A DNA stretch of 64,000 bases, from NCBI GenBank assembly GCA_036703985.1, contig DATNQN010000029.1, positions 248,001-312,000 on the forward strand, given 5' to 3'. Shown piece by piece: positions 1 through 64,000 of this stretch. The translations under genes and the position numbers were made by a program. Numbering within the stretch: position 1 is the first letter of the stretch; every line of letters begins with the position of its first letter. Under the pieces are notes generated by a model, which did not search any database, was not told the origin of the DNA, and worked only from the letters and a program-made list of their open reading frames with translations. Source of the stretch: Leptolyngbyaceae cyanobacterium (lineage in GTDB: Bacteria; Cyanobacteriota; Cyanobacteriia; Cyanobacteriales; Aerosakkonemataceae).

Positions 1-41
1 ACGAAGTTTTAAGAAGTGTCAGTGATGTTAACTCTGGTGGA

Positions 42-401
42 TTGAGCGAGGCATCCTCCCGGGAACTTGCTTTGAAGATAGCAGAAGCAGCATCAGACCG
101 GAAAGGAGTTGATATTATCGTACTGAGCGTGTCAGATATTTCTTATCTGGCAGACTATTTCGTAATCGTGACTGGCTTGTCCAAAGTGCAGGTACGGGCT
201 ATTTACCAAGGTATTCAACAAAAAGTAGAACAAGACTTACACCGTTCTCCACTTAGAGTGGAGGGGCAAGCCGAAGCTAGTTGGATAGTGCTAGATTACG
301 GCGATGCGATCGCCCACATTTTAATGCCTCGCGAACGGGAGTTCTACAACCTGGAAGCATTTTGGGGTCACGCAGAAAAGATAGAGCTTCCTTTCATTTA
401 A
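42..401 (+). CDS. rsfS: Ribosomal silencing factor RsfS (Iojap family)
   Basis: RsfS family proteins bind ribosomal protein uL14 on the large subunit and block subunit joining under starvation. The RsfS core is visible: ADYFVIVTG near residue 37, the VEGQAEASW segment, the DYGD stretch, and a C-terminal REREFYNLEAFW motif typical of the family. The position-42 start is a TTG, and the same frame stays open to the left edge of the window (at least to base 3). Cyanobacterial homologues usually carry a longer N-terminus, so the true start may lie outside the window. It is followed by CGLD27 and asparaginase genes on the same strand, a plausible operon. Confidence 0.9.
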   Translation: MSEASSRELALKIAEAASDRKGVDIIVLSVSDISYLADYFVIVTGLSKVQVRAIYQGIQQKVEQDLHRSPLRVEGQAEASWIVLDYGDAIAHILMPREREFYNLEAFWGHAEKIELPFI

Positions 402-437
402 TTTAGTTAATTGTCGATCGAGTAAGAAAAGAGTGGA

Positions 438-947
438 TTGAGCACCATGATGGAGTCTTCTGTTTCTCCCTGCCCAGTTCCATCTGAACAGCTACCCATC
501 AATGAATATCAAGAATTGAAAGATTCTTGGTTTTTTAGTTGGGCCACTCTTGATTTGGGCAATTACGCTAAAAAGATGGCGTGGGTATGGGTTTGGAGTT
601 GGTCGATCGGTGGGCCACTCGCTAATGCTAGTTTTCCTACTCAAAAAGCTTTAGCCAAGTTTATACTCTGCGGCGCGGCTATATCTGCTTTATTTATGGG
701 GCTAGCTTTATTACGACTATACCTGGGTTGGTCATACGTGCGCGATCGCTTGGTCGATCGAGTAGTAGTTTACGAAGAATCAGGCTGGTACGATGGTCAA
801 ATTTGGGATAAGCCACCAGAAATTCTCACCCGCGACCAACTAATCGTTACCTATGAAATTAAACCCATTCTTCAGAGACTAAAGCGCACCTTTGCACTTA
901 TGGCGTTGCTTTTCTGCATCGGTAGCACGATTTGGATGATTTTATAA
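438..947 (+). CDS. CGLD27-like membrane protein (DUF1230)
   Basis: This is a 169-residue protein with two hydrophobic segments, roughly residues 68-95 and 150-169, and a tryptophan-rich stretch near residues 48-56. The EESGWYDGQIWDKP motif around residues 114-127 is characteristic of the CGLD27/DUF1230 family, conserved in cyanobacteria and plastid-bearing eukaryotes. The biochemical role is not established. The listed start is TTG; an in-frame ATG at 447 or 450 is a reasonable alternative and would lose only three or four residues. It lies 36 nt after rsfS on the same strand. Confidence 0.85.
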   Translation: MSTMMESSVSPCPVPSEQLPINEYQELKDSWFFSWATLDLGNYAKKMAWVWVWSWSIGGPLANASFPTQKALAKFILCGAAISALFMGLALLRLYLGWSYVRDRLVDRVVVYEESGWYDGQIWDKPPEILTRDQLIVTYEIKPILQRLKRTFALMALLFCIGSTIWMIL

Positions 948-1180
948 ATTTTTAGGCAGCTTTAAGTTTTTGCCGATCGGATTTAGCCAGATAATTTAAT
1001 ACTTGCGATCTCAATCAACTATGAATTGCGTAGTAGGATTGTGAATGTACACTACTTGTTCGGTTGTTCTAGCAGGACAAGCATGGAACCGATGCCGTTC
1101 AGCTGCAAGCTGATTGCTGTCAAAAGTTCCCAATCTCAAATTCCATTATACAGTCCCCCTCCAGTGATAAATTTTTGCCC

Positions 1181-2134
1181 ATGACAAGGGGAAAAAGAAC
1201 TCAAACCTTAGAACTAGAAGTTAGACTGCTCCGAGAAGGCATCATTGAATCAACCCATCGCGTACAAGCTGTTGTTTGTGACGACAAGGGGCGGATTTTA
1301 TCAGCAGCAGGCAATGCGGAAACCGCTACTTTTGCCCGTTCCGCCCTGAAGCCTTTTCAAGCCCTGGCAGTCACTACTACTGGTACGCTAGAACGCTATG
1401 GTCTGACAGATAAAGACTTAGCGATTATTTGTAGCTCTCACCAAGGCAAAATCGAGCAGGTACGACAGGTTTTTAACATTCTTTGGCGCTGTGATATCGA
1501 CCCATCGGCACTCCAGTGTCCGATTCCCCAAGGTAAGCACAGCCCTCTAGAATATAACTGCTCTGGTAAACACGCCGGAATGCTAGCTGTCTGCCAACAA
1601 CGGGGTTGGTCTGTAAATAATTATTTACAGCGCAATCACCCAGTTCAGCAGCTGATTTTAAGTAAAGTGGCAGAATTACTGCGAATGCCGGGAGAAGAAT
1701 TTATTAATGCCCATGATGATTGTGGCGCTCCCACTTACTTCATGCAGCTAGGTCAAATGGCTTCTCTGTACGCTCAATTGTCTTCCGGTTCCAGTTTAGA
1801 TATGGAAAGAATTGTTCGCGCTATGACTCATCATCCAACTTTAGTAGCTGGGGAAGGTGAGTTTGACACGGAACTGATGCGGCTGACTCAAGGGGATCTC
1901 GTGAGTAAAGCGGGTGCTGAAGGAGTTCAATGTATCGGTAGAGTAGGCGAAGGCATGGGGCTGGCAATTAAGGTAAGTGATGGTGCTAAGCGAGCAAAAT
2001 ACGCGGTGGCTATTCATTTACTCCGACAAATGGGCTGGATTAATCCCAGTACGGCTGAGTCGTTGGCTGAAACCTTTATGGCTCTAGGCAAATATAAGCG
2101 TTTAGAAGTTGTTGGAGAATTATCGCTTCTCTAG
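1181..2134 (+). CDS. Asparaginase (L-asparaginase II family)
   Basis: The protein belongs to the PF06089-type asparaginase family, predicted to hydrolyse L-asparagine to aspartate and ammonia. Visible family features are the FARSALKPFQ motif near residue 50, CSSHQG, the conserved EYNCSGKHAGML block, the AHDDCGAPT block and the THHPTLVAGEGEFDTELM segment. At about 317 residues it is full length. I chose the ATG at 1181; a TTG two codons earlier is also in frame. It is the third gene in the same-strand run after rsfS and CGLD27, but the gap upstream is 230 bp, so it may have its own promoter. Confidence 0.9.
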   Translation: MTRGKRTQTLELEVRLLREGIIESTHRVQAVVCDDKGRILSAAGNAETATFARSALKPFQALAVTTTGTLERYGLTDKDLAIICSSHQGKIEQVRQVFNILWRCDIDPSALQCPIPQGKHSPLEYNCSGKHAGMLAVCQQRGWSVNNYLQRNHPVQQLILSKVAELLRMPGEEFINAHDDCGAPTYFMQLGQMASLYAQLSSGSSLDMERIVRAMTHHPTLVAGEGEFDTELMRLTQGDLVSKAGAEGVQCIGRVGEGMGLAIKVSDGAKRAKYAVAIHLLRQMGWINPSTAESLAETFMALGKYKRLEVVGELSLL

Positions 2135-2174
2135 TTGCAATTTTTTTTGGTTATGGTTATACTAGAAAAAGCGA

Positions 2175-2251
<77 letters not shown>

Positions 2252-2263
2252 AATCGAAAACTA

Positions 2264-2307
2264 ATAAAAGCAGGCAGTTTGAAATCTAATAAATTGCCTG
2301 CTTTTAT
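2264..2307 (+). terminator. Hairpin terminator after tRNA-fMet
   Basis: Perfect 13-bp inverted repeat, arms 2264-2276 and 2295-2307, with AAAAGCAGGCA in the left arm and TGCCTGCTTTT in the right. The run of T bases in the 3' arm makes it a good intrinsic terminator for the tRNA. Confidence 0.75.
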
Positions 2308-2426
2308 GTTTGTTACTTGTTGGCGAACTTTTTCTCTAATTGCTGCCAAAATAGTCGGAAAGTCAGAAGTCATTAGAGCGAAAAATTTTGCGATCGCAAG
2401 CAAATAACAGTTTAACCTCCCGATCG

Positions 2427-2470
2427 AGTTCGGCGGTTTTAAATCGCAACTCTACAAGCGAGAGCGTAAA
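2427..2470. repeat. Degenerate copy of a dispersed intergenic repeat
   Basis: The stretch starting TTCGGCGGTTTTAAATCGC closely resembles the segment at 9366-9402 (TCGGCGGTTGAAAACCGC, then a related ACTATACAAACGAAG). Both are intergenic. This copy lacks the downstream part of the second copy. It looks like a short mobile or recombination-spread repeat of the type common in cyanobacteria. Confidence 0.5.
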
Positions 2471-2530
2471 ATCATAAAGGGGGCAAACCCTGATTTGATG
2501 TTAAACCGACATTTAATATAACAAACCAAA

Positions 2531-2602
2531 AGCCGATGGTGGGATTTGAACCCACGACCAACTGATTACGAATCAGCTACTCTACCACTGAGCTACACCG
2601 GC
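2531..2602 (-). tRNA. tRNA-Thr (CGT)
   Basis: On the reverse strand this folds into a 72-nt cloverleaf: acceptor stem GCCGGTG pairing with CATCGGC, D-arm GCTCAGTGGTAGAG, anticodon loop TTCGTAA (anticodon CGT, reading ACG codons), and T-arm GTGGGTTCAAATCCCAC. CCA is not encoded. It sits 34 bp downstream of the stop codon of the reverse sbcC gene. Confidence 0.95.
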
Positions 2603-2635
2603 ACGATTTATAAATATAGCACATTTTCCGGAAAA

Positions 2636-5600
2636 TTACATCGATAAACTCAATTGAGAACCATTTTGAGTTTTGGCAACTTCGATCCGTGCTTGGAATG
2701 CTTCTTTAAAGGATGGCATATGGGTGACGGTGAGGATGCAGGCGAAATCCGATGCGATCGCATTTATCGCAGCAATCAAGCGATCGCATCCATCCTGATC
2801 TTGCGTTCCGAATCCTTCATCGACAATCAGCATTTGCAGCGCTGTACCTGCACGTTGCGCCAATAATCTCGCTAAAGCTAGGCGAATCGCAAAATTAATC
2901 CGAAAAGCTTCGCCTCCTGAATAAGTTTCATAAGCACGAGTACCCCGCGCATCGGCGATCAAAATGTCCAAGGTATCAATTAGTTTAGACGCTCTCTTGG
3001 AAGCGCGACCGCTGCGACTGGATTTTTGAGTCACGAATTGAACGTGCAATTGGTTACCGCTTAATCGGGCCAGAATACCGTTAGTTTCCGCTTCCAATTG
3101 GGGTAAAATGTTCTCTATCATCAGAGTTTGGATACCGTGCTTACCAAAAGCTTTACCCAATTCTTCGTAAACGCGATGTTTTTTTCGACACTCAGTAAGT
3201 TGCTTGTGTTCGCGATCGTATTGAGTTTGCAGGGCATCCAGTTGATTTGATTGCTGTTGCAAACGCCCCAAGGTGGCTAACTGCTCATCCAATTGAGTGC
3301 GCCGAGCAAATATTTGTTGTTCCAAATATTGAATTTCCCCAGAACTATCGGGCATTGTCTCTAATTGTTTGACAATTACCTCAAGTTGTGTATTAAGCAG
3401 CGAACGATCGCCCTCCCGCACTTCCAAAACTTGCAGCAACTCTTGGAAACGCTGACAAAGCTGGGGATATTGCTGTTGCGCTTGGGATAACTCCTGATAT
3501 CGCAATTGCCAAGATTGAGCTTGACGCAATGACTTGCGGATCGAGTTGTGGCGATCGAGATCGTAACCGATTTCCGCAATTTGGCGATCGATCGCAGCCA
3601 ACTGGCGAGAAAATTCTGAATTTGTGCTAATTTCCGATATCTTTTGTTCTAAAACCGCAATTTGCCCTAAAATTTCTGGCTTTCTAGCTACTATCTGCGC
3701 TTGTCGCCGTTGAGCATTCTTAATCTCTGCCTGTTTAATTTCTGCCCAACGCCAACGCTCAACCTCATTTCGCGCTAAAGCATGATTCTTCTCATCATAA
3801 TTAAGTTGTTGCAATTGTTGTTCGAGATATCGCAATTCTTCTTGTACATCGGTGGCGTAGTCTCCCATTTGTAGCGATCGCTCAATTTGATTACTTTCCG
3901 CTACCATTTGTTGTAAGCGAGTTTCTACATCACCAGTCGCCGTTAACTGAGCTTGCAACTGTCCCTTTTGTTCCCGCAAAGAATCATAAAGCGCCAATTC
4001 TTGAGATAATTGCTTATATTCAGCCCTTAAAACCTGTAGTTCTCGCTCAGAAACCGCTAACTGTTCTCTCACCACCCAAAACTGATCTTGAACATCTTTT
4101 TGTTCAGCTTGAGTTTTATGTACAACGCGGTTCCAGTGGTGTTCGTCAAGCGGACGATCGCATAATGGACAAATAGCATCAGGCGTTTGCAGCATTTGGA
4201 TTTTCTGCGTCAATTCCCCCAATTGTTTTTCAAATTCCCGTTGATTTTCTTGGAGACGTTCCACAAAACTACGCCTTTCGAGTCCTTTCTCCTGCACTCT
4301 TTGTTGACGGACTCGTTTTTTCTCCAAATCCTCAATTTGAATTTCAACTTCCATCACCGCTTGCTGCAATTGCGGTTGGCGTCGCTGTGAAGAAACCAAT
4401 TGAGAAACAGAAGCCTGAATTTCTTCTAATCTCGCACCTAGTCTAGCTTGAGCACGTTCGACTTGAGTTTGTAATTTTTGACGTTGTTGCAGCAAAGGAG
4501 ATACCTGCAACTGTAACTCATCCATTTGATTGAGACGAATTCGCGCCTGCTGGAATTGCGCCAAAGCTGCTTCTACTTCCCCAGTTTGATTGAGAACTTG
4601 TTGAAATTCCTGTTCTTGTCTTCCTAAAATATCCAGTTCGGATTTTGCCTTTTCCAATTGGATATTTAACTGATTGATAGCTTGCTGTTGTTGCTGTTCG
4701 AGTTGTCGTCGGGAGAGAATCGCGGTTTGATTATCCTTAAATTTTCCAGAAAAAGCCTCTTCTTGTGTTTGTAGATATTGGAAATGAGCATATCCAGCCG
4801 AAATTTCCCCTTCTTGTTGCAGGAGAACTTCTAACTTGTGCTGTTGTTGTTGGAGATTGGCTAAATCTTGCTGAAGGCGATCGCAATCTTGAATCAAATT
4901 CTGATATTGTTGCTGATGCCAAGTTAGTTGTTGTTCCAAACTTTGGCGCTGATGCTGCATTCCTTGTAACTCTTGCAGCCGTTCCGTATCTTCTAATTGA
5001 GCTTGTCGCAGTATAGATAGGTGATGTTCTACCGTTGCTTTTTCTTGCGCGATCGATTCCCGCTGCTGCAATTGTACTTTAATCGATGCCAAATTCTGCT
5101 CTAACTGATCTGCTTGTCCCTTAAAATGTTTAGACATATCTTTGGCTTGTTCCGCCAAATTTTCATATTGATTTAACTTCAGCAGATCGGCTAAAATTTC
5201 CTTTCGTTCGCTAGGCTTTTTGAGCATGAACTCGTCTGCTCGTCCCTGACGCAGGTAAGCTGAATTAATAAAAGTTTCGTAATCTAACTTCAGGTGATCT
5301 AAGATTAACTGCTGAGTCGATCGCATTCCCCGTTCAGTCAAAGCCTTAAAACCAGTCGGGGTTTCCACTTGAAATTCTAAAGCCGCCCCACCACCCCGCC
5401 GACGGGCACGAATTACCCGATAAGTAACATCTTGATTCTTGAAAGTAAAATCAACATTTACTTCATCCGCACCCGTGTGGATCACATCATCTTCAGTTCC
5501 AGCACGGCTTTCACCCCACAGCGCCCAAGTAATCGCCTCCAACAAAGAAGACTTACCCGCGCCATTGGCACCACAAATACAAGCCGTATGCAGCCCCCGA

Positions 5601-5662
5601 AAATCCAGGGTTGCTTTACGATAGCTGAGAAAGTTAGTCAGAGTCAGTTGCAGGGGAATCAT
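2636..5662 (-). CDS. sbcC: SbcC/Rad50-type exonuclease subunit
   Basis: This is a 1008-residue SMC-like ATPase, the large subunit of the SbcCD double-strand-end and hairpin nuclease. Walker A (GANGAGKSS, residues 31-39) is at the N-terminus. Two very long glutamine-rich coiled coils flank a zinc-hook CPLC motif near residue 500. The C-terminal lobe has the ABC signature YSGGEAF (about residue 914) and Walker B LIVDEGFG (about 949). SbcC dimers join through the hook and partner the nuclease SbcD; no sbcD is present in this window. The ATG start is directly followed by the conserved MIPLQLTLTNFLSY segment, which fixes the N-terminus. Confidence 0.93.
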   Translation of the reverse strand: MIPLQLTLTNFLSYRKATLDFRGLHTACICGANGAGKSSLLEAITWALWGESRAGTEDDVIHTGADEVNVDFTFKNQDVTYRVIRARRRGGGAALEFQVETPTGFKALTERGMRSTQQLILDHLKLDYETFINSAYLRQGRADEFMLKKPSERKEILADLLKLNQYENLAEQAKDMSKHFKGQADQLEQNLASIKVQLQQRESIAQEKATVEHHLSILRQAQLEDTERLQELQGMQHQRQSLEQQLTWHQQQYQNLIQDCDRLQQDLANLQQQQHKLEVLLQQEGEISAGYAHFQYLQTQEEAFSGKFKDNQTAILSRRQLEQQQQQAINQLNIQLEKAKSELDILGRQEQEFQQVLNQTGEVEAALAQFQQARIRLNQMDELQLQVSPLLQQRQKLQTQVERAQARLGARLEEIQASVSQLVSSQRRQPQLQQAVMEVEIQIEDLEKKRVRQQRVQEKGLERRSFVERLQENQREFEKQLGELTQKIQMLQTPDAICPLCDRPLDEHHWNRVVHKTQAEQKDVQDQFWVVREQLAVSERELQVLRAEYKQLSQELALYDSLREQKGQLQAQLTATGDVETRLQQMVAESNQIERSLQMGDYATDVQEELRYLEQQLQQLNYDEKNHALARNEVERWRWAEIKQAEIKNAQRRQAQIVARKPEILGQIAVLEQKISEISTNSEFSRQLAAIDRQIAEIGYDLDRHNSIRKSLRQAQSWQLRYQELSQAQQQYPQLCQRFQELLQVLEVREGDRSLLNTQLEVIVKQLETMPDSSGEIQYLEQQIFARRTQLDEQLATLGRLQQQSNQLDALQTQYDREHKQLTECRKKHRVYEELGKAFGKHGIQTLMIENILPQLEAETNGILARLSGNQLHVQFVTQKSSRSGRASKRASKLIDTLDILIADARGTRAYETYSGGEAFRINFAIRLALARLLAQRAGTALQMLIVDEGFGTQDQDGCDRLIAAINAIASDFACILTVTHMPSFKEAFQARIEVAKTQNGSQLSLSM

Positions 5663-5829
5663 TCAAGGCGTAGCGCTACACACTATCTATATTTAACAAA
5701 TAACAGTACAAATGCACTGTTGTATAGTCGGTCGAGGGAAAAAATAATTAAATTTAGGAATGGGGAATGGGGAAGAGGGCATTATTTACCATCGCCTGCA
5801 AGGGTGCTGCTAAGCTCGATTATTAACTA

Positions 5830-6167
5830 GGAAAAGCTTTGCAAGAGCTAAAAAATCTATTTCCCGATCTTGAGTAATCTGGAAGTTTAGGGAATAGTGG
5901 GAAAATAACCGCCAAGGCTGGACGGAAAAATTACGTTCGGTAATGCTCGATTATCGTAATGTCGGCCAAGATTGGTAATTTACGAAAAAGCAGAAACAAT
6001 TTTTTCAATAATATTACGATGCCAATAAATTGCAAGTAGATTACCTAGATAATCCCAAGTTTTCTAATCAATCATCTCGTTCAGTTATATATTCGTATTT
6101 AAAAGCCATGTTACATTACTTCTACCATCAACAAACTCATACTATTAACAGCCTCTCACATCGTTGA
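5830..6167 (+). pseudogene. Decayed C-terminal fragment of a NACHT-family NTPase
   Basis: Reading across frames gives a recognisable tail. ALQELKNLFPDLE (from 5830) is followed by a frameshift, then from 5898 WENNRQGWTEKLRSVMLDY, RNVGQDW, an in-frame stop, FTKKQKQFFQ, a second stop, and YYDANKLQVDYLDN up to the stop at 6165. WTEKLR, YRNVGQDWQF and QYYDANKLLVDCL-like motifs are typical of the C-terminal helical domain of cyanobacterial NACHT NTPases. At least one frameshift and two stops show it is dead. No NTPase domain is detectable nearby, so this is a remnant of a lost defence- or signalling-type STAND gene. Confidence 0.7.
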
Positions 6168-6717
6168 GATTGATTTGTGCTAACTAACCATCAATTCCCT
6201 TACTCTAGACCAATTTGATGAAACAATTCTGGATGTGTAGCGCGATTGCAAAACCTTTTTTCTTCCCTGGAAAACCTTAATACGTATTAAACTCCCCTTC
6301 TTGTCAAAAGTCTAACCTCTGAAACTTCGCGCTACTGAATAACCTCAAAAAATTAGCAAATCATTATTCAAAGCAGGAACTAACCGCCAAAAAATTCCGT
6401 CTCTAGCAGGTCGTCATTAAAATTATTTTGGCTAACAAAAACCTTTCGCCAAAGCACTATCCCACTATGGATTGATGGCTTGCAACCTTTAGCCGAATAC
6501 TATAATAATATAGTAAAAAGCTCGCTCGTTTATCCCTGAAAATTTTACATACAAAATCACCCGATCAGAGGAAGGCAAATTGCTGTAGCTGAATAAAAAC
6601 GTAAAGTTTTTCCCAATTGAAATAAGTCTGAACTATTAGAAACAAACTCTGAAACAAACCGTCATTGAACACAACAGACATTGAAAACAAAAGATACCCA
6701 GAAGGAGGGTGCCGTAA
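6168..6717. other. AT-rich intergenic region, no gene supported
   Basis: About 550 bases downstream of the NACHT remnant. Fragments such as WIDGLQPLAEYYNN can be read but are too short to support homology. It presumably carries the promoter of the TrbI-like gene that follows, whose ribosome-binding site is AGAAGGAGGGTG just before 6718. Confidence 0.5.
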
Positions 6718-7440
6718 ATGTTTAATTTAACTCAATGGAAATCCGCAACTGCCATATTAATGGCATTAGGAGTAACAGCTACAACAGCTACTAATATGGC
6801 GATCGCATCACCCGCCGTAGCAGAAACTTTAGTAGCTCAATCGAGAACAACTAACTACAGATTGCCCGTAGGAACTACCATCCCAGTCACTTATGACAAA
6901 GAAAAAGTAGTCGTTACACCTGATGAAACCAGCGAATTAACCCTCACCGTTGCTGATGATATCGTCCGCAATGGAGTAGTAATCGTTCCCGAAGGAACAG
7001 AAGTTGAAGGTCAACTCAGACCATCTGGAAGAGGTACTCGCTTTGTAGCCGAAGAATTAGTGTTTCCTAATGGAAGACGGCAAAGAATTAATGCTTCTTC
7101 TGGCGTAGTTACTAGAACAGAAGAAGTTCGCCAGGGTGCCAACATCGGAAGCATTTTAACAGGTGCAGCAGTAGGCTCGGCAGCAGCAACTTTGATTTCA
7201 GGCATCACGGGCGATCGCCGCATCACCGCATTAGAAGTCCTAGCAGGTACGGGATTGGGAACTGCTGGCGGAGCAATTTTCGGTCGCAGAAGCGCTACCG
7301 TACTCGTAGTTAGACCGGAAACTGACTTAGATTTGAGATTGGGTTCGGATTTAGTAGTGAGTTCCTATGGTAACTCTAACTACGATTACGATTACAGACC
7401 CGTCCCAAGACCAAACCCCGGTTACGACCGAGGCATCTAG
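6718..7440 (+). CDS. Exported TrbI/VirB10-like protein (paralogue 1)
   Basis: A 240-residue protein with an N-terminal signal peptide (hydrophobic residues about 10-32, cleavage likely near the SPAVAETL segment). The mature part has the layout of the TrbI/VirB10 C-terminal domain: RLPVGTTIPVTYDKEKVVV, an EGTEVEGQLRPSGRGTRFVAEEL-type strand pair, a glycine/alanine-rich hydrophobic hinge (residues about 143-188), and a final TDLDLRLGSDLVV strand. VirB10/TrbI proteins bridge the envelope in type IV secretion, but no other T4SS gene is here, so a stand-alone envelope role is more likely. A strong AGAAGGAGGG ribosome-binding site precedes the ATG. It is paralogous to the gene at 8482. Confidence 0.75.
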   Translation: MFNLTQWKSATAILMALGVTATTATNMAIASPAVAETLVAQSRTTNYRLPVGTTIPVTYDKEKVVVTPDETSELTLTVADDIVRNGVVIVPEGTEVEGQLRPSGRGTRFVAEELVFPNGRRQRINASSGVVTRTEEVRQGANIGSILTGAAVGSAAATLISGITGDRRITALEVLAGTGLGTAGGAIFGRRSATVLVVRPETDLDLRLGSDLVVSSYGNSNYDYDYRPVPRPNPGYDRGI

Positions 7441-7458
7441 ATGAATATCGTTGAATGC

Positions 7459-7498
7459 AAAGCGATCGCTACTTTGATAGTTCGCGATCGCTTTTTTT
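7459..7498 (+). terminator. HIP1-based hairpin terminator
   Basis: Inverted repeat with arms AAAGCGATCGC (7459-7469) and GCGATCGCTTT (7484-7494), followed by T residues, 18 bp after the TrbI-like stop codon. The arms are built from two HIP1 octamers. Confidence 0.75.
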
Positions 7499-7708
7499 AT
7501 ATACCTAGCAGCTGACCCAGACAACTCTGGGCCTCTTCTTCTCTAATTTCTGAAAAATCTTGCCAAATTTAAGAAAATATTTTAAATCATCAGCCATAAT
7601 GAATCATACCGACGATCGAACGCTTTCTAGATTCATCCATCGGGATTAGGGTGCTTTACAAAACCATTCAATTACACTTGTAACAGCACGTATTCCAGGT
7701 AGCCATTT

Positions 7709-8254
7709 ATGGAAAAAGTCCTTTTTATTCTTGGGGAACTCAGTGACGACGATATTGATTGGATGTTACAAAAGGGAAAACGAGAGGAAATACCTGCTGA
7801 TACTGTATTGATACAAGAAGGGCAACCTATAGATAATATTTACTTGATCCTCGAAGGAACCATGAGCGTTTCCGTAGCAGCTTTTAAAAATAAAGAAATT
7901 GCTAGAATATCCAGTGGCGAAATAGTCGGAGAAATGTCATTTATCGACTCCCGTCCGCCTTCTGCTACCGTTACCACTTTAGAAAATTCTCTCGTACTCT
8001 CAATTCCTCGCCGAGAATTAGCGACAACCCTACAAATGGATATGGGATTTGCTTCTCGTTTTTATCGCGCTTTAGGTGTTTTGCTTTCTACTAGATTACG
8101 CGATACTATTAGTCACCTTGGTTATGGTAAAAATCATCCTCTAGACGGAGAAATCCAAGAAGACCAACTTCATCCGACTATTCTTGATAATATTGCCATT
8201 GCTAGAAACCGATTTGATTGGATACTCCGACACCTAAGAGATACTAAAATTTAA
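7709..8254 (+). CDS. Cyclic nucleotide-binding domain protein
   Basis: A 181-residue protein with a single CRP-type cyclic-nucleotide-binding fold at about residues 10-125. The phosphate-binding cassette is intact: GEIVGEMSF followed by RPPSATV, with the conserved Glu and Arg. After the C-helix there is a short tail of about 50 residues and no helix-turn-helix, so it is not a CRP-type transcription factor. A ligand-sensing regulator acting by protein contact is a reasonable inference. It lies between two paralogous TrbI-like envelope protein genes on the same strand, separated from them by 268 and 227 bp. Confidence 0.85.
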   Translation: MEKVLFILGELSDDDIDWMLQKGKREEIPADTVLIQEGQPIDNIYLILEGTMSVSVAAFKNKEIARISSGEIVGEMSFIDSRPPSATVTTLENSLVLSIPRRELATTLQMDMGFASRFYRALGVLLSTRLRDTISHLGYGKNHPLDGEIQEDQLHPTILDNIAIARNRFDWILRHLRDTKI

Positions 8255-8373
8255 TTTTAATTTTGAGTATTGAGAATTTGCTTTTTGCCTAAAACCTAAA
8301 AAAGTTTTATATTAATTGGCTATAACAGAATGTCGCTAAATTTATTCTGGAAAGAAGGCTGGAGACTCTTTTC

Positions 8374-8442
8374 CTAGTTCCCAGGTTCAGCCTGGGAACT
8401 AGAGATGCGAGGCTGGAGTCTCGCTTAACTTAGCGCTATTCA
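8374..8442. repeat. Dispersed hairpin repeat, copy A
   Basis: Contains the near-perfect inverted repeat CTAGTTCCCAGG / CCTGGGAACTAG (8374-8402), then a GAGGCTGGAGTCTC segment and TTAACTTAGCGCTATT. The same order of modules occurs at 55022-55101, more than 46 kb away, also between genes. It looks like a mobile intergenic repeat. Confidence 0.7.
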
Positions 8443-8481
8443 GCTATAACATACTGTTTAAAGCCAGTGGAAAAAGGGTTT

Positions 8482-9189
8482 ATGTATAAATTGAACGCAT
8501 TGAAGTTCAGTACATTTTTAGCGATCGCGTTCTCGATAACTGCCAGCACAGCCATCCGGATCATCACCCCAGAACTTGCTTTTGCTCAAATTAATCTAGA
8601 TCGAGAAATTAGCGCGAGAATTCCTGCCGGAACTATTATCCCAGTTAAATACAATGCCGCACAAAGAATCATCGTTGCCCCCGACGAACCAGCACCCATT
8701 CCCTTAAACTTAACTGTAGCGAAAAATGTGGTTTCCCCTCACCGGAATTTGTTCATTCCATCAGACACTCAGATCGTCGGTGAACTAGTAACCATGCAAG
8801 AAATAGGAATGGCTCAATTTGTTGCCAAACAGCTTATTTTGAGCGACGGTAGACAAATATCTATTAGTGCCAGTTCCCGCCCGATCGGAAGAACCCTAGC
8901 AGTAACCAATAACCCTAGAATTGGCAGAAGTCTTACCAACACCGCTTTGGGAACAGCCGCAGCCGCCGCCATCGCTGCCGTAACTGGCAATCCGACGATC
9001 GCATCTCAAAGTACTTTACTCAATTCCGGCTTCGGATCGACCCCCGAATTAATCGGGCGTTTTCGCAACCTGGAAACCGTTAGACTAATCTCGATCGACC
9101 CAGAAAAAGACCTTACCCTGATCTTAAACTCGGATTTGATATTGAGAGGATTAGCATCTAAACCCGCTTCTGTTAGAGAAAGGCGCTAA
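8482..9189 (+). CDS. Exported TrbI/VirB10-like protein (paralogue 2)
   Basis: This protein shares the plan of the protein at 6718: a signal peptide (residues about 1-35, ending near LAFAQ), RIPAGTIIPVKYNAAQRIIV, PSDTQIVGELV, AQFVAKQLILSDGRQISI, an alanine-rich hydrophobic stretch, and a closing PEKDLTLILNSDLIL strand. I chose the ATG at 8482 because AAAAAGGG sits just upstream; a GTG at 8467 is also in frame. It is about as long as paralogue 1 but has diverged strongly, so the duplication is old. Function is not known beyond a likely envelope location. Confidence 0.72.
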   Translation: MYKLNALKFSTFLAIAFSITASTAIRIITPELAFAQINLDREISARIPAGTIIPVKYNAAQRIIVAPDEPAPIPLNLTVAKNVVSPHRNLFIPSDTQIVGELVTMQEIGMAQFVAKQLILSDGRQISISASSRPIGRTLAVTNNPRIGRSLTNTALGTAAAAAIAAVTGNPTIASQSTLLNSGFGSTPELIGRFRNLETVRLISIDPEKDLTLILNSDLILRGLASKPASVRERR

Positions 9190-9318
9190 ACCAACATAAA
9201 ATCATCATAAATAACTTTTTTTGCTTAATTATTACTCTATTAAAGTTAAGCAAACTGTCTAATTATTTTTTATGAAGTAATTTTATCTATCTAAAGACAG
9301 TTGACAGGTATTGATGGT

Positions 9319-9345
9319 ATGCTGCTTAAAGCAGCATTTTATTTA
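9319..9345 (+). terminator. Hairpin terminator
   Basis: ATGCTGCT, a TAA loop, then AGCAGCAT, followed by TTTTATTT, about 130 bp after the TrbI-like paralogue 2 stop codon. An 8-bp stem with a T-rich tail suits an intrinsic terminator. Confidence 0.65.
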
Positions 9346-9365
9346 CTGGTTTTATTCAAATAAGA

Positions 9366-9450
9366 CTCGGCGGTTGAAAACCGCGACTATACAAACGAAG
9401 TCTGCCTACCTTTGAGGAACTCCGATGGCGAACGCGGACTAAATCGTAAA
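9366..9450. repeat. Dispersed intergenic repeat with nested inverted repeats
   Basis: TCGGCGGTTGAAAACCGC forms a short hairpin (CGGTT/AACCG) and is followed by ACTATACAAACGAAGTC and a GCGGACT-type segment. The first part matches the degenerate copy at 2427-2470. The rest of 9190-9528 holds the terminator at 9319 and no supported gene. Confidence 0.55.
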
Positions 9451-9528
9451 GGCAATATGAAACCTTCGTATCAGTCTTTTTTCCGCACTAATTACTTGCT
9501 GTGATTAATTACTTTATGCCTATAATCA

Positions 9529-9768
9529 ATGAAAAACTTAACTTGGAAGGTCGAACATTGCCCTAAATGCAGCAGTTTCGCTGTTAAAAGCATAGATGGG
9601 TTTTGGGGATGCCTGAAGTGTCGAGAATTAGCTCCCGATGCTCTTTCTCTTTACTTAGAAGGAAAATGTATATATTGTCGGCAACCCTTAATTCCACTGA
9701 TGGAAGCGTGTCTTTCCTGTGGCAATCAACCGAAATACTTATGGGAAAAACCAACCAATCAATTTTAG
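9529..9768 (+). CDS. Small double zinc-ribbon protein
   Basis: A 79-residue protein with four CxxC pairs: CPKC (residues 11-14), CLKC (28-31), CIYC (47-50) and CLSCG (62-66). These would form two zinc-ribbon knuckle sets. No other domain is visible. Coding support is the regular metal-ligand spacing and the ATG start; a ribosome-binding site is weak. Function unknown. A nucleic-acid- or protein-binding adaptor would be usual for such ribbons, but nothing here decides it. Confidence 0.65.
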   Translation: MKNLTWKVEHCPKCSSFAVKSIDGFWGCLKCRELAPDALSLYLEGKCIYCRQPLIPLMEACLSCGNQPKYLWEKPTNQF

Positions 9769-9804
9769 ATTTTGGCTTTTCTTAAAATTGGCAAAATATC
9801 AAAC

Positions 9805-11217
9805 TTAATTATTATTTGTAAAATCAGCTTCTGGTAACCAAACTAAAAAAGTAGTTCCCATACCAGCAATCCGAGCTATTTCAGATTTTAGCGGCTTTTT
9901 CCGATTATCTGTAGAATACAATGCCGGACTAAAAACTTCTATTTCACCGTGCATTTGTTTGACCAAATCCTTTGCGATCGCCAAACCCAAACCCGTACCG
10001 GGAATATCTGTCTTTGCTTGTACTCCCCGATAATGCCGCTCGAACAAGCGCGGTAAGTCTTCTGAGGGAATACCAGGCCCGTTATCACTAAAGGCTACTC
10101 CCTGGTAATTAACTTCAGATGATTGTCGTTTTAATCCAGCCTGAATGTAAACTTTTCCCCCGGCAGGAGTATACTTCAAAGCATTATCGATTAAATTACT
10201 AAAAACTTCTCGTAAAGCTTTAGAATTAGCGATTACCGAAGGTAAATTTTGGGTAATTTCTATTTTTAATTTTAGGTTTCGTTCTTGAGCAATTGCCTTC
10301 GCCGATACTAGCAATGGTTCTAAAATTGCTGTTACAGAGCAATGTTCCAAACTAGTATCAGACATTAATCCTGCTTCTGGTAATAACAATAAAGGTTTAT
10401 TAGCAGAAATAGGTTCTCTATTAGTTTCAATTTCTTTTACTGACTCGATTTTCAGCGCCGGAGAAAGTGCTAGGGATTCTTCCTCTGTTCCATTCAATTC
10501 AATTACTCGCTCGAATTGTTGAAGCAACTCTTGAATGCGATCGCTTTCCCGTAAAATGCTGGTTGCCACATCTCGATTGCGATCGCCCGGTTGCAGTCGC
10601 TTCAACAGCAACTTCCCAAACGTCCGCAAAGCTGTCAAAGGATTGCGAAGTTGGTGCAGCAAATTATGCAAAAGGTCATTTTGTTGAGCTTGTAAATCTT
10701 TTTGTTGGGTAAATTGCTGTTTGAGCCATTGTGAACGCCGATCCAGAAGACACGCGATCGCCATAGTATGAGCAATTTTTTCTACCTGAACTCTCTCCGG
10801 CTCGCTCCAAACTCGATCCTCTCTTCCAGTCACCAAAAGTCCCATCACTACCCCTTCGTGAATCAAAGGCAAAACCATTTGGCGCTGTTGTAGCAAAGAA
10901 CTATCTTCTTGAGAAGCACTGTCACTAGTTACTTGCTCATCCGGCAAAACAGAATCATCTTGAGGTGCTGCTAGCAGCAAGCGAGGTAGATTCTTCATCC
11001 TGGGCATCTCTTGAGGCAAAAAACCCATCGTCTCCCTGTTTTGCCACAGCACGCTAGGTTCTGGATAAGCCACGATCGGAACTAGCTTTGTCGGTGATTC
11101 CTCTGCCAGTTCTTCCGTCAAATAAACCACGCTAAAAGCCGCTCCCCAAGTTTGGCTTAACAGAGCAAGCTGTTTTTGACAAAGAGCAATAAATTCGGAA
11201 CTGGCAGGCATTAACAT
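9805..11217 (-). CDS. GAF-domain sensor histidine kinase
   Basis: A 470-residue soluble kinase. The N-terminal half (to about residue 165) resembles a GAF-like sensor region. It is followed by the HisKA segment HQLRNPLTALRTF (phospho-acceptor His near residue 187), the N-box NLIDNALKYTP, the G1 box FSDNGPGIP and the G2 box GTGLGLAIAKDLV of the HATPase domain. There is no transmembrane segment and no receiver domain, and no response regulator gene is adjacent, so it is an orphan kinase. Cyanobacterial homologues share the HQLRNPLTALRTFGKLL signature. Confidence 0.9.
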   Translation of the reverse strand: MLMPASSEFIALCQKQLALLSQTWGAAFSVVYLTEELAEESPTKLVPIVAYPEPSVLWQNRETMGFLPQEMPRMKNLPRLLLAAPQDDSVLPDEQVTSDSASQEDSSLLQQRQMVLPLIHEGVVMGLLVTGREDRVWSEPERVQVEKIAHTMAIACLLDRRSQWLKQQFTQQKDLQAQQNDLLHNLLHQLRNPLTALRTFGKLLLKRLQPGDRNRDVATSILRESDRIQELLQQFERVIELNGTEEESLALSPALKIESVKEIETNREPISANKPLLLLPEAGLMSDTSLEHCSVTAILEPLLVSAKAIAQERNLKLKIEITQNLPSVIANSKALREVFSNLIDNALKYTPAGGKVYIQAGLKRQSSEVNYQGVAFSDNGPGIPSEDLPRLFERHYRGVQAKTDIPGTGLGLAIAKDLVKQMHGEIEVFSPALYSTDNRKKPLKSEIARIAGMGTTFLVWLPEADFTNNN

Positions 11218-11886
11218 CTGGTCAAGCTTAAAAAATTTACGGCAACTAACCTGAGAAAGAATAAAGCAAAAAGATAAGTAAGAAGGCAGAATGCTTTTAC
11301 GAAGAAGGGAAGAGGATTCGATCCGGTTTTACTTTTCTTTACATACTTGTGTTTATTTATGTCTCTTTACTTAATTTAGCGATCGGCTCTCCCCTTTCAC
11401 GCGCTTATCTACTCAGGAAATAATTTCGGCAGCATATCGCCAAATTTAGCGGTATAGAGGGGTTTTTCTTTTGCTACCATGCTCTCCCAGAATTTACCTG
11501 AATTACTTCCCTCTATAGGATGCTTACAAAAAATAACTTAAAGTTTACGAACGTTTTTAGGTAAAAAAACTTATTCTTCTCCCAGTTACATCGATATACT
11601 TATTTTTACAGATTAGCGCGAACGGGGATTGCGATCGGACTTTCCCGATCGCTTACAAAAGTCAAAATCCACAAACTAGATTTCAGATCGCTTTTGGATT
11701 TTTACCCTTTTTTTCTCATTCCCTGCGGGAAATGCACCAACCCTTTTTAAATAGACCTTCTAGGTCTACCGGATAATTTGTATCAATGGGTTAATAAAAG
11801 TTGATTTTTTGAACTGGAGCAGATATACTTTCGACGGTTTTGGTAATTATCATTACAGAAGAGAACTAAAAGAGGAGGTAACAAGC
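11218..11886. other. Intergenic region between divergent genes
   Basis: About 670 bases between the histidine kinase (reverse) and DUF3155 (forward). It must hold promoters for both. A perfect palindrome, TAGACCTtctAGGTCTA, lies at 11752-11768. No additional gene is supported. Confidence 0.5.
11752..11768. promoter_or_regulatory. Candidate operator palindrome
   Basis: Perfect 7-bp inverted repeat TAGACCT / AGGTCTA with a 3-nt spacer, 119 bp before the proposed DUF3155 start. Its size and symmetry suit binding by a dimeric regulator. The binding protein is unknown. Confidence 0.35.
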
Positions 11887-12207
11887 TTGGCTAGGAGACG
11901 CAAGCGGAAAAGTCGCCGTCGCCAAGAAGGGCGCAGGATTCTCGAACACGTGCCTCAATATAGCATTGAAAGCGGGCAGGATAAGCCAGTGACGGCGGCG
12001 AGAAAATTTATTCAAGCCGAAGGTATTTTGCCCCCTGCTCTACTGCTAGTGAAACGGAACGAGCATACCACAGATCGGTACTTCTGGGCAGAAAAAGGGC
12101 TGTTCGGAGCCCAATACGTGGAAGAAAATCATTTCTTATTTCCCAGTTTGAGGGAATTAGAACATTCTCCTACAGAGAAAGTTCCAGTTGCCGTTCAAAG
12201 TGGCTGA
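11887..12207 (+). CDS. DUF3155 conserved cyanobacterial protein
   Basis: Small basic protein beginning MARRRKRKSRRRQEGRR, followed by YSIESG, KPVTAARKFI, LVKRNEHTTDRYFWAEKG and EENHFLFPSL. This matches the DUF3155 family, which is nearly confined to cyanobacteria and has no known function; the arginine/lysine-rich start suggests nucleic-acid contact (inference). A longer frame opens at 11809, but an excellent AGGAGGT ribosome-binding site (11873-11879) sits 7 nt before the TTG at 11887, exactly where family proteins start. A strong terminator follows at 12316. Confidence 0.85.
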   Translation: MARRRKRKSRRRQEGRRILEHVPQYSIESGQDKPVTAARKFIQAEGILPPALLLVKRNEHTTDRYFWAEKGLFGAQYVEENHFLFPSLRELEHSPTEKVPVAVQSG

Positions 12208-12315
12208 GATTTAACGGATAGCATTAAGCTAAAGGCAATTGAAAATTTCCATTTTTTCATTTAAGTGACGCCAAGTCAACATTGGCTGTGAAGACAAAGT
12301 TGGTATTTGGGTAAA

Positions 12316-12349
12316 AAATCCCACTCAGACCTTGGTTAGAGTGGGATTT
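12316..12349 (+). terminator. Strong hairpin terminator after DUF3155
   Basis: Perfect 11-bp stem AAATCCCACTC / GAGTGGGATTT with a 12-nt loop. The rest of 12208-12554 contains no supported gene. Confidence 0.75.
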
Positions 12350-12554
12350 GCCCTGCATATTAATTCCATTTGCAACTCCCTTAAAAAAGCCTTTTGCTAG
12401 AGGTTAGGGAATATGCGATCGGGACCTTACCCTTCGTTTTCAGTCTTTTGGAGAGAGAGTGAAATAACTAACCGATAGAAAAAGGTAAAAAAGCCGATCG
12501 CACAAGCTTTTTTCCTTCTACATAAAAGCCTTCTCGCGCGAGCAACTTACGTAA

Positions 12555-13091
12555 TTATTCGCTTGGCTGTAAGGGAAGTGCTTGTCGGAGCGCAGCTAAT
12601 TCATCTCGATGAGCCGTTACTGTAATCAAACTATGACTGGTTGGCGTTTCCCCACCACCAAGCCGTTCAAATTGCAGGGAAACTTTTTCTACTCTGCCAG
12701 CATTTTGCCAGTAAAAAATCCCAGCCAGGGGAGACAGTAACTCTAAAGAGAGAAATAACCACCCTAATTGGGGAAATAGCATCGACAAAACCAACGCGAT
12801 ACAAAGAATACCGATGGCCCCTAGCAAGCTTAAGAAAACAGCTAAAAACCAACTGGGACGGACAAATCCCTCGAAAGTTACCTGGTTTCGATCCGCATCC
12901 ACAGCTGCAACTCGATAGGAGCGATCGGTAAAATACTGCTGTAATTGAGCCAGAAGAGATTCTTCTGGCTGTTCGGAAATCAGCTTAACTGCTTCGATTC
13001 GATCTTTGACGGAAGCTTTGATAAAGAAAAACAAGCCAACCAACAATAAGATCGTCAGCAGAAATGTGGAAGAAATAGTAGTCGCGATCAT
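12555..13091 (-). CDS. Cofactor assembly of complex C subunit B-like membrane protein (CCB1/DUF3529 type)
   Basis: A 178-residue protein with an N-terminal membrane helix (residues about 5-25) and a membrane hairpin at about 80-130 with the FVRPSWFLAVFLSLLGAIG segment. A soluble loop (residues 30-75) contains LLAQLQQYFTDRSYRV. This pattern matches the cyanobacterial family related to plastid CCB1, one of the factors needed for covalent attachment of haem c-i to cytochrome b6. It is a family assignment from pattern recognition, and the other CCB factors are not in the window. A PadR regulator gene lies 126 bp upstream on the same strand. Confidence 0.7.
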   Translation of the reverse strand: MIATTISSTFLLTILLLVGLFFFIKASVKDRIEAVKLISEQPEESLLAQLQQYFTDRSYRVAAVDADRNQVTFEGFVRPSWFLAVFLSLLGAIGILCIALVLSMLFPQLGWLFLSLELLSPLAGIFYWQNAGRVEKVSLQFERLGGGETPTSHSLITVTAHRDELAALRQALPLQPSE

Positions 13092-13217
13092 CCTTTTTAA
13101 TCGAGGAGGAGTTTAGGCGATTTTAGATTTTAGATTGAGTGGCATCTAAAACCATTTTTTTTAAAATCCTAAAGTTAGGCTCTCAAAAATGTTTACATCC
13201 TTCTCTGACTAAGTTTA

Positions 13218-13631
13218 CTATTTCTCGCGACCATCGCGAACCGCTTCCCGTTCCGTAACCGTAACTTTAGAGGGAACTGGGTAACTTTCTTTAGTGGCAT
13301 ATTGATGCCAAAGACGGGCCAATTCCTGCGCTCGCTCTCGCCAATCAGGACGGATGCGATACATTCGGCGAGGACGCCCCCGGCCTTCTACTTTTTTCCA
13401 GTACCCAGCAATCGCCAGTTCCTCTTCCAAAAATTTGAGCGCGCTGTAAAGCACGGTATCGGAAAGGCGGTATGCGGGATATTCAGTCTCTATTAACTGG
13501 ATTAACTCTGTACCATAGGATTCTCCTTTTATTAAGACAGAAAGAACGTAGCAAACAGCTAGTTCTTTGCTCAGATAGATGGGAGGGGGATTGAAAAAAA
13601 ACTGGTAAATATCATCGAATTTCATCTGCAT
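13218..13631 (-). CDS. PadR-family transcriptional regulator
   Basis: A 137-residue winged-helix protein. The PadR pattern is clear: KELAVCYVLSVL, GESYGTELIQLIE, LSDTVLYSALKFLEEE (recognition helix), GRGRPRRMYRI (wing), then a short C-terminal dimerisation helix. The cyanobacterial clock modulator Pex belongs to this family, but nothing here shows that this is Pex. It could co-regulate the CCB1-like gene 126 bp downstream. An alternative start is the Met at residue 3. Confidence 0.88.
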   Translation of the reverse strand: MQMKFDDIYQFFFNPPPIYLSKELAVCYVLSVLIKGESYGTELIQLIETEYPAYRLSDTVLYSALKFLEEELAIAGYWKKVEGRGRPRRMYRIRPDWRERAQELARLWHQYATKESYPVPSKVTVTEREAVRDGREK

Positions 13632-14074
13632 AACCCGCTGAACACTCCGTCCAAACTGGTTTAATAGGCATCTAATATTAAACTGGGAAGGCTGTCTCTA
13701 TCTAATTAGGAACAGGGATAAATCGTTTGCCAGTGGCAACTGTAGGCTCAGTCGGCTTTCCAGCTTTGACGCCCTATCACATGACCTTTTTTTGAATCAT
13801 CGTAGCAACCCTCTTGATGCCAAAATTTTATTATCGGCAAGCAGCAATTTCTGCCAAATACAGTTTTAACTACTCTCGCCTATTTATCCCTATTTAAGAG
13901 GATTTTAGGGAAAGTAGCTTTTTTCAGCAGAATTTCTTTAGGTAAGACATCTTAAAACACTTGATAATTTTCAGCAATTCCCCTTAGCGGCTCCCCGGCA
14001 GGTTAGCAATTAGCGGAAATGACTATCCCGTTTTATTTTGTCGCCAGAGGAACTTCTGAATATTACGATCAATT
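13632..14074. other. Intergenic region, no gene seen
   Basis: About 440 bases upstream of padR and downstream of the reverse secreted protein gene. No convincing ORF, RNA fold or repeat is visible. It contains the padR promoter by position. Confidence 0.5.
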
Positions 14075-14596
14075 TTAAACAGTTAATTCTGGGTATGCCT
14101 GCCAAACTTCATAGATAATTTTTCCTTCGGGATTAAATTGGACTTGATAAAAGATCGAAAAAACCTTTACTGGCCCTTGTTCTGGCAAGGCTCGGATAGT
14201 AATAGCCGCGTTAATGATATGCTTTTTGGAGAGCAAATTATCTTGCCCCCAATTCGACCAGCTATATTTGACTGACGGAGGAGGTTGTTGGATAACTTGG
14301 AATTGTTGTATTTTATTTTCTTGGAAGAATTGTTGCCAAAACTGGTGGATTTCTTTACCCCGGTAGATTGCATCTACTCGCCTTCCTTTCCACATTACGA
14401 TCGCATTAGCACAATACTGATTTTTTGTCAGAAAAGAATTTTCAGTAGCGATCGATCTCCAATGTCTTTCCACAAGGGTCAGCGGATTTGCCAACACGGT
14501 TTTGTGGTAAATTGACAGACTGCTGACCAACGCAAAGGCATAAGTCCCGCAGATTAAACGCTTGCACCACTGGGATACTGAGGAGTGAGGCTGCAT
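14075..14596 (-). CDS. Exported NTF2/SnoaL-like hypothetical protein
   Basis: A 173-residue protein with a probable signal peptide (hydrophobic stretch about residues 17-32, cleavage near VLANP). The mature part starts with LVERHWRSIATEN, followed by YRGKEIHQFWQQFF and alternating strands ending in IIYEVWQAYPE. That order of an N-terminal helix pair and curved sheet suggests an NTF2-like cone fold (inference). No catalytic residues can be assigned. It is a single gene divergent from DUF3611. Confidence 0.6.
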   Translation of the reverse strand: MQPHSSVSQWCKRLICGTYAFALVSSLSIYHKTVLANPLTLVERHWRSIATENSFLTKNQYCANAIVMWKGRRVDAIYRGKEIHQFWQQFFQENKIQQFQVIQQPPPSVKYSWSNWGQDNLLSKKHIINAAITIRALPEQGPVKVFSIFYQVQFNPEGKIIYEVWQAYPELTV

Positions 14597-14768
14597 AAGC
14601 TACTTCCCAATCAAACAAAAATTCCGTATTTCGAGCGATCGATCGGTAAGAGGAAGAAAGGGGAAAATGGGTAAAGAGGACACTATAATCAGTGACGGTT
14701 CGTTAAAACTTAAGTTTCTTGTTCCATAGCATTTTTGCCATATCAAATCATTTTTAATGGGGATAGAT

Positions 14769-15344
14769 ATGCCAGATCGCTCAGAGTCACAAACCGTTCC
14801 TTCTGCTCTTCGGCAAATTGCTAATAACTTTCGTCTAACTGGCTGGATTGGCTTCTGGCTTCAGTTAGTATTAGCCGTTGTTTCTACAGTGGTTTTGTTA
14901 CTATTTGGTCTCTTTAGCCGCAGTACCACCAACAGCCCTAATAATCCAGGTACGGGTTTTGGAATATTTTTTGCAGTATGTGGGCTGGTAGCATTAGGTG
15001 TTAGTATTTACGTTTTTTTCCGCTATACCCGGATCGGCCAACAGCTACGATCTTCTAACCCTAACTTGCGGCCTCGTAAAGCAGATACAATTCAGATTTT
15101 ACGTTGGGGATTAATGGTAAATCTAGCAGGAATGCTGTTAACTCTTCTAGGTGCTTATGCTATAGTCGGCACTTTGGCAGCCCGCTCCATATCTCAACCA
15201 CAAACAGTAGTACTATCAGATCCCAGTCGTTTAATTAGCTCTCTTGATATGTTTGCAGTACAAGCAAATATCAACACTATCGCAGGTCACTTTGCTGGAA
15301 TTACCGCCACTTTATGGCTACTTAATCGAATTAACAAAAATTAG
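14769..15344 (+). CDS. DUF3611 family membrane protein
   Basis: About 191 residues with four membrane segments (roughly residues 25-48, 60-85, 110-135 and 165-185). The LRQIANNFRLTGWIGFWLQ start and the FFRYTRIGQQLRSSNP and KADTIQILRWGLMVNLAGML segments match the DUF3611 family shared by cyanobacteria and chloroplasts. Function unknown. I prefer the ATG at 14769, preceded by GGGGATAG; an ATG at 14757 would add four residues. Confidence 0.8.
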   Translation: MPDRSESQTVPSALRQIANNFRLTGWIGFWLQLVLAVVSTVVLLLFGLFSRSTTNSPNNPGTGFGIFFAVCGLVALGVSIYVFFRYTRIGQQLRSSNPNLRPRKADTIQILRWGLMVNLAGMLLTLLGAYAIVGTLAARSISQPQTVVLSDPSRLISSLDMFAVQANINTIAGHFAGITATLWLLNRINKN

Positions 15345-15820
15345 GCAGGAATAATATTAAAAACCTACTGCTTTTCATATTTATTCTGGGTTGTCAAAAA
15401 AGCGGTAATTGTAATGTATAGGTATAGTATTTAACTGTGGCGCGTATCGATTATTAACTCGATTTCCGATCCAACTTTACATAATTTTAAGAAATGGGTT
15501 GACAATCTAATTATTAAACAGAACAAAAAAATATAAGTAGGATGGTATGAATAACACGCACATGGGCAGGGCAGGTTTTGAAAGCGAGTAAAACGTTTAT
15601 TTATCAAGCACTCTAACTAAACCCGCCCCTACAAATCTACCTTCGTTTTTTCACACCTACCTACTTATTTAATTATCACTATTTATGTTTTTAGCCATTC
15701 ACCAGCCGCTTAAAAACAAGATATCCTGATATATTGGGCTATTAATTACCAACCTTAACGGTGCAGTCCATTTTTAGGTTAGTAGCCCTATCTTAATTAA
15801 TTTCCATCTGGGAAAAATCT
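15345..15820. other. Intergenic region upstream of serS
   Basis: About 475 bases. GGGCAGGTTT (from 15568) and AAACCCGCCC (from 15619) form an imperfect inverted repeat like common cyanobacterial intergenic repeats. No gene is supported. Confidence 0.45.
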
Positions 15821-17107
15821 GTGTTAGACCTCAAACAGATCAGAGAAAATTCACAAGTTGTACAAGAGCGCCTTTCGCGTCGCGGTGCTGGACAATACGA
15901 TCTCCAGCCTATTTTAGATTTAGATCGAAATCAGCGAGAATTAGAGCAAGAAAGATCCCGTTTGCAAGCTCGCAGTAACGAAATTGGCAAATTAGTCGGC
16001 CAAAAAATCAAAGCTGGTAGCGATCCCCAAGGATCGGAAATCCAATCCTTGCGTGAAGAAGGAAATCAAATCAAAGTCAAACTGAGCGAACTAGAACCCC
16101 AAGAAAGAGAACTCAAAGCTCGAATAGAAGAACTTTTGCTAGCATTGCCGAATTTGCCCAGCGAATCCACTCCCATTGGTAAGAGCGAAGACGATAACGT
16201 GGAAGTGCGACGATGGGGCGAAGAATACATTCCCCAAAACTCGAATATCCTTCCTCATTGGGAAATTGGGGAAAAACTGGGTATTCTGAATTTCGATCGT
16301 TCTGTCAAAGTTGCCCAAAGTCGCTTTGTTACTCTGATTGGTGCTGGTGCTGCCTTAGAAAGGGCGTTGATTAGCTTTATGCTAGACCGACAAACTAAAG
16401 CTGGCTACGTAGAAGTGATTCCCCCATTTTTGGTTAATTCTGAATCTCTTACAGCGACCAGTCAACTGCCCAAATTTGCCGAAGAAAGTTTTAAGTGTAA
16501 AGATGACGATTTGTGGCTGACTCCCACGGCGGAAGTACCCGTTACCAACTTCTACCGAGATGAAATTCTCGATGCTGCCAATTTACCGATTTATCACTGC
16601 GCTTATACTCCCTGTTTCCGGCGAGAAGCAGGTAGTTACGGACGAGACACCAGAGGATTGATTCGATTGCACCAATTTAATAAAGTTGAATTGGTGAAAT
16701 TCGTTCATCCCAGTACCTCTGAAGTAGAACATCAAGCCCTAGTTCGAGATGCAGAGGCAATTTTACAAGCATTAAAACTACCTTACCGAGTCATCGAATT
16801 GTGTACTGGTGATTTAGGTTTTGGTGCAGCCAAATGCTATGACTTAGAAGTTTGGCTACCTTCGGCAGGAAAATATCGAGAAATTTCCAGTTGTTCCAAC
16901 TTTGGCGACTTCCAAGCCCGTCGTGGGAGTATTCGTTTTAAAGAAGCTGGTAAAAAGGGAACTCAGTTCGTGCATACTTTGAATGGTTCCGGACTCGCAG
17001 TAGGGCGCACGATGGCGGCAATTCTGGAAAATTACCAACAGCCAGATGGAACTGTCCGCATACCAGATGTTTTACAACCTTACCTGGGGCGAGAGGCGAT
17101 CGCATAA
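15821..17107 (+). CDS. serS: Seryl-tRNA synthetase
   Basis: A 428-residue class II synthetase that charges tRNA-Ser. An N-terminal antiparallel coiled-coil arm (residues about 30-100) is followed by the catalytic core with motif 2 ([22 protein letters not shown]) and motif 3 ([19 protein letters not shown]). The [18 protein letters not shown] segment is also characteristic. The start is GTG at 15821, after a TCTGGGAAA ribosome-binding region, and leads directly into [10 protein letters not shown], the conserved N-terminus. Confidence 0.97.
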
Positions 17108-17159
17108 TGCTGCAACGTAGAATGAAGAAATGTATAGCTAATTTACATTCAATCCTTCT

Positions 17160-18254
17160 ATGTCAGTTTTGGCGGCGATCGCAGTCTTGGCGCTTTTGAT
17201 TTTAGTACATGAGCTAGGCCATTTTATGGCCGCTCGTCTGCAAGGAATTCACGCTAATCGATTTTCCCTTGGTTTTGGCCCGATTTTGTGGAAATATCAA
17301 GGCCCGGAAACAGAATATGCCATCCGAGCTTTTCCCTTGGGTGGTTTTGTCGGTTTTCCCGATGATGACCCGGAAAGCAAATTTTCTCCCGACGATCCCA
17401 ATCTACTACGCAATCGACCGATTCTCGATCGCGCGATCGTCATTAGTGCGGGAGTAATCGCCAATTTAATCTTTGCCTACCTAGTGCTGTTGATTCAGTT
17501 TGGGATCTTTGGCGTTCCAGCCGGACTAAACTATCAGCCGGGGGTACTAGTACCAAAGCTACTTTCAGATAACTCCGTGGCTGCTCTAGCAGGAATTAAA
17601 TCTGGAGACATCATTGTAGCTGTTAACAAACAGGAACTCCCAGCTTCTAAAGAAGCGATTTCCTTGTTGATGGAAGAAATTCAAACTAATCCCGATCGAA
17701 ACATCCAGCTAACGATCGAGCGCAACAATACTGAAAGGGTAATCACCGTTAAACCAGAACTAGGTTCGGATGGTAAAGGTCGCATTGGCATACAATTGTT
17801 ACCCAATGGCACGGCTATTTATCGTCGCCCTCACAATATAGGGGAAATTTTTAGTCTGGCAGCCGAACAATTCCAGCAAATCTTTGTTGGGACAATCAAA
17901 GGCTTCGTTCAACTGATTACCAACTTTCAAGAAACTGCCAATCAGGTGGCTGGCCCGATTAGAATTGTCGAAGCAGGGGCAAAATTAGCTCAATCAGATA
18001 TTGGCAGGTTATTTTTGTTTGCTGCTTTAGTCAGTATCAACCTAGCGATTATCAACATTCTGCCCTTGCCAGCCCTTGATGGCGGACAATTAGCTTTTCT
18101 ATTGATCGAAGCTTTGCGCGGCGGTAAACCGCTACCTACCCACATCCAAGATGGTGTAATGCAGACCGGGCTAATGCTACTGTTGGGATTAGGAATCTTT
18201 TTGATTGTCAGAGATACAACCCAATTGGAATGGGTGCAAAATTTACTTCAGTGA
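17160..18254 (+). CDS. rseP: RseP/S2P-type site-2 intramembrane metalloprotease
   Basis: A 364-residue M50 family protease. The zinc-binding HELGH motif is at residues 18-22 in the first membrane helix. A central PDZ domain spans about residues 125-210 (VAALAGIKSGDIIVAVN). The C-terminal membrane region has the NILPLPALDGGQ motif, which supplies the third zinc ligand Asp. Such enzymes cut membrane-anchored anti-sigma factors and remnant signal peptides. The gene overlaps nth by four bases (GTGA), implying translational coupling. Confidence 0.93.
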   Translation: MSVLAAIAVLALLILVHELGHFMAARLQGIHANRFSLGFGPILWKYQGPETEYAIRAFPLGGFVGFPDDDPESKFSPDDPNLLRNRPILDRAIVISAGVIANLIFAYLVLLIQFGIFGVPAGLNYQPGVLVPKLLSDNSVAALAGIKSGDIIVAVNKQELPASKEAISLLMEEIQTNPDRNIQLTIERNNTERVITVKPELGSDGKGRIGIQLLPNGTAIYRRPHNIGEIFSLAAEQFQQIFVGTIKGFVQLITNFQETANQVAGPIRIVEAGAKLAQSDIGRLFLFAALVSINLAIINILPLPALDGGQLAFLLIEALRGGKPLPTHIQDGVMQTGLMLLLGLGIFLIVRDTTQLEWVQNLLQ

Positions 18255-18955
18255 GCATTACTCGTAAATGGTCAGCTAAACAGCAGCTTGCCCTGGAAAT
18301 ATTGATTCGCCTAAAACGACTCTATCCAGAGGCAACCTGTACTCTCAATTACCAAAGCACGGTGCAATTGTTGGTGGCAACTATTTTATCCGCTCAATGT
18401 ACTGACGAGCGGGTAAATCAGGTTACACCAGCTTTATTCAGTCGGTTTCCCGATGCCCCGGCAATTGCTAATGCCGATATTCAAGAGTTAGAAAATTTAG
18501 TACGTTCCACTGGCTTTTATCGCAATAAAGCCAAAAATATTCAAGGTGCTTGTCGCGCGATCGTCGAAAAGTTCGGCGGCAAAGTACCGAAAAGAATGGA
18601 AGAATTACTACAATTACCGGGAGTAGCTCGAAAAACTGCAAATGTAGTACTGGCGCACGGTTACGGAATTAACCAAGGGGTGACGGTAGATACCCACGTC
18701 AAGCGCCTCAGCTACCGTCTGGGATTGACAGAAGAAACCGATCCCGTGCGAGTAGAAAGAGATTTGATCCGACTCCTGCCACAGCCTGATTGGGAAAATT
18801 GGTCGATTAGGCTGATTTATCACGGTCGTGCTGTTTGTACGGCCAAAAATCCGAAATGTCATGCTTGCGCTTTGGCCGATCTTTGTCCTTCGGCTAATTT
18901 ACCCGTGTTAAGTTTGCCTACATCGAAAGCGACAAATCAAAAGTCTACCGTTTAA
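18251..18955 (+). CDS. nth: Endonuclease III
   Basis: A DNA glycosylase/AP lyase for oxidised pyrimidines. The helix-hairpin-helix LLQLPGVARKTANVVL carries the catalytic Lys, VDTHVKR carries the catalytic Asp, and the C-x6-C-x2-C-x5-C cluster near the C-terminus binds the 4Fe-4S centre. A longer frame starts at ATG 18230, but the GTG at 18251 gives the usual N-terminus (MSITRKWS) and overlaps the rseP stop codon as GTGA, so I use it. That gives 234 residues. Confidence 0.93.
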   Translation: MSITRKWSAKQQLALEILIRLKRLYPEATCTLNYQSTVQLLVATILSAQCTDERVNQVTPALFSRFPDAPAIANADIQELENLVRSTGFYRNKAKNIQGACRAIVEKFGGKVPKRMEELLQLPGVARKTANVVLAHGYGINQGVTVDTHVKRLSYRLGLTEETDPVRVERDLIRLLPQPDWENWSIRLIYHGRAVCTAKNPKCHACALADLCPSANLPVLSLPTSKATNQKSTV

Positions 18956-19177
18956 GACTTTTGGCGTTCGTTCTGTTGTCCGGAGATTGGCTGGCTGCAC
19001 GAAAAAGAAATTCCCGATCGCATATCTTCAGAATAGTCTCAACGCGAGATTTAGTAAGTCGGTCTTTTCCTTTTCAGGGAAAGTTCATTAAAAAGGGTAG
19101 AAAACTCGATCGTACTAGCCCAAAAAAGATAAGATAGAAAATGCTGTCTTTGCGATGTTTAGGAACAACAACGCCTC

Positions 19178-19480
19178 ATGGCTAAAAAGAGCATGATCGA
19201 GCGCGAGAAAAAGCGCCAAAAACTAGTAGATAAATATGCCGCTAAACGGGAAGATTTACTAGAACAGTTTGCCCAAGCGGAAACTCAACAAGAAAAACTG
19301 GCGATTCACCGTCAAATCCAACAACTGCCTCGTAATAGCGCTCCCAGCCGCTTGCGGAATCGTTGCTGGGCAACGGGACGCCCCAGAGGAACTTACCGGG
19401 ACTTCGGTCTTTCTCGCAACGTTTTGCGCGATTGGGCACACAAAGGTTTGCTGCCAGGTGTAGTAAAGTCCAGCTGGTAA
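19178..19480 (+). CDS. rpsN: 30S ribosomal protein S14
   Basis: A 100-residue S14 of the zinc-free type: [13 protein letters not shown] at the N-terminus, and C-terminal [33 protein letters not shown] and [10 protein letters not shown]. The short zinc-binding form would have CxxC motifs, which are absent. Monocistronic, followed by a hairpin at 19487. Confidence 0.97.
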
Positions 19481-19486
19481 ATTGTT

Positions 19487-19522
19487 CTGAGTGCTGAGTG
19501 TAGGTTTTGACTCAGGACTCAG
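19487..19522 (+). terminator. Hairpin after rpsN
   Basis: Arms CTGAGTGCTGAGT (19487-19499) and ACTCAGGACTCAG (19510-19522) pair over 12 of 13 positions, followed by a T-rich ACATACTTTTATTT stretch. Suits an intrinsic terminator. Confidence 0.65.
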
Positions 19523-19660
19523 ACATACTTTTATTTGATAATTTTTGATTTGTCCGCCTGAAGATCCCAGAAGAGCGGGAAATGGGGAAAATAAAGCGAT
19601 CGTTAATTTAAATAAAAGGGTTTAAAGAGATAAGCAGGCTGGGCTTGAAAAGGGAAACTT

Positions 19661-19990
19661 TTACTGCCCGCAGCAGCCATTGATCCCCAAACTATTCAAG
19701 AGCAAGTCGCTGACTGCATTTGCGATCGCGAACTCACTATAAAAACTCTTAGAAAAGTCAAAACCCTGCATCTCCGTTACAATGGCAATTACCAACGATC
19801 CCAGGTCATTTTCTCCTTCTAGCCGTTGTCTGACATAGATTTGAGCCGCGCGTTGGGCAATTACTCGATTGACTGGTTCGGGGATAAACTCTTCATCAAG
19901 CCACTGATGTAAAACCTGCTGTAACCATAACCCTTCCCGATGGGGATCTCGGCTAGGTGGTAAAACGATCGGCTTAATTGGTTCTGACAT
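19661..19990 (-). CDS. Conserved hypothetical protein
   Basis: A 109-residue soluble, mostly helical protein. It has a proline-rich start (MSEPIKPIVLPPSRDPHREG), then LWLQQVLHQWLDEEFIPEP and AAQIYVRQRLEGENDLGSLV, and ends in a GINGCCGQ tail. No domain recognised. The start is ATG in a sensible intergenic setting. The style is that of a conserved cyanobacterial small protein, but I cannot name its family. Confidence 0.65.
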   Translation of the reverse strand: MSEPIKPIVLPPSRDPHREGLWLQQVLHQWLDEEFIPEPVNRVIAQRAAQIYVRQRLEGENDLGSLVIAIVTEMQGFDFSKSFYSEFAIANAVSDLLLNSLGINGCCGQ

Positions 19991-20099
19991 ATTTAGTAAA
20001 TCTTTACGCTGTATAACTTTTATCTCAATCTATAAACTATAAAATCAATGAGTTTAGATCGGTACTTCCCCCGAAAGTTAATAGTTATTCACTAATGTT

Positions 20100-20678
20100 A
20101 TGGAAATTAATATCCCTACCATTATTCAGGGGTATGCTCAGGGCTACTTTTTGATGGCTGATGAAGAACATAATAGCTTGAGCTGGTACTATAGTCGTCA
20201 GCGAGCGTTAATTCCCTTAGATGACCGTTTTCGCTACCCTAAGTCTTTACGACGAATCATCAATCAAGAACGATTTACGATCGCTGTAAATCGGGATTTT
20301 TCAAGTGTAGTTGCTGGATGCGCTAATCGGGAATCTACTTGGATATCTTCAGAATTAAAAAAAATTTACATTGCCCTTTATGAAGCTGGTTGGGCTTTTA
20401 GTTTTGAAACTTGGGATGGCGATCGACTGGCAGGGGGTATTTTAGGGATTGCTCTAGGGGGAGCTTTTATAGGCGAGTCTATGTTCTATAAGATACCAGA
20501 AGCATCGAAAGTAGCGATGGTAAAATTGGTCGAACATTTGCGATCGCGTCAGTTTATATTATTCGACGCTCAAATGAACAACCCCCATCTAGAAAGATTT
20601 GGAGCTTATACCATTACAGATATAGAGTATCAAAATTTACTAGACAAAGCGTTGAAACGCCGATGTTACATATATTAA
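20100..20678 (+). CDS. aat: Leucyl/phenylalanyl-tRNA-protein transferase
   Basis: Aat transfers Leu or Phe from aminoacyl-tRNA to proteins with basic N-termini and marks them for ClpS/ClpAP degradation (N-degron pathway). Evidence is the GNAT-like core [19 protein letters not shown], the [11 protein letters not shown] segment corresponding to the W-I-x-x-x-M-x-x-A-Y region of enterobacterial Aat, and [15 protein letters not shown] near the C-terminus. At 192 residues it matches the shorter cyanobacterial form. It is a monocistronic gene. Confidence 0.88.
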
Positions 20679-20758
20679 TTTAAACTTAGTTAACAGTTGA
20701 TGCGTTATAAAGAAAAAATACCTTATTTTTAACTTTTGATTTTTCATATTTAAAATTA

Positions 20759-21580
20759 TTAAATCTTAAATTCTTCAACTAAAGTTAAACTAACCCACTC
20801 ACCCTTTTCATTGTAGTTGCGAATTAAACGCTGACGATGATGAGAATTAATCAACCAACCAACCTCTAAGAAAAAAGCTTGCCCTAGTTTGACAGTTAGG
20901 GGAAAAGTACAAGAAGCACCAGCAGGTAATAATAAAACTCTTACTGGTTGAAAACCTTCTTCAAAATAAAGCATTGGACCATCAACTTTAGCACTAGAAG
21001 CGATCGTTCTATTGGCAAAATTTAACTCTTGAAACAATTTACCATCTTCATTTCGATAAATTTTTAGCTTAGTAGCATAAGAATCGGGAGAACGGAAATC
21101 AGGATAAAGAGTAACAGCTTCTCCTTGCCATTCTCCCCATAAACTATCTACACTGGTGACCAAATTATCATGATTTTCATCAGTACCAGCCAGCTTTTCT
21201 CGAATCAAAGTTAATGTTTCCAGATTACCTTGCTTATCGAACATCTGCACCAGACGCAGACGCCTGTTACCATCAATTAAACCCAGTTCCGCCCCAAATA
21301 CTGTAAAAGGTGCTAACTGAATAGAACCCTGCGAGAAAGCACCATTCTCAAAAAACAAAGTATTTCTTCCTAAAGAACTATATTCTAAAACTGTATCCTG
21401 TGGTAGCTGAGAAGGCAAAAAACGGCGCACTGTCTGACGCACCATTTGATTGTTGTTAAGCCCTACCAACGAAACTACCGTGGGAGTATCTTCCAGTAGT
21501 TCTCCTTGAGGCGAAATACGGGTAAAAGAACCTTGCCATTCCCCCAAGTTTTGCAATAAACATTCCCACTGAGATTTCAT
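20759..21580 (-). CDS. DUF3598 family protein
   Basis: A 273-residue soluble protein. MKSQWECLLQNLGEWQGSF at the start and WGEWQGEAVTLYPDFRSPDSY in the middle suggest two related lipocalin-like halves, as in DUF3598 proteins of cyanobacteria and plants. PAGASCTFP and FFLEVGWL near the C-terminus also fit. Function unknown; a small hydrophobic ligand is possible because of the calycin-like fold (inference). Confidence 0.8.
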   Translation of the reverse strand: MKSQWECLLQNLGEWQGSFTRISPQGELLEDTPTVVSLVGLNNNQMVRQTVRRFLPSQLPQDTVLEYSSLGRNTLFFENGAFSQGSIQLAPFTVFGAELGLIDGNRRLRLVQMFDKQGNLETLTLIREKLAGTDENHDNLVTSVDSLWGEWQGEAVTLYPDFRSPDSYATKLKIYRNEDGKLFQELNFANRTIASSAKVDGPMLYFEEGFQPVRVLLLPAGASCTFPLTVKLGQAFFLEVGWLINSHHRQRLIRNYNEKGEWVSLTLVEEFKI

Positions 21581-22577
21581 TAAAGCTCCTATTGCAATAT
21601 CATTCGTTATTTGGATAATATTAATTAGTTTCTAGGCAATGTGCCTAAAATACGCTAAACCAGAAGGTGCAAGCTACACCACAGATAACTAGGATGCCAT
21701 AGCAGGCTAAAACTGTATCTAGGTTACTCTAGTTAAGAATCTGCTTTATATCTACCGATACCCGACAGTTGCAACTATTCTTCATATATTAAACAGCGTT
21801 TAGCGTAATCCTTAGTCTAACCCAATAGAACCCTGTACTCAATCGCAGTAAGGAAGAACAGAAAAGATTTTAATTTCCGATCTATTCTGTTAATGAATAG
21901 TTTTTGCTGTCGGTAACGCATCTATATTTTTGATAGTCAATGATATCTTTACCTGAGAGCAAATCAAAAAAACATAATTTTAGAGACTTTGAATTTCAAT
22001 CAAAATTCTCTAAAAGCTTAAAAAGTACGAGCAAAACAATTTTACTGATGCAAAGGTAATACATTGACCTTTGCACTTTAGCCGATGCCAGTTTTTAATA
22101 CATTTTAGATTGCAGAAGGAATTTCTTAACTCTTCGCTAAGCTTTGCTATGAGTTAATTTTTTAAAATGAGTGCAGCCTATCATTTCACCCCAAAAAAGG
22201 ACAAAAGACACGTGAAAAGTCAGGATCGAACTCGATTGTTACTTTAAATCAAGAATTTAACAGTTATTTTGTAATTAAGTAGCTTCAAAGTGGTAAAAAT
22301 GGCATACCTTATTTTGAGGAAGCTATAGGGTGATATAGAGATATTGGATAAAAGTAGCCTAGCTACTTTACCAATGTTTTTAGAAAAAAATATACCCAAA
22401 ACTTTTCCAAAATAAGCAATTATACCCTTAAATGAGAGAAATCAAACAGTCAAGGCATACCTAGTGATAGTAAAATTAGCTACCAATAGCAAACAAATTT
22501 GAAATATATGGAAATAATCCTTTTACAACTAGCTAAATCGTTAGATTATATGGACTGGGTAGTGAGGAGTTAATAAA
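21581..22577. other. 1-kb AT-rich intergenic region before the RTX gene
   Basis: No ORF with coding character, tRNA, or strong hairpin was found. It must carry the divergent promoters of the DUF3598 and RTX genes. The RTX gene is preceded by TGAGGAGTTAATAAA, a good ribosome-binding site. Confidence 0.5.
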
Positions 22578-25500
22578 ATGGCCAATATCATCGGTACAAT
22601 TGGTAATGAATTTTTAACAGGTACGTTAGAAAACGATTCTATCCTTGGATTTGCAGGTAATGACACCCTGCTAGGACTGCCAGGAACCGACACCATCAAC
22701 GGGAATGAAGGTAATGATAGCCTTCGAGGTGATGAAGGTGATGACTACGTGCGAGGTGGCCAGAATGACGATGAAATGTTTGGCAATCTGGGAATTGACA
22801 CGATTTTTGGCGATCTGGGCAATGATACGATTTCTGGCAATGAAGAGAACGACCTGATTAATGGCAACGAAGGCAACGATGTTATCAATGGTAATCAGGG
22901 TAACGATACAGTTCGGGGTGGCGAAGACGATGACGTAGTGCGCGGCGGTCAAGATAATGATGAAGTTTTTGGCGATCGCGGTAACGATACTGGCTTCGGA
23001 GACTTCGGAAACGACAGCGTATATGGCGGCGAGGGCTTGGATGTCCTCAACGGCAACGAAGGTAACGACACCCTCAATGGCAACGAAGACAACGATATTG
23101 TCAGGGGTGGCAAAGACGACGATTTAGTACGAGGCGGTCAAAACGAAGACGAAGTTTACGGCGACTTGGGCAATGACACTTTGTTTGGCGACCAAGGAAA
23201 CGATTCCGTTTACGGTGGACAAGGAATAGACCTCCTATTTGGCAACGCTGATAATGACGTTCTCAACGGTAACGAGGGTAACGATACTCTCTTTGGCGGA
23301 CAAGGTTTAGATTTGGTGCGAGGTGGTCAAGATAATGACCAGATGTTCGGAGAATTTGGTAATGACACCCTCTATGGCGACCTTGGTAACGACAGCATTC
23401 TAGGCAATGAAAACGATGACATCATCAATGGCAACCAAGGTGATGATACCCTCAATGGGAATGAAGGTAACGATACCGTCCGAGGCGGTCAGGGTAATGA
23501 CTACGTAAGGGGTGGCCAAAACGAAGATGCAGTTTTTGGTGACTTAGGCAATGACACCTTATATGGAGATTTGGGTAACGACACTGTTTATGCCGGAGAA
23601 GGGACAGACCTCCTGTTTGGTAATGAAGGAAACGACATCCTCAACGGTAATCAAGGGGACGATACAATCTTCGGCGGACAAGGTAATGACTATGCCAGGG
23701 GTGGCATGGACAACGATCGCTTGTTCGGAGACGAAGACAATGACACCCTATATGGCGATCTCGGAAACGATACTGTCTTCGGTGGCATAGGCAATGACCT
23801 GATGAATGGCAATGAGGGTGATGACATCCTCAATGGCAACGAAGGACTAGATACGGTCAGGGGCGGTCAGGGTAATGACTTAGTACGAGGCGGTCAAAAC
23901 GATGACCAATTGTACGGCGATAAAGGCGACGATACGGTTTTCGGAGATTTAGATAACGATACGGTTTTTGGTGGAGAAGGTGCAGATCTCCTATTCGGCA
24001 ACGAAGGCGATGACGTTCTGAATGGGAATGAGGGGAATGATTCGGTTTTCGGCGGACAGGGTAAAGATCTGGTAAGAGGCGGTCAAGGAAATGACTCCCT
24101 GTTTGGCGATCGAGGTAGCGATACCTTATTCGGCGATTTGGGTGCAGATACTCTCACCGGTGATAGTCAAGGAGAAGTCAACACAGATATATTCGTTTTC
24201 GGGAAAGGAATGGGTGGCCCTACCAGGGCTGATGCCGATATTGTTACCGACTGGCAACACTGTATAGATTTAATTTCTTTAACTGGCGGACTCAGTTACG
24301 CAGATATAAATATCCAACAGGGTACGGGGGCTGATGCTGCTAATACGATCGTCACCGATAAAGCGACGGGAGAATTTTTAGGCGTTCTCCTGAATGTTGA
24401 TAGTAACTCGATCGACGGTTCGGCTTTCATTCCTAGCGGGCCTTCTAAAGTAAGCATCGTAGCTACTAATCCCACTACGATCGAATCTACTCCTAATACA
24501 GCACCGGGTTTATTTACCCTTTCCATCCCTTGCGATATCGATACCGATCTCACTATTAATTACACGATTACCGGTACTGCTGCTAACGGCAAAGATTATC
24601 AAATTATCACCAGTAGCGTTATTCTGCCAGCCGGATCGGAAACGGTGACGATTCCGGTCATAGCTATTGACGATACAGAAGTCGAACAACCGGAAACAGT
24701 AACTTTGACTCTCAACCCCGGCACCGGTTATGAAGTAGCAACTTCTGGCAAAAATACCGCTACCGTCACTATTTTGGATAATGATGCGTTAACTCAAACA
24801 ACAGTTAGCTTATTTGCCAGCGATCCCTTAGCTTCAGAAATTGGCCCAGATCCGGGGCAATTTACGTTTGCCCGGACAGGTGATGTTTCTCAACCGCTGA
24901 CGGTAAATTACAGCCTGTCACCTTTAAGTAGTGCAACCAATAATACAGACTACACTGCCAATCCAGCGTTAAACACTACAAGCATTACCATTCCTGCCGG
25001 GTCCGATCGAGTGACAGTTAACATTAACCCCATCCTTGATTCTTTAATAGAGGGCAATGAAACTGTTATCTTAAACTTGGGTGCTGGCCTTGGTTATACG
25101 GTTGGCCCAGCCAATAACGCTACGGTGGTAATTCAAGATAATCCAGTTGTCACCAGACCAATTGTTGGTGTTACTGCCCCAGACCCGATCTCGGAGGAAA
25201 ACGGTTCTAAGATCGGTACATTTCAATTCTCCCGCACTGGTGGCGATACCAGCCAACCACTGACTATTAAATACACCATCAGCGGTACCGCAACTTCTGG
25301 AACTGACTATTCAGCATTGAGTGGTACGGTAACTATCAATGCCGGTCAAACAGTTTCCTCACTAATTAATGTCACTCCCTCATCTGATAGCATTAACGAA
25401 CCCACAGAAACCGTTGTCGTAACTGTTACTGAAGATAGCCCTTACCTTGTTGGTTCGCAAAGTACTGCCACAGTGAGCATTTTAGATAATAATCCTTTAG

Positions 25501-26576
25501 CGAACGCTCCAGCTGGTACTCTTCCAGTTCGTCGTTATAACTCTAGTGGAACAACCTTATTAAGCAGTCACAACAATTTTACTGATGCTGTTGCGGCTGC
25601 TGCTGATAATGACATTCTAGTGGCAATCGCAGGAACCTATAACGAACCAGGAACGGTTATTATCAATAGACCATTGACTGTACGCGGCCCAAACGCCGGA
25701 CTCAGCCCCTCTTCAGGTGGAGGAGTGACTCCAGCGATCGTCAGTGCGCCATCTGGTCAACGGGTTTTTGCAGTAAATCCTGGTATCAGCGGCGTCACCA
25801 TTGAAGGGTTAACGATTCAAGCTAATGCCAACGCTCAAAATGCGGTCGAATACACTAGTAATACAGGCACTCCCAGCGTCGTAATTCGTCAGAATCAGTT
25901 TACTGGTGAAGGCCCTAATAACGGTGGGGTGATTCGCGTAGACTTCCAAGGAGCGGCAGGTTCTAAGGCAACTATTGTAGATAATTTAATTCGGGATGTT
26001 AACACTACTAGTGGTGTAATAACTAGCGGTATTCAAGCATTCAGAGTCGAGCAAGTTAACATTAGCGATAACGTGGTTGCTAAACTAACAGGCCCGGGTA
26101 TTGTGGCTGATTCTGTTACTAATCCTAATAACATTATCAACTCCAACACGGTCAGCGATATAGGGCAACAAGGGATTCAGCTAGCAGGAGGTAGTGCAAC
26201 GATCGCCAACAACAACGTCACTAACGTTAACTTAGCCCAAGGGGTAGATGATGGTGGTATTCGGCTGCGGAATTCCGGTTTCGGTGGCAAGTTGATAACT
26301 GCTAACGTCTTCGGTAATACAATTACTAACTCCGTAAATGGTATTGCCATCCGTAATAATGATGCGATTAGCGGTAGTGTGACAATTAATAATAACAATC
26401 TGATCGGTAATACTAAAGCAGGTTTGTACCACGGTGGTACTGGTACGATTAATGCCACTAACAATTGGTGGGATGACCCCAGTGGGCCGATTGTGGGTGG
26501 TACTGGCCGAAATGCGATTAATGTCCCTAATGGTGGTACGGTTACCTTCAACCCGTTTGCTAATCAACCCTTCTAA
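22578..26576 (+). CDS. Giant RTX / Calx-beta / parallel beta-helix exoprotein
   Basis: This 1332-residue protein is probably secreted. Residues about 15-530 are an uninterrupted array of more than 50 calcium-binding RTX nonapeptides (GGxGxDxLx type, many in GN and GD variants). These are followed by a serralysin-like cap (TDIFVFGKG, VTDWQHCIDLISL). Three Calx-beta domains follow at about 622-735, 740-855 and 860-970, each ending in a TVTILDND-type strand. The C-terminal 350 residues read as a right-handed parallel beta-helix, with NNWWDDPSGP near the end. There is no Sec signal peptide, which fits type I secretion, but no ABC exporter or membrane fusion gene is nearby. The RTX array has a clear 63-residue higher-order period. 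Confidence 0.93.
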   Translation: MANIIGTIGNEFLTGTLENDSILGFAGNDTLLGLPGTDTINGNEGNDSLRGDEGDDYVRGGQNDDEMFGNLGIDTIFGDLGNDTISGNEENDLINGNEGNDVINGNQGNDTVRGGEDDDVVRGGQDNDEVFGDRGNDTGFGDFGNDSVYGGEGLDVLNGNEGNDTLNGNEDNDIVRGGKDDDLVRGGQNEDEVYGDLGNDTLFGDQGNDSVYGGQGIDLLFGNADNDVLNGNEGNDTLFGGQGLDLVRGGQDNDQMFGEFGNDTLYGDLGNDSILGNENDDIINGNQGDDTLNGNEGNDTVRGGQGNDYVRGGQNEDAVFGDLGNDTLYGDLGNDTVYAGEGTDLLFGNEGNDILNGNQGDDTIFGGQGNDYARGGMDNDRLFGDEDNDTLYGDLGNDTVFGGIGNDLMNGNEGDDILNGNEGLDTVRGGQGNDLVRGGQNDDQLYGDKGDDTVFGDLDNDTVFGGEGADLLFGNEGDDVLNGNEGNDSVFGGQGKDLVRGGQGNDSLFGDRGSDTLFGDLGADTLTGDSQGEVNTDIFVFGKGMGGPTRADADIVTDWQHCIDLISLTGGLSYADINIQQGTGADAANTIVTDKATGEFLGVLLNVDSNSIDGSAFIPSGPSKVSIVATNPTTIESTPNTAPGLFTLSIPCDIDTDLTINYTITGTAANGKDYQIITSSVILPAGSETVTIPVIAIDDTEVEQPETVTLTLNPGTGYEVATSGKNTATVTILDNDALTQTTVSLFASDPLASEIGPDPGQFTFARTGDVSQPLTVNYSLSPLSSATNNTDYTANPALNTTSITIPAGSDRVTVNINPILDSLIEGNETVILNLGAGLGYTVGPANNATVVIQDNPVVTRPIVGVTAPDPISEENGSKIGTFQFSRTGGDTSQPLTIKYTISGTATSGTDYSALSGTVTINAGQTVSSLINVTPSSDSINEPTETVVVTVTEDSPYLVGSQSTATVSILDNNPLANAPAGTLPVRRYNSSGTTLLSSHNNFTDAVAAAADNDILVAIAGTYNEPGTVIINRPLTVRGPNAGLSPSSGGGVTPAIVSAPSGQRVFAVNPGISGVTIEGLTIQANANAQNAVEYTSNTGTPSVVIRQNQFTGEGPNNGGVIRVDFQGAAGSKATIVDNLIRDVNTTSGVITSGIQAFRVEQVNISDNVVAKLTGPGIVADSVTNPNNIINSNTVSDIGQQGIQLAGGSATIANNNVTNVNLAQGVDDGGIRLRNSGFGGKLITANVFGNTITNSVNGIAIRNNDAISGSVTINNNNLIGNTKAGLYHGGTGTINATNNWWDDPSGPIVGGTGRNAINVPNGGTVTFNPFANQPF
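22722..24152 (+). repeat. RTX array with 189-bp higher-order period
   Basis: About 53 consecutive nonapeptide modules (27 bp each). Every seventh module is VRGGQ-type (modules 2, 9, 16, 23, 30, 44 and 51; ARGGM at 37), giving a 63-residue or 189-bp super-repeat. From about module 20 the units alternate between two forms (LFGN versus INGN/MNGN, and FGG versus VRGG), so the real duplication unit there is 14 modules, 126 residues or 378 bp. Confidence 0.9.
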
Positions 26577-26582
26577 CCTCTG

Positions 26583-26638
26583 GGTAAGCAGGATAAAATA
26601 GAAAAAACAGCATTGTTTGAAATCGAGTCCTGCTTACC
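26583..26638. repeat. Inverted repeat between RTX gene and def
   Basis: Perfect 11-bp arms GGTAAGCAGGA (26583-26593) and TCCTGCTTACC (26628-26638) with a 34-nt loop. It may end RTX transcription, but it lacks a long T-run. Confidence 0.5.
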
Positions 26639-26650
26639 AATTAAATTTCC

Positions 26651-27214
26651 ATGACCTCTGAGGTTTTAGTCGAAAAGAAAAAACTGGATAACCCACCCCT
26701 GGATATCCACACTTTAGGCGATCGCGTTTTGCGTCAACCCGCTAAACGCATCACCAAGGTAGACTCGGAAATCCGGGATCTAGTCCGCCAAATGCTGCAA
26801 ACTATGTACAGCGCTGATGGGATAGGTTTAGCCGCACCTCAAGTAGCAATACACAAACAATTAATCGTGATCGATTGCGAACCAGATAATGCAGCTAATC
26901 AACCACTGGTTTTAATTAACCCATCCATTAAGAGTTTTAGTCGCGATATCTGTGTAGCGCAAGAAGGCTGTCTGAGCATTCCGAAAGTTTACTTGGATGT
27001 AAAGCGCCCAGCAGCTTTGGAAGTTGCTTATAAAGATGAATACGGTCGTCCTCACAACTTAAAAGCTACCGGATTACTAGCCCGTGCAATTCAACATGAA
27101 ATGGATCATCTCAATGGGGTGCTTTTCGTAGACCGGGTAGAAAATAGTTTAGCTCTCAATCAAGAGTTAAATAAATACGGATTTTCGCCGAAAGCTGTTC
27201 AACCAGTAGTATAA
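26651..27214 (+). CDS. def: Peptide deformylase
   Basis: A 187-residue metalloenzyme that removes the N-formyl group from nascent proteins. All three catalytic motifs are intact: GIGLAAPQ (motif 1), EGCLS (motif 2, with the metal Cys) and HEMDH (motif 3, two metal His and the catalytic Glu). The N-terminal LDIHTLGDRVLRQPAKRI is usual for the cyanobacterial enzyme. A 66-residue membrane protein gene follows after 11 nt. Confidence 0.96.
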   Translation: MTSEVLVEKKKLDNPPLDIHTLGDRVLRQPAKRITKVDSEIRDLVRQMLQTMYSADGIGLAAPQVAIHKQLIVIDCEPDNAANQPLVLINPSIKSFSRDICVAQEGCLSIPKVYLDVKRPAALEVAYKDEYGRPHNLKATGLLARAIQHEMDHLNGVLFVDRVENSLALNQELNKYGFSPKAVQPVV

Positions 27215-27225
27215 AATAAAAAACC

Positions 27226-27426
27226 GTGTATACAACGCCAAAAAGCGCCCTTTTCTTGGGCGCTGCCTGTGTCGCAGCGATTGCAGCCGTTGGTTCGATT
27301 TTCGAGCTTTCATCGGGAGAACCCCAGCTAGGCAGCTTAGTAACGAGTATTATTCTGGCAGTTAGCGTACCAATGGGGGGATTATTGTTTTATGCGGCTG
27401 TTAAAGACGCTAACGCTAATCAATAA
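27226..27426 (+). CDS. Small two-helix membrane protein
   Basis: A 66-residue protein with two hydrophobic helices (residues about 8-28 and 38-60) linked by a polar SSGEPQLG loop. GTG start 11 nt after def, without a clear ribosome-binding site, so it probably depends on coupling to def. Followed by a strong hairpin at 27431. Family not recognised; the location after def and the intact helices argue that it is real. Confidence 0.6.
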   Translation: MYTTPKSALFLGAACVAAIAAVGSIFELSSGEPQLGSLVTSIILAVSVPMGGLLFYAAVKDANANQ

Positions 27427-27430
27427 GTAA

Positions 27431-27482
27431 ATAAATTAAAAATTAAAAATGGCTATTTTTGCCTTTTTAATTTTTAATTTAT
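27431..27482 (+). terminator. Long AT-rich hairpin terminator
   Basis: A 19-bp stem of ATAAATTAAAAATTAAAAA with its complement, closing a loop that contains GGCTATTTTTGCC. It lies at the end of the def operon. The remaining bases to 27822 are AT-rich leader with no gene seen. Confidence 0.6.
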
Positions 27483-27822
27483 TTATTAATAAGGTTAGTA
27501 GATAAAACTTAGTCAAATACTACCTAAGGAACGAAAAACAACCGAAAGAGAAGACAAATATCAAGCTCCTAACTTACGAGAGCGAAAAAATAAACTCTTT
27601 TGGCACGATCGCATAAAGTATTCATATTGGTTACCGATTTACATAATGGTGCGTTATTAAGGCAATTTAATGATTAACGAAAATAATATTTTTCAAATTC
27701 CTTACCTAACACGCACTATAGTTAAATTAGCTTTGACTATCTCCGTAAATACGGTAAAGCCTTAGTCCCTTGAATGGGAAATTTAAAAATCTAAAATCTT
27801 AGAATCCAAAACTTAAAATCGA

Positions 27823-29178
27823 ATGGCCAGCGACATTTCTGAGGGATTTCTTCGTCAGTTGCCTGATGGTAAATCAGGCTCAGAACGTCGCTATTGTCTG
27901 GAAAACTTAGACGAAATCGTGCTAGGGCGAGATTTTAATTGTCATGTTGTTTTGGATTCTAAAATATATGGAATGGTTTCCCGACGCCATACCGTAATCA
28001 GCCATATCACTAAGTTTGCAGGCGCTCCACCTAGCTGGCTGGTTTGCGATTTAAACAGTGCTAACGGTACGTATATCAATGGGGAAAAGTTGAGTGGATG
28101 CAAAATCTGTCGGGTAGGCGATCGCATCACGCTAGGTAACAATGGGCCTGAGTTTATCTTTGAGTGTGAATATGCTTCTACTAAACAACAGGAAGAACCA
28201 GCAAGAGGAGAGAAAGCCGAAAATTACGCTTCATTAACTACAAGTCAGTCAGATTCCGTTAGCTTTACTCAACTATTTCCCATCTTTTCAACTGGCAAAT
28301 ATTTAATCCAAAAAGCTTATTTAATTCCCGGCATTTTTACCGTAACCTTTGTAGTCTTAATGTTTGCTTCTGTAGGCAAGTCAATGGCATTTAATTTAAC
28401 ATTGGCTTCTTACTTGGCTGGGGCAGCTTATTATTTTGTTTATCAACTTTGTGGAAAGCATAAACCTTGGTGGGTGCTGTTACTTTCCGGCTTAACCACT
28501 ATTTTTATCTTACTCAGTCCATTATTATTGCTATTTATAGTTATTTTCCGAGAAATTTTGCCGGGAAGTGTACCTGCATCAGCTAACGCCGTGAGTTTTC
28601 CGATTTTGCTAATCCAAATGTTTTTTGGCGCTGGCTTGATGGAGGAATTACTGAAAGCATTACCAATTTTAGGTGCATATTTATTAGGACGTAATTTGCC
28701 ATCACCTTGGCGAGAACGGATCGGGGTTTGGGAGCCTTTAGATGGTATCTTGCTAGGAACGGCTTCTGCTGTGGGATTTACGCTCCTAGAAACTTTAAGC
28801 CAGTACATACCACAAATTATTCAGAATGTAACTTTGCAAGCAGGGCAAGGAGCGGGCGAGTTAGCAGGATTGCAGTTACTAATTCCTCGAGTTTTGGGTT
28901 CCGTGGCTGGACATATGGCTTATAGCGGCTATTTGGGCTATTTCATTGGTCTGAGCGTACTTAAGCCGAATCAGCGCTGGCAAATACTAGGAATTGGGTA
29001 TTTTAGCGCAGCAGCACTCCATGCTTTGTGGAACGCCACTGGCATTTTTAGCACCTTTATTTTGGCCGTGGTCGGAGTTTTATCCTATGCCTTTTTAACG
29101 GCTGCAATTCTGAAAGCTCGTACTTTATCACCTACTAGATCCCAAAATTTTGCCACGCGCTTTATTGGTCGTTCGTAG
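27823..29178 (+). CDS. FHA domain fused to PrsW-family intramembrane protease
   Basis: A 451-residue fusion. Residues about 20-115 form an FHA domain with the phosphothreonine-binding signatures VLGRDFNCHVVL, SRRHTVI and NGTYINGEKL. After a polar linker, residues about 165-445 contain some nine membrane helices of the PrsW family. Its motifs are visible: EELLK (about residue 271), FTLLE (about 318), and the histidines of GHMAYSGYLG and ALHALWNA. PrsW enzymes are glutamic-type intramembrane proteases that cut membrane regulators such as anti-sigma factors. The fusion suggests recruitment or gating by a phosphorylated partner (inference). The gene overlaps the convergent 29162 gene by 17 bp. 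Confidence 0.88.
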   Translation: MASDISEGFLRQLPDGKSGSERRYCLENLDEIVLGRDFNCHVVLDSKIYGMVSRRHTVISHITKFAGAPPSWLVCDLNSANGTYINGEKLSGCKICRVGDRITLGNNGPEFIFECEYASTKQQEEPARGEKAENYASLTTSQSDSVSFTQLFPIFSTGKYLIQKAYLIPGIFTVTFVVLMFASVGKSMAFNLTLASYLAGAAYYFVYQLCGKHKPWWVLLLSGLTTIFILLSPLLLLFIVIFREILPGSVPASANAVSFPILLIQMFFGAGLMEELLKALPILGAYLLGRNLPSPWRERIGVWEPLDGILLGTASAVGFTLLETLSQYIPQIIQNVTLQAGQGAGELAGLQLLIPRVLGSVAGHMAYSGYLGYFIGLSVLKPNQRWQILGIGYFSAAALHALWNATGIFSTFILAVVGVLSYAFLTAAILKARTLSPTRSQNFATRFIGRS

Positions 29179-29794
29179 TTTCTAATTCAGCAAAAGCGTA
29201 GCGAGAAATCGCCAAACTCAAACGAGCTTTTTCCATTGGAGATAATTCTTCAAAAGGAACTTCTCTTACTTTTTCCAGGAATGTTTCGATCGCTTCCGTC
29301 TGGTCTCCCCGCATAGCGTAAGCTAGAGGACGCGCCATCACTAGCAAGTCTTCTTCCGTCCAGCCTATACTGAGTTCGTTCACGCATCTAACTAATCTCT
29401 CTGCTAAGCATAAATTACTAGAAACTAGTTCTTTCGCTGTTTTGGCAATCAGCGCTAGGGTAACTTGTGGAACGCGAGAAGCAAATTTTTGGCACAAAGT
29501 AGCCAAAATATCGGAATGAGAGGTGGCAATTTCCGTAGAGGCTACAGGAACTTCTGGTTCCCAAAGTTGGTCAAGCTGTGTAAATAGGGCTTGCGATCGA
29601 GCCTCTATTTCCGTATCTAGAAGCTCATCTAAAGGAAATGCTGCTTCTAAAGCGGTAAAGTATGCTTCCGACTCTGGATGGGCGGTGTTCCAGCAATAAT
29701 TTGTTTCATCTTGTAAAAGCATCTCCCATAATTCACGTTCTGCTTCTGACCAAAAATCTGATGAATATTGAGGATACTTGGTTTCACTGGCCAT
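29162..29794 (-). CDS. Conserved hypothetical, acidic helical protein
   Basis: A 210-residue soluble acidic protein, nearly all helical. It has a Trp-rich start (FWSEAERELWEMLLQ) and a C-terminal EELSPMEKARLSLAISRYAF segment. The middle (residues about 95-185) looks like two or three helical repeats. No signal peptide, membrane segment or catalytic motif. Family not recognised. It overlaps the 3' end of the FHA-PrsW gene tail to tail by 17 bp and lies in the FHA/CHAT/PP2C neighbourhood, so involvement there is possible but unproven. Confidence 0.7.
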   Translation of the reverse strand: MASETKYPQYSSDFWSEAERELWEMLLQDETNYCWNTAHPESEAYFTALEAAFPLDELLDTEIEARSQALFTQLDQLWEPEVPVASTEIATSHSDILATLCQKFASRVPQVTLALIAKTAKELVSSNLCLAERLVRCVNELSIGWTEEDLLVMARPLAYAMRGDQTEAIETFLEKVREVPFEELSPMEKARLSLAISRYAFAELETTNDQ

Positions 29795-29985
29795 AATTCA
29801 ACTCCTATGTCTATTTTTTGACTCTTGCTGTCCGCAGATTGACTACACTAGCACCTTCACTAGTTCCGCAACTTGTCAGAAGCTCAAACAGTGCCAATTG
29901 CGATCGCTAATTATCGGTTCTTGTGGCAGAAAAATGGCAATGGTGTTTGCCTTTTCTCCCACAATTTATAATGATGACTAATTGA

Positions 29986-30246
29986 TTCAACTTTTATATC
30001 AATCTTTACGGTAAAAGCGATCTCGATTTTCTTCGATTAATAGACCAAATGAAATAATTCTAAGAGCATCAAGAGAGTTTTTTTATTAATCCCTATCATC
30101 AGCAAGACCTAACTGTAAACAGCTATTTGGCTGGTTTTATCGGTTTCAATTGCCAATTTAATCACCTTAATCCCGGTCAGGCAATTAAAAATCTAGCAGC
30201 GAAAGCCAAAGTTTTTTACAAATCGTTATCTAAACTTCCATCATAA
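29986..30246 (+). pseudogene. Decayed ORF of unknown family
   Basis: A frame running to the stop codon at 30244 reads FNFYINLYGKSDLDFLRLID, two closely spaced stops (from 30053), then EHQESFFINPYHQQDLTVNS, YLAGFIGFNCQFNHLNPGQA and IKNLAAKAKVFYKSLSKLPS. The composition is protein-like across the whole 85-codon span despite the stops, and the upstream part (before 29986) is frame-shifted. It overlaps the last 17 bp of the convergent CHAT gene. I cannot assign a family. Confidence 0.45.
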
Positions 30247-31834
30247 ATTCCCAAATTTGGCCGTGAGAACTGCCAAATTTAAGCTGGGTTCCCGATTTTA
30301 AAGGAATTTCCTCATGATGGATTTTGCGCCAACCCGTATTATCTAAAATGAGCGTACCGAAACGAGAAAAATCTCTTAGAAAGTAAGTAGGGCGAACGTT
30401 AGCGCCAAAGCGATCGTCTCGACAAATAATTTCTGCGTGTCTCTGAGACACCCACTTTTCGCAAATTACCAAATCGTTTTCCTGGCGGCGTCCCACCCGC
30501 ATCAGCCCGCCCCGAATCGGCCAAACCTTATCGATTCCCAGCGGACGCACGAAAGCCGCTTTTTCTCGCCCCACCCAAGTAAGAGAATTTTCTGGTAATT
30601 CGGTGATTCCTTCTCCCAAAGGTTGGAGCAATTGCCCGTTAAAATCGGGGTGCATATATAGGACGGGCAAAGTCCAAGCTGGTTGATTGAACTTGTAAAG
30701 AGTGAGTAATTGTTGCCTCGCCACCGCCACTGCCTGATCGATCGACATTCGATCGGCCAAAGCACGAGCAAAAGCTTTAATGAAACTAATCGCTTCCTCA
30801 TCTGCGATCGCATCTCGCATCGCCACTACTGCCGGAACGCCATGATGTAGCAGCACTTCCGCCAAACTACTGCGAGGAATCGGTTGATTGTTATACCTAG
30901 CTGATTGAGCGCCCCAACAAGCATTGAATACTGCTAGTATGACCTGGCAGCGAGTCAGAACTTGTGCCAGTTCAGTCCCGTTCATCGTCACCTCAGGGCC
31001 CAAAAACAGCAACCCGCCATCCGGTGCAGGAACCCCGTGACCTGCATAAAAAAACATATTGTAAGAACCTTGCTCCAGCTGGGAAATCAATTCGGCTGGG
31101 GTAGGCATGATCAAAGTATCGACTTGGCAAGGAACCAGAGTAGCCGAAGGATTAAAGCTGCCGCTAGTTTCCAAAATTCTCGCTAATGCGATCGCTTCTT
31201 GTTCCAGTTTTAACCGACCAGAAACAGGAGTTCGATCGGGGGCATCTTGTCCTAAAACGAGCAAAATATTTAAAGTTTGCTCCGGTCTCAACACTGGCAA
31301 AGGCGCGACATCGCTGGTAGTGCGACTAAACAGTAGTTGTTGACTCAACGAGACCGCTGGTTTGCCCGGTTGGGGTTGCATGATTTCCCAAGGCAAAGTA
31401 ATTAAGTCTGGGTCGCGAATTTCCAGGCGCAGCCGCAAAGGTTTATCCAGACCGATCGCGATTCCTTGACTGTGATCGAGGCTACTTTGAATTTGCCCCT
31501 CAAACAACCACTGCCAAAGTTGAATTCCCAACTGCTGCATCAGACGACCACCATAAGAGGTAGTTTGCTGCAAAGGACTAGAAACCACTACCAAAGTTGG
31601 CGCTAAAGCTACTTCAGCTACTGATACTTTCGGGGAACCTGACCAGCTAAAGGGGGAAAACATTTCCTGCCAAGCAAGCCAGGTCTGGGTTAAGGTTTCT
31701 GGCCAAATGCAGTCGTGGTGGAGATATCCACCAGGATAAGGAGCTTTTAAAACCCAGATGGCAAAGTGTTCTGCCTCAGCAGCCACCAGGCGAGCTATGC
31801 TTAAGTTGAGGCAAGGACTTTCAAATGGCGACAT
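30230..31834 (-). CDS. CHAT-domain protease-like protein with C-terminal FHA domain
   Basis: A 534-residue protein. Residues about 185-400 form a CHAT (caspase-like, separase-related) domain. The catalytic His lies in NMFFYAGHG and the catalytic Cys in FNACWGAQSA, so the dyad is intact. The C-terminal 100 residues form an FHA domain (MRVGRRQENDLVI, SQRHAEI, RDFSRFGTLI). No signal peptide or membrane helix. CHAT proteins act as regulated proteases in bacterial death and defence systems (for example the gRAMP-linked TPR-CHAT), while many cyanobacterial ones are uncharacterised. The FHA suggests docking to a phosphoprotein. The upstream neighbour on the same strand, after a tnpB remnant, is a PP2C phosphatase. 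Confidence 0.88.
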   Translation of the reverse strand: MSPFESPCLNLSIARLVAAEAEHFAIWVLKAPYPGGYLHHDCIWPETLTQTWLAWQEMFSPFSWSGSPKVSVAEVALAPTLVVVSSPLQQTTSYGGRLMQQLGIQLWQWLFEGQIQSSLDHSQGIAIGLDKPLRLRLEIRDPDLITLPWEIMQPQPGKPAVSLSQQLLFSRTTSDVAPLPVLRPEQTLNILLVLGQDAPDRTPVSGRLKLEQEAIALARILETSGSFNPSATLVPCQVDTLIMPTPAELISQLEQGSYNMFFYAGHGVPAPDGGLLFLGPEVTMNGTELAQVLTRCQVILAVFNACWGAQSARYNNQPIPRSSLAEVLLHHGVPAVVAMRDAIADEEAISFIKAFARALADRMSIDQAVAVARQQLLTLYKFNQPAWTLPVLYMHPDFNGQLLQPLGEGITELPENSLTWVGREKAAFVRPLGIDKVWPIRGGLMRVGRRQENDLVICEKWVSQRHAEIICRDDRFGANVRPTYFLRDFSRFGTLILDNTGWRKIHHEEIPLKSGTQLKFGSSHGQIWEFMMEV

Positions 31835-31930
31835 TCAGAACCTTTGGATATAAAGACCTGGACGAGAGCTATTTTTTTTACCAGTTTTTTATCAGTCTAT
31901 CGATTATTTAAGAGTATCGAAAAATTGGGT

Positions 31931-31960
31931 TTAAAACCCCGTCGTAGAACGACGGCTGTT
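31931..31960. repeat. Hairpin at the left part of a degraded insertion element
   Basis: Perfect CCGTCGT / ACGACGG stem with an AGA loop (31939-31955), preceded by TTTAAAACC. It lies upstream of the tnpB-like remnant and may be a boundary or guide-RNA-like hairpin of the same IS200/IS605-type element. Confidence 0.4.
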
Positions 31961-32059
31961 GATACAATACTAAGAGGTCAATGACCGCGAGAACGATGAG
32001 CAAACAGGTTTAACGTCCTACTCCGTAATCTCGAAATTCCTAACAGTCAATAGAAAGTC

Positions 32060-32275
32060 CAAACTGTAAGGACGAAAAAGCAATTAAATACTGTGGGGCA
32101 CACGGAAATTTACGCTTGGGGAGTAGTCCGTCAGAGCGCTTGCTGTAAAAGGTGTAGTCGGACTAGACATGAATCTGTAAGACCAAAACTAAAATTACTT
32201 GGTGGAGGCAGTGTTCAGCCCAAGAATCGCCGCCCTAAAAGCGCGGCTAGTCTCAATCTAGTTAATTTGCTGTAG
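32060..32275 (+). pseudogene. Remnant of IS200/IS605 tnpB (C-terminal end)
   Basis: The open frame contains LNTVGHTEIYAWG, a phrase typical of the extreme C-terminus of cyanobacterial TnpB/OrfB proteins, followed by a basic tail. Nothing upstream encodes the RuvC-like core, so more than 80% of the gene is missing. A right-end-like hairpin (GCCGCCCTAAAAGCGCGGC) lies at 32229-32247. The element sits between the PP2C and CHAT genes and its end overlaps the PP2C 3' end by 14 bp. Confidence 0.6.
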
Positions 32276-34577
32276 GGGTCGCAGGCGGAGAAGGAACCTT
32301 ACATTTTGCTGAGTCTGCTGGTTGCTGTAGACCATTTTGCTGAATGTGGAGTTCCAAATCTGTTTGTTTAACCCATCCTTCTTGGGAGGCTTTTACGAAA
32401 TTAATTGCAGAAGCAGAAGAAGGCGGGTTATTACTAGAAGAATTGTTAGTACTCCGTAGCTGTTTCCCATTCGGCTCTTGTTCGGTAGCCGTACAAACTT
32501 TCAGCTTCAACCATCTGTTTTGTCCTAAAACAACTTGAGTTTTCACTTCCAAAAGAGTTTGGCCTGGGATTATTCCGATCGGTGCAGGTGGTTTATCGGA
32601 TGGTTGATGAGGTGCTGGATATAACAAAAGCTGCACGATTTTACCTTGGGAGTTTTTTGCTAATCCGTTTTCGATTCGGATCGTCGCTCCCGTAGGCAGC
32701 AAAGAGTCTGAAGATTTCGTGGGAACCGGACTGGCGATGGTAGGAGTATTTGGCTTAATTTCCGGTTCAACAGTGCTTAAAACTGTTGACTCTCCCCATT
32801 TTCCTACCAAAAAATAAAGCAGCATAGCACCCACACCTAATAATAAAGCGATTCCCAATAATAAAGGTAACAACCTGGGTGTTCGGCGCGGTGATGAAAG
32901 CAGTTGAGTTTTCAGAGAGGATGGAGAGTTTTCAGATGGTAATTCCGTAATTGGATATGAGGGCAAACCAAGGCTGATTTTTGCGGTCTGTGACTTTTTT
33001 TTGCGGTCTGCTGTCTCTGGCTCCTTAACTTGGCAGTAAATCAAACCAATGGTGACGTTATCGTGGCCATTTTGAGTATTCGCAATTTCGATTAATTTAG
33101 CTGCTGCGGTTGCCAAATCGATTTTCCCAGCTAAAACTGGCAGAATTTCCGTATCCCAAAATTGTTCTACTCGGTCATTATCGCTGAGGCCGTCAGAGCA
33201 AAGTAGGAAAATACTATCTTCATCGATGATTAATTTTTGTACGGTGGGATGTAGGTTGTTTGAGGAACTCATCCCTAATGCTTGTACTAAAGAGCCAGAC
33301 CCTAGTTGTTGTAAAGCTTCCCGGTATAAAGTATAGCCAAGGCGAACTTCTCGACTGGCTACATCATCATCGAGGGTGACTTGATGGCAACCAGTACTGG
33401 TAATCCAATAAACTCTGCTATCCCCTATATGGGTAACGTACATTTCGTGATTGTTGGTTAAAGCCATCACCAGGGTGGTTCCCATCCGTTGGCGATCGAA
33501 TCTTCCTTCTCGATCGTTACGCTCGCTGATCCGATCGTTAGCATCGCAGACGGCGCTTTCTAATTGATTGATCGGCTGGAAATGGCTGACCTCTGCCTCT
33601 ACATATTGCGAAATTTGAGATACTACGGTTTCAATTGCCAAGTTGGAGGCAACATTTCCGCCTTCGTGTCCTCCAATTCCATCGCAGACGACTGCTAGAA
33701 CTTGAGAATCGATGGGAATTTGGTTAAAGCTTCCGCTAGGTGGATAGCAAGCATCTTCATTGCGCTGTCTGGTTGGCCCTGTATCTGTTAATGTAGCGAT
33801 TTGATAGGTGCGAGTTTGCGATCGAGCCACCTCCCCCAGTATTCGATCCATCTGTGCAATTACTTCATCAATAGATATTTGCTGGCGGATCGTTTGCTGG
33901 CAAAGTTCTGCTAGAAAATCTGCTATTTCGGGTTTGGTATCGTTTACCAATTCTCGCCAAAATAGACCCAGGTCTTTGAGAGTTAATTCTTCGCGATCGA
34001 AAGATAATTCCAACAAGCGGACTAAAGAACCTTCTACTCTAAGCAGTTTTGGCTCTAGCAAACTACTTGCTACTCCCAGGTAGCTAAAAGGTTGCCACAA
34101 ATGAGCGATCTGCCACAACCAATTTAGCTGACGTATGGTAGAACTGTTTTTCCATAGCGCTGTTAACTTTGGGAGCAACACAGGGGCTTCGTCTTTGCGA
34201 TCGCTAAAAATAGGCGCTTGTTCTAAGAGCCAAATTTCTTGGTTTTGGTTTTTCTTAAGAGGTGGTAATTTTCCATACACTTGAGGAACGTGCAACTGGT
34301 AGGAAAATAACCGCAGGTATGGCAAAAGTGCATCGGGAATATCGGTGGGAAATAATGGGGTAAATCCAGGTTTAGTATCCAGCAAAATGCGATCGCGTTT
34401 GACCAAATAGCGATCGCCCAACAGTTTTCCAGGTTTATATCCTTCTATCCCAGCACCTACAGCCCACAAATAGCGTTTCGGTAAAGGAGTGCGACATCGC
34501 TGGCAAAATCTGTGCGCCTCGGGGTTGGGAGCCTGACAAAGTTGATTGGGACAAGTAATTTTAGCAGCGTCTCCCAT
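32262..34577 (-). CDS. Zinc-ribbon / pseudokinase-like / PP2C Ser-Thr phosphatase, membrane anchored
   Basis: A 771-residue multidomain protein. It begins with a zinc ribbon (C-x4-C and C-x2-C within residues 9-28). A region of about residues 45-250 resembles a degenerate protein kinase fold (GDRYLVKRD, LLEPKLLRVEGSLVRLLELS). A complete PP2C phosphatase follows at about 262-515, with metal-binding signatures RNEDA, VCDGIGGHEGG, GDSRVYW, SDGLSDND and GHDNVTIG all present. One membrane helix (about 575-597, PLLLGIALLLGVGAMLLYF) leads to a C-terminal domain on the far side that ends in a proline-rich tail. PP2C removes phosphate from Ser/Thr, opposing Hanks kinases. It lies upstream of the CHAT-FHA gene on the same strand with a 427-bp gap. 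Confidence 0.88.
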   Translation of the reverse strand: MGDAAKITCPNQLCQAPNPEAHRFCQRCRTPLPKRYLWAVGAGIEGYKPGKLLGDRYLVKRDRILLDTKPGFTPLFPTDIPDALLPYLRLFSYQLHVPQVYGKLPPLKKNQNQEIWLLEQAPIFSDRKDEAPVLLPKLTALWKNSSTIRQLNWLWQIAHLWQPFSYLGVASSLLEPKLLRVEGSLVRLLELSFDREELTLKDLGLFWRELVNDTKPEIADFLAELCQQTIRQQISIDEVIAQMDRILGEVARSQTRTYQIATLTDTGPTRQRNEDACYPPSGSFNQIPIDSQVLAVVCDGIGGHEGGNVASNLAIETVVSQISQYVEAEVSHFQPINQLESAVCDANDRISERNDREGRFDRQRMGTTLVMALTNNHEMYVTHIGDSRVYWITSTGCHQVTLDDDVASREVRLGYTLYREALQQLGSGSLVQALGMSSSNNLHPTVQKLIIDEDSIFLLCSDGLSDNDRVEQFWDTEILPVLAGKIDLATAAAKLIEIANTQNGHDNVTIGLIYCQVKEPETADRKKKSQTAKISLGLPSYPITELPSENSPSSLKTQLLSSPRRTPRLLPLLLGIALLLGVGAMLLYFLVGKWGESTVLSTVEPEIKPNTPTIASPVPTKSSDSLLPTGATIRIENGLAKNSQGKIVQLLLYPAPHQPSDKPPAPIGIIPGQTLLEVKTQVVLGQNRWLKLKVCTATEQEPNGKQLRSTNNSSSNNPPSSASAINFVKASQEGWVKQTDLELHIQQNGLQQPADSAKCKVPSPPATPTAN

Positions 34578-34780
34578 GAAGATTCCTTCACTCTAAGCCT
34601 TCAGGCATGGCTGGCGATCGCCAACAAACCCAAGGCATCTCATTTGTAGTAAATTCGATCGATTTGATTAATAATTTTCGATTGTAGCGCCTGAATCATA
34701 AGTAGTTACCGATCTATTGATGGAAGTTATGCACTCTACTTGGATTAGATAGATTTTCTATCTGCGTATCCCAATCTCTG

Positions 34781-34990
34781 CTAAGAATCTTCTTTTTCGA
34801 TCGCGCTTTGCCGCATCAACTGGGGCCAAACAATTAAGAAAAAGCCCATCCAGGTTAAAACGGGCAAGGAAATGACCGCTGTTACCCAAATAATTTTGAA
34901 TAATAGCCAGCTACCACCAATTAACGTCACGCCTGTGAGTATAATCGACCAAGGCTGACACCACCAAGGTTTGTATTGCCAGGGATTCAT
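34781..34990 (-). CDS. Small conserved membrane protein (DUF6737-like)
   Basis: A 69-residue protein starting MNPWQYKPWWCQPWSIILTG, a very characteristic cyanobacterial N-terminus that I associate with DUF6737. Two membrane helices follow (residues about 15-32 and 38-58), then a short acidic tail. Function unknown. It stands alone. Confidence 0.8.
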   Translation of the reverse strand: MNPWQYKPWWCQPWSIILTGVTLIGGSWLLFKIIWVTAVISLPVLTWMGFFLIVWPQLMRQSAIEKEDS

Positions 34991-35632
34991 AACTATCTTA
35001 ATATTTTTAATGAAAGAATTTAGATGGTTATATATTAAGCTTTTTTCTTGTTAATGAGTAATCAGGACGTACCTCGGCAAAGCCACTCGACCATGCTCGG
35101 CATCAACAAACACTTATTTTTTTATTTTTTGCTTTCGCGTATATATAATCATCCATAATGAAACAGAACTATTTCTGCCATAGTTATGCTTCCACAAGCC
35201 AAAATAAATTTAATTTAAGTTAATATTTATTAATTAACGGCTGACATCTAAATTAAATCAGGAGTTTCATTAACCTATCCAATAGTGAACTTAAAAGCTT
35301 GGGTATTGGTTGGCGATATCGAAAATATTGTCCCTGTTTAGAATTATTTGAATCAATTTTTTGACAAAAAATAAGAATTTTAAATACTTTTAATTTGGTT
35401 GATTTTTACGATTTAACTTAACTTTATAAAAGGCAAGAAAAATTTGGCAAATCAGGAGCCATATACTTTTACTTTACTCAAGCACTGTTAAATTTACTAT
35501 CCTGGCCAGACTTTCGGCGATCGCTCGGTCGAGCCGGGACAGTGGTAAAAATTAGCGGAAGTGCTAGTTAAAGAAATGAGTACGAAATATTACTTAGCTC
35601 CTGATTCTAAGCAATGCCAAAAAGAATTTCCG
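34991..35632. other. AT-rich intergenic region, no gene supported
   Basis: About 640 bases. Short protein-like readings near 35450-35630 (for example YFTQALLNLLSWPDF) are broken by stops and cannot be assigned, so I do not call a pseudogene. Confidence 0.45.
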
Positions 35633-35971
35633 TTACTTGTCAGATACAACTTGTGGTAAGCCCATGCTATAATTTAGAACACGGCTATCTAAGTTGTAAC
35701 TAATTTCACCTTTTTGTAAAAGCGATCGCACTAAATGCTCTAAATCCGAACCAATGCGACGGATATTATATTCAGTCAAATCCTCTCCGCTATACGACTC
35801 TACCAGTTCATCAAATTTGCGATAAACCTTTTGCAGAGACTCTTCATTCCAATTAAATTCATTATCTGGATCGATATCCAAAGTTAAAACGCTGTCACTG
35901 GGAACTAGCTCGTTGTTTTCGACTTCAGCGGTAAAGATCCGAATATGACGGGTGGTAGACTTGAGCAGCAT
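35633..35971 (-). CDS. ndhM: NAD(P)H-quinone oxidoreductase subunit M
   Basis: NdhM is a peripheral, oxygenic-phototroph-specific subunit of the thylakoid NDH-1 complex in respiration and cyclic electron flow. [19 protein letters not shown] at the start, [13 protein letters not shown] and [11 protein letters not shown] at the end are diagnostic. An upstream in-frame start at 35989 would add six residues; the ATG at 35971 gives the usual N-terminus and 112 residues. It lies 110 bp after leuD on the same strand. Confidence 0.95.
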
Positions 35972-36080
35972 AAGGGCAATCTTTCTCAAACAAAAGTTTT
36001 AATCATTGTAAACCCTTGTCAAGCTATTTCCTGCTTTTAGGACAGACAAGGGCAACCTACTAATTAATACTGACGTTATG

Positions 36081-36623
36081 TTAGCGAGAAATCATCCCTG
36101 TCTCCCGTGCATAAGCAAAAATTCCTCCAGCCTCGATCACTGGGCCAACTTCTCCGATCGGTTTGAGAGAATATGTTTGACCCAAGGTGTGGTTAATCAA
36201 CTGATTCTGCTCAAAGTCGATCGAAACTTCCTGTCCGGTTTCAAATAAATCACACAAGCGTGCTTCCGACTCCCAAGGGTAAAGCTCACCTGTTGCCGAA
36301 CAGTTACGGAAGAATATTCTAGCGTATGACTGTGCGACTACCGCTTCTACACCAGATGCACCTAAAGCGATCGGTGCGTGTTCGCGCGAAGAACCGCAAC
36401 CAAAGTTTTCTCCTGCGACGATAATCGGATAAGTGGTCTTCATTTCTCCAGATGAAATAAACTTGCCATAACGATCGGGTAGACCTGCCATAGCATAGCT
36501 TCCTAGTTTTTCATATTCATCCGGTTTGGAAGGAACCAGCGTGAGATATTCTGCCGGAATGATTTGATCTGTATCGATATTATCATCCACTACAAAAATA
36601 AGGCCGCGAATTACTTTGCTCAT
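36081..36623 (-). CDS. leuD: 3-isopropylmalate dehydratase small subunit
   Basis: LeuD pairs with LeuC (not in this window) to isomerise 2-isopropylmalate to 3-isopropylmalate in leucine synthesis. Evidence: [12 protein letters not shown] near the N-terminus, [17 protein letters not shown] and ARIFFRNC, the swivelling aconitase small-domain pattern of the archaeal/cyanobacterial type. The ATG at 36623 (MSKVIRG) is preferred over the one at 36650 because family members start there. About 180 residues. Confidence 0.93.
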
Positions 36624-36650
36624 GATTGATTTACTGGTTAATTTGACCAA

Positions 36651-37498
36651 AATTCAGAGGATAAAGCCCATCGCTAAAGCTAAGGGTATCAGTTTGCCGG
36701 AGATTAAAATTTCCGTCTTTTAAGTATGGGTAGCTTCAAGAACTTAAATGAAGCATAGCGCTACTACATCATACATTAAATACCTAAATAAATTAATCAT
36801 TTAGCAATTAATATCTACATCCTTGGATATGTAATATCCTATTCCAACAAGTATATTTAAACTCATGAATTAAATAAAATAATTGGTTTAAATTTTTAAT
36901 AATTTAAACTAGATAAAACTCATTTATTTTGATTAACTTACCAAGCTATTCGGCAAATTAAGCTTAAATATGGTTGCAAAAATCAATACTTTAATTAATT
37001 TTATAATTTATTACAAAATGCAATAAAGTTAGGATAAGTATTCAGACAAAAAGGTTGACAATTTTATTAAAATTTCTCATAGGAGAGTTAATTAAACAGA
37101 TAATTATGAAACTAGAGTTTCAATAGAAATAAAAGCGCTCTGGAGGATAAAATTAAAAAAGCTTAATATTGTTGATATCGCAAAACTAGTTGTAATGCTA
37201 AAACCCGTTGCTAAGGATCGCGATCGCCTTTTTATCCACTTAGATAACTACCTGTAGCTCTTTACGCCAGCCGAACCATAATCTCCTAAAGCAACGGGTA
37301 TACTTAAAATAGTTATATATTGTAGACCGCAGCCGAGCGGCCAATGGTTCTACAGAAGCTAGTTTCAGATATGGAGCATATTCTAGCTGTCAAAAAAAGC
37401 TAAATAAGCTCTATGACATTAAAAGCCATGACAAACTAGAGAAAGCAAAGTTTTTAGTTTGCCGTAAACCATAAGTAAGTTAATTTACCAATCAACTC
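36651..37498. other. Large AT-rich intergenic region with RNA-like inverted repeats
   Basis: About 850 bases with no ORF of note. ACCCGTTGCT (37203-37212) pairs with AGCAACGGGT (37290-37299), enclosing about 77 nt. A nested hairpin follows at 37321-37353, TGTAGACC...GGTTCTACA with an inner CCGC/GCGG stem. These could belong to a small RNA or to the leader of the HpsJ-like gene. Confidence 0.45.
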
Positions 37499-38326
37499 AT
37501 GAAAGCGAGTCCAAACCGTCTGATTTCCCCGCCAGCTGCTCTAATCGCAAAACTTGTTGGGGTAGTTTTGATTTTGTCTTTCCTACTCGACACTATAGTC
37601 CTGCTGATTCCCTCAGCACCACCTTTTAGCCCCCTAGATCGAGGTTGGCAACTCAACGCAATGACCCAGTTAGTCGAGCGCGGCTTTATACCGATGCTAG
37701 GTATGGGTTTATTGTTTGCGGGCGCTTGGATGGAAGAGCTAAATAGCTCCCCAGGTGGCAGTCCAGCTTGGCAGTATGTAAAACTAGGCACGTTAATTCT
37801 TTCGGGAATTTTGGGGTTAGTCTTTTTGTTGATTGCACCCCTGCATATTAATAATGTTCGACTAGCTAGTAATCAAAGACTTGAGAGAATTAATCAAGAA
37901 GCAACCCAAGCAGAAAGTCAACTGAGTAGTGCAGGCTTTAGGGCGCAAGTAGAACAGCGGCAAACTCAACTTAGAACGCAAATCGGGGATTTGCTCAAAG
38001 ACGATCAGAGGCTAACTCAAACCATCAACAACCCTCAAGTTCCAGAACAACTCAAACAAGTACTGCAAAAATCGAAAGATAACCCAGCAGAATTGGATAA
38101 GTTTTTGAACGAACAAGCTAAAGACTTTAGCAATCAAACTCTCACTCAAGTTCGCGATCGCAAACAACAACTGGAAAAGCAAACCAAAACAGAAGCTTTA
38201 AAATCTCAGGTGCAAATAGGTGTTAGCAGTTTGTTTTTAGCGGTAGGATACTTCATTATTACCGCCACTGGATTGAGAGGATTGCTGTCTGCACAAATGG
38301 GGCCTCGAAAAGCATCCATGCGTTAG
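37499..38326 (+). CDS. HpsJ-like membrane protein
   Basis: A 275-residue protein with membrane helices at about 15-37, 60-80, 95-118 and 240-262. Between them lies a long charged helical region (residues 125-235), probably a coiled coil, containing RQTQLRTQIGDLLKDDQRLTQTINN. The layout matches HpsJ-type proteins, named for the hormogonium polysaccharide locus of Nostoc punctiforme and also seen beside cyanoexosortase genes. The downstream gene is a GT2 glycosyltransferase, which fits a role in surface polysaccharide. No exosortase is in the window. Confidence 0.75.
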   Translation: MKASPNRLISPPAALIAKLVGVVLILSFLLDTIVLLIPSAPPFSPLDRGWQLNAMTQLVERGFIPMLGMGLLFAGAWMEELNSSPGGSPAWQYVKLGTLILSGILGLVFLLIAPLHINNVRLASNQRLERINQEATQAESQLSSAGFRAQVEQRQTQLRTQIGDLLKDDQRLTQTINNPQVPEQLKQVLQKSKDNPAELDKFLNEQAKDFSNQTLTQVRDRKQQLEKQTKTEALKSQVQIGVSSLFLAVGYFIITATGLRGLLSAQMGPRKASMR

Positions 38327-38514
38327 TAAATAGAAGTAGGGCAAGAAATTATTAGCAATGCTAAAAGAGTGAAGGTTTAGCTAATTAAACCCTACTCTAC
38401 TCCTACTCTACTTTTGTTGTCTTGGGTAGTGACTTTAATGCCGAGCATCAGGGGAGTCTTGAGAGCAAAGTATTTTGTGAAAGCCTTAAATTTTGTGGTG
38501 GCCGAAAATTTTCC

Positions 38515-39411
38515 ATGTTTTCGATTTATATCCTGACTTACAACGAAGAAATTGATATCGCTGATTGTGTCGAATCGGCTTTATTATCAGATGACGTAAT
38601 AGTAGTAGACTCTATGAGTAGCGATCGCACCGTAGAGATTGCTAGCCGCTATCCAATTCGCGTAGTGCAGCATCCGTTTGAAAGCCACGGACGCCAGCGC
38701 ACTTGGATGCTGCAATCGGTTCCCGCCGTTCATGAATGGGTTTATATTCTAGAAGCTGATGAGCGGATGACAAAAGAGCTATTTCAAGAATGCCTTCAAG
38801 CCATCCAAAGTCAGGAATATATCGGTTATTACGTAGCTGAACGAGTCATTTTCATGGGAAACTGGATTCGCCGCAGCACGCAGTATCCCCGTTACCAAAT
38901 GCGTCTATTTCGGAAAGATAAAGTTTGGTTTACCGATTACGGACACACGGAACGGGAAGTTTGTGACGGAAAAACCAGCTTTTTAAAAGAAACTTATCCC
39001 CATTACACTTGTAGTAAAGGATTGAGCCGCTGGATTGACAAACACAACCGCTATTCTACTGATGAAGCCAAAGAAACGCTCCGTCAACTAGAAACGGGAA
39101 AAGTCAATTGGGGAGAACTATTTTTTGGTAAATCGGAAGTAGAGAGAAGGCGGGCGCTCAAAGACCTATCATTGCGCTTACCATTTCGCCCCCTGCTACG
39201 CTTTATCTATATGTACTTTCTGCTGGGCGGCTGTCTAGATGGGAAAGCAGGATTGGCTTGGTGTAGTTTGCAAACTTTCTACGAATATCTGATTTTATTG
39301 AAAGTCTGGGAATTGAAAAATCTGCCAAACTTGCACCTAGATCTAGCAAATAACGGACTTAGCGATCGAGAAGAAAAAGTCGATCCGGCTCGATTGAGTT
39401 CTTCCAATTAA
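38515..39411 (+). CDS. Family 2 glycosyltransferase (WaaE/KdtX-like)
   Basis: About 298 residues. MFSIYILTYNEEIDIADCVESAL and VVDSMSSDRTVEIA form the GT-A nucleotide-binding start, and EADERM supplies a DxD-like metal site. The RYQMRLFRKDKVWF segment is typical of WaaE/KdtX-type transferases acting on LPS core or polysaccharides. A hydrophobic C-terminal helix (RPLLRFIYMYFLLGG) suggests membrane association. The frame extends upstream to a TTG at 38422, but homologues start at the MFSIY methionine, so I use 38515. It lies 189 bp after the HpsJ-like gene. Confidence 0.85.
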   Translation: MFSIYILTYNEEIDIADCVESALLSDDVIVVDSMSSDRTVEIASRYPIRVVQHPFESHGRQRTWMLQSVPAVHEWVYILEADERMTKELFQECLQAIQSQEYIGYYVAERVIFMGNWIRRSTQYPRYQMRLFRKDKVWFTDYGHTEREVCDGKTSFLKETYPHYTCSKGLSRWIDKHNRYSTDEAKETLRQLETGKVNWGELFFGKSEVERRRALKDLSLRLPFRPLLRFIYMYFLLGGCLDGKAGLAWCSLQTFYEYLILLKVWELKNLPNLHLDLANNGLSDREEKVDPARLSSSN

Positions 39412-39706
39412 GCAAAAAATACAGTATGCGAAAAAATGTTAAGTCTGATACCATCATCTCCAAGTCCCTATAGTATCTAAGTCCTTCCTTATAGCTATGC
39501 CATACTCGCTAGCCAAAATGGTAAAGGCTTAACTTACTCATTCTCCGCTCCCGTAAAATTTTCCTAGAGCAGAGTTTTCTAGCCGATCGGTGGACGACCT
39601 CATCTAAAGCTAGTATGGCTCTCCTCTAGAGTAGGTTAGGGTAAGGGAATAGGGTCTTAGCGGACTTGATAATTTTCCCAGCTGGTTAAAAGAGAGTGGG
39701 CTGTCT

Positions 39707-40414
39707 GTGATCGAACGCTTAAAGCAGGACTTAAAAAATGACCTGATCGCAGGTTTACTGGTAGTAATTCCTTTGGCTACCACCATTTGGCTGACGATTA
39801 CGATCGCGACTTGGGTGATCGAGTTTCTCACTAGCGTTCCCAAGCAACTCAATCCGTTCGATGACCTGCATCCTATCCTAGTCAACTTGCTGAATTTAGC
39901 AGTGGGGCTAGCTGTCCCGCTGTTTTTTATTCTGCTAATTGGCTTGATGGCACGCAATATCGCGGGGCGATGGTTATTAGAAGTAGGCGAACGCCTCCTG
40001 CAAGCCATTCCTTTAGCAGGTGCAGTTTACAAAACTCTCAAACAACTTCTAGAAACCCTGCTCAAGGATTCTAATGGAAAATTTCGGCGCGTGGTATTAG
40101 TAGAGTATCCGCGTCGGGGCATCTGGGCGATCGCTTTCGTGACGGGAACCTTAAGCGCTCAGATGCAGGCGCATCTGTCTAACTCTTCCATGTTGAGCGT
40201 GTTCATCCCGACAACTCCAAACCCCACCACGGGTTGGTATGCGATCGTACCAGAAGAGGAAGTTGTAGACCTCGCGATGTCTGTAGAAGATGCCTTCAAA
40301 GTAATAGTTTCTGGTGGCATCGTCAGCCCTAATCCCTTAACTCCCTTATCATCATCTTCTCTACCGCGCTTACAAGAGCGAAAGCTCGAACAGCCTATGC
40401 TTGAGGAAAGATGA
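39707..40414 (+). CDS. DUF502 family membrane protein
   Basis: A 235-residue protein starting at GTG. Two membrane helices (residues about 13-40 and 60-85) are followed by a soluble part with IPLAGAVYKTLKQLLE, VVLVEYPRRGIWAIAFVTG and SVFIPTTPNPTTGWY. These are signature segments of DUF502, found in bacteria and plants (COV/LCV-like proteins). The molecular role is unclear. It is the first gene of the DUF502-nusB-ftsY-SpoIIE-argH run. Confidence 0.88.
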   Translation: MIERLKQDLKNDLIAGLLVVIPLATTIWLTITIATWVIEFLTSVPKQLNPFDDLHPILVNLLNLAVGLAVPLFFILLIGLMARNIAGRWLLEVGERLLQAIPLAGAVYKTLKQLLETLLKDSNGKFRRVVLVEYPRRGIWAIAFVTGTLSAQMQAHLSNSSMLSVFIPTTPNPTTGWYAIVPEEEVVDLAMSVEDAFKVIVSGGIVSPNPLTPLSSSSLPRLQERKLEQPMLEER

Positions 40415-40593
40415 AGCGAACTTCAAAATTTGTCAAATTTTCAGATGATTAAGGGGTAATTGCTGATAAGCGACTAAAAATCTGGATGGTAAATCGTCAT
40501 TTCTTAATTATCGATCCGAATAAACTTCCTAGTCCTTATTTATCATTTCCCCCCTCGCCACTTTGATTTCCAATTATATATAACTAAAATTCC

Positions 40594-41223
40594 ATGCAAT
40601 CCCGTCGAATTGCTCGTGAATTGGCTCTCCTAAGCCTTTCACAGCTACCTGGCAATCCAGAAAAACTTTCCTCTCAGCAATTAAACGATATTTTAGTTGC
40701 CGCGATTCGGACTCTGACTACAGAAGTTCAAGATGCTTTAGAAACTGCATCTGCCGAATTACAACGCAGTACCGATCGCCTATTGAGTAGCGAAATTCGC
40801 GCCGTCGATGTCCAAAGCGCCAAAGCAATGGTCAGCGAAGCGATCGAACTGGCTCAAACAGCGATCAACCGAGTTGGTGCTTCTGTGGAATTACCGGAAT
40901 TTATTCAACTCTCCAATCAAGTAGAGGTACGGGAATACGCACTACAAATTATTCGTACCGTCAATGTCAAGCGATCGGACGTAGATCGACTATTGACCCA
41001 AGCAATGGTAGATTGGCAATTAAATCGCCTAGCTCGGATCGATCGCGATATTCTGCGAATCGCAGTCTGCGAAATCATGTTTTTAGGGATTCCCGAACGA
41101 GTATCGATTAACGAAGCAGTAGAGCTAGCAAAACGGTACAGTGGAGAAGAAGGGCATCGATTCATTAATGGGGTTTTGCGTCGAGTCAGCGACCAACTCA
41201 AAGCTGAATCTCCTCTCGGTTAA
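40594..41223 (+). CDS. nusB: Transcription antitermination factor NusB
   Basis: A 209-residue helical protein. The N-terminal [17 protein letters not shown] and C-terminal [36 protein letters not shown] and FINGVLRRV are classic NusB segments; NusB with S10 binds boxA RNA in rRNA antitermination. A family-typical cyanobacterial insertion lies in the middle (residues about 40-120). It is 50 bp before ftsY on the same strand. Confidence 0.94.
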
Positions 41224-41273
41224 AACTTTCAATTCCAAGCAACAGTAGTTCTGGCAACCATTCAGTAGGTGCT

Positions 41274-43064
41274 ATGGTTTTTAATTGGTTCCGGCGTCAG
41301 TTTAGCGACACAAAAGAAGAAAATCAAAATCAACAGACAGAAACAGTTCAGGAAAAACCAACCGTACCGTCACCTGAACCTGAAACTGAAACCACTCAAG
41401 CTCAATCTCAGCAAGTGGCTGAAGATTATCTAGCTTGGGCAAAAGCTGCCTACAAAAATATTCAAACACGGCAACATTCAGAAGAAACGCCAGCCGAAAC
41501 AGAACTAACCACACCTGCTGAAACTGAAGTAACTCCGGAAGTAGAGATACCGAGATCGGAAGTTACTTCTCCTTCGGAGTTGGAAACAACCCCAGCTACA
41601 GAAGAAATAGAAACAACCATAACTGAAGTTGCTGATTCTACTGAAGTAGAAGCAGAATCCGTTGTCGAGGTAGCAGAACCGATCGCAACTGTTGCTATAG
41701 AAACAACTACAGATATATCTGAAACTGCTGATTTAAAATCATCCGCAGCAATAGAAGCCCAACCGCAGACAACTGTTACTACTCCTCAGCCAGAAATAGA
41801 ACAAACCTCAGAAGCAGTAGTCACGGAAACAACTGCTGCGACAACGGCATCGTCTGAGATTTCTCCAGCAGTAGAAACAGTAGAAGTAGAAGAGGCGACA
41901 ACCGCTACAGAAACTGCCGCAGTACCATTTTGGGCGCGAGATGACCGACAAGCCAGGTTAGAACGGCTCAAAGCCACAGCTATAGAAGAACCAGAACCAG
42001 AAGTTCAGCCTGCGGTAGTAGCTGAAGCTCCCAGCATAGAAGAAATATCCGGACTTGCTTTTGATGAAGGGTTCTTGTGGTCGGCAGAAGTTCTCGCTGC
42101 TCAAGGGCGTCGTCCGGAAGATGTTTCGATCGAAGAAATTACTTGGCTCAAAAAGCTCCGCCAAGGCTTAGACAAAACTCGCCGTAACATCCTCAACCAA
42201 CTGAAGGCAATTGTTGGCCAAGGGCCGCTCAATCAAGCAGCGGTCATGGAAATCGAAGCTTTGCTATTGCAAGCCGATGTGGGAGTAGAGGCAACAGATT
42301 ATATCATAGGTGAGCTACAAAGTAAACTGCGAGAAGAAGCTTTACCGCCAGAGCAAGCGATCGCGTATTTGAAGCAAATCCTGCGAAATATGCTGGAAGC
42401 ACCTTTGAAAAAATCCCACAAAGTAAGTTTTGTCCCTGAAAAAGAAACGTTCAATATCTGGCTGATGACAGGTGTCAATGGAGCGGGAAAAACCACAACC
42501 ATTGGCAAAATTGCCCATTTAGCTGATAAATCCGGTTATAAATGCTTAATTGCTGCCGCAGATACTTTCCGAGCCGCTGCTGTAGAACAAGTTAAAGTTT
42601 GGGGTCAGCGCAGCGGGGTGGAAGTAGTAGCCAACCCCGGTAAGAATACCGACCCGGCGGCAGTAGTGTTTGATGCGATCGCGGCTGCTAAATCGCGAGG
42701 TACGGAACTATTATTAGTAGACACGGCGGGCCGACTCCAAAACAAGAAAAACTTGATGGAAGAACTCACGAAGATTCGTCGCATCATCGATAAAAAAGCT
42801 AGCGATGCCCATGTAGAATCTCTGCTAGTTCTAGATGCTACTCTCGGCCAAAATGGTTTGCGGCAAGCTCAAGTCTTCTCGGAAGCAGCCAAGCTGAGTG
42901 GTGTTGTATTAACCAAACTGGATGGTACTGCCAAGGGCGGTGTTGCCTTAGCAGTAGTGAAGCAATTAGGTTTGCCGATCCGTTTTATTGGTGCTGGTGA
43001 AGGTATTGAAGATTTACGCCCTTTTTCCAGCTATGAGTTCGTAGAAGCTTTGCTAAGCGGTTAA
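41274..43064 (+). CDS. ftsY: Signal recognition particle receptor FtsY
   Basis: A 596-residue SRP GTPase that receives ribosome-SRP complexes at the membrane. Residues about 15-240 are an acidic, low-complexity Glu/Thr/Ala-rich extension. The N domain (about 290-385) and G domain follow, with TGVNGAGKTTT (G1, about 399), DTFRAAAVEQ, DTAGRLQNKKNL and TKLDGTAKGG. The acidic A-region is longer than in E. coli FtsY relative to the core. Confidence 0.95.
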   Translation: MVFNWFRRQFSDTKEENQNQQTETVQEKPTVPSPEPETETTQAQSQQVAEDYLAWAKAAYKNIQTRQHSEETPAETELTTPAETEVTPEVEIPRSEVTSPSELETTPATEEIETTITEVADSTEVEAESVVEVAEPIATVAIETTTDISETADLKSSAAIEAQPQTTVTTPQPEIEQTSEAVVTETTAATTASSEISPAVETVEVEEATTATETAAVPFWARDDRQARLERLKATAIEEPEPEVQPAVVAEAPSIEEISGLAFDEGFLWSAEVLAAQGRRPEDVSIEEITWLKKLRQGLDKTRRNILNQLKAIVGQGPLNQAAVMEIEALLLQADVGVEATDYIIGELQSKLREEALPPEQAIAYLKQILRNMLEAPLKKSHKVSFVPEKETFNIWLMTGVNGAGKTTTIGKIAHLADKSGYKCLIAAADTFRAAAVEQVKVWGQRSGVEVVANPGKNTDPAAVVFDAIAAAKSRGTELLLVDTAGRLQNKKNLMEELTKIRRIIDKKASDAHVESLLVLDATLGQNGLRQAQVFSEAAKLSGVVLTKLDGTAKGGVALAVVKQLGLPIRFIGAGEGIEDLRPFSSYEFVEALLSG

Positions 43065-43650
43065 TCTCGATCGTAGGTCGTGCGTCGTCAGCAGCCCGTG
43101 AAAAGATTTTGTTTGCTTACGGACTACCCGCCACCTACGATCGGCCTCAACCAAAATAACTATCAACTTGCTTTAATTAATATATAAAATTTTCCTGAAA
43201 GCTATTGGCAGAATAGCCAATTAACGCTATCATGGCTGCTCTATACTTGAATATTCAATAACTTATCCTTACTCACCCTTGGTAACTCCATCTTAAATTC
43301 AGCTAGGGGAAGCTTCATTGCCAAAAATTTATCCCGTCCGCAGTTACGTGGTGAAAGTTTTTGGTGCGAAGGAATAATGCTATATTCCCTAGCGCCTTTT
43401 CCCAAAGAGAACAGTTTTTGACTTTGAGAAGGACCTTCCAAAAAGTGACAGCATTCTTTTGCTCGGTCTTGTATAGAATGTTAACCACTCTCACCAGTTT
43501 AGAAAGTCATCCGTACTAACCAAACAGGTGATAGTTGTTAAAACTGAACTGCTGGCATTTCTTTAGCATTCTTCTTTGAGAAGGTTAACTAACACCTGTA
43601 CCGAAATGCTATTGTTTTATGCTTGATTAACTACTATAACGGCTGACCCA
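43065..43650. other. Intergenic region with a long-loop inverted repeat
   Basis: CGATCGTAGGT (43068-43078) pairs with ACCTACGATCG (43133-43143) over 11 bases around a 54-nt loop, directly after ftsY. The remaining 500 bases hold no supported gene and carry the promoter of the SpoIIE-type phosphatase gene. Confidence 0.5.
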
Positions 43651-45114
43651 ATGACTGCTTTGCCCCTTCCCAGACCATCCTCTCCATCATCAGACGATCG
43701 CAACGATACCTCTGCTGACGTGACACCTGTTTTTGCCCTCAAAGAATTGGTAGCGCGTTTACATCGAGAACAGCACAAAATCCAAGACTTACTTAGTTCT
43801 CTAGGATTTGCTTTAAGGAGTTTTAATAATCTGAATCAATTTTTAGAGTTGGTTCCTCTGATGGCAACGCGAGTTACCGATGCAGATGGTAGTGCTTTAA
43901 TTTTGATTAAACCAAACGGTCAAATTAAGTTAGAACAACTCCATTGTCAGGATAGTCTTCAAGGTACGGAAATCCGAAAAGCGATCGAAAAAGCAACTAG
44001 TAACTTAAAAAACCTAACGGCGAAAAATTCCACCCAAGCAGGCGAAGCGTTAGTACCTTTAGACTTGAGCGAAGCATCTGGGGTGGAAAAAAAACTAGCA
44101 CTTTTAGACGAGCAACTAATTAATTGCTTAGGCCCAGATATCCATCTGTTCGGTACTGCTATTTTAGTTAAACAAATAGAAAGGGGACGTTTGTACGTTT
44201 TCAGCCCCGATCCCGAGTATAGTTGGACGGAAACCAGGCAAAAGTTAGTTCGCTTAGTAGCAGATCAAACAGCTGTGGCGATCGCAAATGATGAACTAAC
44301 TGTAGAACTGAGAAAAAAAGAACGTCTCGATCGAGAACTAGAAATTGGTGCGGAAATCCAACAGCGATTGCTTCCTCGCCAATGTCCTCAAATTCCCGGT
44401 CTGGCGTTAGCTGCTCGCTGTAAACCGGCTAATCGGGTGGGTGGAGATTATTACGATTTTATCCCGACTTGCCATACTCCCCAAGCTAGTTTGTCTGGCG
44501 AAAAGCCCTCTTTATGCAACCGCTGGGGCATAGTGATCGGAGATGTGATGGGCAAAGGTGTTCCGGCTGGTTTAATTATGACCATGACCAGGGGAATGTT
44601 GAGGGCAGAAGTACTAAACGGTCATTCTCCAGGTCGAATTTTGCAACATTTGAACCAAGTGATGTACGCCGATTTGGAAAACTCCCATCGCTTCGTAACT
44701 TTGTTTTATTCCGAGTACAATTTAGAAACTGGTATCCTTTGTTACAGCAATGCCGCTCACAATCCGCCTTTGTTATGGCAGGCATCTACGCGATCGGTCA
44801 AGCGTTTAGATACTTTGGGTATGTTAATTGGTTTGGATACCAATTCGCAGTACGAAGAAGCTCAGGTAGATTTAGCTCCAGGCGATACGTTAATTTATTA
44901 CACGGATGGGTTTACCGAAGCATCCAATCCTAGTGGAGAGCGTTTTGATGAAGAAAACCTCACTCGTGCTTTCGAGCAAGCTTGTCAGCATTGCCAAGAC
45001 GTGCAAGCTATTTTAGATTATTTATTCGGTCAAGTACAGCAATTTATCGGTCAGGGAAATCGCAACGGAGATGATATGACGTTAGTAGTAATGCAGATTG
45101 CACCGAATGTTTGA
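43651..45114 (+). CDS. GAF-PP2C (SpoIIE/RsbU-type) phosphatase
   Basis: A 487-residue protein. A GAF-like region covers about residues 50-215, followed by a short coiled linker (RKKERLDRELEIGAEIQQRLLP) and the SpoIIE-type phosphatase domain. The latter has GGDYYDF (about 264), GDVMGKGVPAGL, YTDGFTEASN and DDMTLVV, so the metal-binding acidic residues are intact. Such enzymes dephosphorylate anti-sigma antagonists (STAS proteins) in partner-switching pathways. No STAS or HPK-type kinase gene is adjacent. Confidence 0.92.
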   Translation: MTALPLPRPSSPSSDDRNDTSADVTPVFALKELVARLHREQHKIQDLLSSLGFALRSFNNLNQFLELVPLMATRVTDADGSALILIKPNGQIKLEQLHCQDSLQGTEIRKAIEKATSNLKNLTAKNSTQAGEALVPLDLSEASGVEKKLALLDEQLINCLGPDIHLFGTAILVKQIERGRLYVFSPDPEYSWTETRQKLVRLVADQTAVAIANDELTVELRKKERLDRELEIGAEIQQRLLPRQCPQIPGLALAARCKPANRVGGDYYDFIPTCHTPQASLSGEKPSLCNRWGIVIGDVMGKGVPAGLIMTMTRGMLRAEVLNGHSPGRILQHLNQVMYADLENSHRFVTLFYSEYNLETGILCYSNAAHNPPLLWQASTRSVKRLDTLGMLIGLDTNSQYEEAQVDLAPGDTLIYYTDGFTEASNPSGERFDEENLTRAFEQACQHCQDVQAILDYLFGQVQQFIGQGNRNGDDMTLVVMQIAPNV

Positions 45115-45286
45115 ATGGAGAAGGGGTTATATATTTGTTTGGAAGGCCCGGTGATTTAATATTTTTTTGGCAATCAAGTTTAGAAAAATTTAGTCAATAA
45201 TTTGACTTTAGTTTGTTTTGCGATCTAAAACGATAGGTTAGTTCAAAAGTTATAATTAACTCCAAATTGCGCGAGGAAAGATAGTG

Positions 45287-45538
45287 ATGGTTTTTAACCA
45301 AATACAGACAATGACTGATTGGATCGGTAGCCAAGCTCACGGAATAAGTTCTTTCCCTCTGTTATTCTCCAAGTTAACTTTTGAGTTAACATTGTTAGCC
45401 CAGCAAGTGAGCGATCCGGATTTGTTTGGGCAAGTGCAAAGAGCTTGGAATCATTTTGTTCAGTCAGGACAAATCTGGGCTTTGTTCTTGGGAGTGATTA
45501 TCGGTTACTTTATTCGAGGCATGACAGGCGTCGGTTAG
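45287..45538 (+). CDS. Small C-tail-anchored membrane protein
   Basis: An 83-residue protein with a polar N-terminal part (QQVSDPDLFGQVQRAWNHFV) and a single C-terminal membrane helix, IWALFLGVIIGYFIRGMTG. A GAGGAAAG ribosome-binding site lies just upstream of GTG-ATG starts at 45284 and 45287. It lies between the SpoIIE-type gene and argH on the same strand. Function unknown. The clean ribosome-binding site and helix support a real gene. Confidence 0.65.
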   Translation: MVFNQIQTMTDWIGSQAHGISSFPLLFSKLTFELTLLAQQVSDPDLFGQVQRAWNHFVQSGQIWALFLGVIIGYFIRGMTGVG

Positions 45539-45780
45539 TGCAAGAAGGCATAATGGCAGTCGGCAGGAGGTAAAAGGAGAAAGTTTGTAAAGTTAGCTTT
45601 TTAAGCTTTTTCCACTAGTAAGTTATTTCTGCCATTTCGCACTAGTACATCTGAAGCTTATATTTCCTGCCGCTTCCACAGAAAGTAAGGATTGATAGGT
45701 GAGGAAAAAAGATCCAAAAGCTGCATCTAGTAAGCTTTTGAATTTTTCCTATTTAATTTTTAACGTCCTAACACGGCTAT

Positions 45781-47223
45781 TTGGAAAATCAAGAGGGAAA
45801 GTTGGATACGGAATTTGCTCAACAATTAGGTGCTACTACCGAATCTAAAACTTGGAGTCAGCGATTTGAATCGGCTTTACATCCGGCGATCGCTAATTTT
45901 AATGCGAGTATCGGTTTTGACATAGAATTGATCGAGTACGACCTGACGGGTTCGCAAGCTCATGCAAAGATGCTAGCCCATACAGGTATTATTTCTTCAA
46001 TCGAGGGAGAACAGATAGTTGCAGGTTTAGAAAAAATCCGTCAAGAATACCGGGAAGGAAAATTTAATCCGGGAGTTGATGCAGAAGACGTTCATTTTGC
46101 CGTCGAACGCCGACTGACGGAAATTATCGGTGATGTAGGTAAAAAATTACACACTGCCCGCTCTCGCAACGACCAGGTAGGAACGGATACCAGGCTTTAC
46201 CTGCGCGATCGAATTTCTCAAATTCGCAGCCAGTTAAGAGAATTCCAAGCTGTACTGCTATCTATAGCTGAAACTAACGTCGAAACTTTGATCCCCGGTT
46301 ATACTCACCTACAACGCGCTCAGCCAGTCAGTTTAGCCCATCACCTGCTGGCTTATTTTGAAATGTTACAACGGGACTGGGAACGACTGGGGGAAATCGA
46401 TCGGAGAGTAAACGTTTCTCCGTTAGGTGCTGGTGCTTTGGCTGGGACGACTTTTCCTATTGACAGGCATTTCACGGCTAAAGAGTTGCATTTCGGTAAC
46501 GTTTATGCGAACAGTTTGGATGCTGTTAGCGATCGCGATTTCGCGATCGAATTCCTCTGTGCCGCCAGCTTAATTATGGTTCACTTAAGCCGCCTGAGTG
46601 AAGAAGTAATTATGTGGGCATCTGAGGAATTTCGCTTTATCACTTTGAAAGATAGCTGCGCCACGGGTTCTAGCATCATGCCTCAAAAGAAAAATCCCGA
46701 CGTGGCAGAATTAGTACGGGGCAAAAGCGGCAGGGTTTTCGGTCACCTGCAAGCCATGCTAGTCCTGATGAAAGGACTGCCTTTGGCTTATAACAAAGAT
46801 TTGCAAGAAGATAAAGAAGCGCTTTTTGATGGGGTGAAGACTGTAAAAGCTTGCTTAGAAGCAATGACTATTCTTTTTCAAGAGGGAATTGAATTCCGGA
46901 AAAACCGTTTGGCAGAAGCCGTAGCAGAAGACTTTTCCAATGCTACAGATGTAGCTGACTACCTAGCCGCCAAAGGAGTACCTTTTCGAGAAGCGTACAA
47001 CTTAGTGGGGAAAGTGGTTAAAACGAGCATTGCCGGGGGGAAACTCCTCAAGGATTTAACCTTAGAGGAGTGGAAAGCTTTGCACCCAGCTTTTGAAGCC
47101 GATATCTATGAAGCGATCGCTCCACAGCGAGTAGTAGCGGCTCGCAATAGCTATGGTGGCACGGGCTTTGAGCAAGTGAAACAAGCTCTTCAAGCAGCTA
47201 AATCTCGGCTTTCCTTCCAGTGA
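45781..47223 (+). CDS. argH: Argininosuccinate lyase
   Basis: A 480-residue fumarase/aspartase-superfamily enzyme that cleaves argininosuccinate to arginine and fumarate. Signatures: [21 protein letters not shown] at the start, [13 protein letters not shown], the catalytic-loop signature [12 protein letters not shown] (residues about 298-309), and [10 protein letters not shown]. The start is TTG at 45781; another in-frame TTG lies at 45802. The enzyme core would be intact with either. Confidence 0.96.
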
Positions 47224-47377
47224 ACGTGAAGCACCCGCAACCAAACCTTTAGGTATGGTTGGGGTTTCCAAGTTCAACTTAGCGTTCCCAGCGATCGTCA
47301 CTTCAGAAGAAAGGTTAAAGAGATCCTAAAGCGAGCAATGGTTCGAGATCGTCGATCGCGACAATCTCAAACCTTGA

Positions 47378-47551
47378 TTATTCTTGCTTTTCAAAATCCT
47401 CGCTTTGATTGTCAAACTGATCTTGATTCTTCTTACCACCTCTCCAAGACTGATTCTTGGAGAAACGCCCTGTATTTTGTTTGCGAAACTTTCGAGCATA
47501 GGCTTTGTTGCGCTGCGCTTTTTCTTTTTTTAGGTTGCGGCGCTTAGACAT
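47378..47551 (-). CDS. Small highly basic protein, 57 residues
   Basis: A short gene convergent with argH. ATG at 47551 follows a GAGGT ribosome-binding site (reverse strand). The protein begins MSKRRNLKKEKAQRNKAYAR and continues KFRKQNTGRFSKNQSWRGGKK, ending with an acidic tail (DNQSEDFEKQE). The basic N-terminal half suggests RNA or ribosome contact (inference). It resembles small conserved cyanobacterial proteins I have seen annotated as hypothetical; I cannot name a family. Confidence 0.65.
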   Translation of the reverse strand: MSKRRNLKKEKAQRNKAYARKFRKQNTGRFSKNQSWRGGKKNQDQFDNQSEDFEKQE

Positions 47552-48223
47552 TTTGACCTCAATTGAATAAACAACAAAAACAGATGGACTGGGCTAGACA
47601 GGTTTTTTACCCATATTGCCCTGTCCGAATATGGGTAGTATGGTGTTTTGGTAATAAATCGCTGCTCAAACTTACTGCGGCGATACTTGTATCCAAAAAC
47701 ATCCATCTCGATCGCTGATTTCAGACTTCCGTTCATTGAGAAATGTTTAAGAAACAAAGGCTTCTCAACACTCCTCAAAACCTGCCATGAAAAAGCCGAT
47801 CCACAGGTATGGTTCCACTGCCAAAGTTATTTTACCTTGGAATATCTGCCATTCGATAGATGAAAACCTACCTATTGGAAAGGAATAGGGCGACAACTCG
47901 TTCGCCTAAAGTGACCGAACTTCATCTGTTCTGACGATCATAACAGCCAGCCAGCCAAAAGTGGAAAACCTGGCCTCGAATGGTAAGGAAGTTGGATTTG
48001 TGTTTATTTAGAACTAAAATAGCCTACGATCGTCTAACAGGCTGGTTAGGTTACCAACTTTTGTTGTCCTGTTTCTTTCTCATTTTCCTAGAAATTAAGA
48101 AATAAACGGGTATCCTGAAGTATGAGCGCCCGAAAATAATATTAAAATTGGAAGCATTTTTTTTATGCTTTAAAATAACCTCCCAGAAACCAAAATTTCT
48201 TTTTAGTTTTACTGTTACCGATC
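47552..48223. other. Intergenic region, no gene supported
   Basis: About 670 bases. ACCCATATT / AATATGGGT (47609-47636) is a 9-bp inverted repeat without a downstream T-run. Overlapping short frames on both strands around 47530-47863 lack start signals and family likeness. Confidence 0.5.
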
Positions 48224-48685
48224 GTGCCTATGTTTCGATTATGGCAATTTATACAAACTGTACTAGGTATTTTATTTCGCCATCCCATTACTGGTACAAC
48301 GATCATCCCGATTTTACCTGATGGCCGAATTGTATTTATTCGGCGGCGCGATACAGGACAGTGGGGTTTACCGGGCGGAATCGTTAATTGGGGTGAAGAT
48401 ATTCCCACCACAGTAGAACGGGAGTTAGAGGAGGAAACGGGACTACAACTAGTAAAAATCCGTCGCTTGGTAGGTGTATATTCTGCACCGGACAGAGACC
48501 CTAGAGTTCATTCTATTTCAGTAGTAGTAGAAGCAGAAGCGCAGGGAAAAATGCAGGCTCAAGATACCTTAGAAGTGAGTGAAGTGGAAGCTTTTTCTAT
48601 CTCATCGATACCGAAAGGCCAACTAAGTCACGATCACGATCGACAATTACAAGATTATCTTGACGGCCTTACCACCCTAGCTTAA
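48224..48685 (+). CDS. NUDIX hydrolase
   Basis: A 153-residue NUDIX protein with a complete Nudix box: GGIVNWGEDIPTTVERELEEETGL (about residues 56-79), all catalytic Glu residues present. A hydrophobic N-terminal stretch (MFRLWQFIQTVLGILFRHP) precedes the fold. The substrate, a nucleoside diphosphate linked to some group, cannot be told from sequence. The start is GTG at 48224 or ATG at 48230. It lies 52 bp upstream of the alpha/beta-hydrolase homologue. Confidence 0.9.
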   Translation: MPMFRLWQFIQTVLGILFRHPITGTTIIPILPDGRIVFIRRRDTGQWGLPGGIVNWGEDIPTTVERELEEETGLQLVKIRRLVGVYSAPDRDPRVHSISVVVEAEAQGKMQAQDTLEVSEVEAFSISSIPKGQLSHDHDRQLQDYLDGLTTLA

Positions 48686-48737
48686 GCTAAGCTTTGCTTG
48701 CCACAAATCAGCATAAACTAACCGCACCCACAAGGGA

Positions 48738-49577
48738 ATGCAGTTTCCCGATATTTTTATGAACCTACCCGTCCGCAATTCCCGGATCAAGCTGTCTCAA
48801 GGGAAACTATTCTGGCGCGAAGTTGGTAAAGGGCCAACTTTAGTGTTTTTACATGGTGCTTGGCATGATGGCAACCAATGGCTTCCCGTAATAGACAGTT
48901 TGAGTGGGAAATATCATTGTTTAGCGCCGGATTTACTGGGATTTGGCGAATCCGATCGTCCTGATGTTCATTACTCTATCCATTTAGAGGTGGAGTGTCT
49001 GGCGGAATATTTAGAGACGCTGAACTTAAAAAAAATTTATTTGGTAGGTGATGGCGTAGGCGGTTGGATTGCTGCTAGTTATGCACTTAGATATCCGGAA
49101 AAAGTAGGTGGATTGGTACTGCTAGCGCCAGAGGGAGTTCAAGTGGATGGTGCCAGACGAAACTTGTGGTGGTTGCGATGGTTACTCGATCGCCCAAAGG
49201 TAGTAGATTGGTTATGGCACTGGCTTCCTATTCTCAAAAAACGAAAATTTCCCGGTTGGCTGAGCAAAATAAAGGATTTACTGCCGAGATTGGAGCAAAT
49301 ATTGGAATCACCTGCCGCTTGCCAATTGCTGTTCCAACGCCGTAAGTCAGAAATTGAAGCTGAGTTATTGGAAGAAAAATTACCTTGGTTGAAAAAGCCT
49401 GTTTTGATTTTACAAGGAGAGCAAGATAGTTCTACTGCCGTAGCTTTGAATAAAGCTTACGCTCAAATGCTTCCCAATGCTCAAGTAAAAATATTACCCA
49501 ATGGCGAAAGTGCCTTAAGTCAACAGTTGCCAGAGGAAGTAGCTAACTATATTCATGAATTTGTGCTTCGTCATTAA
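48738..49577 (+). CDS. Alpha/beta-hydrolase homologue lacking the catalytic Ser and His
   Basis: A 279-residue alpha/beta-hydrolase fold: oxyanion loop FLHGAWHDGNQW, DLLGFGESDRPD, and the nucleophile-elbow region LVGDGVGGWIA. The elbow is G-D-G-V-G: Gly106 occupies the place of the nucleophile (Ser in GHSMGG). The acid site LQGEQD is present, but where G-H-x-x-x-x-E-x-P is expected the protein reads NGESALSQQLPEE, without His. It therefore probably lacks hydrolase activity, or uses other residues. The rest of the fold looks intact. Confidence 0.8.
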   Translation: MQFPDIFMNLPVRNSRIKLSQGKLFWREVGKGPTLVFLHGAWHDGNQWLPVIDSLSGKYHCLAPDLLGFGESDRPDVHYSIHLEVECLAEYLETLNLKKIYLVGDGVGGWIAASYALRYPEKVGGLVLLAPEGVQVDGARRNLWWLRWLLDRPKVVDWLWHWLPILKKRKFPGWLSKIKDLLPRLEQILESPAACQLLFQRRKSEIEAELLEEKLPWLKKPVLILQGEQDSSTAVALNKAYAQMLPNAQVKILPNGESALSQQLPEEVANYIHEFVLRH

Positions 49578-49692
49578 GAAAAGGAAGGGGCTAGGGGAGA
49601 GGGAAAAGAAGAGTAAGGGTAAATAAACAGCAATATGTAAAAAAAGTAAACTTAGTTAAAATCCCTTTCGCTTTTGCTTTCTAGCTTTTTAT

Positions 49693-50514
49693 TTAGTTAT
49701 CTACGATTAGCGATCGCATTCCCCAAAAGATTAAATGGGGATCGGTGATTAGCTTACTAGCTACTTTTGGGTATAAATTTTGCAGATAAGTCAGTATGCG
49801 GGTGCGATCGCCTCCGGTCAAAATCACCGGACTGTTGGGGAATTCCCGCCACCAAGCATCAATAAAATTACATAGGCCAGCTAATACCGTGTAAACAATA
49901 CCACTTTGAATTGCAGAAGCGGTATTCAAAGCCCACCGCGAAGGCAAGGTGCTGGGTAATCTAATTTCCGGTAAAGCAGAAGTGCCTTGTGCCAAAGATT
50001 GTAGCTGCAATTTCAATCCTGGTAAGATGGCACCCCCTACCAGCTGTCCGTTCTTATCCGCACCCGTAAAAGTTAAAGCCGTACCAGCATCGATGACCAA
50101 TACGGGAAAACCCCACACTTCACCTGCACCGAAAACAGCCAAAGCTCGATCGATTCCCATTGTGGGATACAAACCCGTGAGTGGCACTTGTTCTAAAGCG
50201 ATTTCCCGCAGGTTTGGATAAGTTTGCCAAAGAATAGTTTCCTTGGGAACTACCGATGCTAAAACCAAAGGAATCGGAACTTCAGAATGAGGAATAGGGA
50301 ATTGAGGATGGGAAAATGGGAAAAAGGGAAAATGAACTTTCCCTTTTTCGAGTGTTCTTCTAGTTCTCTGTTTCGTTCTTCTCGATTCGGCTAGATGCTC
50401 GGATTCCCAAGCCTCTTGCAAGCTAGCACCGGAAAACAAAGCCCAGTGCAGTCGCGAGTTACCAATCATTAAGGCTAGCCAAGAATTGGCGTCTTTTACT
50501 TCCTGGGGTTTCAC
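49693..50514 (-). CDS. coaX: Type III pantothenate kinase
   Basis: CoaX phosphorylates pantothenate, the first step of CoA synthesis. Signatures: MIGNSRLHWALF (phosphate loop), TMGIDRALAVFGA, VIDAGTALTFTGADKNGQLVGGAI and LTGGDR. Residues about 45-82 (50269-50382) are a low-complexity stretch, RTKQRTRRTLEKGKVHF then phenylalanine/proline-rich, where homologues have ordinary sequence. The matching DNA is made of AGGGAAA-like units seen in intergenic repeats, so a repeat appears to have entered the reading frame without breaking it. Confidence 0.9.
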   Translation of the reverse strand: MKPQEVKDANSWLALMIGNSRLHWALFSGASLQEAWESEHLAESRRTKQRTRRTLEKGKVHFPFFPFSHPQFPIPHSEVPIPLVLASVVPKETILWQTYPNLREIALEQVPLTGLYPTMGIDRALAVFGAGEVWGFPVLVIDAGTALTFTGADKNGQLVGGAILPGLKLQLQSLAQGTSALPEIRLPSTLPSRWALNTASAIQSGIVYTVLAGLCNFIDAWWREFPNSPVILTGGDRTRILTYLQNLYPKVASKLITDPHLIFWGMRSLIVDN

Positions 50515-50625
50515 AGTTTTAGTATTTTTAACTGAGCGATAATTTTTTTAATAATTCTTCACAAGTCATTCATGTCACAATAAGGTCAGACCAAAACCTA
50601 TGGGTTATCAACAAGGAGGCTAAAC

Positions 50626-52344
50626 ATGGTAGCGCTCACCGAAAGAACCCAAAAGCGCCTGACTGTGCAGGTAAGGGAAATTGCCGCCGAAACAACGGCT
50701 ATACGTTCCCTCGACTGGGATCGCGATCGCTTTGACATTGAATTTGGACTGCAAAACGGCACCACCTATAATTCCTTTTTAATTCAAGGTGAGCAGATAG
50801 CTTTAGTAGACACTTCCCATGAGAAGTTTCGCCAACTCTATATAGATACCCTTAAGGGTTTGATTAACCCAGCACAAATAGATTACCTAATTATCAGCCA
50901 CACCGAACCAGACCACAGCGGATTGGTGAAAGATATTCTCGAACTAGCACCCGAAGTGACGGTAGTGGGATCGAAGGTGGCGATCCAATTTTTGGAAAAT
51001 TTGGTACACAAACCATTTAAGCACCGAATTGTCAAAAACGGTGACAAGCTGGATTTAGGTAAGGGGCATCAGTTAGAATTCGTCATCGCTCCCAACTTAC
51101 ACTGGCCGGATACTAGTTTTTCATTTGACCATAAAACCAATATCCTGTTCACTTGCGATGCTTTTGGAATGCACTATTGTTCTGACAGCATCTATGATGA
51201 AGATTTGTCGAAACTGGAAGACGATTTTAAATATTACTACGATTGCTTGATGGGGCCAAATGCCCGTTCTGTTTTATCTGCGCTCAAGCGGATGGGAGAA
51301 TTGCCAGAGATTACTACGATCGGTACTGGTCATGGCCCTTTGCTACACCATCACGTCGAAGAATTAACCGGTCGCTATCGGCGCTGGAGTCAAGAGCAAA
51401 CTAAGGCTGAGACAACGGTTGCCGTATTTTATACCTCAGATTATGGATATAGCGATCGCCTTTCGCAAGCTATTGCTCACGGGATCGCCAAAACTGGTGT
51501 AGCAGTGGAAACGATCGACCTCAGAACAGCCGATCCCCAAGAGGTAAGAGAATGGGTAGATACTGCTTCTGGACTGATCGTTGGCGGTATTCCCACCTCC
51601 AATACAAATGCACAAGCAGCTTTGAGTACCATCTTAGCGGCGGCCAGAGCAAAACAAGCGATCGGCTTATTCGAGTCAGGTGGTGGCGATGATGAATCGG
51701 TTTATCCGCTTCGCAATAAATTCAGAGAGTTAGGTTTAACAGAAATATTCCCGGCTATTCTGATCAAACAAACTCCTAACGATGCGACTTACCAGCTATG
51801 CGATGAAGCTGGTACGGACATGGGACAATGGCTGAGTCGGGATAAAGCTGTCAAGCAAATGAAGTCCCTGGACAACGACCTAGATAAAGCATTGGGAAGA
51901 CTCAGCGGCGGGCTATATATTATCACTGCTCAAAAAGGTAACGTTAGCGGTGCGATGTTAGCGTCTTGGGTAGCGCAAGCCAGCTTTAAACCGTTGGGTA
52001 TTAGCATTGCAGTAGCGAAAGACCGCGCGATTGAATCTCTCATGCACGTTGGAGATAAGTTCGTGCTAAACGTACTCGAAGAAGGAAATTATCAAGCACT
52101 GATGAGACATTTCCTCAAACGCTTCCCACCAGGGGCCGATCGTTTTGCCGGAATAAAAACTCAACCAGCTACTAACGGCTGCCCGATTTTAACAGATGCT
52201 TTAGCTTACTTGGAATGCGAAGTGGTCAGCCGCATGGAATTAAGCGATCACTATATAGTGTATGCCAGCGTAGATACGGGACGAGTTTCTAAAGCAGATG
52301 CCTTAGCTGCCGTTCACCATCGCAAAGTGGGCAATCACTACTAA
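50626..52344 (+). CDS. flv4: Flavodiiron protein Flv4
   Basis: A 572-residue class C flavodiiron protein: a metallo-beta-lactamase-like diiron domain (residues 30-260), a flavodoxin-like FMN domain (265-400) and a flavin reductase domain (420-572). Diiron ligands are canonical: HTEPDH, HWPDT, CDAFG and GTGHGP. It is the first gene of a flv4-(PsiE-like)-flv2 operon, the same order as sll0217-sll0218-sll0219 of Synechocystis, in which Flv2/Flv4 act as an electron sink that protects photosystem II at low CO2. A strong AAGGAGG ribosome-binding site precedes it. Confidence 0.92.
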   Translation: MVALTERTQKRLTVQVREIAAETTAIRSLDWDRDRFDIEFGLQNGTTYNSFLIQGEQIALVDTSHEKFRQLYIDTLKGLINPAQIDYLIISHTEPDHSGLVKDILELAPEVTVVGSKVAIQFLENLVHKPFKHRIVKNGDKLDLGKGHQLEFVIAPNLHWPDTSFSFDHKTNILFTCDAFGMHYCSDSIYDEDLSKLEDDFKYYYDCLMGPNARSVLSALKRMGELPEITTIGTGHGPLLHHHVEELTGRYRRWSQEQTKAETTVAVFYTSDYGYSDRLSQAIAHGIAKTGVAVETIDLRTADPQEVREWVDTASGLIVGGIPTSNTNAQAALSTILAAARAKQAIGLFESGGGDDESVYPLRNKFRELGLTEIFPAILIKQTPNDATYQLCDEAGTDMGQWLSRDKAVKQMKSLDNDLDKALGRLSGGLYIITAQKGNVSGAMLASWVAQASFKPLGISIAVAKDRAIESLMHVGDKFVLNVLEEGNYQALMRHFLKRFPPGADRFAGIKTQPATNGCPILTDALAYLECEVVSRMELSDHYIVYASVDTGRVSKADALAAVHHRKVGNHY

Positions 52345-52559
52345 TCGAGAAGGCAGCAAAAATTAACAAATTAGCTGCGAATTATTCTAGTTTACCTTTC
52401 TTTGGAATAGGGGAGGTAAACATTTTTATTTATTCCAATTAAAGCATTAGCTTTGATTATAAAAATAAGTTTTTGTAATAAATAAAACATTGAAAAATAA
52501 GGAGAGCTAAATGTAATCTAGAACTTAACAATCCAAACCAGAAATCAGAGGAATCTTCA

Positions 52560-53177
52560 ATGCAACAGCCCTTACCTTTAACGAACCAGCAACATAATTC
52601 CGAGCGTTTATGGCTGAACAAAAATAGCCTTGTACGCGGTTTGGAAACCATTCAAGATTTATTTGTAATTTGCCTTTGTATTGGCTTATTTACCTTGATG
52701 GCGATCCAATTAAGGGCAATGTTTTTTGAGTTATTACCTCCTTTGGATTTTAAAACTGTTACGTCAGATATATTATTCTTGTTGATTTTGGTAGAATTAT
52801 TCAGACTTCTGATTATTTATTTACAGGAGCAACGAGTTTCCATTGGTGCAGCGGTAGAAGTCTCGATTGTTTCAGTTTTGCGAGAACTTATTGTCAGGGG
52901 AGTATTGGAAACTCCGTGGCAAGAATTGCTATCAGCTTGTGTGTTTTTGCTAGTTTTAGGTACTTTACTAATAATTCGAGTTTGGCTGCCGCCTACCTTT
53001 AATGGTATAGATCCTGAAAAACAGATTGCCATGAGACATCAGAGAATGGCTAAAAAATTAGCATCTGAATTACCAAACAATTTTAGTAATCTCGATTATC
53101 AATCAATGACTACTATTTTGGGAGAAAAAAATAGTAAAGTTAGAAATGAAGAAGAAACTTTAAAAAGTGATAGGTAA
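52560..53177 (+). CDS. PsiE-like membrane protein of the flv4-2 operon (Sll0218-like)
   Basis: A 205-residue protein with four membrane helices (about residues 38-60, 70-92, 105-122 and 130-147). ILLIL(V/I)ELFRLLIIYLQEQR and RELIVRG are features of the PsiE family. It lies between flv4 and flv2 on the same strand, exactly where Synechocystis has sll0218, a PsiE-like protein linked to photosystem II stability. A charged C-terminal tail of about 40 residues follows the helices. Confidence 0.88.
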   Translation: MQQPLPLTNQQHNSERLWLNKNSLVRGLETIQDLFVICLCIGLFTLMAIQLRAMFFELLPPLDFKTVTSDILFLLILVELFRLLIIYLQEQRVSIGAAVEVSIVSVLRELIVRGVLETPWQELLSACVFLLVLGTLLIIRVWLPPTFNGIDPEKQIAMRHQRMAKKLASELPNNFSNLDYQSMTTILGEKNSKVRNEEETLKSDR

Positions 53178-53214
53178 AAAATAAACACAACCGATCGCTA
53201 ATGAGCAATGACTA

Positions 53215-54966
53215 ATGACCAATTACCAATCAACTGCTAAATCTATGGAATTCACTAAACAACGAGATGTACAAGTCCTACCCATTGGTTTAGATACCTT
53301 AGTAATGCGATCGCGCACCTGGGATCGGCTGAAATTTGAAGTAGAATACTCCCTGCAAAAAGGAACTACTGCTAATTCATACGTGATTCAAGGGGACAAA
53401 CTAGCCATTCTCGATCCCCCTGGAGAATCGTTTACTGCCATTTATTTAGAGGCGTTGCAGCAACGTCTCGACCTGAGCAAATTAGATTACGTCATTTTAG
53501 GTCATGTCAATCCCAATCGCGCAGTTACTTTGAAAGCTTTATTAGAGTTAGCACCTCAAATTACTTTTGTTACTTCTAACCCAGGTGCGATCGCGCTTCG
53601 TTCTACCCTCGAAAATGACGACCTAAATATTATCGTAGTCCGTGCCGAAGAAAGTTTAGATTTAGGAAAAGGTCACGAACTAAAATTCATTCCCACGCCT
53701 ACTCCTCGTTGGCCAGATTCGCTTTGCGCTTACGATATTCTTACCCAAATATTTTATACAGATAAACTATTTGGCGCTCACATTTGTGGAGATCAAGTAT
53801 TTGATGAAGGTTGGACAAAACTATTAGAAGATCGTCGTTTCTATTACGATTGCCTTCACGCTTCTCAAGCCAGACAAGTAGAAACAGCGCTTGACAAAAT
53901 AGCCGATTTTAACATCAAATTTTATGCACCCAGTCATGGGCCTTTAGTGCGCTACAGCTTGAGAGAACTTAACCAACTTTACCGGGAATGGAACCAACAA
54001 CAGAAAAATCAGGATATTACAGTTACCTTAATTTATGCTTCTGCTTATGGTAATACTGCTACTTTAGCACAGGCAATTGCTAAAGGCATTACTAAAGCAG
54101 GAGTAGCAGTAGAATCGATTAATTGTGAGTTCTCCGAACCATCCGAAATTCAAGCAGCAATTGAAAAATCATCTGGATTTATTATCGGTTCGCCTACTCT
54201 TGGCGGTCACGCACCTACCCAAATTCAAACTGCATTGGGAATAGTATTATCAACAGCACCAAAAACGCAATTAGCTGGCGTTTTCGGTTCTTTTGGTTGG
54301 AGTGGAGAAGCAATTGATTTAATTGAAGGGAAATTACGAGATGCTGGTTATCGGTTGGGTTTTGAACCAATTCGAGTCAAATTTAAACCCACAGATGCCA
54401 TTCTCCAACAATGCGAAGAAGCGGGGACTGATTTTGCTCAAGCACTTAAAAAAGCTAAAAAAGCGGCTACTCCTCGCCAAAGGGTAAGTGATTCTCAGAT
54501 CGATCGCACGGAACAAGCAGTCGGTCGCGTAGTTGGTTCTCTTTGCGTTTTAACAGCTAAACGAGGAGATACTGCTAGTGCTATGTTAGCATCTTGGGTT
54601 TCTCAAGCTACTTTTAACCCGCCAGGTTTAACGGTTGCGGTGGCAAAAGATCGAGCAGTCGAGTCTTTAACTCATACGGGAGATAAATTTGTTTTAAATA
54701 TTCTGCAAGAAGGGAAACAACTGCGAAAGCATTTTATGAAATCTTTTGCACCTGGAGAAGACCGTTTCGCAAATGTAAACGTTCAAGAAGCTAATAACGG
54801 TTGTGCAATTCTTACCGATGCACTTGCTTATTTGGAATGCACGGTGGAAAACCGGATGGAATGCGGCGATCACTGGCTGGTTTACGCTTCGGTTGAAAAT
54901 GGCAAAGTCCTTAATCAAGAAGGTGTTACTGCGGTTCATCATCGGAAGTCCGGCAGTTATTATTAG
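53215..54966 (+). CDS. flv2: Flavodiiron protein Flv2
   Basis: A 583-residue paralogue of Flv4 with the same three domains. The diiron site is degenerate: HVNPNR replaces HTEPDH and TPRWPDS replaces the HWPDT histidine, while the Asp in TDKLFG and the His in SHGPLV remain. This agrees with the non-canonical ligand sets reported for Flv1/Flv2-type subunits, which pair with a canonical partner (Flv4). It is the last gene of the operon; a dispersed hairpin repeat follows at 55022. Confidence 0.92.
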   Translation: MTNYQSTAKSMEFTKQRDVQVLPIGLDTLVMRSRTWDRLKFEVEYSLQKGTTANSYVIQGDKLAILDPPGESFTAIYLEALQQRLDLSKLDYVILGHVNPNRAVTLKALLELAPQITFVTSNPGAIALRSTLENDDLNIIVVRAEESLDLGKGHELKFIPTPTPRWPDSLCAYDILTQIFYTDKLFGAHICGDQVFDEGWTKLLEDRRFYYDCLHASQARQVETALDKIADFNIKFYAPSHGPLVRYSLRELNQLYREWNQQQKNQDITVTLIYASAYGNTATLAQAIAKGITKAGVAVESINCEFSEPSEIQAAIEKSSGFIIGSPTLGGHAPTQIQTALGIVLSTAPKTQLAGVFGSFGWSGEAIDLIEGKLRDAGYRLGFEPIRVKFKPTDAILQQCEEAGTDFAQALKKAKKAATPRQRVSDSQIDRTEQAVGRVVGSLCVLTAKRGDTASAMLASWVSQATFNPPGLTVAVAKDRAVESLTHTGDKFVLNILQEGKQLRKHFMKSFAPGEDRFANVNVQEANNGCAILTDALAYLECTVENRMECGDHWLVYASVENGKVLNQEGVTAVHHRKSGSYY

Positions 54967-55021
54967 ATGAAGTTTGTTGCTGATGAGAGCGCTGATTTAA
55001 GAGTTTTAAAGCCTTTTGACT

Positions 55022-55101
55022 CTAGTTCCCAGGCTCAACTGGGAACTAGGATAGGAGGCTCTGGCTTACTTTTCGGGCTAAACTTAGCGCTATTTGTCTA
55101 A
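55022..55101. repeat. Dispersed hairpin repeat, copy B
   Basis: CTAGTTCCCAGG with GGGAACTAG (55022-55049), then a GGAGGCTCTGG segment and AAACTTAGCGCTATT. Same module order as copy A at 8374-8442, with a slightly longer middle. It lies just after the flv4-2 operon and could end its transcription. Confidence 0.7.
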
Positions 55102-55167
55102 TAGACATCTAGCGCAAAATTTTAAAATTACGTTTTAGATTACAACTAATAGTTATGAAAATTTAGT

Positions 55168-55398
55168 TTAATCTTTTTCATTTTCTTCATCTTCCTCCTT
55201 TTTTCTATTTCTTCCTTCCCCATCTCTATCATTATCATTTTCATCATTGTCAGAATTGCTTTTTTGTTTAACCTCTTCTTGGTCATTTTCCTGCTGATTA
55301 GGAGCAATAGATTCGTTGAGGGGATTACAAGCAGTAACAAAAATCAGTAAAATGAATGTTACTAAATGAAAAATGGAGGAAAAATTCTTAGCGCTCAT
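55168..55398 (-). CDS. Probable lipoprotein with charged low-complexity tail
   Basis: From the ATG at 55398: a short signal peptide (FHLVTFILLIFVTAC) with the lipobox VTAC about residue 21, then an 55-residue tail rich in Glu, Asp, Asn and Lys (repeated DEND-, RDGEGRN- and KKEEDE-like runs). A ribosome-binding site (AAAGGTGG) lies upstream. Another longer frame of the same DNA (55146-55340) lacks any signal features. The tail is probably disordered. Function unknown. Confidence 0.6.
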   Translation of the reverse strand: MSAKNFSSIFHLVTFILLIFVTACNPLNESIAPNQQENDQEEVKQKSNSDNDENDNDRDGEGRNRKKEEDEENEKD

Positions 55399-55556
55399 GA
55401 TATGATACACCACCTTTAATTTTTAATTGGATCGATCGCAAATTTTCATCTACAAATATTATAATTTAATTGTTTAATAACGAGCGTGATATTAAGTAGT
55501 TCATAGTTCTGAACTATAAACTACTCATTATTGAAAGATTGAAATTTAAAAGAGTA

Positions 55557-56096
55557 CTAGTGAATGCGCTTTTCTAAGTACTGACCGATCATTAATTGTT
55601 CTCCTAAGCGGGAAATGATAGTTTGTCGGGTGCGATATTTTTGACCGATTAATTTTAATTCTTCCTCAAAAACCGAACCTTTATATTCAGTTCGCAAACA
55701 CAAAGTTTGGGGATTTGGGAAATAATATTCGGCGGTGACTGGTTTGGATGTAGCAAAACCGCGATCGCGATATAATGTAGCTCCCAATGCACCAAATAGG
55801 GTAGAACCGCTAGACTCTTTGCGATCGCTTACAGACTCTTTGCTTTCCCAACTAACTTTAGCACCGCAAATCAAAGATAATTCATCGCTTAATTTATGTA
55901 GCCGTGCAAGATACTGTAGTTCGTTACTTCCCTCTTCTAAAAATTCGATGGTAATGATACTAACTACTTCTTTTGCTTCTACATTTGGCAGGGTATAGTA
56001 GCGTCTTTCGGAATGCCATTTCCCTTCTGATTCGCGAAAAAAATTAGCAATTAGTGATTCTTCAGTTGTTTGAGAGAATTTAGTTAATGATGTCAC
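55557..56096 (-). CDS. CpcS/CpeS-family phycobilin lyase
   Basis: A 179-residue calycin-type chromophore lyase that attaches bilins to phycobiliprotein cysteines. FFRESEGKWHSERRYYTLP at the N-terminus, a central LFGALGATLYRDRGFATSKPV and the C-terminal TRQTIISRLGEQLMIGQYLEKR match this family. I cannot say which bilin or which subunit is the target from this alone. Single gene. Confidence 0.85.
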   Translation of the reverse strand: MTSLTKFSQTTEESLIANFFRESEGKWHSERRYYTLPNVEAKEVVSIITIEFLEEGSNELQYLARLHKLSDELSLICGAKVSWESKESVSDRKESSGSTLFGALGATLYRDRGFATSKPVTAEYYFPNPQTLCLRTEYKGSVFEEELKLIGQKYRTRQTIISRLGEQLMIGQYLEKRIH

Positions 56097-56515
56097 GGAA
56101 AAATCGTCCTTGTGGAAATTGATTTAAACTAAGCGTTGTACGTATTGAAATTGTCAAGAGAGCGTAATTACTTACTTGTATCACTATATCTGAAAGACCA
56201 TGCTAAACTTCAGTGTATTGTGATACCAGTTTTTTAGTAAGTGTAGCTGTAAGACAAGCGAAGAAGAGTCGATCGGGAAAAGTTTTAGGGATTAAACAAA
56301 TTTAATCGCCTTGAAGATTGCTATACATACTAGAGGCATTATAATTTTACCCTTACTACTAAGTTTTACTATTTCGATCGGAAAAATTACTCCCAAAAGA
56401 GGTATCTTTATCAATTAAGTGTACTACTTAAGGCTTAAAAAGATAAATAATTGTATGTATTAGATTAGACGATAAAAATTGCCTTATTAAATAAATTACT
56501 AATTTTAATTAAAAT
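56097..56515. other. Intergenic region, no gene seen
   Basis: About 420 AT-rich bases between the lyase and the GT2 gene, both reverse. Nothing coding or structured stands out; it should include the lyase promoter. Confidence 0.5.
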
Positions 56516-57709
56516 CTACTTTTCAATTAAAACCAGTTTGCGGACTTGTTCTTTTTGATTTGGTTTATGTAGTAATTTGCTTCTTTTGACTAACTTTCTT
56601 TTTGATTGCTTCCTGAATAAAGAGGAAAGAGAGCTTTTTATCCCATTCAAAAAGCCAACATTATTTCCATTGTCTATTACGTAATAAAATCCCTGACTAA
56701 AATTACTCAATTCTCCGCTATTCTTCCACTCTTGGTTAGTAATGGAGTTGTAAGGTTTGGAATTAAAATTGCTAGGCAAAGGATTTTCCAAAAGATGATT
56801 TTCTTGGCGACGCGATGAAATAGCAGATATTAAAAGCTGCCAAGCAGGGAGAGAAAATACCGATGGAAAAGCTAGTTTGAGAGCAGTTACAACTTTTTTT
56901 TGTTTAGCGGCAACTAAAGCCCAATGAAGTTTTAAATAACAATGAACAGTCTTCAGCTTAGGAATTATTTTATGATGCTTTTGACTAACAAAATTATAAA
57001 TTTTTTGCTTGATCAAAAAGTGCGTATATAACCGCTTTTCAAAAGAAAATTTATGATTGTAGCCACCAGGCCAAACCGTGCGGTAGGCAAGACATTCATT
57101 AATAAAAATTGCATCTCCGAACTGGGCTATTTTAATCCAAGAATCGATATCATCAAAATTAACATCTAATTGGGAATCCCAACCCCCAGATTGAATAAAC
57201 GCATCCCGCCGGAATGCTACTTGAATGGGGGTACCAAAAGGAATTACTTCCATTAGCATTCCGTAATGAATATCTTCTTGCGGAACGTAAAAAGCTTTAC
57301 CGGGGCCAGTTTGACGAGTTCGCCCGATTTCTACCTGGTTGACATCTACTTGCACTGCTTGGCAAGAGCAGATTACAGCTTGAGGGCGCAGAGCGATCGC
57401 GCGGATCATTTCCTCTAAGCAGTTAGGTGCTATGTAGTCATCATCGTCCATTGGCTTAATCCAATCACCTGTTGCCACGTTCACTGCGGCATTCATGGTC
57501 GCTGCATGACCCTGGTTAGTAGGATTGCGATGGTAGACAACGCGATCGCCTAAGCTGCGGATATACTCTTGGGTATCATCAGATGAACAGTCATCTGCCA
57601 CCACCACTTCACAAGCAACCGTTTGTGCTAGCGCAGAATCAATAGCACGCCGCAGCAGAGGTAAGCGGTTGTAAGTCGTAATGACGATAGTAAATTTTAT
57701 CTGGGTCAT
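56516..57709 (-). CDS. Family 2 glycosyltransferase
   Basis: A 397-residue enzyme. The GT-A domain has VITTYNRLPLLRRAI, VVVADDCSSDDT and PMDDDDYI (metal-binding DxD). An HVxF-like FDDIDSWIKIAQFG segment follows at about residues 185-200. The last 130 residues are basic and of unclear role, with no obvious membrane helix. Such enzymes add sugars to polysaccharides or glycolipids; the acceptor is unknown. Single gene. Confidence 0.85.
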   Translation of the reverse strand: MTQIKFTIVITTYNRLPLLRRAIDSALAQTVACEVVVADDCSSDDTQEYIRSLGDRVVYHRNPTNQGHAATMNAAVNVATGDWIKPMDDDDYIAPNCLEEMIRAIALRPQAVICSCQAVQVDVNQVEIGRTRQTGPGKAFYVPQEDIHYGMLMEVIPFGTPIQVAFRRDAFIQSGGWDSQLDVNFDDIDSWIKIAQFGDAIFINECLAYRTVWPGGYNHKFSFEKRLYTHFLIKQKIYNFVSQKHHKIIPKLKTVHCYLKLHWALVAAKQKKVVTALKLAFPSVFSLPAWQLLISAISSRRQENHLLENPLPSNFNSKPYNSITNQEWKNSGELSNFSQGFYYVIDNGNNVGFLNGIKSSLSSLFRKQSKRKLVKRSKLLHKPNQKEQVRKLVLIEK

Positions 57710-57931
57710 CAGCTATTACCCAAGCTAAGAGACTGGGTGGCTAAAGAGCGCAAGAGTTTAGTTCCCACGTTTTCTCTCACATTGTTACAAAGATAATCAC
57801 TAGATAGTTTTTTTCGTCAACCCTCCAAAGACATAAAAATATAAATCAAAGTGATTGATTCGCTCTCTCAAGCAATTCCTGGTTATCTTAATTGTCTCAC
57901 CACTGCTGAATAACCGACATCACGATCGTAG

Positions 57932-59425
57932 TTAATCTTTACCTGCAAAGATCTGTGGCGTAAAACTACCGTGCAAACCATAAGGTACATGATGTTTTAA
58001 ATGCAGTTTAGCCACTGGCCCTCGATTCAAATCGCGAGCATCTAAAATTACCACGTCTGAGCGATGGTAAGCCGCATCATAAACTACACTCAGTACCCAG
58101 CCATTATCTTCCGATAAACCAGCGGAATCGCTGGAACGGCAAGGAACAAATACTGGTTCGCTCACAAATCCTCGCGGTGCAGCACTCCAAAACTGTCTGT
58201 TTCCAGAAATCAAGTCAATTTTTAGAATACCTTGTAGAGGCGCGTTACCCGTAGCTGTATGGGCTGCACCTAAATAGAGATAACGGTAAGGTTGCCCCAT
58301 TTTTGTCGGATGCACGAATGGAAATTCACAGCAACGGCTTTCAATTAATTGATGCTCTACTACTTTAGTTTCCAAATTTACTTCAAATCGCCATAATTGA
58401 CCGGGAGAAAGAGCTTCAAAATTTGTTTGGCGATAATCGTGACCCGGTTCAACCGTTGGCAAAGATTCATAGCAAACTGAATCTATATAAATTTTACGAT
58501 CTCGTTCAAAAGCATTGGCATGATGGAACACAAAACCAGACTCTGCGGCCAAAATTTGCGCTTTTTTCTTTCCATTGCGGGGAATTACAATTATTTGGGT
58601 AGGTTCTCCTGCACGGAACTTGACACATTCACCAGCCCCTTGCCAACCTAATAGAAAAGGTAAAGGATTAAAACTGACTGGATTTTGAAAGAAAATACAA
58701 TAATTAGGCGTAATAGCAAAATCGTGAATAAAAGCAAATCCCGGAACTGAATGGGCGTGATTTTCTACTACTTTACCAGTCTGGTCTAACTCATAGATAT
58801 TGATAGTAGTAGAAAGACCGGGTTTAATCGAAAAGTTTACTAATCTATTTTTTTCTGGATCGAGCCGAGGATGAGCGGCAAACGCATCACCGGGTTTTAA
58901 TCCTCCTTCCAAATAGTCTAATCCAAGAGTTTCTAAAGTGCGAGGATTTAAGCGATGAGGTTCTGCGGCTTCCCATAATGCTAAAAGTTTGCCACCCCAA
59001 TAAATAACTTGAGTATTAGCGATATTTTTCAGCTTAAAATCAAAGGCATTAGCTAGCCAGCCACCGGGTTTCTGCGTACCGAAAACTCCTCGATAAAGAT
59101 ATTTTCCGGCTTTTTCTTCTTCCACAAAACCCTGAGTGCGGACGTAACGATTGCAGAAGTGAGCGCGACCATTGGCAAATGCGATCGCGCAAATCATACC
59201 ATCCCCATCAAAAGGATGATGCACTCTCTGGCCACTTCTTTCAAATAAACCAGGGCCATTGCGAAATAAAGTCCCTTGTAATCCTTCCGGAATTTTTCCT
59301 TCTACATCATCAATTTCATAATCAAATTCTTCTTTGAGAGATTCATAACCGCCTTGCCAGTCTTGGTTATTGTAGGATTTGGCTGGCACGGTAGAAGCGT
59401 GTTCGTATAATTGAAATGTCTCCAT
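57932..59425 (-). CDS. Carotenoid cleavage oxygenase (apocarotenoid 15,15'-oxygenase type)
   Basis: A 497-residue RPE65-family enzyme. The four iron-binding His are recognisable in AAHPRLDP (about 184), FIHDFAITPNY (about 234), VFHHANAF (about 300) and YGLHGSF (about 483). N-terminal EGLQGTLFRNGPG and DGDGMI are family hallmarks. Length and motifs resemble Synechocystis Sll1541, which cleaves apocarotenals to retinal. It follows the BT1 transporter gene on the same strand (106 bp), so the two may be co-transcribed. Confidence 0.9.
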   Translation of the reverse strand: METFQLYEHASTVPAKSYNNQDWQGGYESLKEEFDYEIDDVEGKIPEGLQGTLFRNGPGLFERSGQRVHHPFDGDGMICAIAFANGRAHFCNRYVRTQGFVEEEKAGKYLYRGVFGTQKPGGWLANAFDFKLKNIANTQVIYWGGKLLALWEAAEPHRLNPRTLETLGLDYLEGGLKPGDAFAAHPRLDPEKNRLVNFSIKPGLSTTINIYELDQTGKVVENHAHSVPGFAFIHDFAITPNYCIFFQNPVSFNPLPFLLGWQGAGECVKFRAGEPTQIIVIPRNGKKKAQILAAESGFVFHHANAFERDRKIYIDSVCYESLPTVEPGHDYRQTNFEALSPGQLWRFEVNLETKVVEHQLIESRCCEFPFVHPTKMGQPYRYLYLGAAHTATGNAPLQGILKIDLISGNRQFWSAAPRGFVSEPVFVPCRSSDSAGLSEDNGWVLSVVYDAAYHRSDVVILDARDLNRGPVAKLHLKHHVPYGLHGSFTPQIFAGKD

Positions 59426-59531
59426 AGGTAAGGTAGATATTAGTTGTTTGTTAGGACTTTTGTTCGATATCGGTCTATCATTAACCCAACCAAAAATTGA
59501 CTAATGGTTAATAAATTTTATCCGACTATTT

Positions 59532-60974
59532 TTAATGGCGGATCTCTTCAGAGTGAGACACCATTTCCGACATTAAATCTGGTAAAAAAGGTTGTCCCAT
59601 ATGTTTGGCAGCAGTCGAATCAAGCTCCAAAGCCGGAAAAGGTTCTAAGACTGATGCTTGTAACTCTATTTGAGGATCGCTAGCTGGTAACCAGTTGACA
59701 AATGGCAGGGGTAGAAGCGTACTCAAATTAGTAATTAAAACCAACAACCAGAGACGATCGAAGTTATTTTGAGTAATACCCATCCAGTGCATTAGTACTG
59801 CCCCCAATTCATAAGAAAGCAGACTTGCTAAATTAGTTACCGACATCAACAAAGCAAACAAAGTAGCTTCTACTCCTGGAGGACAAAGCCGCGCCGCTAA
59901 TACTAAAACTGGCATATAAGCAATTTGTCCCATCACGGTTAGAATCAAACTATCGCCCAAACTAAACCAACGGTCATCAATTCCTAAGGCACGGTTAGTA
60001 TGGGTAACCAGCAAAAGCATCGTCAATCCCAACAGGGTAGAAACGATCGTCGTCCAAGCAAAAATTTTCCGAAACGGAACTGTTTTAAAGTAGCGTTGAA
60101 ACAACCAAATCCCTACTAAAGATGCCACGCTCGTTACTAGGCGGACTCTTCCTAAAAACTCCGGTTCAAAACCCAACTCATTGGTTGTGAAAAAGAAAAA
60201 AGCGGCATCCGCAGTTGGCGTACATTGCCAAAGGAATACAAAAGCTGTTGGTAGCCAAATCGCTTTTTGAGTAAATGCTTTACGTAATTGCCTTACTTGA
60301 TTCCATACTTTAGAAACTTCGGGAAGTTCGCTAATTGGTTCTTCGGTAATTAACCAAGCAACTAGCGACACTATTAACGGGAAAGCAGCAGTAATGCCAA
60401 ATATAGTACGATTACTAAAATGTTCTAATAAAAATCCACTCAAGTAAGCAGTAATTAATCCACCCAACGCTGAAGTACCCCAAGCAAGGGATTGCAAGGA
60501 ACCCGATTTACTCAACGATTCTTCTCTAGCTCTTTCTACTACCAATGAATCTACAATCACATCACTTAGAGCAACTGAGAGGGAAGTCAGAGCTAATACG
60601 CCGGTTGCTTCCCAAGCGTTGTTAACTAAAGTGGCGAAACTCAGCCAAGCCGCCGTTCCGAGTAATCCCGATAAAATTAGGTAAGGACGCCGCCGATATC
60701 CCAATACAGGCAATCCATCTGATACGAAACCAAATAGGGGTTTGACTACCCAAGGTAAAGCAGCAATCCCCATCAACGCAGAAACTTCAGCGGGAGTCAG
60801 CGCTAGCTCGTCTTTGAGAAAGAAACTGGTAGCTAAACGCGCTAGTCCTAAAATTCCTTGTACAAAGTAAACCACCAGAATCGCTATTAATTCTGGGGTG
60901 GGTTCATTACCAAAAAATATTTTTTTTGTCAAGGATTCTTTAATCTCTGACAGGCCAGAGGAGGAAACTAACAT
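59532..60974 (-). CDS. Folate-biopterin transporter (BT1/FBT family)
   Basis: A 480-residue MFS protein of the BT1 family with about 12 membrane helices. Signatures: AVYFVQGILGLARLATSFFLKDELALTP-type N-terminus (residues about 33-60) and SDGLPVLGYRRRPYL. Synechocystis Slr0642 of this family transports folates. It is upstream of the carotenoid oxygenase. The link to carotenoid metabolism, if any, is not established. Confidence 0.88.
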   Translation of the reverse strand: MLVSSSGLSEIKESLTKKIFFGNEPTPELIAILVVYFVQGILGLARLATSFFLKDELALTPAEVSALMGIAALPWVVKPLFGFVSDGLPVLGYRRRPYLILSGLLGTAAWLSFATLVNNAWEATGVLALTSLSVALSDVIVDSLVVERAREESLSKSGSLQSLAWGTSALGGLITAYLSGFLLEHFSNRTIFGITAAFPLIVSLVAWLITEEPISELPEVSKVWNQVRQLRKAFTQKAIWLPTAFVFLWQCTPTADAAFFFFTTNELGFEPEFLGRVRLVTSVASLVGIWLFQRYFKTVPFRKIFAWTTIVSTLLGLTMLLLVTHTNRALGIDDRWFSLGDSLILTVMGQIAYMPVLVLAARLCPPGVEATLFALLMSVTNLASLLSYELGAVLMHWMGITQNNFDRLWLLVLITNLSTLLPLPFVNWLPASDPQIELQASVLEPFPALELDSTAAKHMGQPFLPDLMSEMVSHSEEIRH

Positions 60975-61219
60975 TGATAGATAAATGATAAAAAAGATTA
61001 AGAATTATGACTTTTATATCACATAAAGCTTAGGGGCTGACGCCTATCTTAGGGGTGAAGAGGAAGTGAGGAGTGAAATAAGCAGGATCTTGCCAAAGCT
61101 GATTAACGAATTAAAAATCATTTTTTATAATAAATAAGCAAAAAACTATAAGTTGCCACTACAAAAAAGGAATGGCAACTGGAACATATCTAAAATTAAT
61201 TGAGATTGGACAGCTAAAC

Positions 61220-61864
61220 TTACAGAACGCCTTTAGAACTGGGTATGGCGCTAGCTCGACGGGGATCGATTTCTACTGCCATTCTCAATGCTCTGGCAAA
61301 TGCCTTAAAAGTCGCTTCAATAATGTGGTGAGAATTAATGCCGTCTAACTGACGAATATGCAGGGTCATCTGAGAATGATTGACTAATGCTACAAAAAAT
61401 TCCCTAACTAACTGAGTATCGTAAGTTCCGACTCGTTGGGTAGGAATTTCTAAACCATAACTCAAATGAGGGCGTCCGGAAAAGTCTAACGCTACTTGGA
61501 TGAGAGCTTCATCCAATGGTGCGATAAAATGTCCGAAACGGACAATGCCTTTGCGATCGCCTAACGCTTTCCCCAACGCTTGCCCCAAAGTAATTCCCAC
61601 ATCTTCATTAGTATGGTGATCGTCTATTTCCAGATCGCCGATGGCTTGGACTTCTAAATCGATCAAGCCATGTGAGGAAATTTGGTGCAGCATATGGTCT
61701 AAGAACGGAATACCGGTTTTAGCAGTGCAAGCACCAGTACCATCTAAGTTGATACTCACTTGTACGTCTGTTTCCCCAGTTTTGCGACTTAGGGAAGCAG
61801 TGCGAGACAGTATGATTTGCTCTGGGTGTTGGGGAAGAGAAATTTGGCGATCGGTAGTTTGCAT
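61220..61864 (-). CDS. hisB: Imidazoleglycerol-phosphate dehydratase
   Basis: A 214-residue histidine biosynthesis enzyme that dehydrates IGP to imidazoleacetol phosphate. Metal-binding and catalytic repeats are clear: [13 protein letters not shown] and [11 protein letters not shown], then [17 protein letters not shown]. It is monofunctional (no histidinol-phosphatase domain). It lies 19 bp after fabI on the same strand, so co-transcription is likely. Confidence 0.96.
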
Positions 61865-61883
61865 TGTTAATATTTATTTTCAG

Positions 61884-62660
61884 CTACATTCCCATTATTT
61901 CGTAGCCAGAATCTACATATATTATCTGGCCAGTAATCCCACTTGATAAGTCGCTACATAAAAAAGCTGCCGTATTTCCTACTTCTGTCTGAGTTACCGT
62001 CCGACGTAGGGGAGCAACTTTTTCAACGTGATGGATCATATCTAAGATGCCACCCACTGCCGAAGATGCTAAAGTGCGGATCGGGCCAGCAGATATGCCA
62101 TTGACTCGAATATTATGTGGGCCAAGCTCTGCCGCTAGGTAGCGGACATTCATTTCTAATGCTGCTTTGGCAATTCCCATTACATTGTAGTTCGGCACGA
62201 CCCGGACGCCGCCCAGGTAAGTTAAAGTGACGATACTGCCCCCTTCCGTCATCAAAGGTTTAGCCGCGCCGCTTAACTGAATGAGGGAGTAAGCGCTGAC
62301 ATTTAAAGCTAAGTCAAAGCCTTCTCGCGAAGTTTTGCTAAAATCCCCCGATAAGTCTTCCTTTTTCGCAAAAGCAAGGCAATGAATCAGGATATCAAGC
62401 CTACCCCACTTTTCCTGAATGGTGTCGAAAGTCGATTGGATTTGAGCTTCATCTTGGACGTTACAGGGTAGAAACAAGCTGGGATTGAGAGGTTCTACCA
62501 GTTCCGCCACTTTTTTTTCCATGCGCCCTTTTTCATCGGGCAAGTAGGTGATGCCGAGATTAGCACCAGCTTGATGGAGTTGTTGGGCAATGCCCCAAGC
62601 GATCGAGCGGTTGTTGGCAATGCCAGTTACGAGTGCGTTTTTTCCAGATAAATTCAGCAT
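61884..62660 (-). CDS. fabI: Enoyl-ACP reductase
   Basis: A 258-residue short-chain dehydrogenase fold that does the last reduction of fatty-acid elongation. GIANNRSIAWGIAQQL is the NAD-binding motif of FabI, and the catalytic Tyr-x6-Lys is in PNYNVMGIAKAALE. SAGPIRTLAS and VDSGYEIMGM complete the family pattern. It is the first gene of the fabI-hisB pair. Confidence 0.96.
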   Translation of the reverse strand: MLNLSGKNALVTGIANNRSIAWGIAQQLHQAGANLGITYLPDEKGRMEKKVAELVEPLNPSLFLPCNVQDEAQIQSTFDTIQEKWGRLDILIHCLAFAKKEDLSGDFSKTSREGFDLALNVSAYSLIQLSGAAKPLMTEGGSIVTLTYLGGVRVVPNYNVMGIAKAALEMNVRYLAAELGPHNIRVNGISAGPIRTLASSAVGGILDMIHHVEKVAPLRRTVTQTEVGNTAAFLCSDLSSGITGQIIYVDSGYEIMGM

Positions 62661-63472
62661 AGAGGTTCATTATATCGGAGCAAGGGTAGTAAATTACGGC
62701 GATCGTTCTCGCTATTTGACCGGGTATCGGATACCAACTACTTCACTTAAGAGCGATCGCGTTTATGATTTTGGCAGGGGTAACGCAGCAGGGGCGGGGG
62801 CAAAGATGAGGGCGCTGTTTTAAAAAGCTGAACCTGCCTCATTGCACTAGCAATATCAACCTTAATAAAAATTATGTATCAATTAATACAAAATTCTGCC
62901 GAGAAGTCGGTTAAGCATTTCTTACTAGGCTATTTACTTTGATACGTAAGCTTACTGGTGCTATTTAGGTAATAATTATGTGCTATAGTACACAAAAATT
63001 TTATAAATGCAATGCTGGTTTGCAAAACAGAACTAAAAGCGAAAACTCAGCCAACTCGGATAATTACCAAGTTCATCTATTACGCAAAGGTTTGTAAAAA
63101 TAATCTCTTGGATACCTCACCACAATTTGTTACCTGAAGGCATTATAAATGAGAGAAATTCTGATGTTAGGGAATAGGGAAAGCTACATTAACTTAGCCT
63201 ACATAATATGCGAGGAATGCGAGGAATAGGCTAAACCAACTACAAAGCCTTTTCTATTCTGCATAACCCCTGTTCGAGGGAAAATGCACTATGGTAAAAG
63301 AACCAAAGGAATCAATAGGAAGGGAAACTCTAAGAACTTTATCTAAATCTAAATAAAGCAACATCAATGTTGTTTGAACCAAGTATTATCAACATGAAGA
63401 AATGATAAATTTCAAATTTTATTCCAAGGTAGTTTGGAAAAATTTTAAGGGTTTTGAGCGAGGTCAAGGAAT
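62661..63472. other. Intergenic region between divergent fabI and ntcA
   Basis: About 810 AT-rich bases. A NtcA-type box lies at 62876. No gene is supported. It should contain the fabI promoter and the ntcA promoters. Confidence 0.6.
62876..62889. promoter_or_regulatory. Candidate NtcA-binding box
   Basis: GTATCAATTAATAC fits the consensus GTA-N8-TAC perfectly and is almost palindromic. It is 583 bp upstream of the ntcA start and 215 bp upstream of fabI. NtcA autoregulates in several cyanobacteria, but no well-placed minus-10 hexamer is evident at the usual distance, so the assignment is tentative. Confidence 0.45.
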
Positions 63473-64000
63473 ATGGTCGTGATACAAGATAGACCACTGG
63501 CAGCTGTATTCCGTCAAATGGGAAGTGGGGCGTTTCCACCAGTGGTGGAAACTTTTGAAAGAGGCAAAACCATCTTTTTCCCTGGAGATCCGGCTGAACG
63601 GGTATATTTTCTGCTCAAAGGAGCAGTTAAACTTTCTAGAGTTTATGAAGCAGGGGAAGAAATTACGGTAGCGCTGCTGCGAGAAAATAGTGTTTTTGGT
63701 GTTTTATCGCTAATTACCGGAAATCGCTCCGATCGTTTTTACCATGCGGTTGCCTTTACTCCTGTCGAACTGCTGTCAGCGCCGATCGATCAAGTAGAAC
63801 AAGCGCTCAAAGAAAATCCCGAATTATCGATGTTAATGTTGCGGGGGCTTTCCTCGCGCATCCTACAAACCGAGATGATGATCGAGACTTTGGCCCACCG
63901 GGATATGGGTTCGCGATTAGTTAGTTTCTTGTTGATTCTGTGTCGCGATTTTGGAGTGTCGGGGGCAGAGGGAATTACAATAGACTTGAAGCTTTCCCAC
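63473..64000 (+). CDS. ntcA: Global nitrogen regulator NtcA (3'-truncated by window)
   Basis: NtcA is the CRP-family activator of nitrogen-starvation genes, sensing 2-oxoglutarate. The first 176 codons are present: [58 protein letters not shown] and a [21 protein letters not shown] linker. The family is about 223 residues, so the C-terminal helix-turn-helix lies beyond the edge. An AGGTCAAGGA ribosome-binding site precedes ATG at 63473. The first 66 codons are not reported as an ORF elsewhere because of truncation. Confidence 0.95.

Follow-up and report, generated by a model that had tools for sequence, protein, structure and literature searches.

The window analyzed here is a stretch of 64,000 nucleotides from a cyanobacterial genome of 7.68 Mb, and gene calls combined with Pfam place four genes within its positions 27823-34577, accompanied by one repeat:

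27823-29178, forward strand: FHA-PrsW intramembrane protease, 451 amino acids (gene call, Pfam).
29162-29794, reverse strand: HYP, a small protein of 210 amino acids (gene call).
30230-31834, reverse strand: CHAT-FHA protease, 534 amino acids (gene call, Pfam).
About 31915-32257, no strand assigned: dispersed non-coding repeat between the CHAT-FHA and PP2C genes (copies in the genome).
32262-34577, reverse strand: zinc ribbon-pseudokinase-PP2C-TM phosphatase, 771 amino acids (gene call, Pfam).

FHA-PrsW and HYP are convergent, with an overlap of 17 bases. The genome as a whole yields 77 kinase matches and 14 FHA matches; for the latter, random placement would give about 0.06 pairs within 2.5 kb (our own estimate), so that two FHA genes lying 1.1 kb apart are mildly unlikely by chance. 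The spacers had been described in the initial annotation as a hypothetical gene and two decayed elements. This stands for 31915-32257, which is repeated: at least four further partial copies occur in the genome, at 73-90% identity, and no transposase was recognized by eye in the ORFs flanking two of them. It does not stand for the hypothetical gene, which is HYP, from a conserved family and more tightly tied to CHAT-FHA than any other neighbor, nor for the gap between HYP and CHAT-FHA (29795-30229), whose status as an element is not established because it is single-copy in this genome. A search of the locus for defence systems with PADLOC returned weak generic matches at most.

The three architectures first proposed for the locus (FHA-PrsW, CHAT-FHA and zinc ribbon-PP2C) are all found in place, with Pfam matches and with their catalytic or binding residues intact. 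In the two proteases the parts are the following:

27916-28137, forward strand: FHA domain of FHA-PrsW, residues 32-105 (Pfam, 2.8e-13).
28462-29106, forward strand: PrsW domain, residues 214-428 (Pfam PF13367, 9.8e-35, 120 bits, cut-off 23.5).
About 30689-31534, reverse strand: CHAT domain, residues 101-382 (Pfam PF12770, 2.3e-20, 73.6 bits, cut-off 24).
31037-31039 and 30917-30919, reverse strand: catalytic dyad His266 and Cys306, each invariant in 115/115 relatives.
About 30272-30499, reverse strand: C-terminal FHA domain of CHAT-FHA, residues 446-521 (Pfam, 1.1e-10, 42.2 bits, above cut-off).

In FHA-PrsW, the EExxK, His and HxxxN motifs of the PrsW family are complete (Glu274, Glu275, Lys278, His364, His400 and Asn404, each in 33/33 relatives), and the FHA signature is present, with Arg36 kept in 32/33 relatives and Ser53 in 33/33. 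CHAT-FHA belongs to the CHAT family by its above-cut-off PF12770 match and its His/Cys dyad, and is on these grounds a predicted protease. Its FHA domain carries the signature as well (GR, S-x2-H and GT, including the Arg and Ser that contact phosphothreonine): Arg449 is found in 100/115 relatives, Ser463 in 114/115 and His466 in 113/115, while the canonical Asn is replaced by Tyr or Phe in most of them. For both FHA domains, phosphopeptide binding is predicted from sequence. The Arg is absent in 15/115 CHAT-FHA proteins, and in two genomes (G097 and G147) the match stops ahead of the FHA domain, so that phospho-reading is not universal in the family. Among named genomes the best match of CHAT-FHA is in Argonema antarcticum (80% identity), and a sequence search for relatives of solved structure gave none at E 0.01.

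The phosphatase is a more composite protein:

About 34494-34553, reverse strand: zinc ribbon, Cys9/14/25/28.
33813-34472, reverse strand: pseudokinase-fold region, about residues 36-255 (AlphaFold2 and Foldseek).
33039-33788, reverse strand: PP2C domain, about residues 264-513 (PP2C_2, 7.3e-14, 52.3 bits, cut-off 24).
About residues 560-585: one hydrophobic segment, read from the sequence.

Its N-terminal portion had been taken for a zinc ribbon followed by a pseudokinase-like region, and this description survives with qualifications. The ribbon is weak in the window copy (0.011) but is found in most relatives. As for the kinase, profile methods give no signal in this portion (none by Pfam, and an hhalign probability of 0.1), whereas the AlphaFold2 model (pLDDT 89, pTM 0.84), when searched with Foldseek, matches PknG (4y0x, E 6.5e-6, probability 1.00), the Rv3910 pseudokinase (E about 5e-4; matches 3oun, 3otv and 3uqc) and many kinases; the TM-scores, at 0.4-0.5, are modest. 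Judged by this model, the region between the zinc ribbon and the PP2C domain has a kinase fold; inspection of the consensus by eye, without a structure-based alignment, found no HRD or DFG where expected. PknG couples a metal-binding, rubredoxin-like part to its kinase, and the parallels with PknG and Rv3910 are suggestive but fall short of proof. The PP2C domain (PF13672/PF00481, above cut-off) has its metal-binding Asp275, Asp299, Asp462 and Asp506 invariant and the motifs RxxNEDA, DGIGGH, GDSR and GHDN conserved, and the protein gives an Stp1-type PP2C match of 8.3e-48; its C-terminal region, past the hydrophobic segment, presumably lies outside the membrane. The closest named family is PRK14559 / NF011149 (E 7.2e-78), to which the window protein adds the TM segment and the C-terminal region; at 262.9 bits against an equivalog cut-off of 374, it is probably a paralogue. 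A second PRK14559-related phosphatase copy is present in the same genome. For PrpJ of Anabaena, considered as a possible relative of the PP2C protein, the literature searched offered no usable sequence or locus data.

Is such a neighborhood peculiar to this genome? In a sample of 146 genomes from the phylum, several families, distant ones among them, show the four genes again in this order and orientation instead of having them scattered. The linkage was counted in loci picked by CHAT-FHA alone: there are 80, and the 44 among them that extend 8 kb or more to each side are referred to here as full CHAT loci. HYP is present in 42 of these 44, the PP2C gene in 20, FHA-PrsW in 14, peptide deformylase and a 66-residue gene in 13 each, NdhM in 11, DUF6737 in 10, and any other gene in 3 at most. 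With block genes in 10-42 of the 44 loci and outside genes in no more than 3, the neighborhood is more than chance. The PP2C gene is a genuine and frequent neighbor, in support of the initial annotation, and is there also where the NdhM synteny is gone; the protein is found in many genomes that lack CHAT-FHA, too. Given this conserved neighborhood and the presence of the FHA Arg and Ser, neither of the two outcomes that the initial annotation had named as speaking against it, namely genes scattered in all other genomes and FHA domains devoid of these residues, was observed.

The strongest association at the locus is that between HYP and CHAT-FHA. Across 311 genomes of the class, 155 have both, two have HYP only (G005 and G383), two have CHAT-FHA only (G208 and G296) and 152 have neither, giving a phi of 0.974 for calls that use score thresholds, behind which remote homologues could be hidden, and for genomes that are related by descent, so that a Fisher p-value overstates their independence and raw p-values are not meaningful. 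In other words, the two occur together in 155 of the 159 genomes having either, and the assembly is fragmented or incomplete in three of the four genomes that break the rule (G208 and G383, 72-79% complete; G296, 1200 contigs). Within family f5, the two are jointly present or jointly absent in 9/9 sampled genomes. Of the 74 loci with enough sequence, 64 have HYP directly downstream of CHAT-FHA and on its strand; in the Laspinema loci HYP is upstream. The genes are adjacent in 116 of the 143 genomes in which both could be placed, and apart in 27. Four of these separated pairs are proven on one contig, at distances of 0.55-3.9 Mb (G303, G400, G095 and G273); the other 23 are on different contigs, and some may be assembly breaks. 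That both genes are kept even when unlinked indicates an association beyond linkage and argues for a functional tie, and since HYP is almost never found without CHAT-FHA, the two are probably one signaling device. The pairing itself is well supported.

What, then, is HYP? The family is conserved, and its AlphaFold2 model is all-helical (pLDDT 80, pTM 0.56). A known family was looked for and not found: searches of Pfam and NCBIfam gave no match beyond scattered noise, and among PDB folds nothing fell below E 0.9. An alignment of 106 sequences brings out these features:

Residues 33-36: motif Y-P-W-N (the window copy has C at 34).
Residues 154-162: motif A-R-P-x-A-Y-A-M-R.
Residues 181-186: motif W-x2-L-S-E (the window copy has F181).
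29309-29311, reverse strand: Arg162, invariant in 106/106 sequences.

Besides Arg162, the residues Asp149, Arg155, Pro156 and Leu184 are invariant, and Tyr33, Trp35, Pro109, Cys137 and Ser185 nearly so. In the model, residues 159-164 make up a loop behind a conserved helix, and past this loop the sequences become variable and gappy; directly after Arg162 comes, in most of them, Gly, Ser, Asp or Glu. From this pattern, Arg162 is proposed as a candidate cut site for the CHAT protease, although its role may instead be structural or in binding, Arg155, Pro156 and Asp149 being equally invariant. No Thr is invariant in the 106 sequences, and docking of the FHA domain on HYP itself is consequently unlikely; the phosphoprotein that it binds is probably a different one.

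The substrates of known CHAT proteases are products of nearby genes (Csx30) or small regulators (PatU3), so that by analogy HYP would be either a substrate or a securin-like inhibitor, while the FHA domain carried by the protease suggests gating by a phosphoprotein. Our reading, towards which we lean with some reserve, is that of a caspase-like CHAT protease gated through its FHA domain and paired with a partner of its own, HYP, often found beside a pseudokinase-PP2C protein that may reset the switch. CHAT-FHA and HYP would form a two-protein core: a soluble protease, which would read phosphothreonine through its C-terminal FHA domain, and its partner. Of the cell's many Hanks kinases, one would phosphorylate a protein to which the FHA domain then docks, and this docking would position or activate the CHAT domain. 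HYP would then be the target or the mediator of the protease; most likely it would be cut after Arg162 at the edge of the variable linker, which would part the conserved N-terminal portion from the C-terminal helix and either release or destroy the activity of HYP. The phosphate would be stripped off, and the switch reset, by the membrane-bound zinc ribbon-pseudokinase-PP2C protein, whose gene often comes third on this strand and whose pseudokinase may be the FHA docking site. Encoded next door and in the same direction, this protein may be the natural eraser, with the caveat that the linkage holds in under half of the loci. We infer that HYP is a substrate rather than an inhibitor, cut at this site by a phospho-gated protease whose action PP2C reverses. 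The complete scheme, a widespread and new phosphorylation-switched CHAT protease that cuts HYP after Arg162 and is reset by a pseudokinase-PP2C protein doubling as FHA docking platform, is unlikely to be right in every part.

Could HYP instead restrain the protease? Separase has a securin-type inhibitor, and HYP could in a similar way be an inhibitor, a chaperone or an adaptor of CHAT-FHA, with the real substrate elsewhere. TPR-CHAT does resemble separase structurally (PMC9729208), the near-perfect one-to-one co-occurrence would suit a stable complex equally well, and several of the invariant or near-invariant residues of HYP (Asp149, Arg155, Pro156, Leu184 and Ser185) lie outside the linker. 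However, an invariant Arg by a variable linker is the expected look of a cut site, and Csx30, the known CHAT neighbor, is a substrate; we regard this alternative as possible but rather less than probable.

A wider arrangement had been put forward in the initial annotation, with one phospho-controlled unit gating two proteolytic outputs, CHAT-FHA and FHA-PrsW, and PP2C as the eraser. In its favor, both FHA domains are intact, and of the 99 genomes where FHA-PrsW and HYP are both placed, 60 have them convergent and no more than 3 kb apart; moreover, in five genomes (G005, G172, G297, G343 and G400) FHA-PrsW is still beside HYP while CHAT-FHA is elsewhere or missing, so that a minor role for PrsW may exist. 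Against it, FHA-PrsW is convergent and not co-transcribed, and in the 311 genomes its presence is nearly independent of that of CHAT-FHA (112 have both, 68 FHA-PrsW without CHAT-FHA, 45 the reverse; phi 0.275). Its linkage to CHAT equals that of the adjoining housekeeping gene for peptide deformylase (14 vs 13 of 44). On these two figures FHA-PrsW is rejected as a core member, and its part as a second gated output is improbable: it is a gene of its own, passed on mostly vertically and often found alongside, a loosely tied neighbor. Finally, the genes of the block might have no functional connection at all, their order being inherited from an ancestor and surviving by chance where genomes rearrange slowly. 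This is a good explanation for PrsW, as peptide deformylase and NdhM are kept about as often (13 and 11 of 44), and a possible one for PP2C, but it is hard to hold for HYP and CHAT-FHA, where the 42/44 is far higher and co-occurrence survives unlinking, and for the block as a whole it is most improbable.

The proposed FHA-gated CHAT protease with HYP as its partner can be set beside several known systems. The FHA-PrsW fusion was already listed in 2012 as a signaling version of PrsW (Zhang et al., PMC3482391), where no mention of a CHAT-FHA, HYP or PP2C neighborhood was seen. In Mycobacterium tuberculosis, the Rv3910 pseudokinase and the FHA protein FhaA come together in a complex that is controlled by PknB (PMC3601408); the PP2C protein is similar in its pseudokinase fold, for which FHA docking is a candidate role, but Rv3910 is fused to MviN rather than to PP2C, and controls cell-wall synthesis, not a protease. 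A literature search returned no paper joining the CHAT domain, the FHA domain and cyanobacteria.

On the side of the CHAT proteases there is HetF, a cyanobacterial CHAT protease of heterocyst formers that cuts a small regulatory protein, PatU3 (PMC12288457). The window protein matches the HetF model NF045509 over residues 101-404 (E 3.2e-46), with 158.1 bits against an equivalog cut-off of 1200 and over these residues only; HetF has TM and TPR parts and no FHA domain (PMC8406250). The other parallel is Craspase of type III-E CRISPR, in which TPR-CHAT, with a His-Cys dyad, cuts the neighbor-encoded Csx30 (PMC9729208). Craspase and CHAT-FHA are alike as CHAT proteases with a specific partner encoded next door and with a His-Cys dyad, but Craspase is gated by the RNA-guided Cas7-11 and contains TPR, whereas the window protein has an FHA domain and no TPR match, a distinction drawn from domain content. 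By family searches in Pfam and NCBIfam, HYP, which matches no named family there, is set apart from Csx30 and PatU3. Cyanobacteria are rich in Hanks kinases, FHA domains and caspase-like proteases, and few of their wiring diagrams are known. The HYP/CHAT-FHA pair would tie kinase signaling to a caspase-like protease and give that protease a specific partner, and because roughly half of the 311 genomes carry the pair, its mechanism, once settled, could serve a large group.

The block of genes for FHA-PrsW (a protease), CHAT-FHA (a caspase-like protease with a C-terminal FHA domain), HYP (its 210-residue partner) and PP2C (a membrane-anchored phosphatase) lies, in several families, within a conserved outer frame of deformylase/66-residue gene and DUF6737/NdhM.

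22578-26576, +, 1332-residue repeat protein (parts judged by eye)
26651-27426, +, peptide deformylase and 66-residue membrane-like protein, one flank
31915-32257, dispersed repeat of ~340 bases, inserted between the CHAT-FHA and PP2C genes
34781-35989, -, DUF6737 and NdhM, opposite flank

The inserted repeat has at least four other copies or part-copies in the genome (73-90% identity) and looks like a miniature mobile element; no transposase was found near two checked copies. The 1332-residue protein, with high GC skew at the start of its gene, carries, by eye, many RTX-like GNxGNDxLxG repeats, then Calx-beta-like and right-handed repeat-like parts.

In one sampled genome (G005, locus L146), HYP, PP2C and FHA-PrsW are all still in place, CHAT-FHA is not detected in the genome, and the near-invariant Met161 of HYP is Thr.

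As for phospho-reading, the alignment shows the FHA Arg lost in 15 of the 115 CHAT-FHA relatives, mostly to Met or Ser, with Ser, His and the fold signature retained. These 15 proteins offer a natural test for function independent of phospho-reading.
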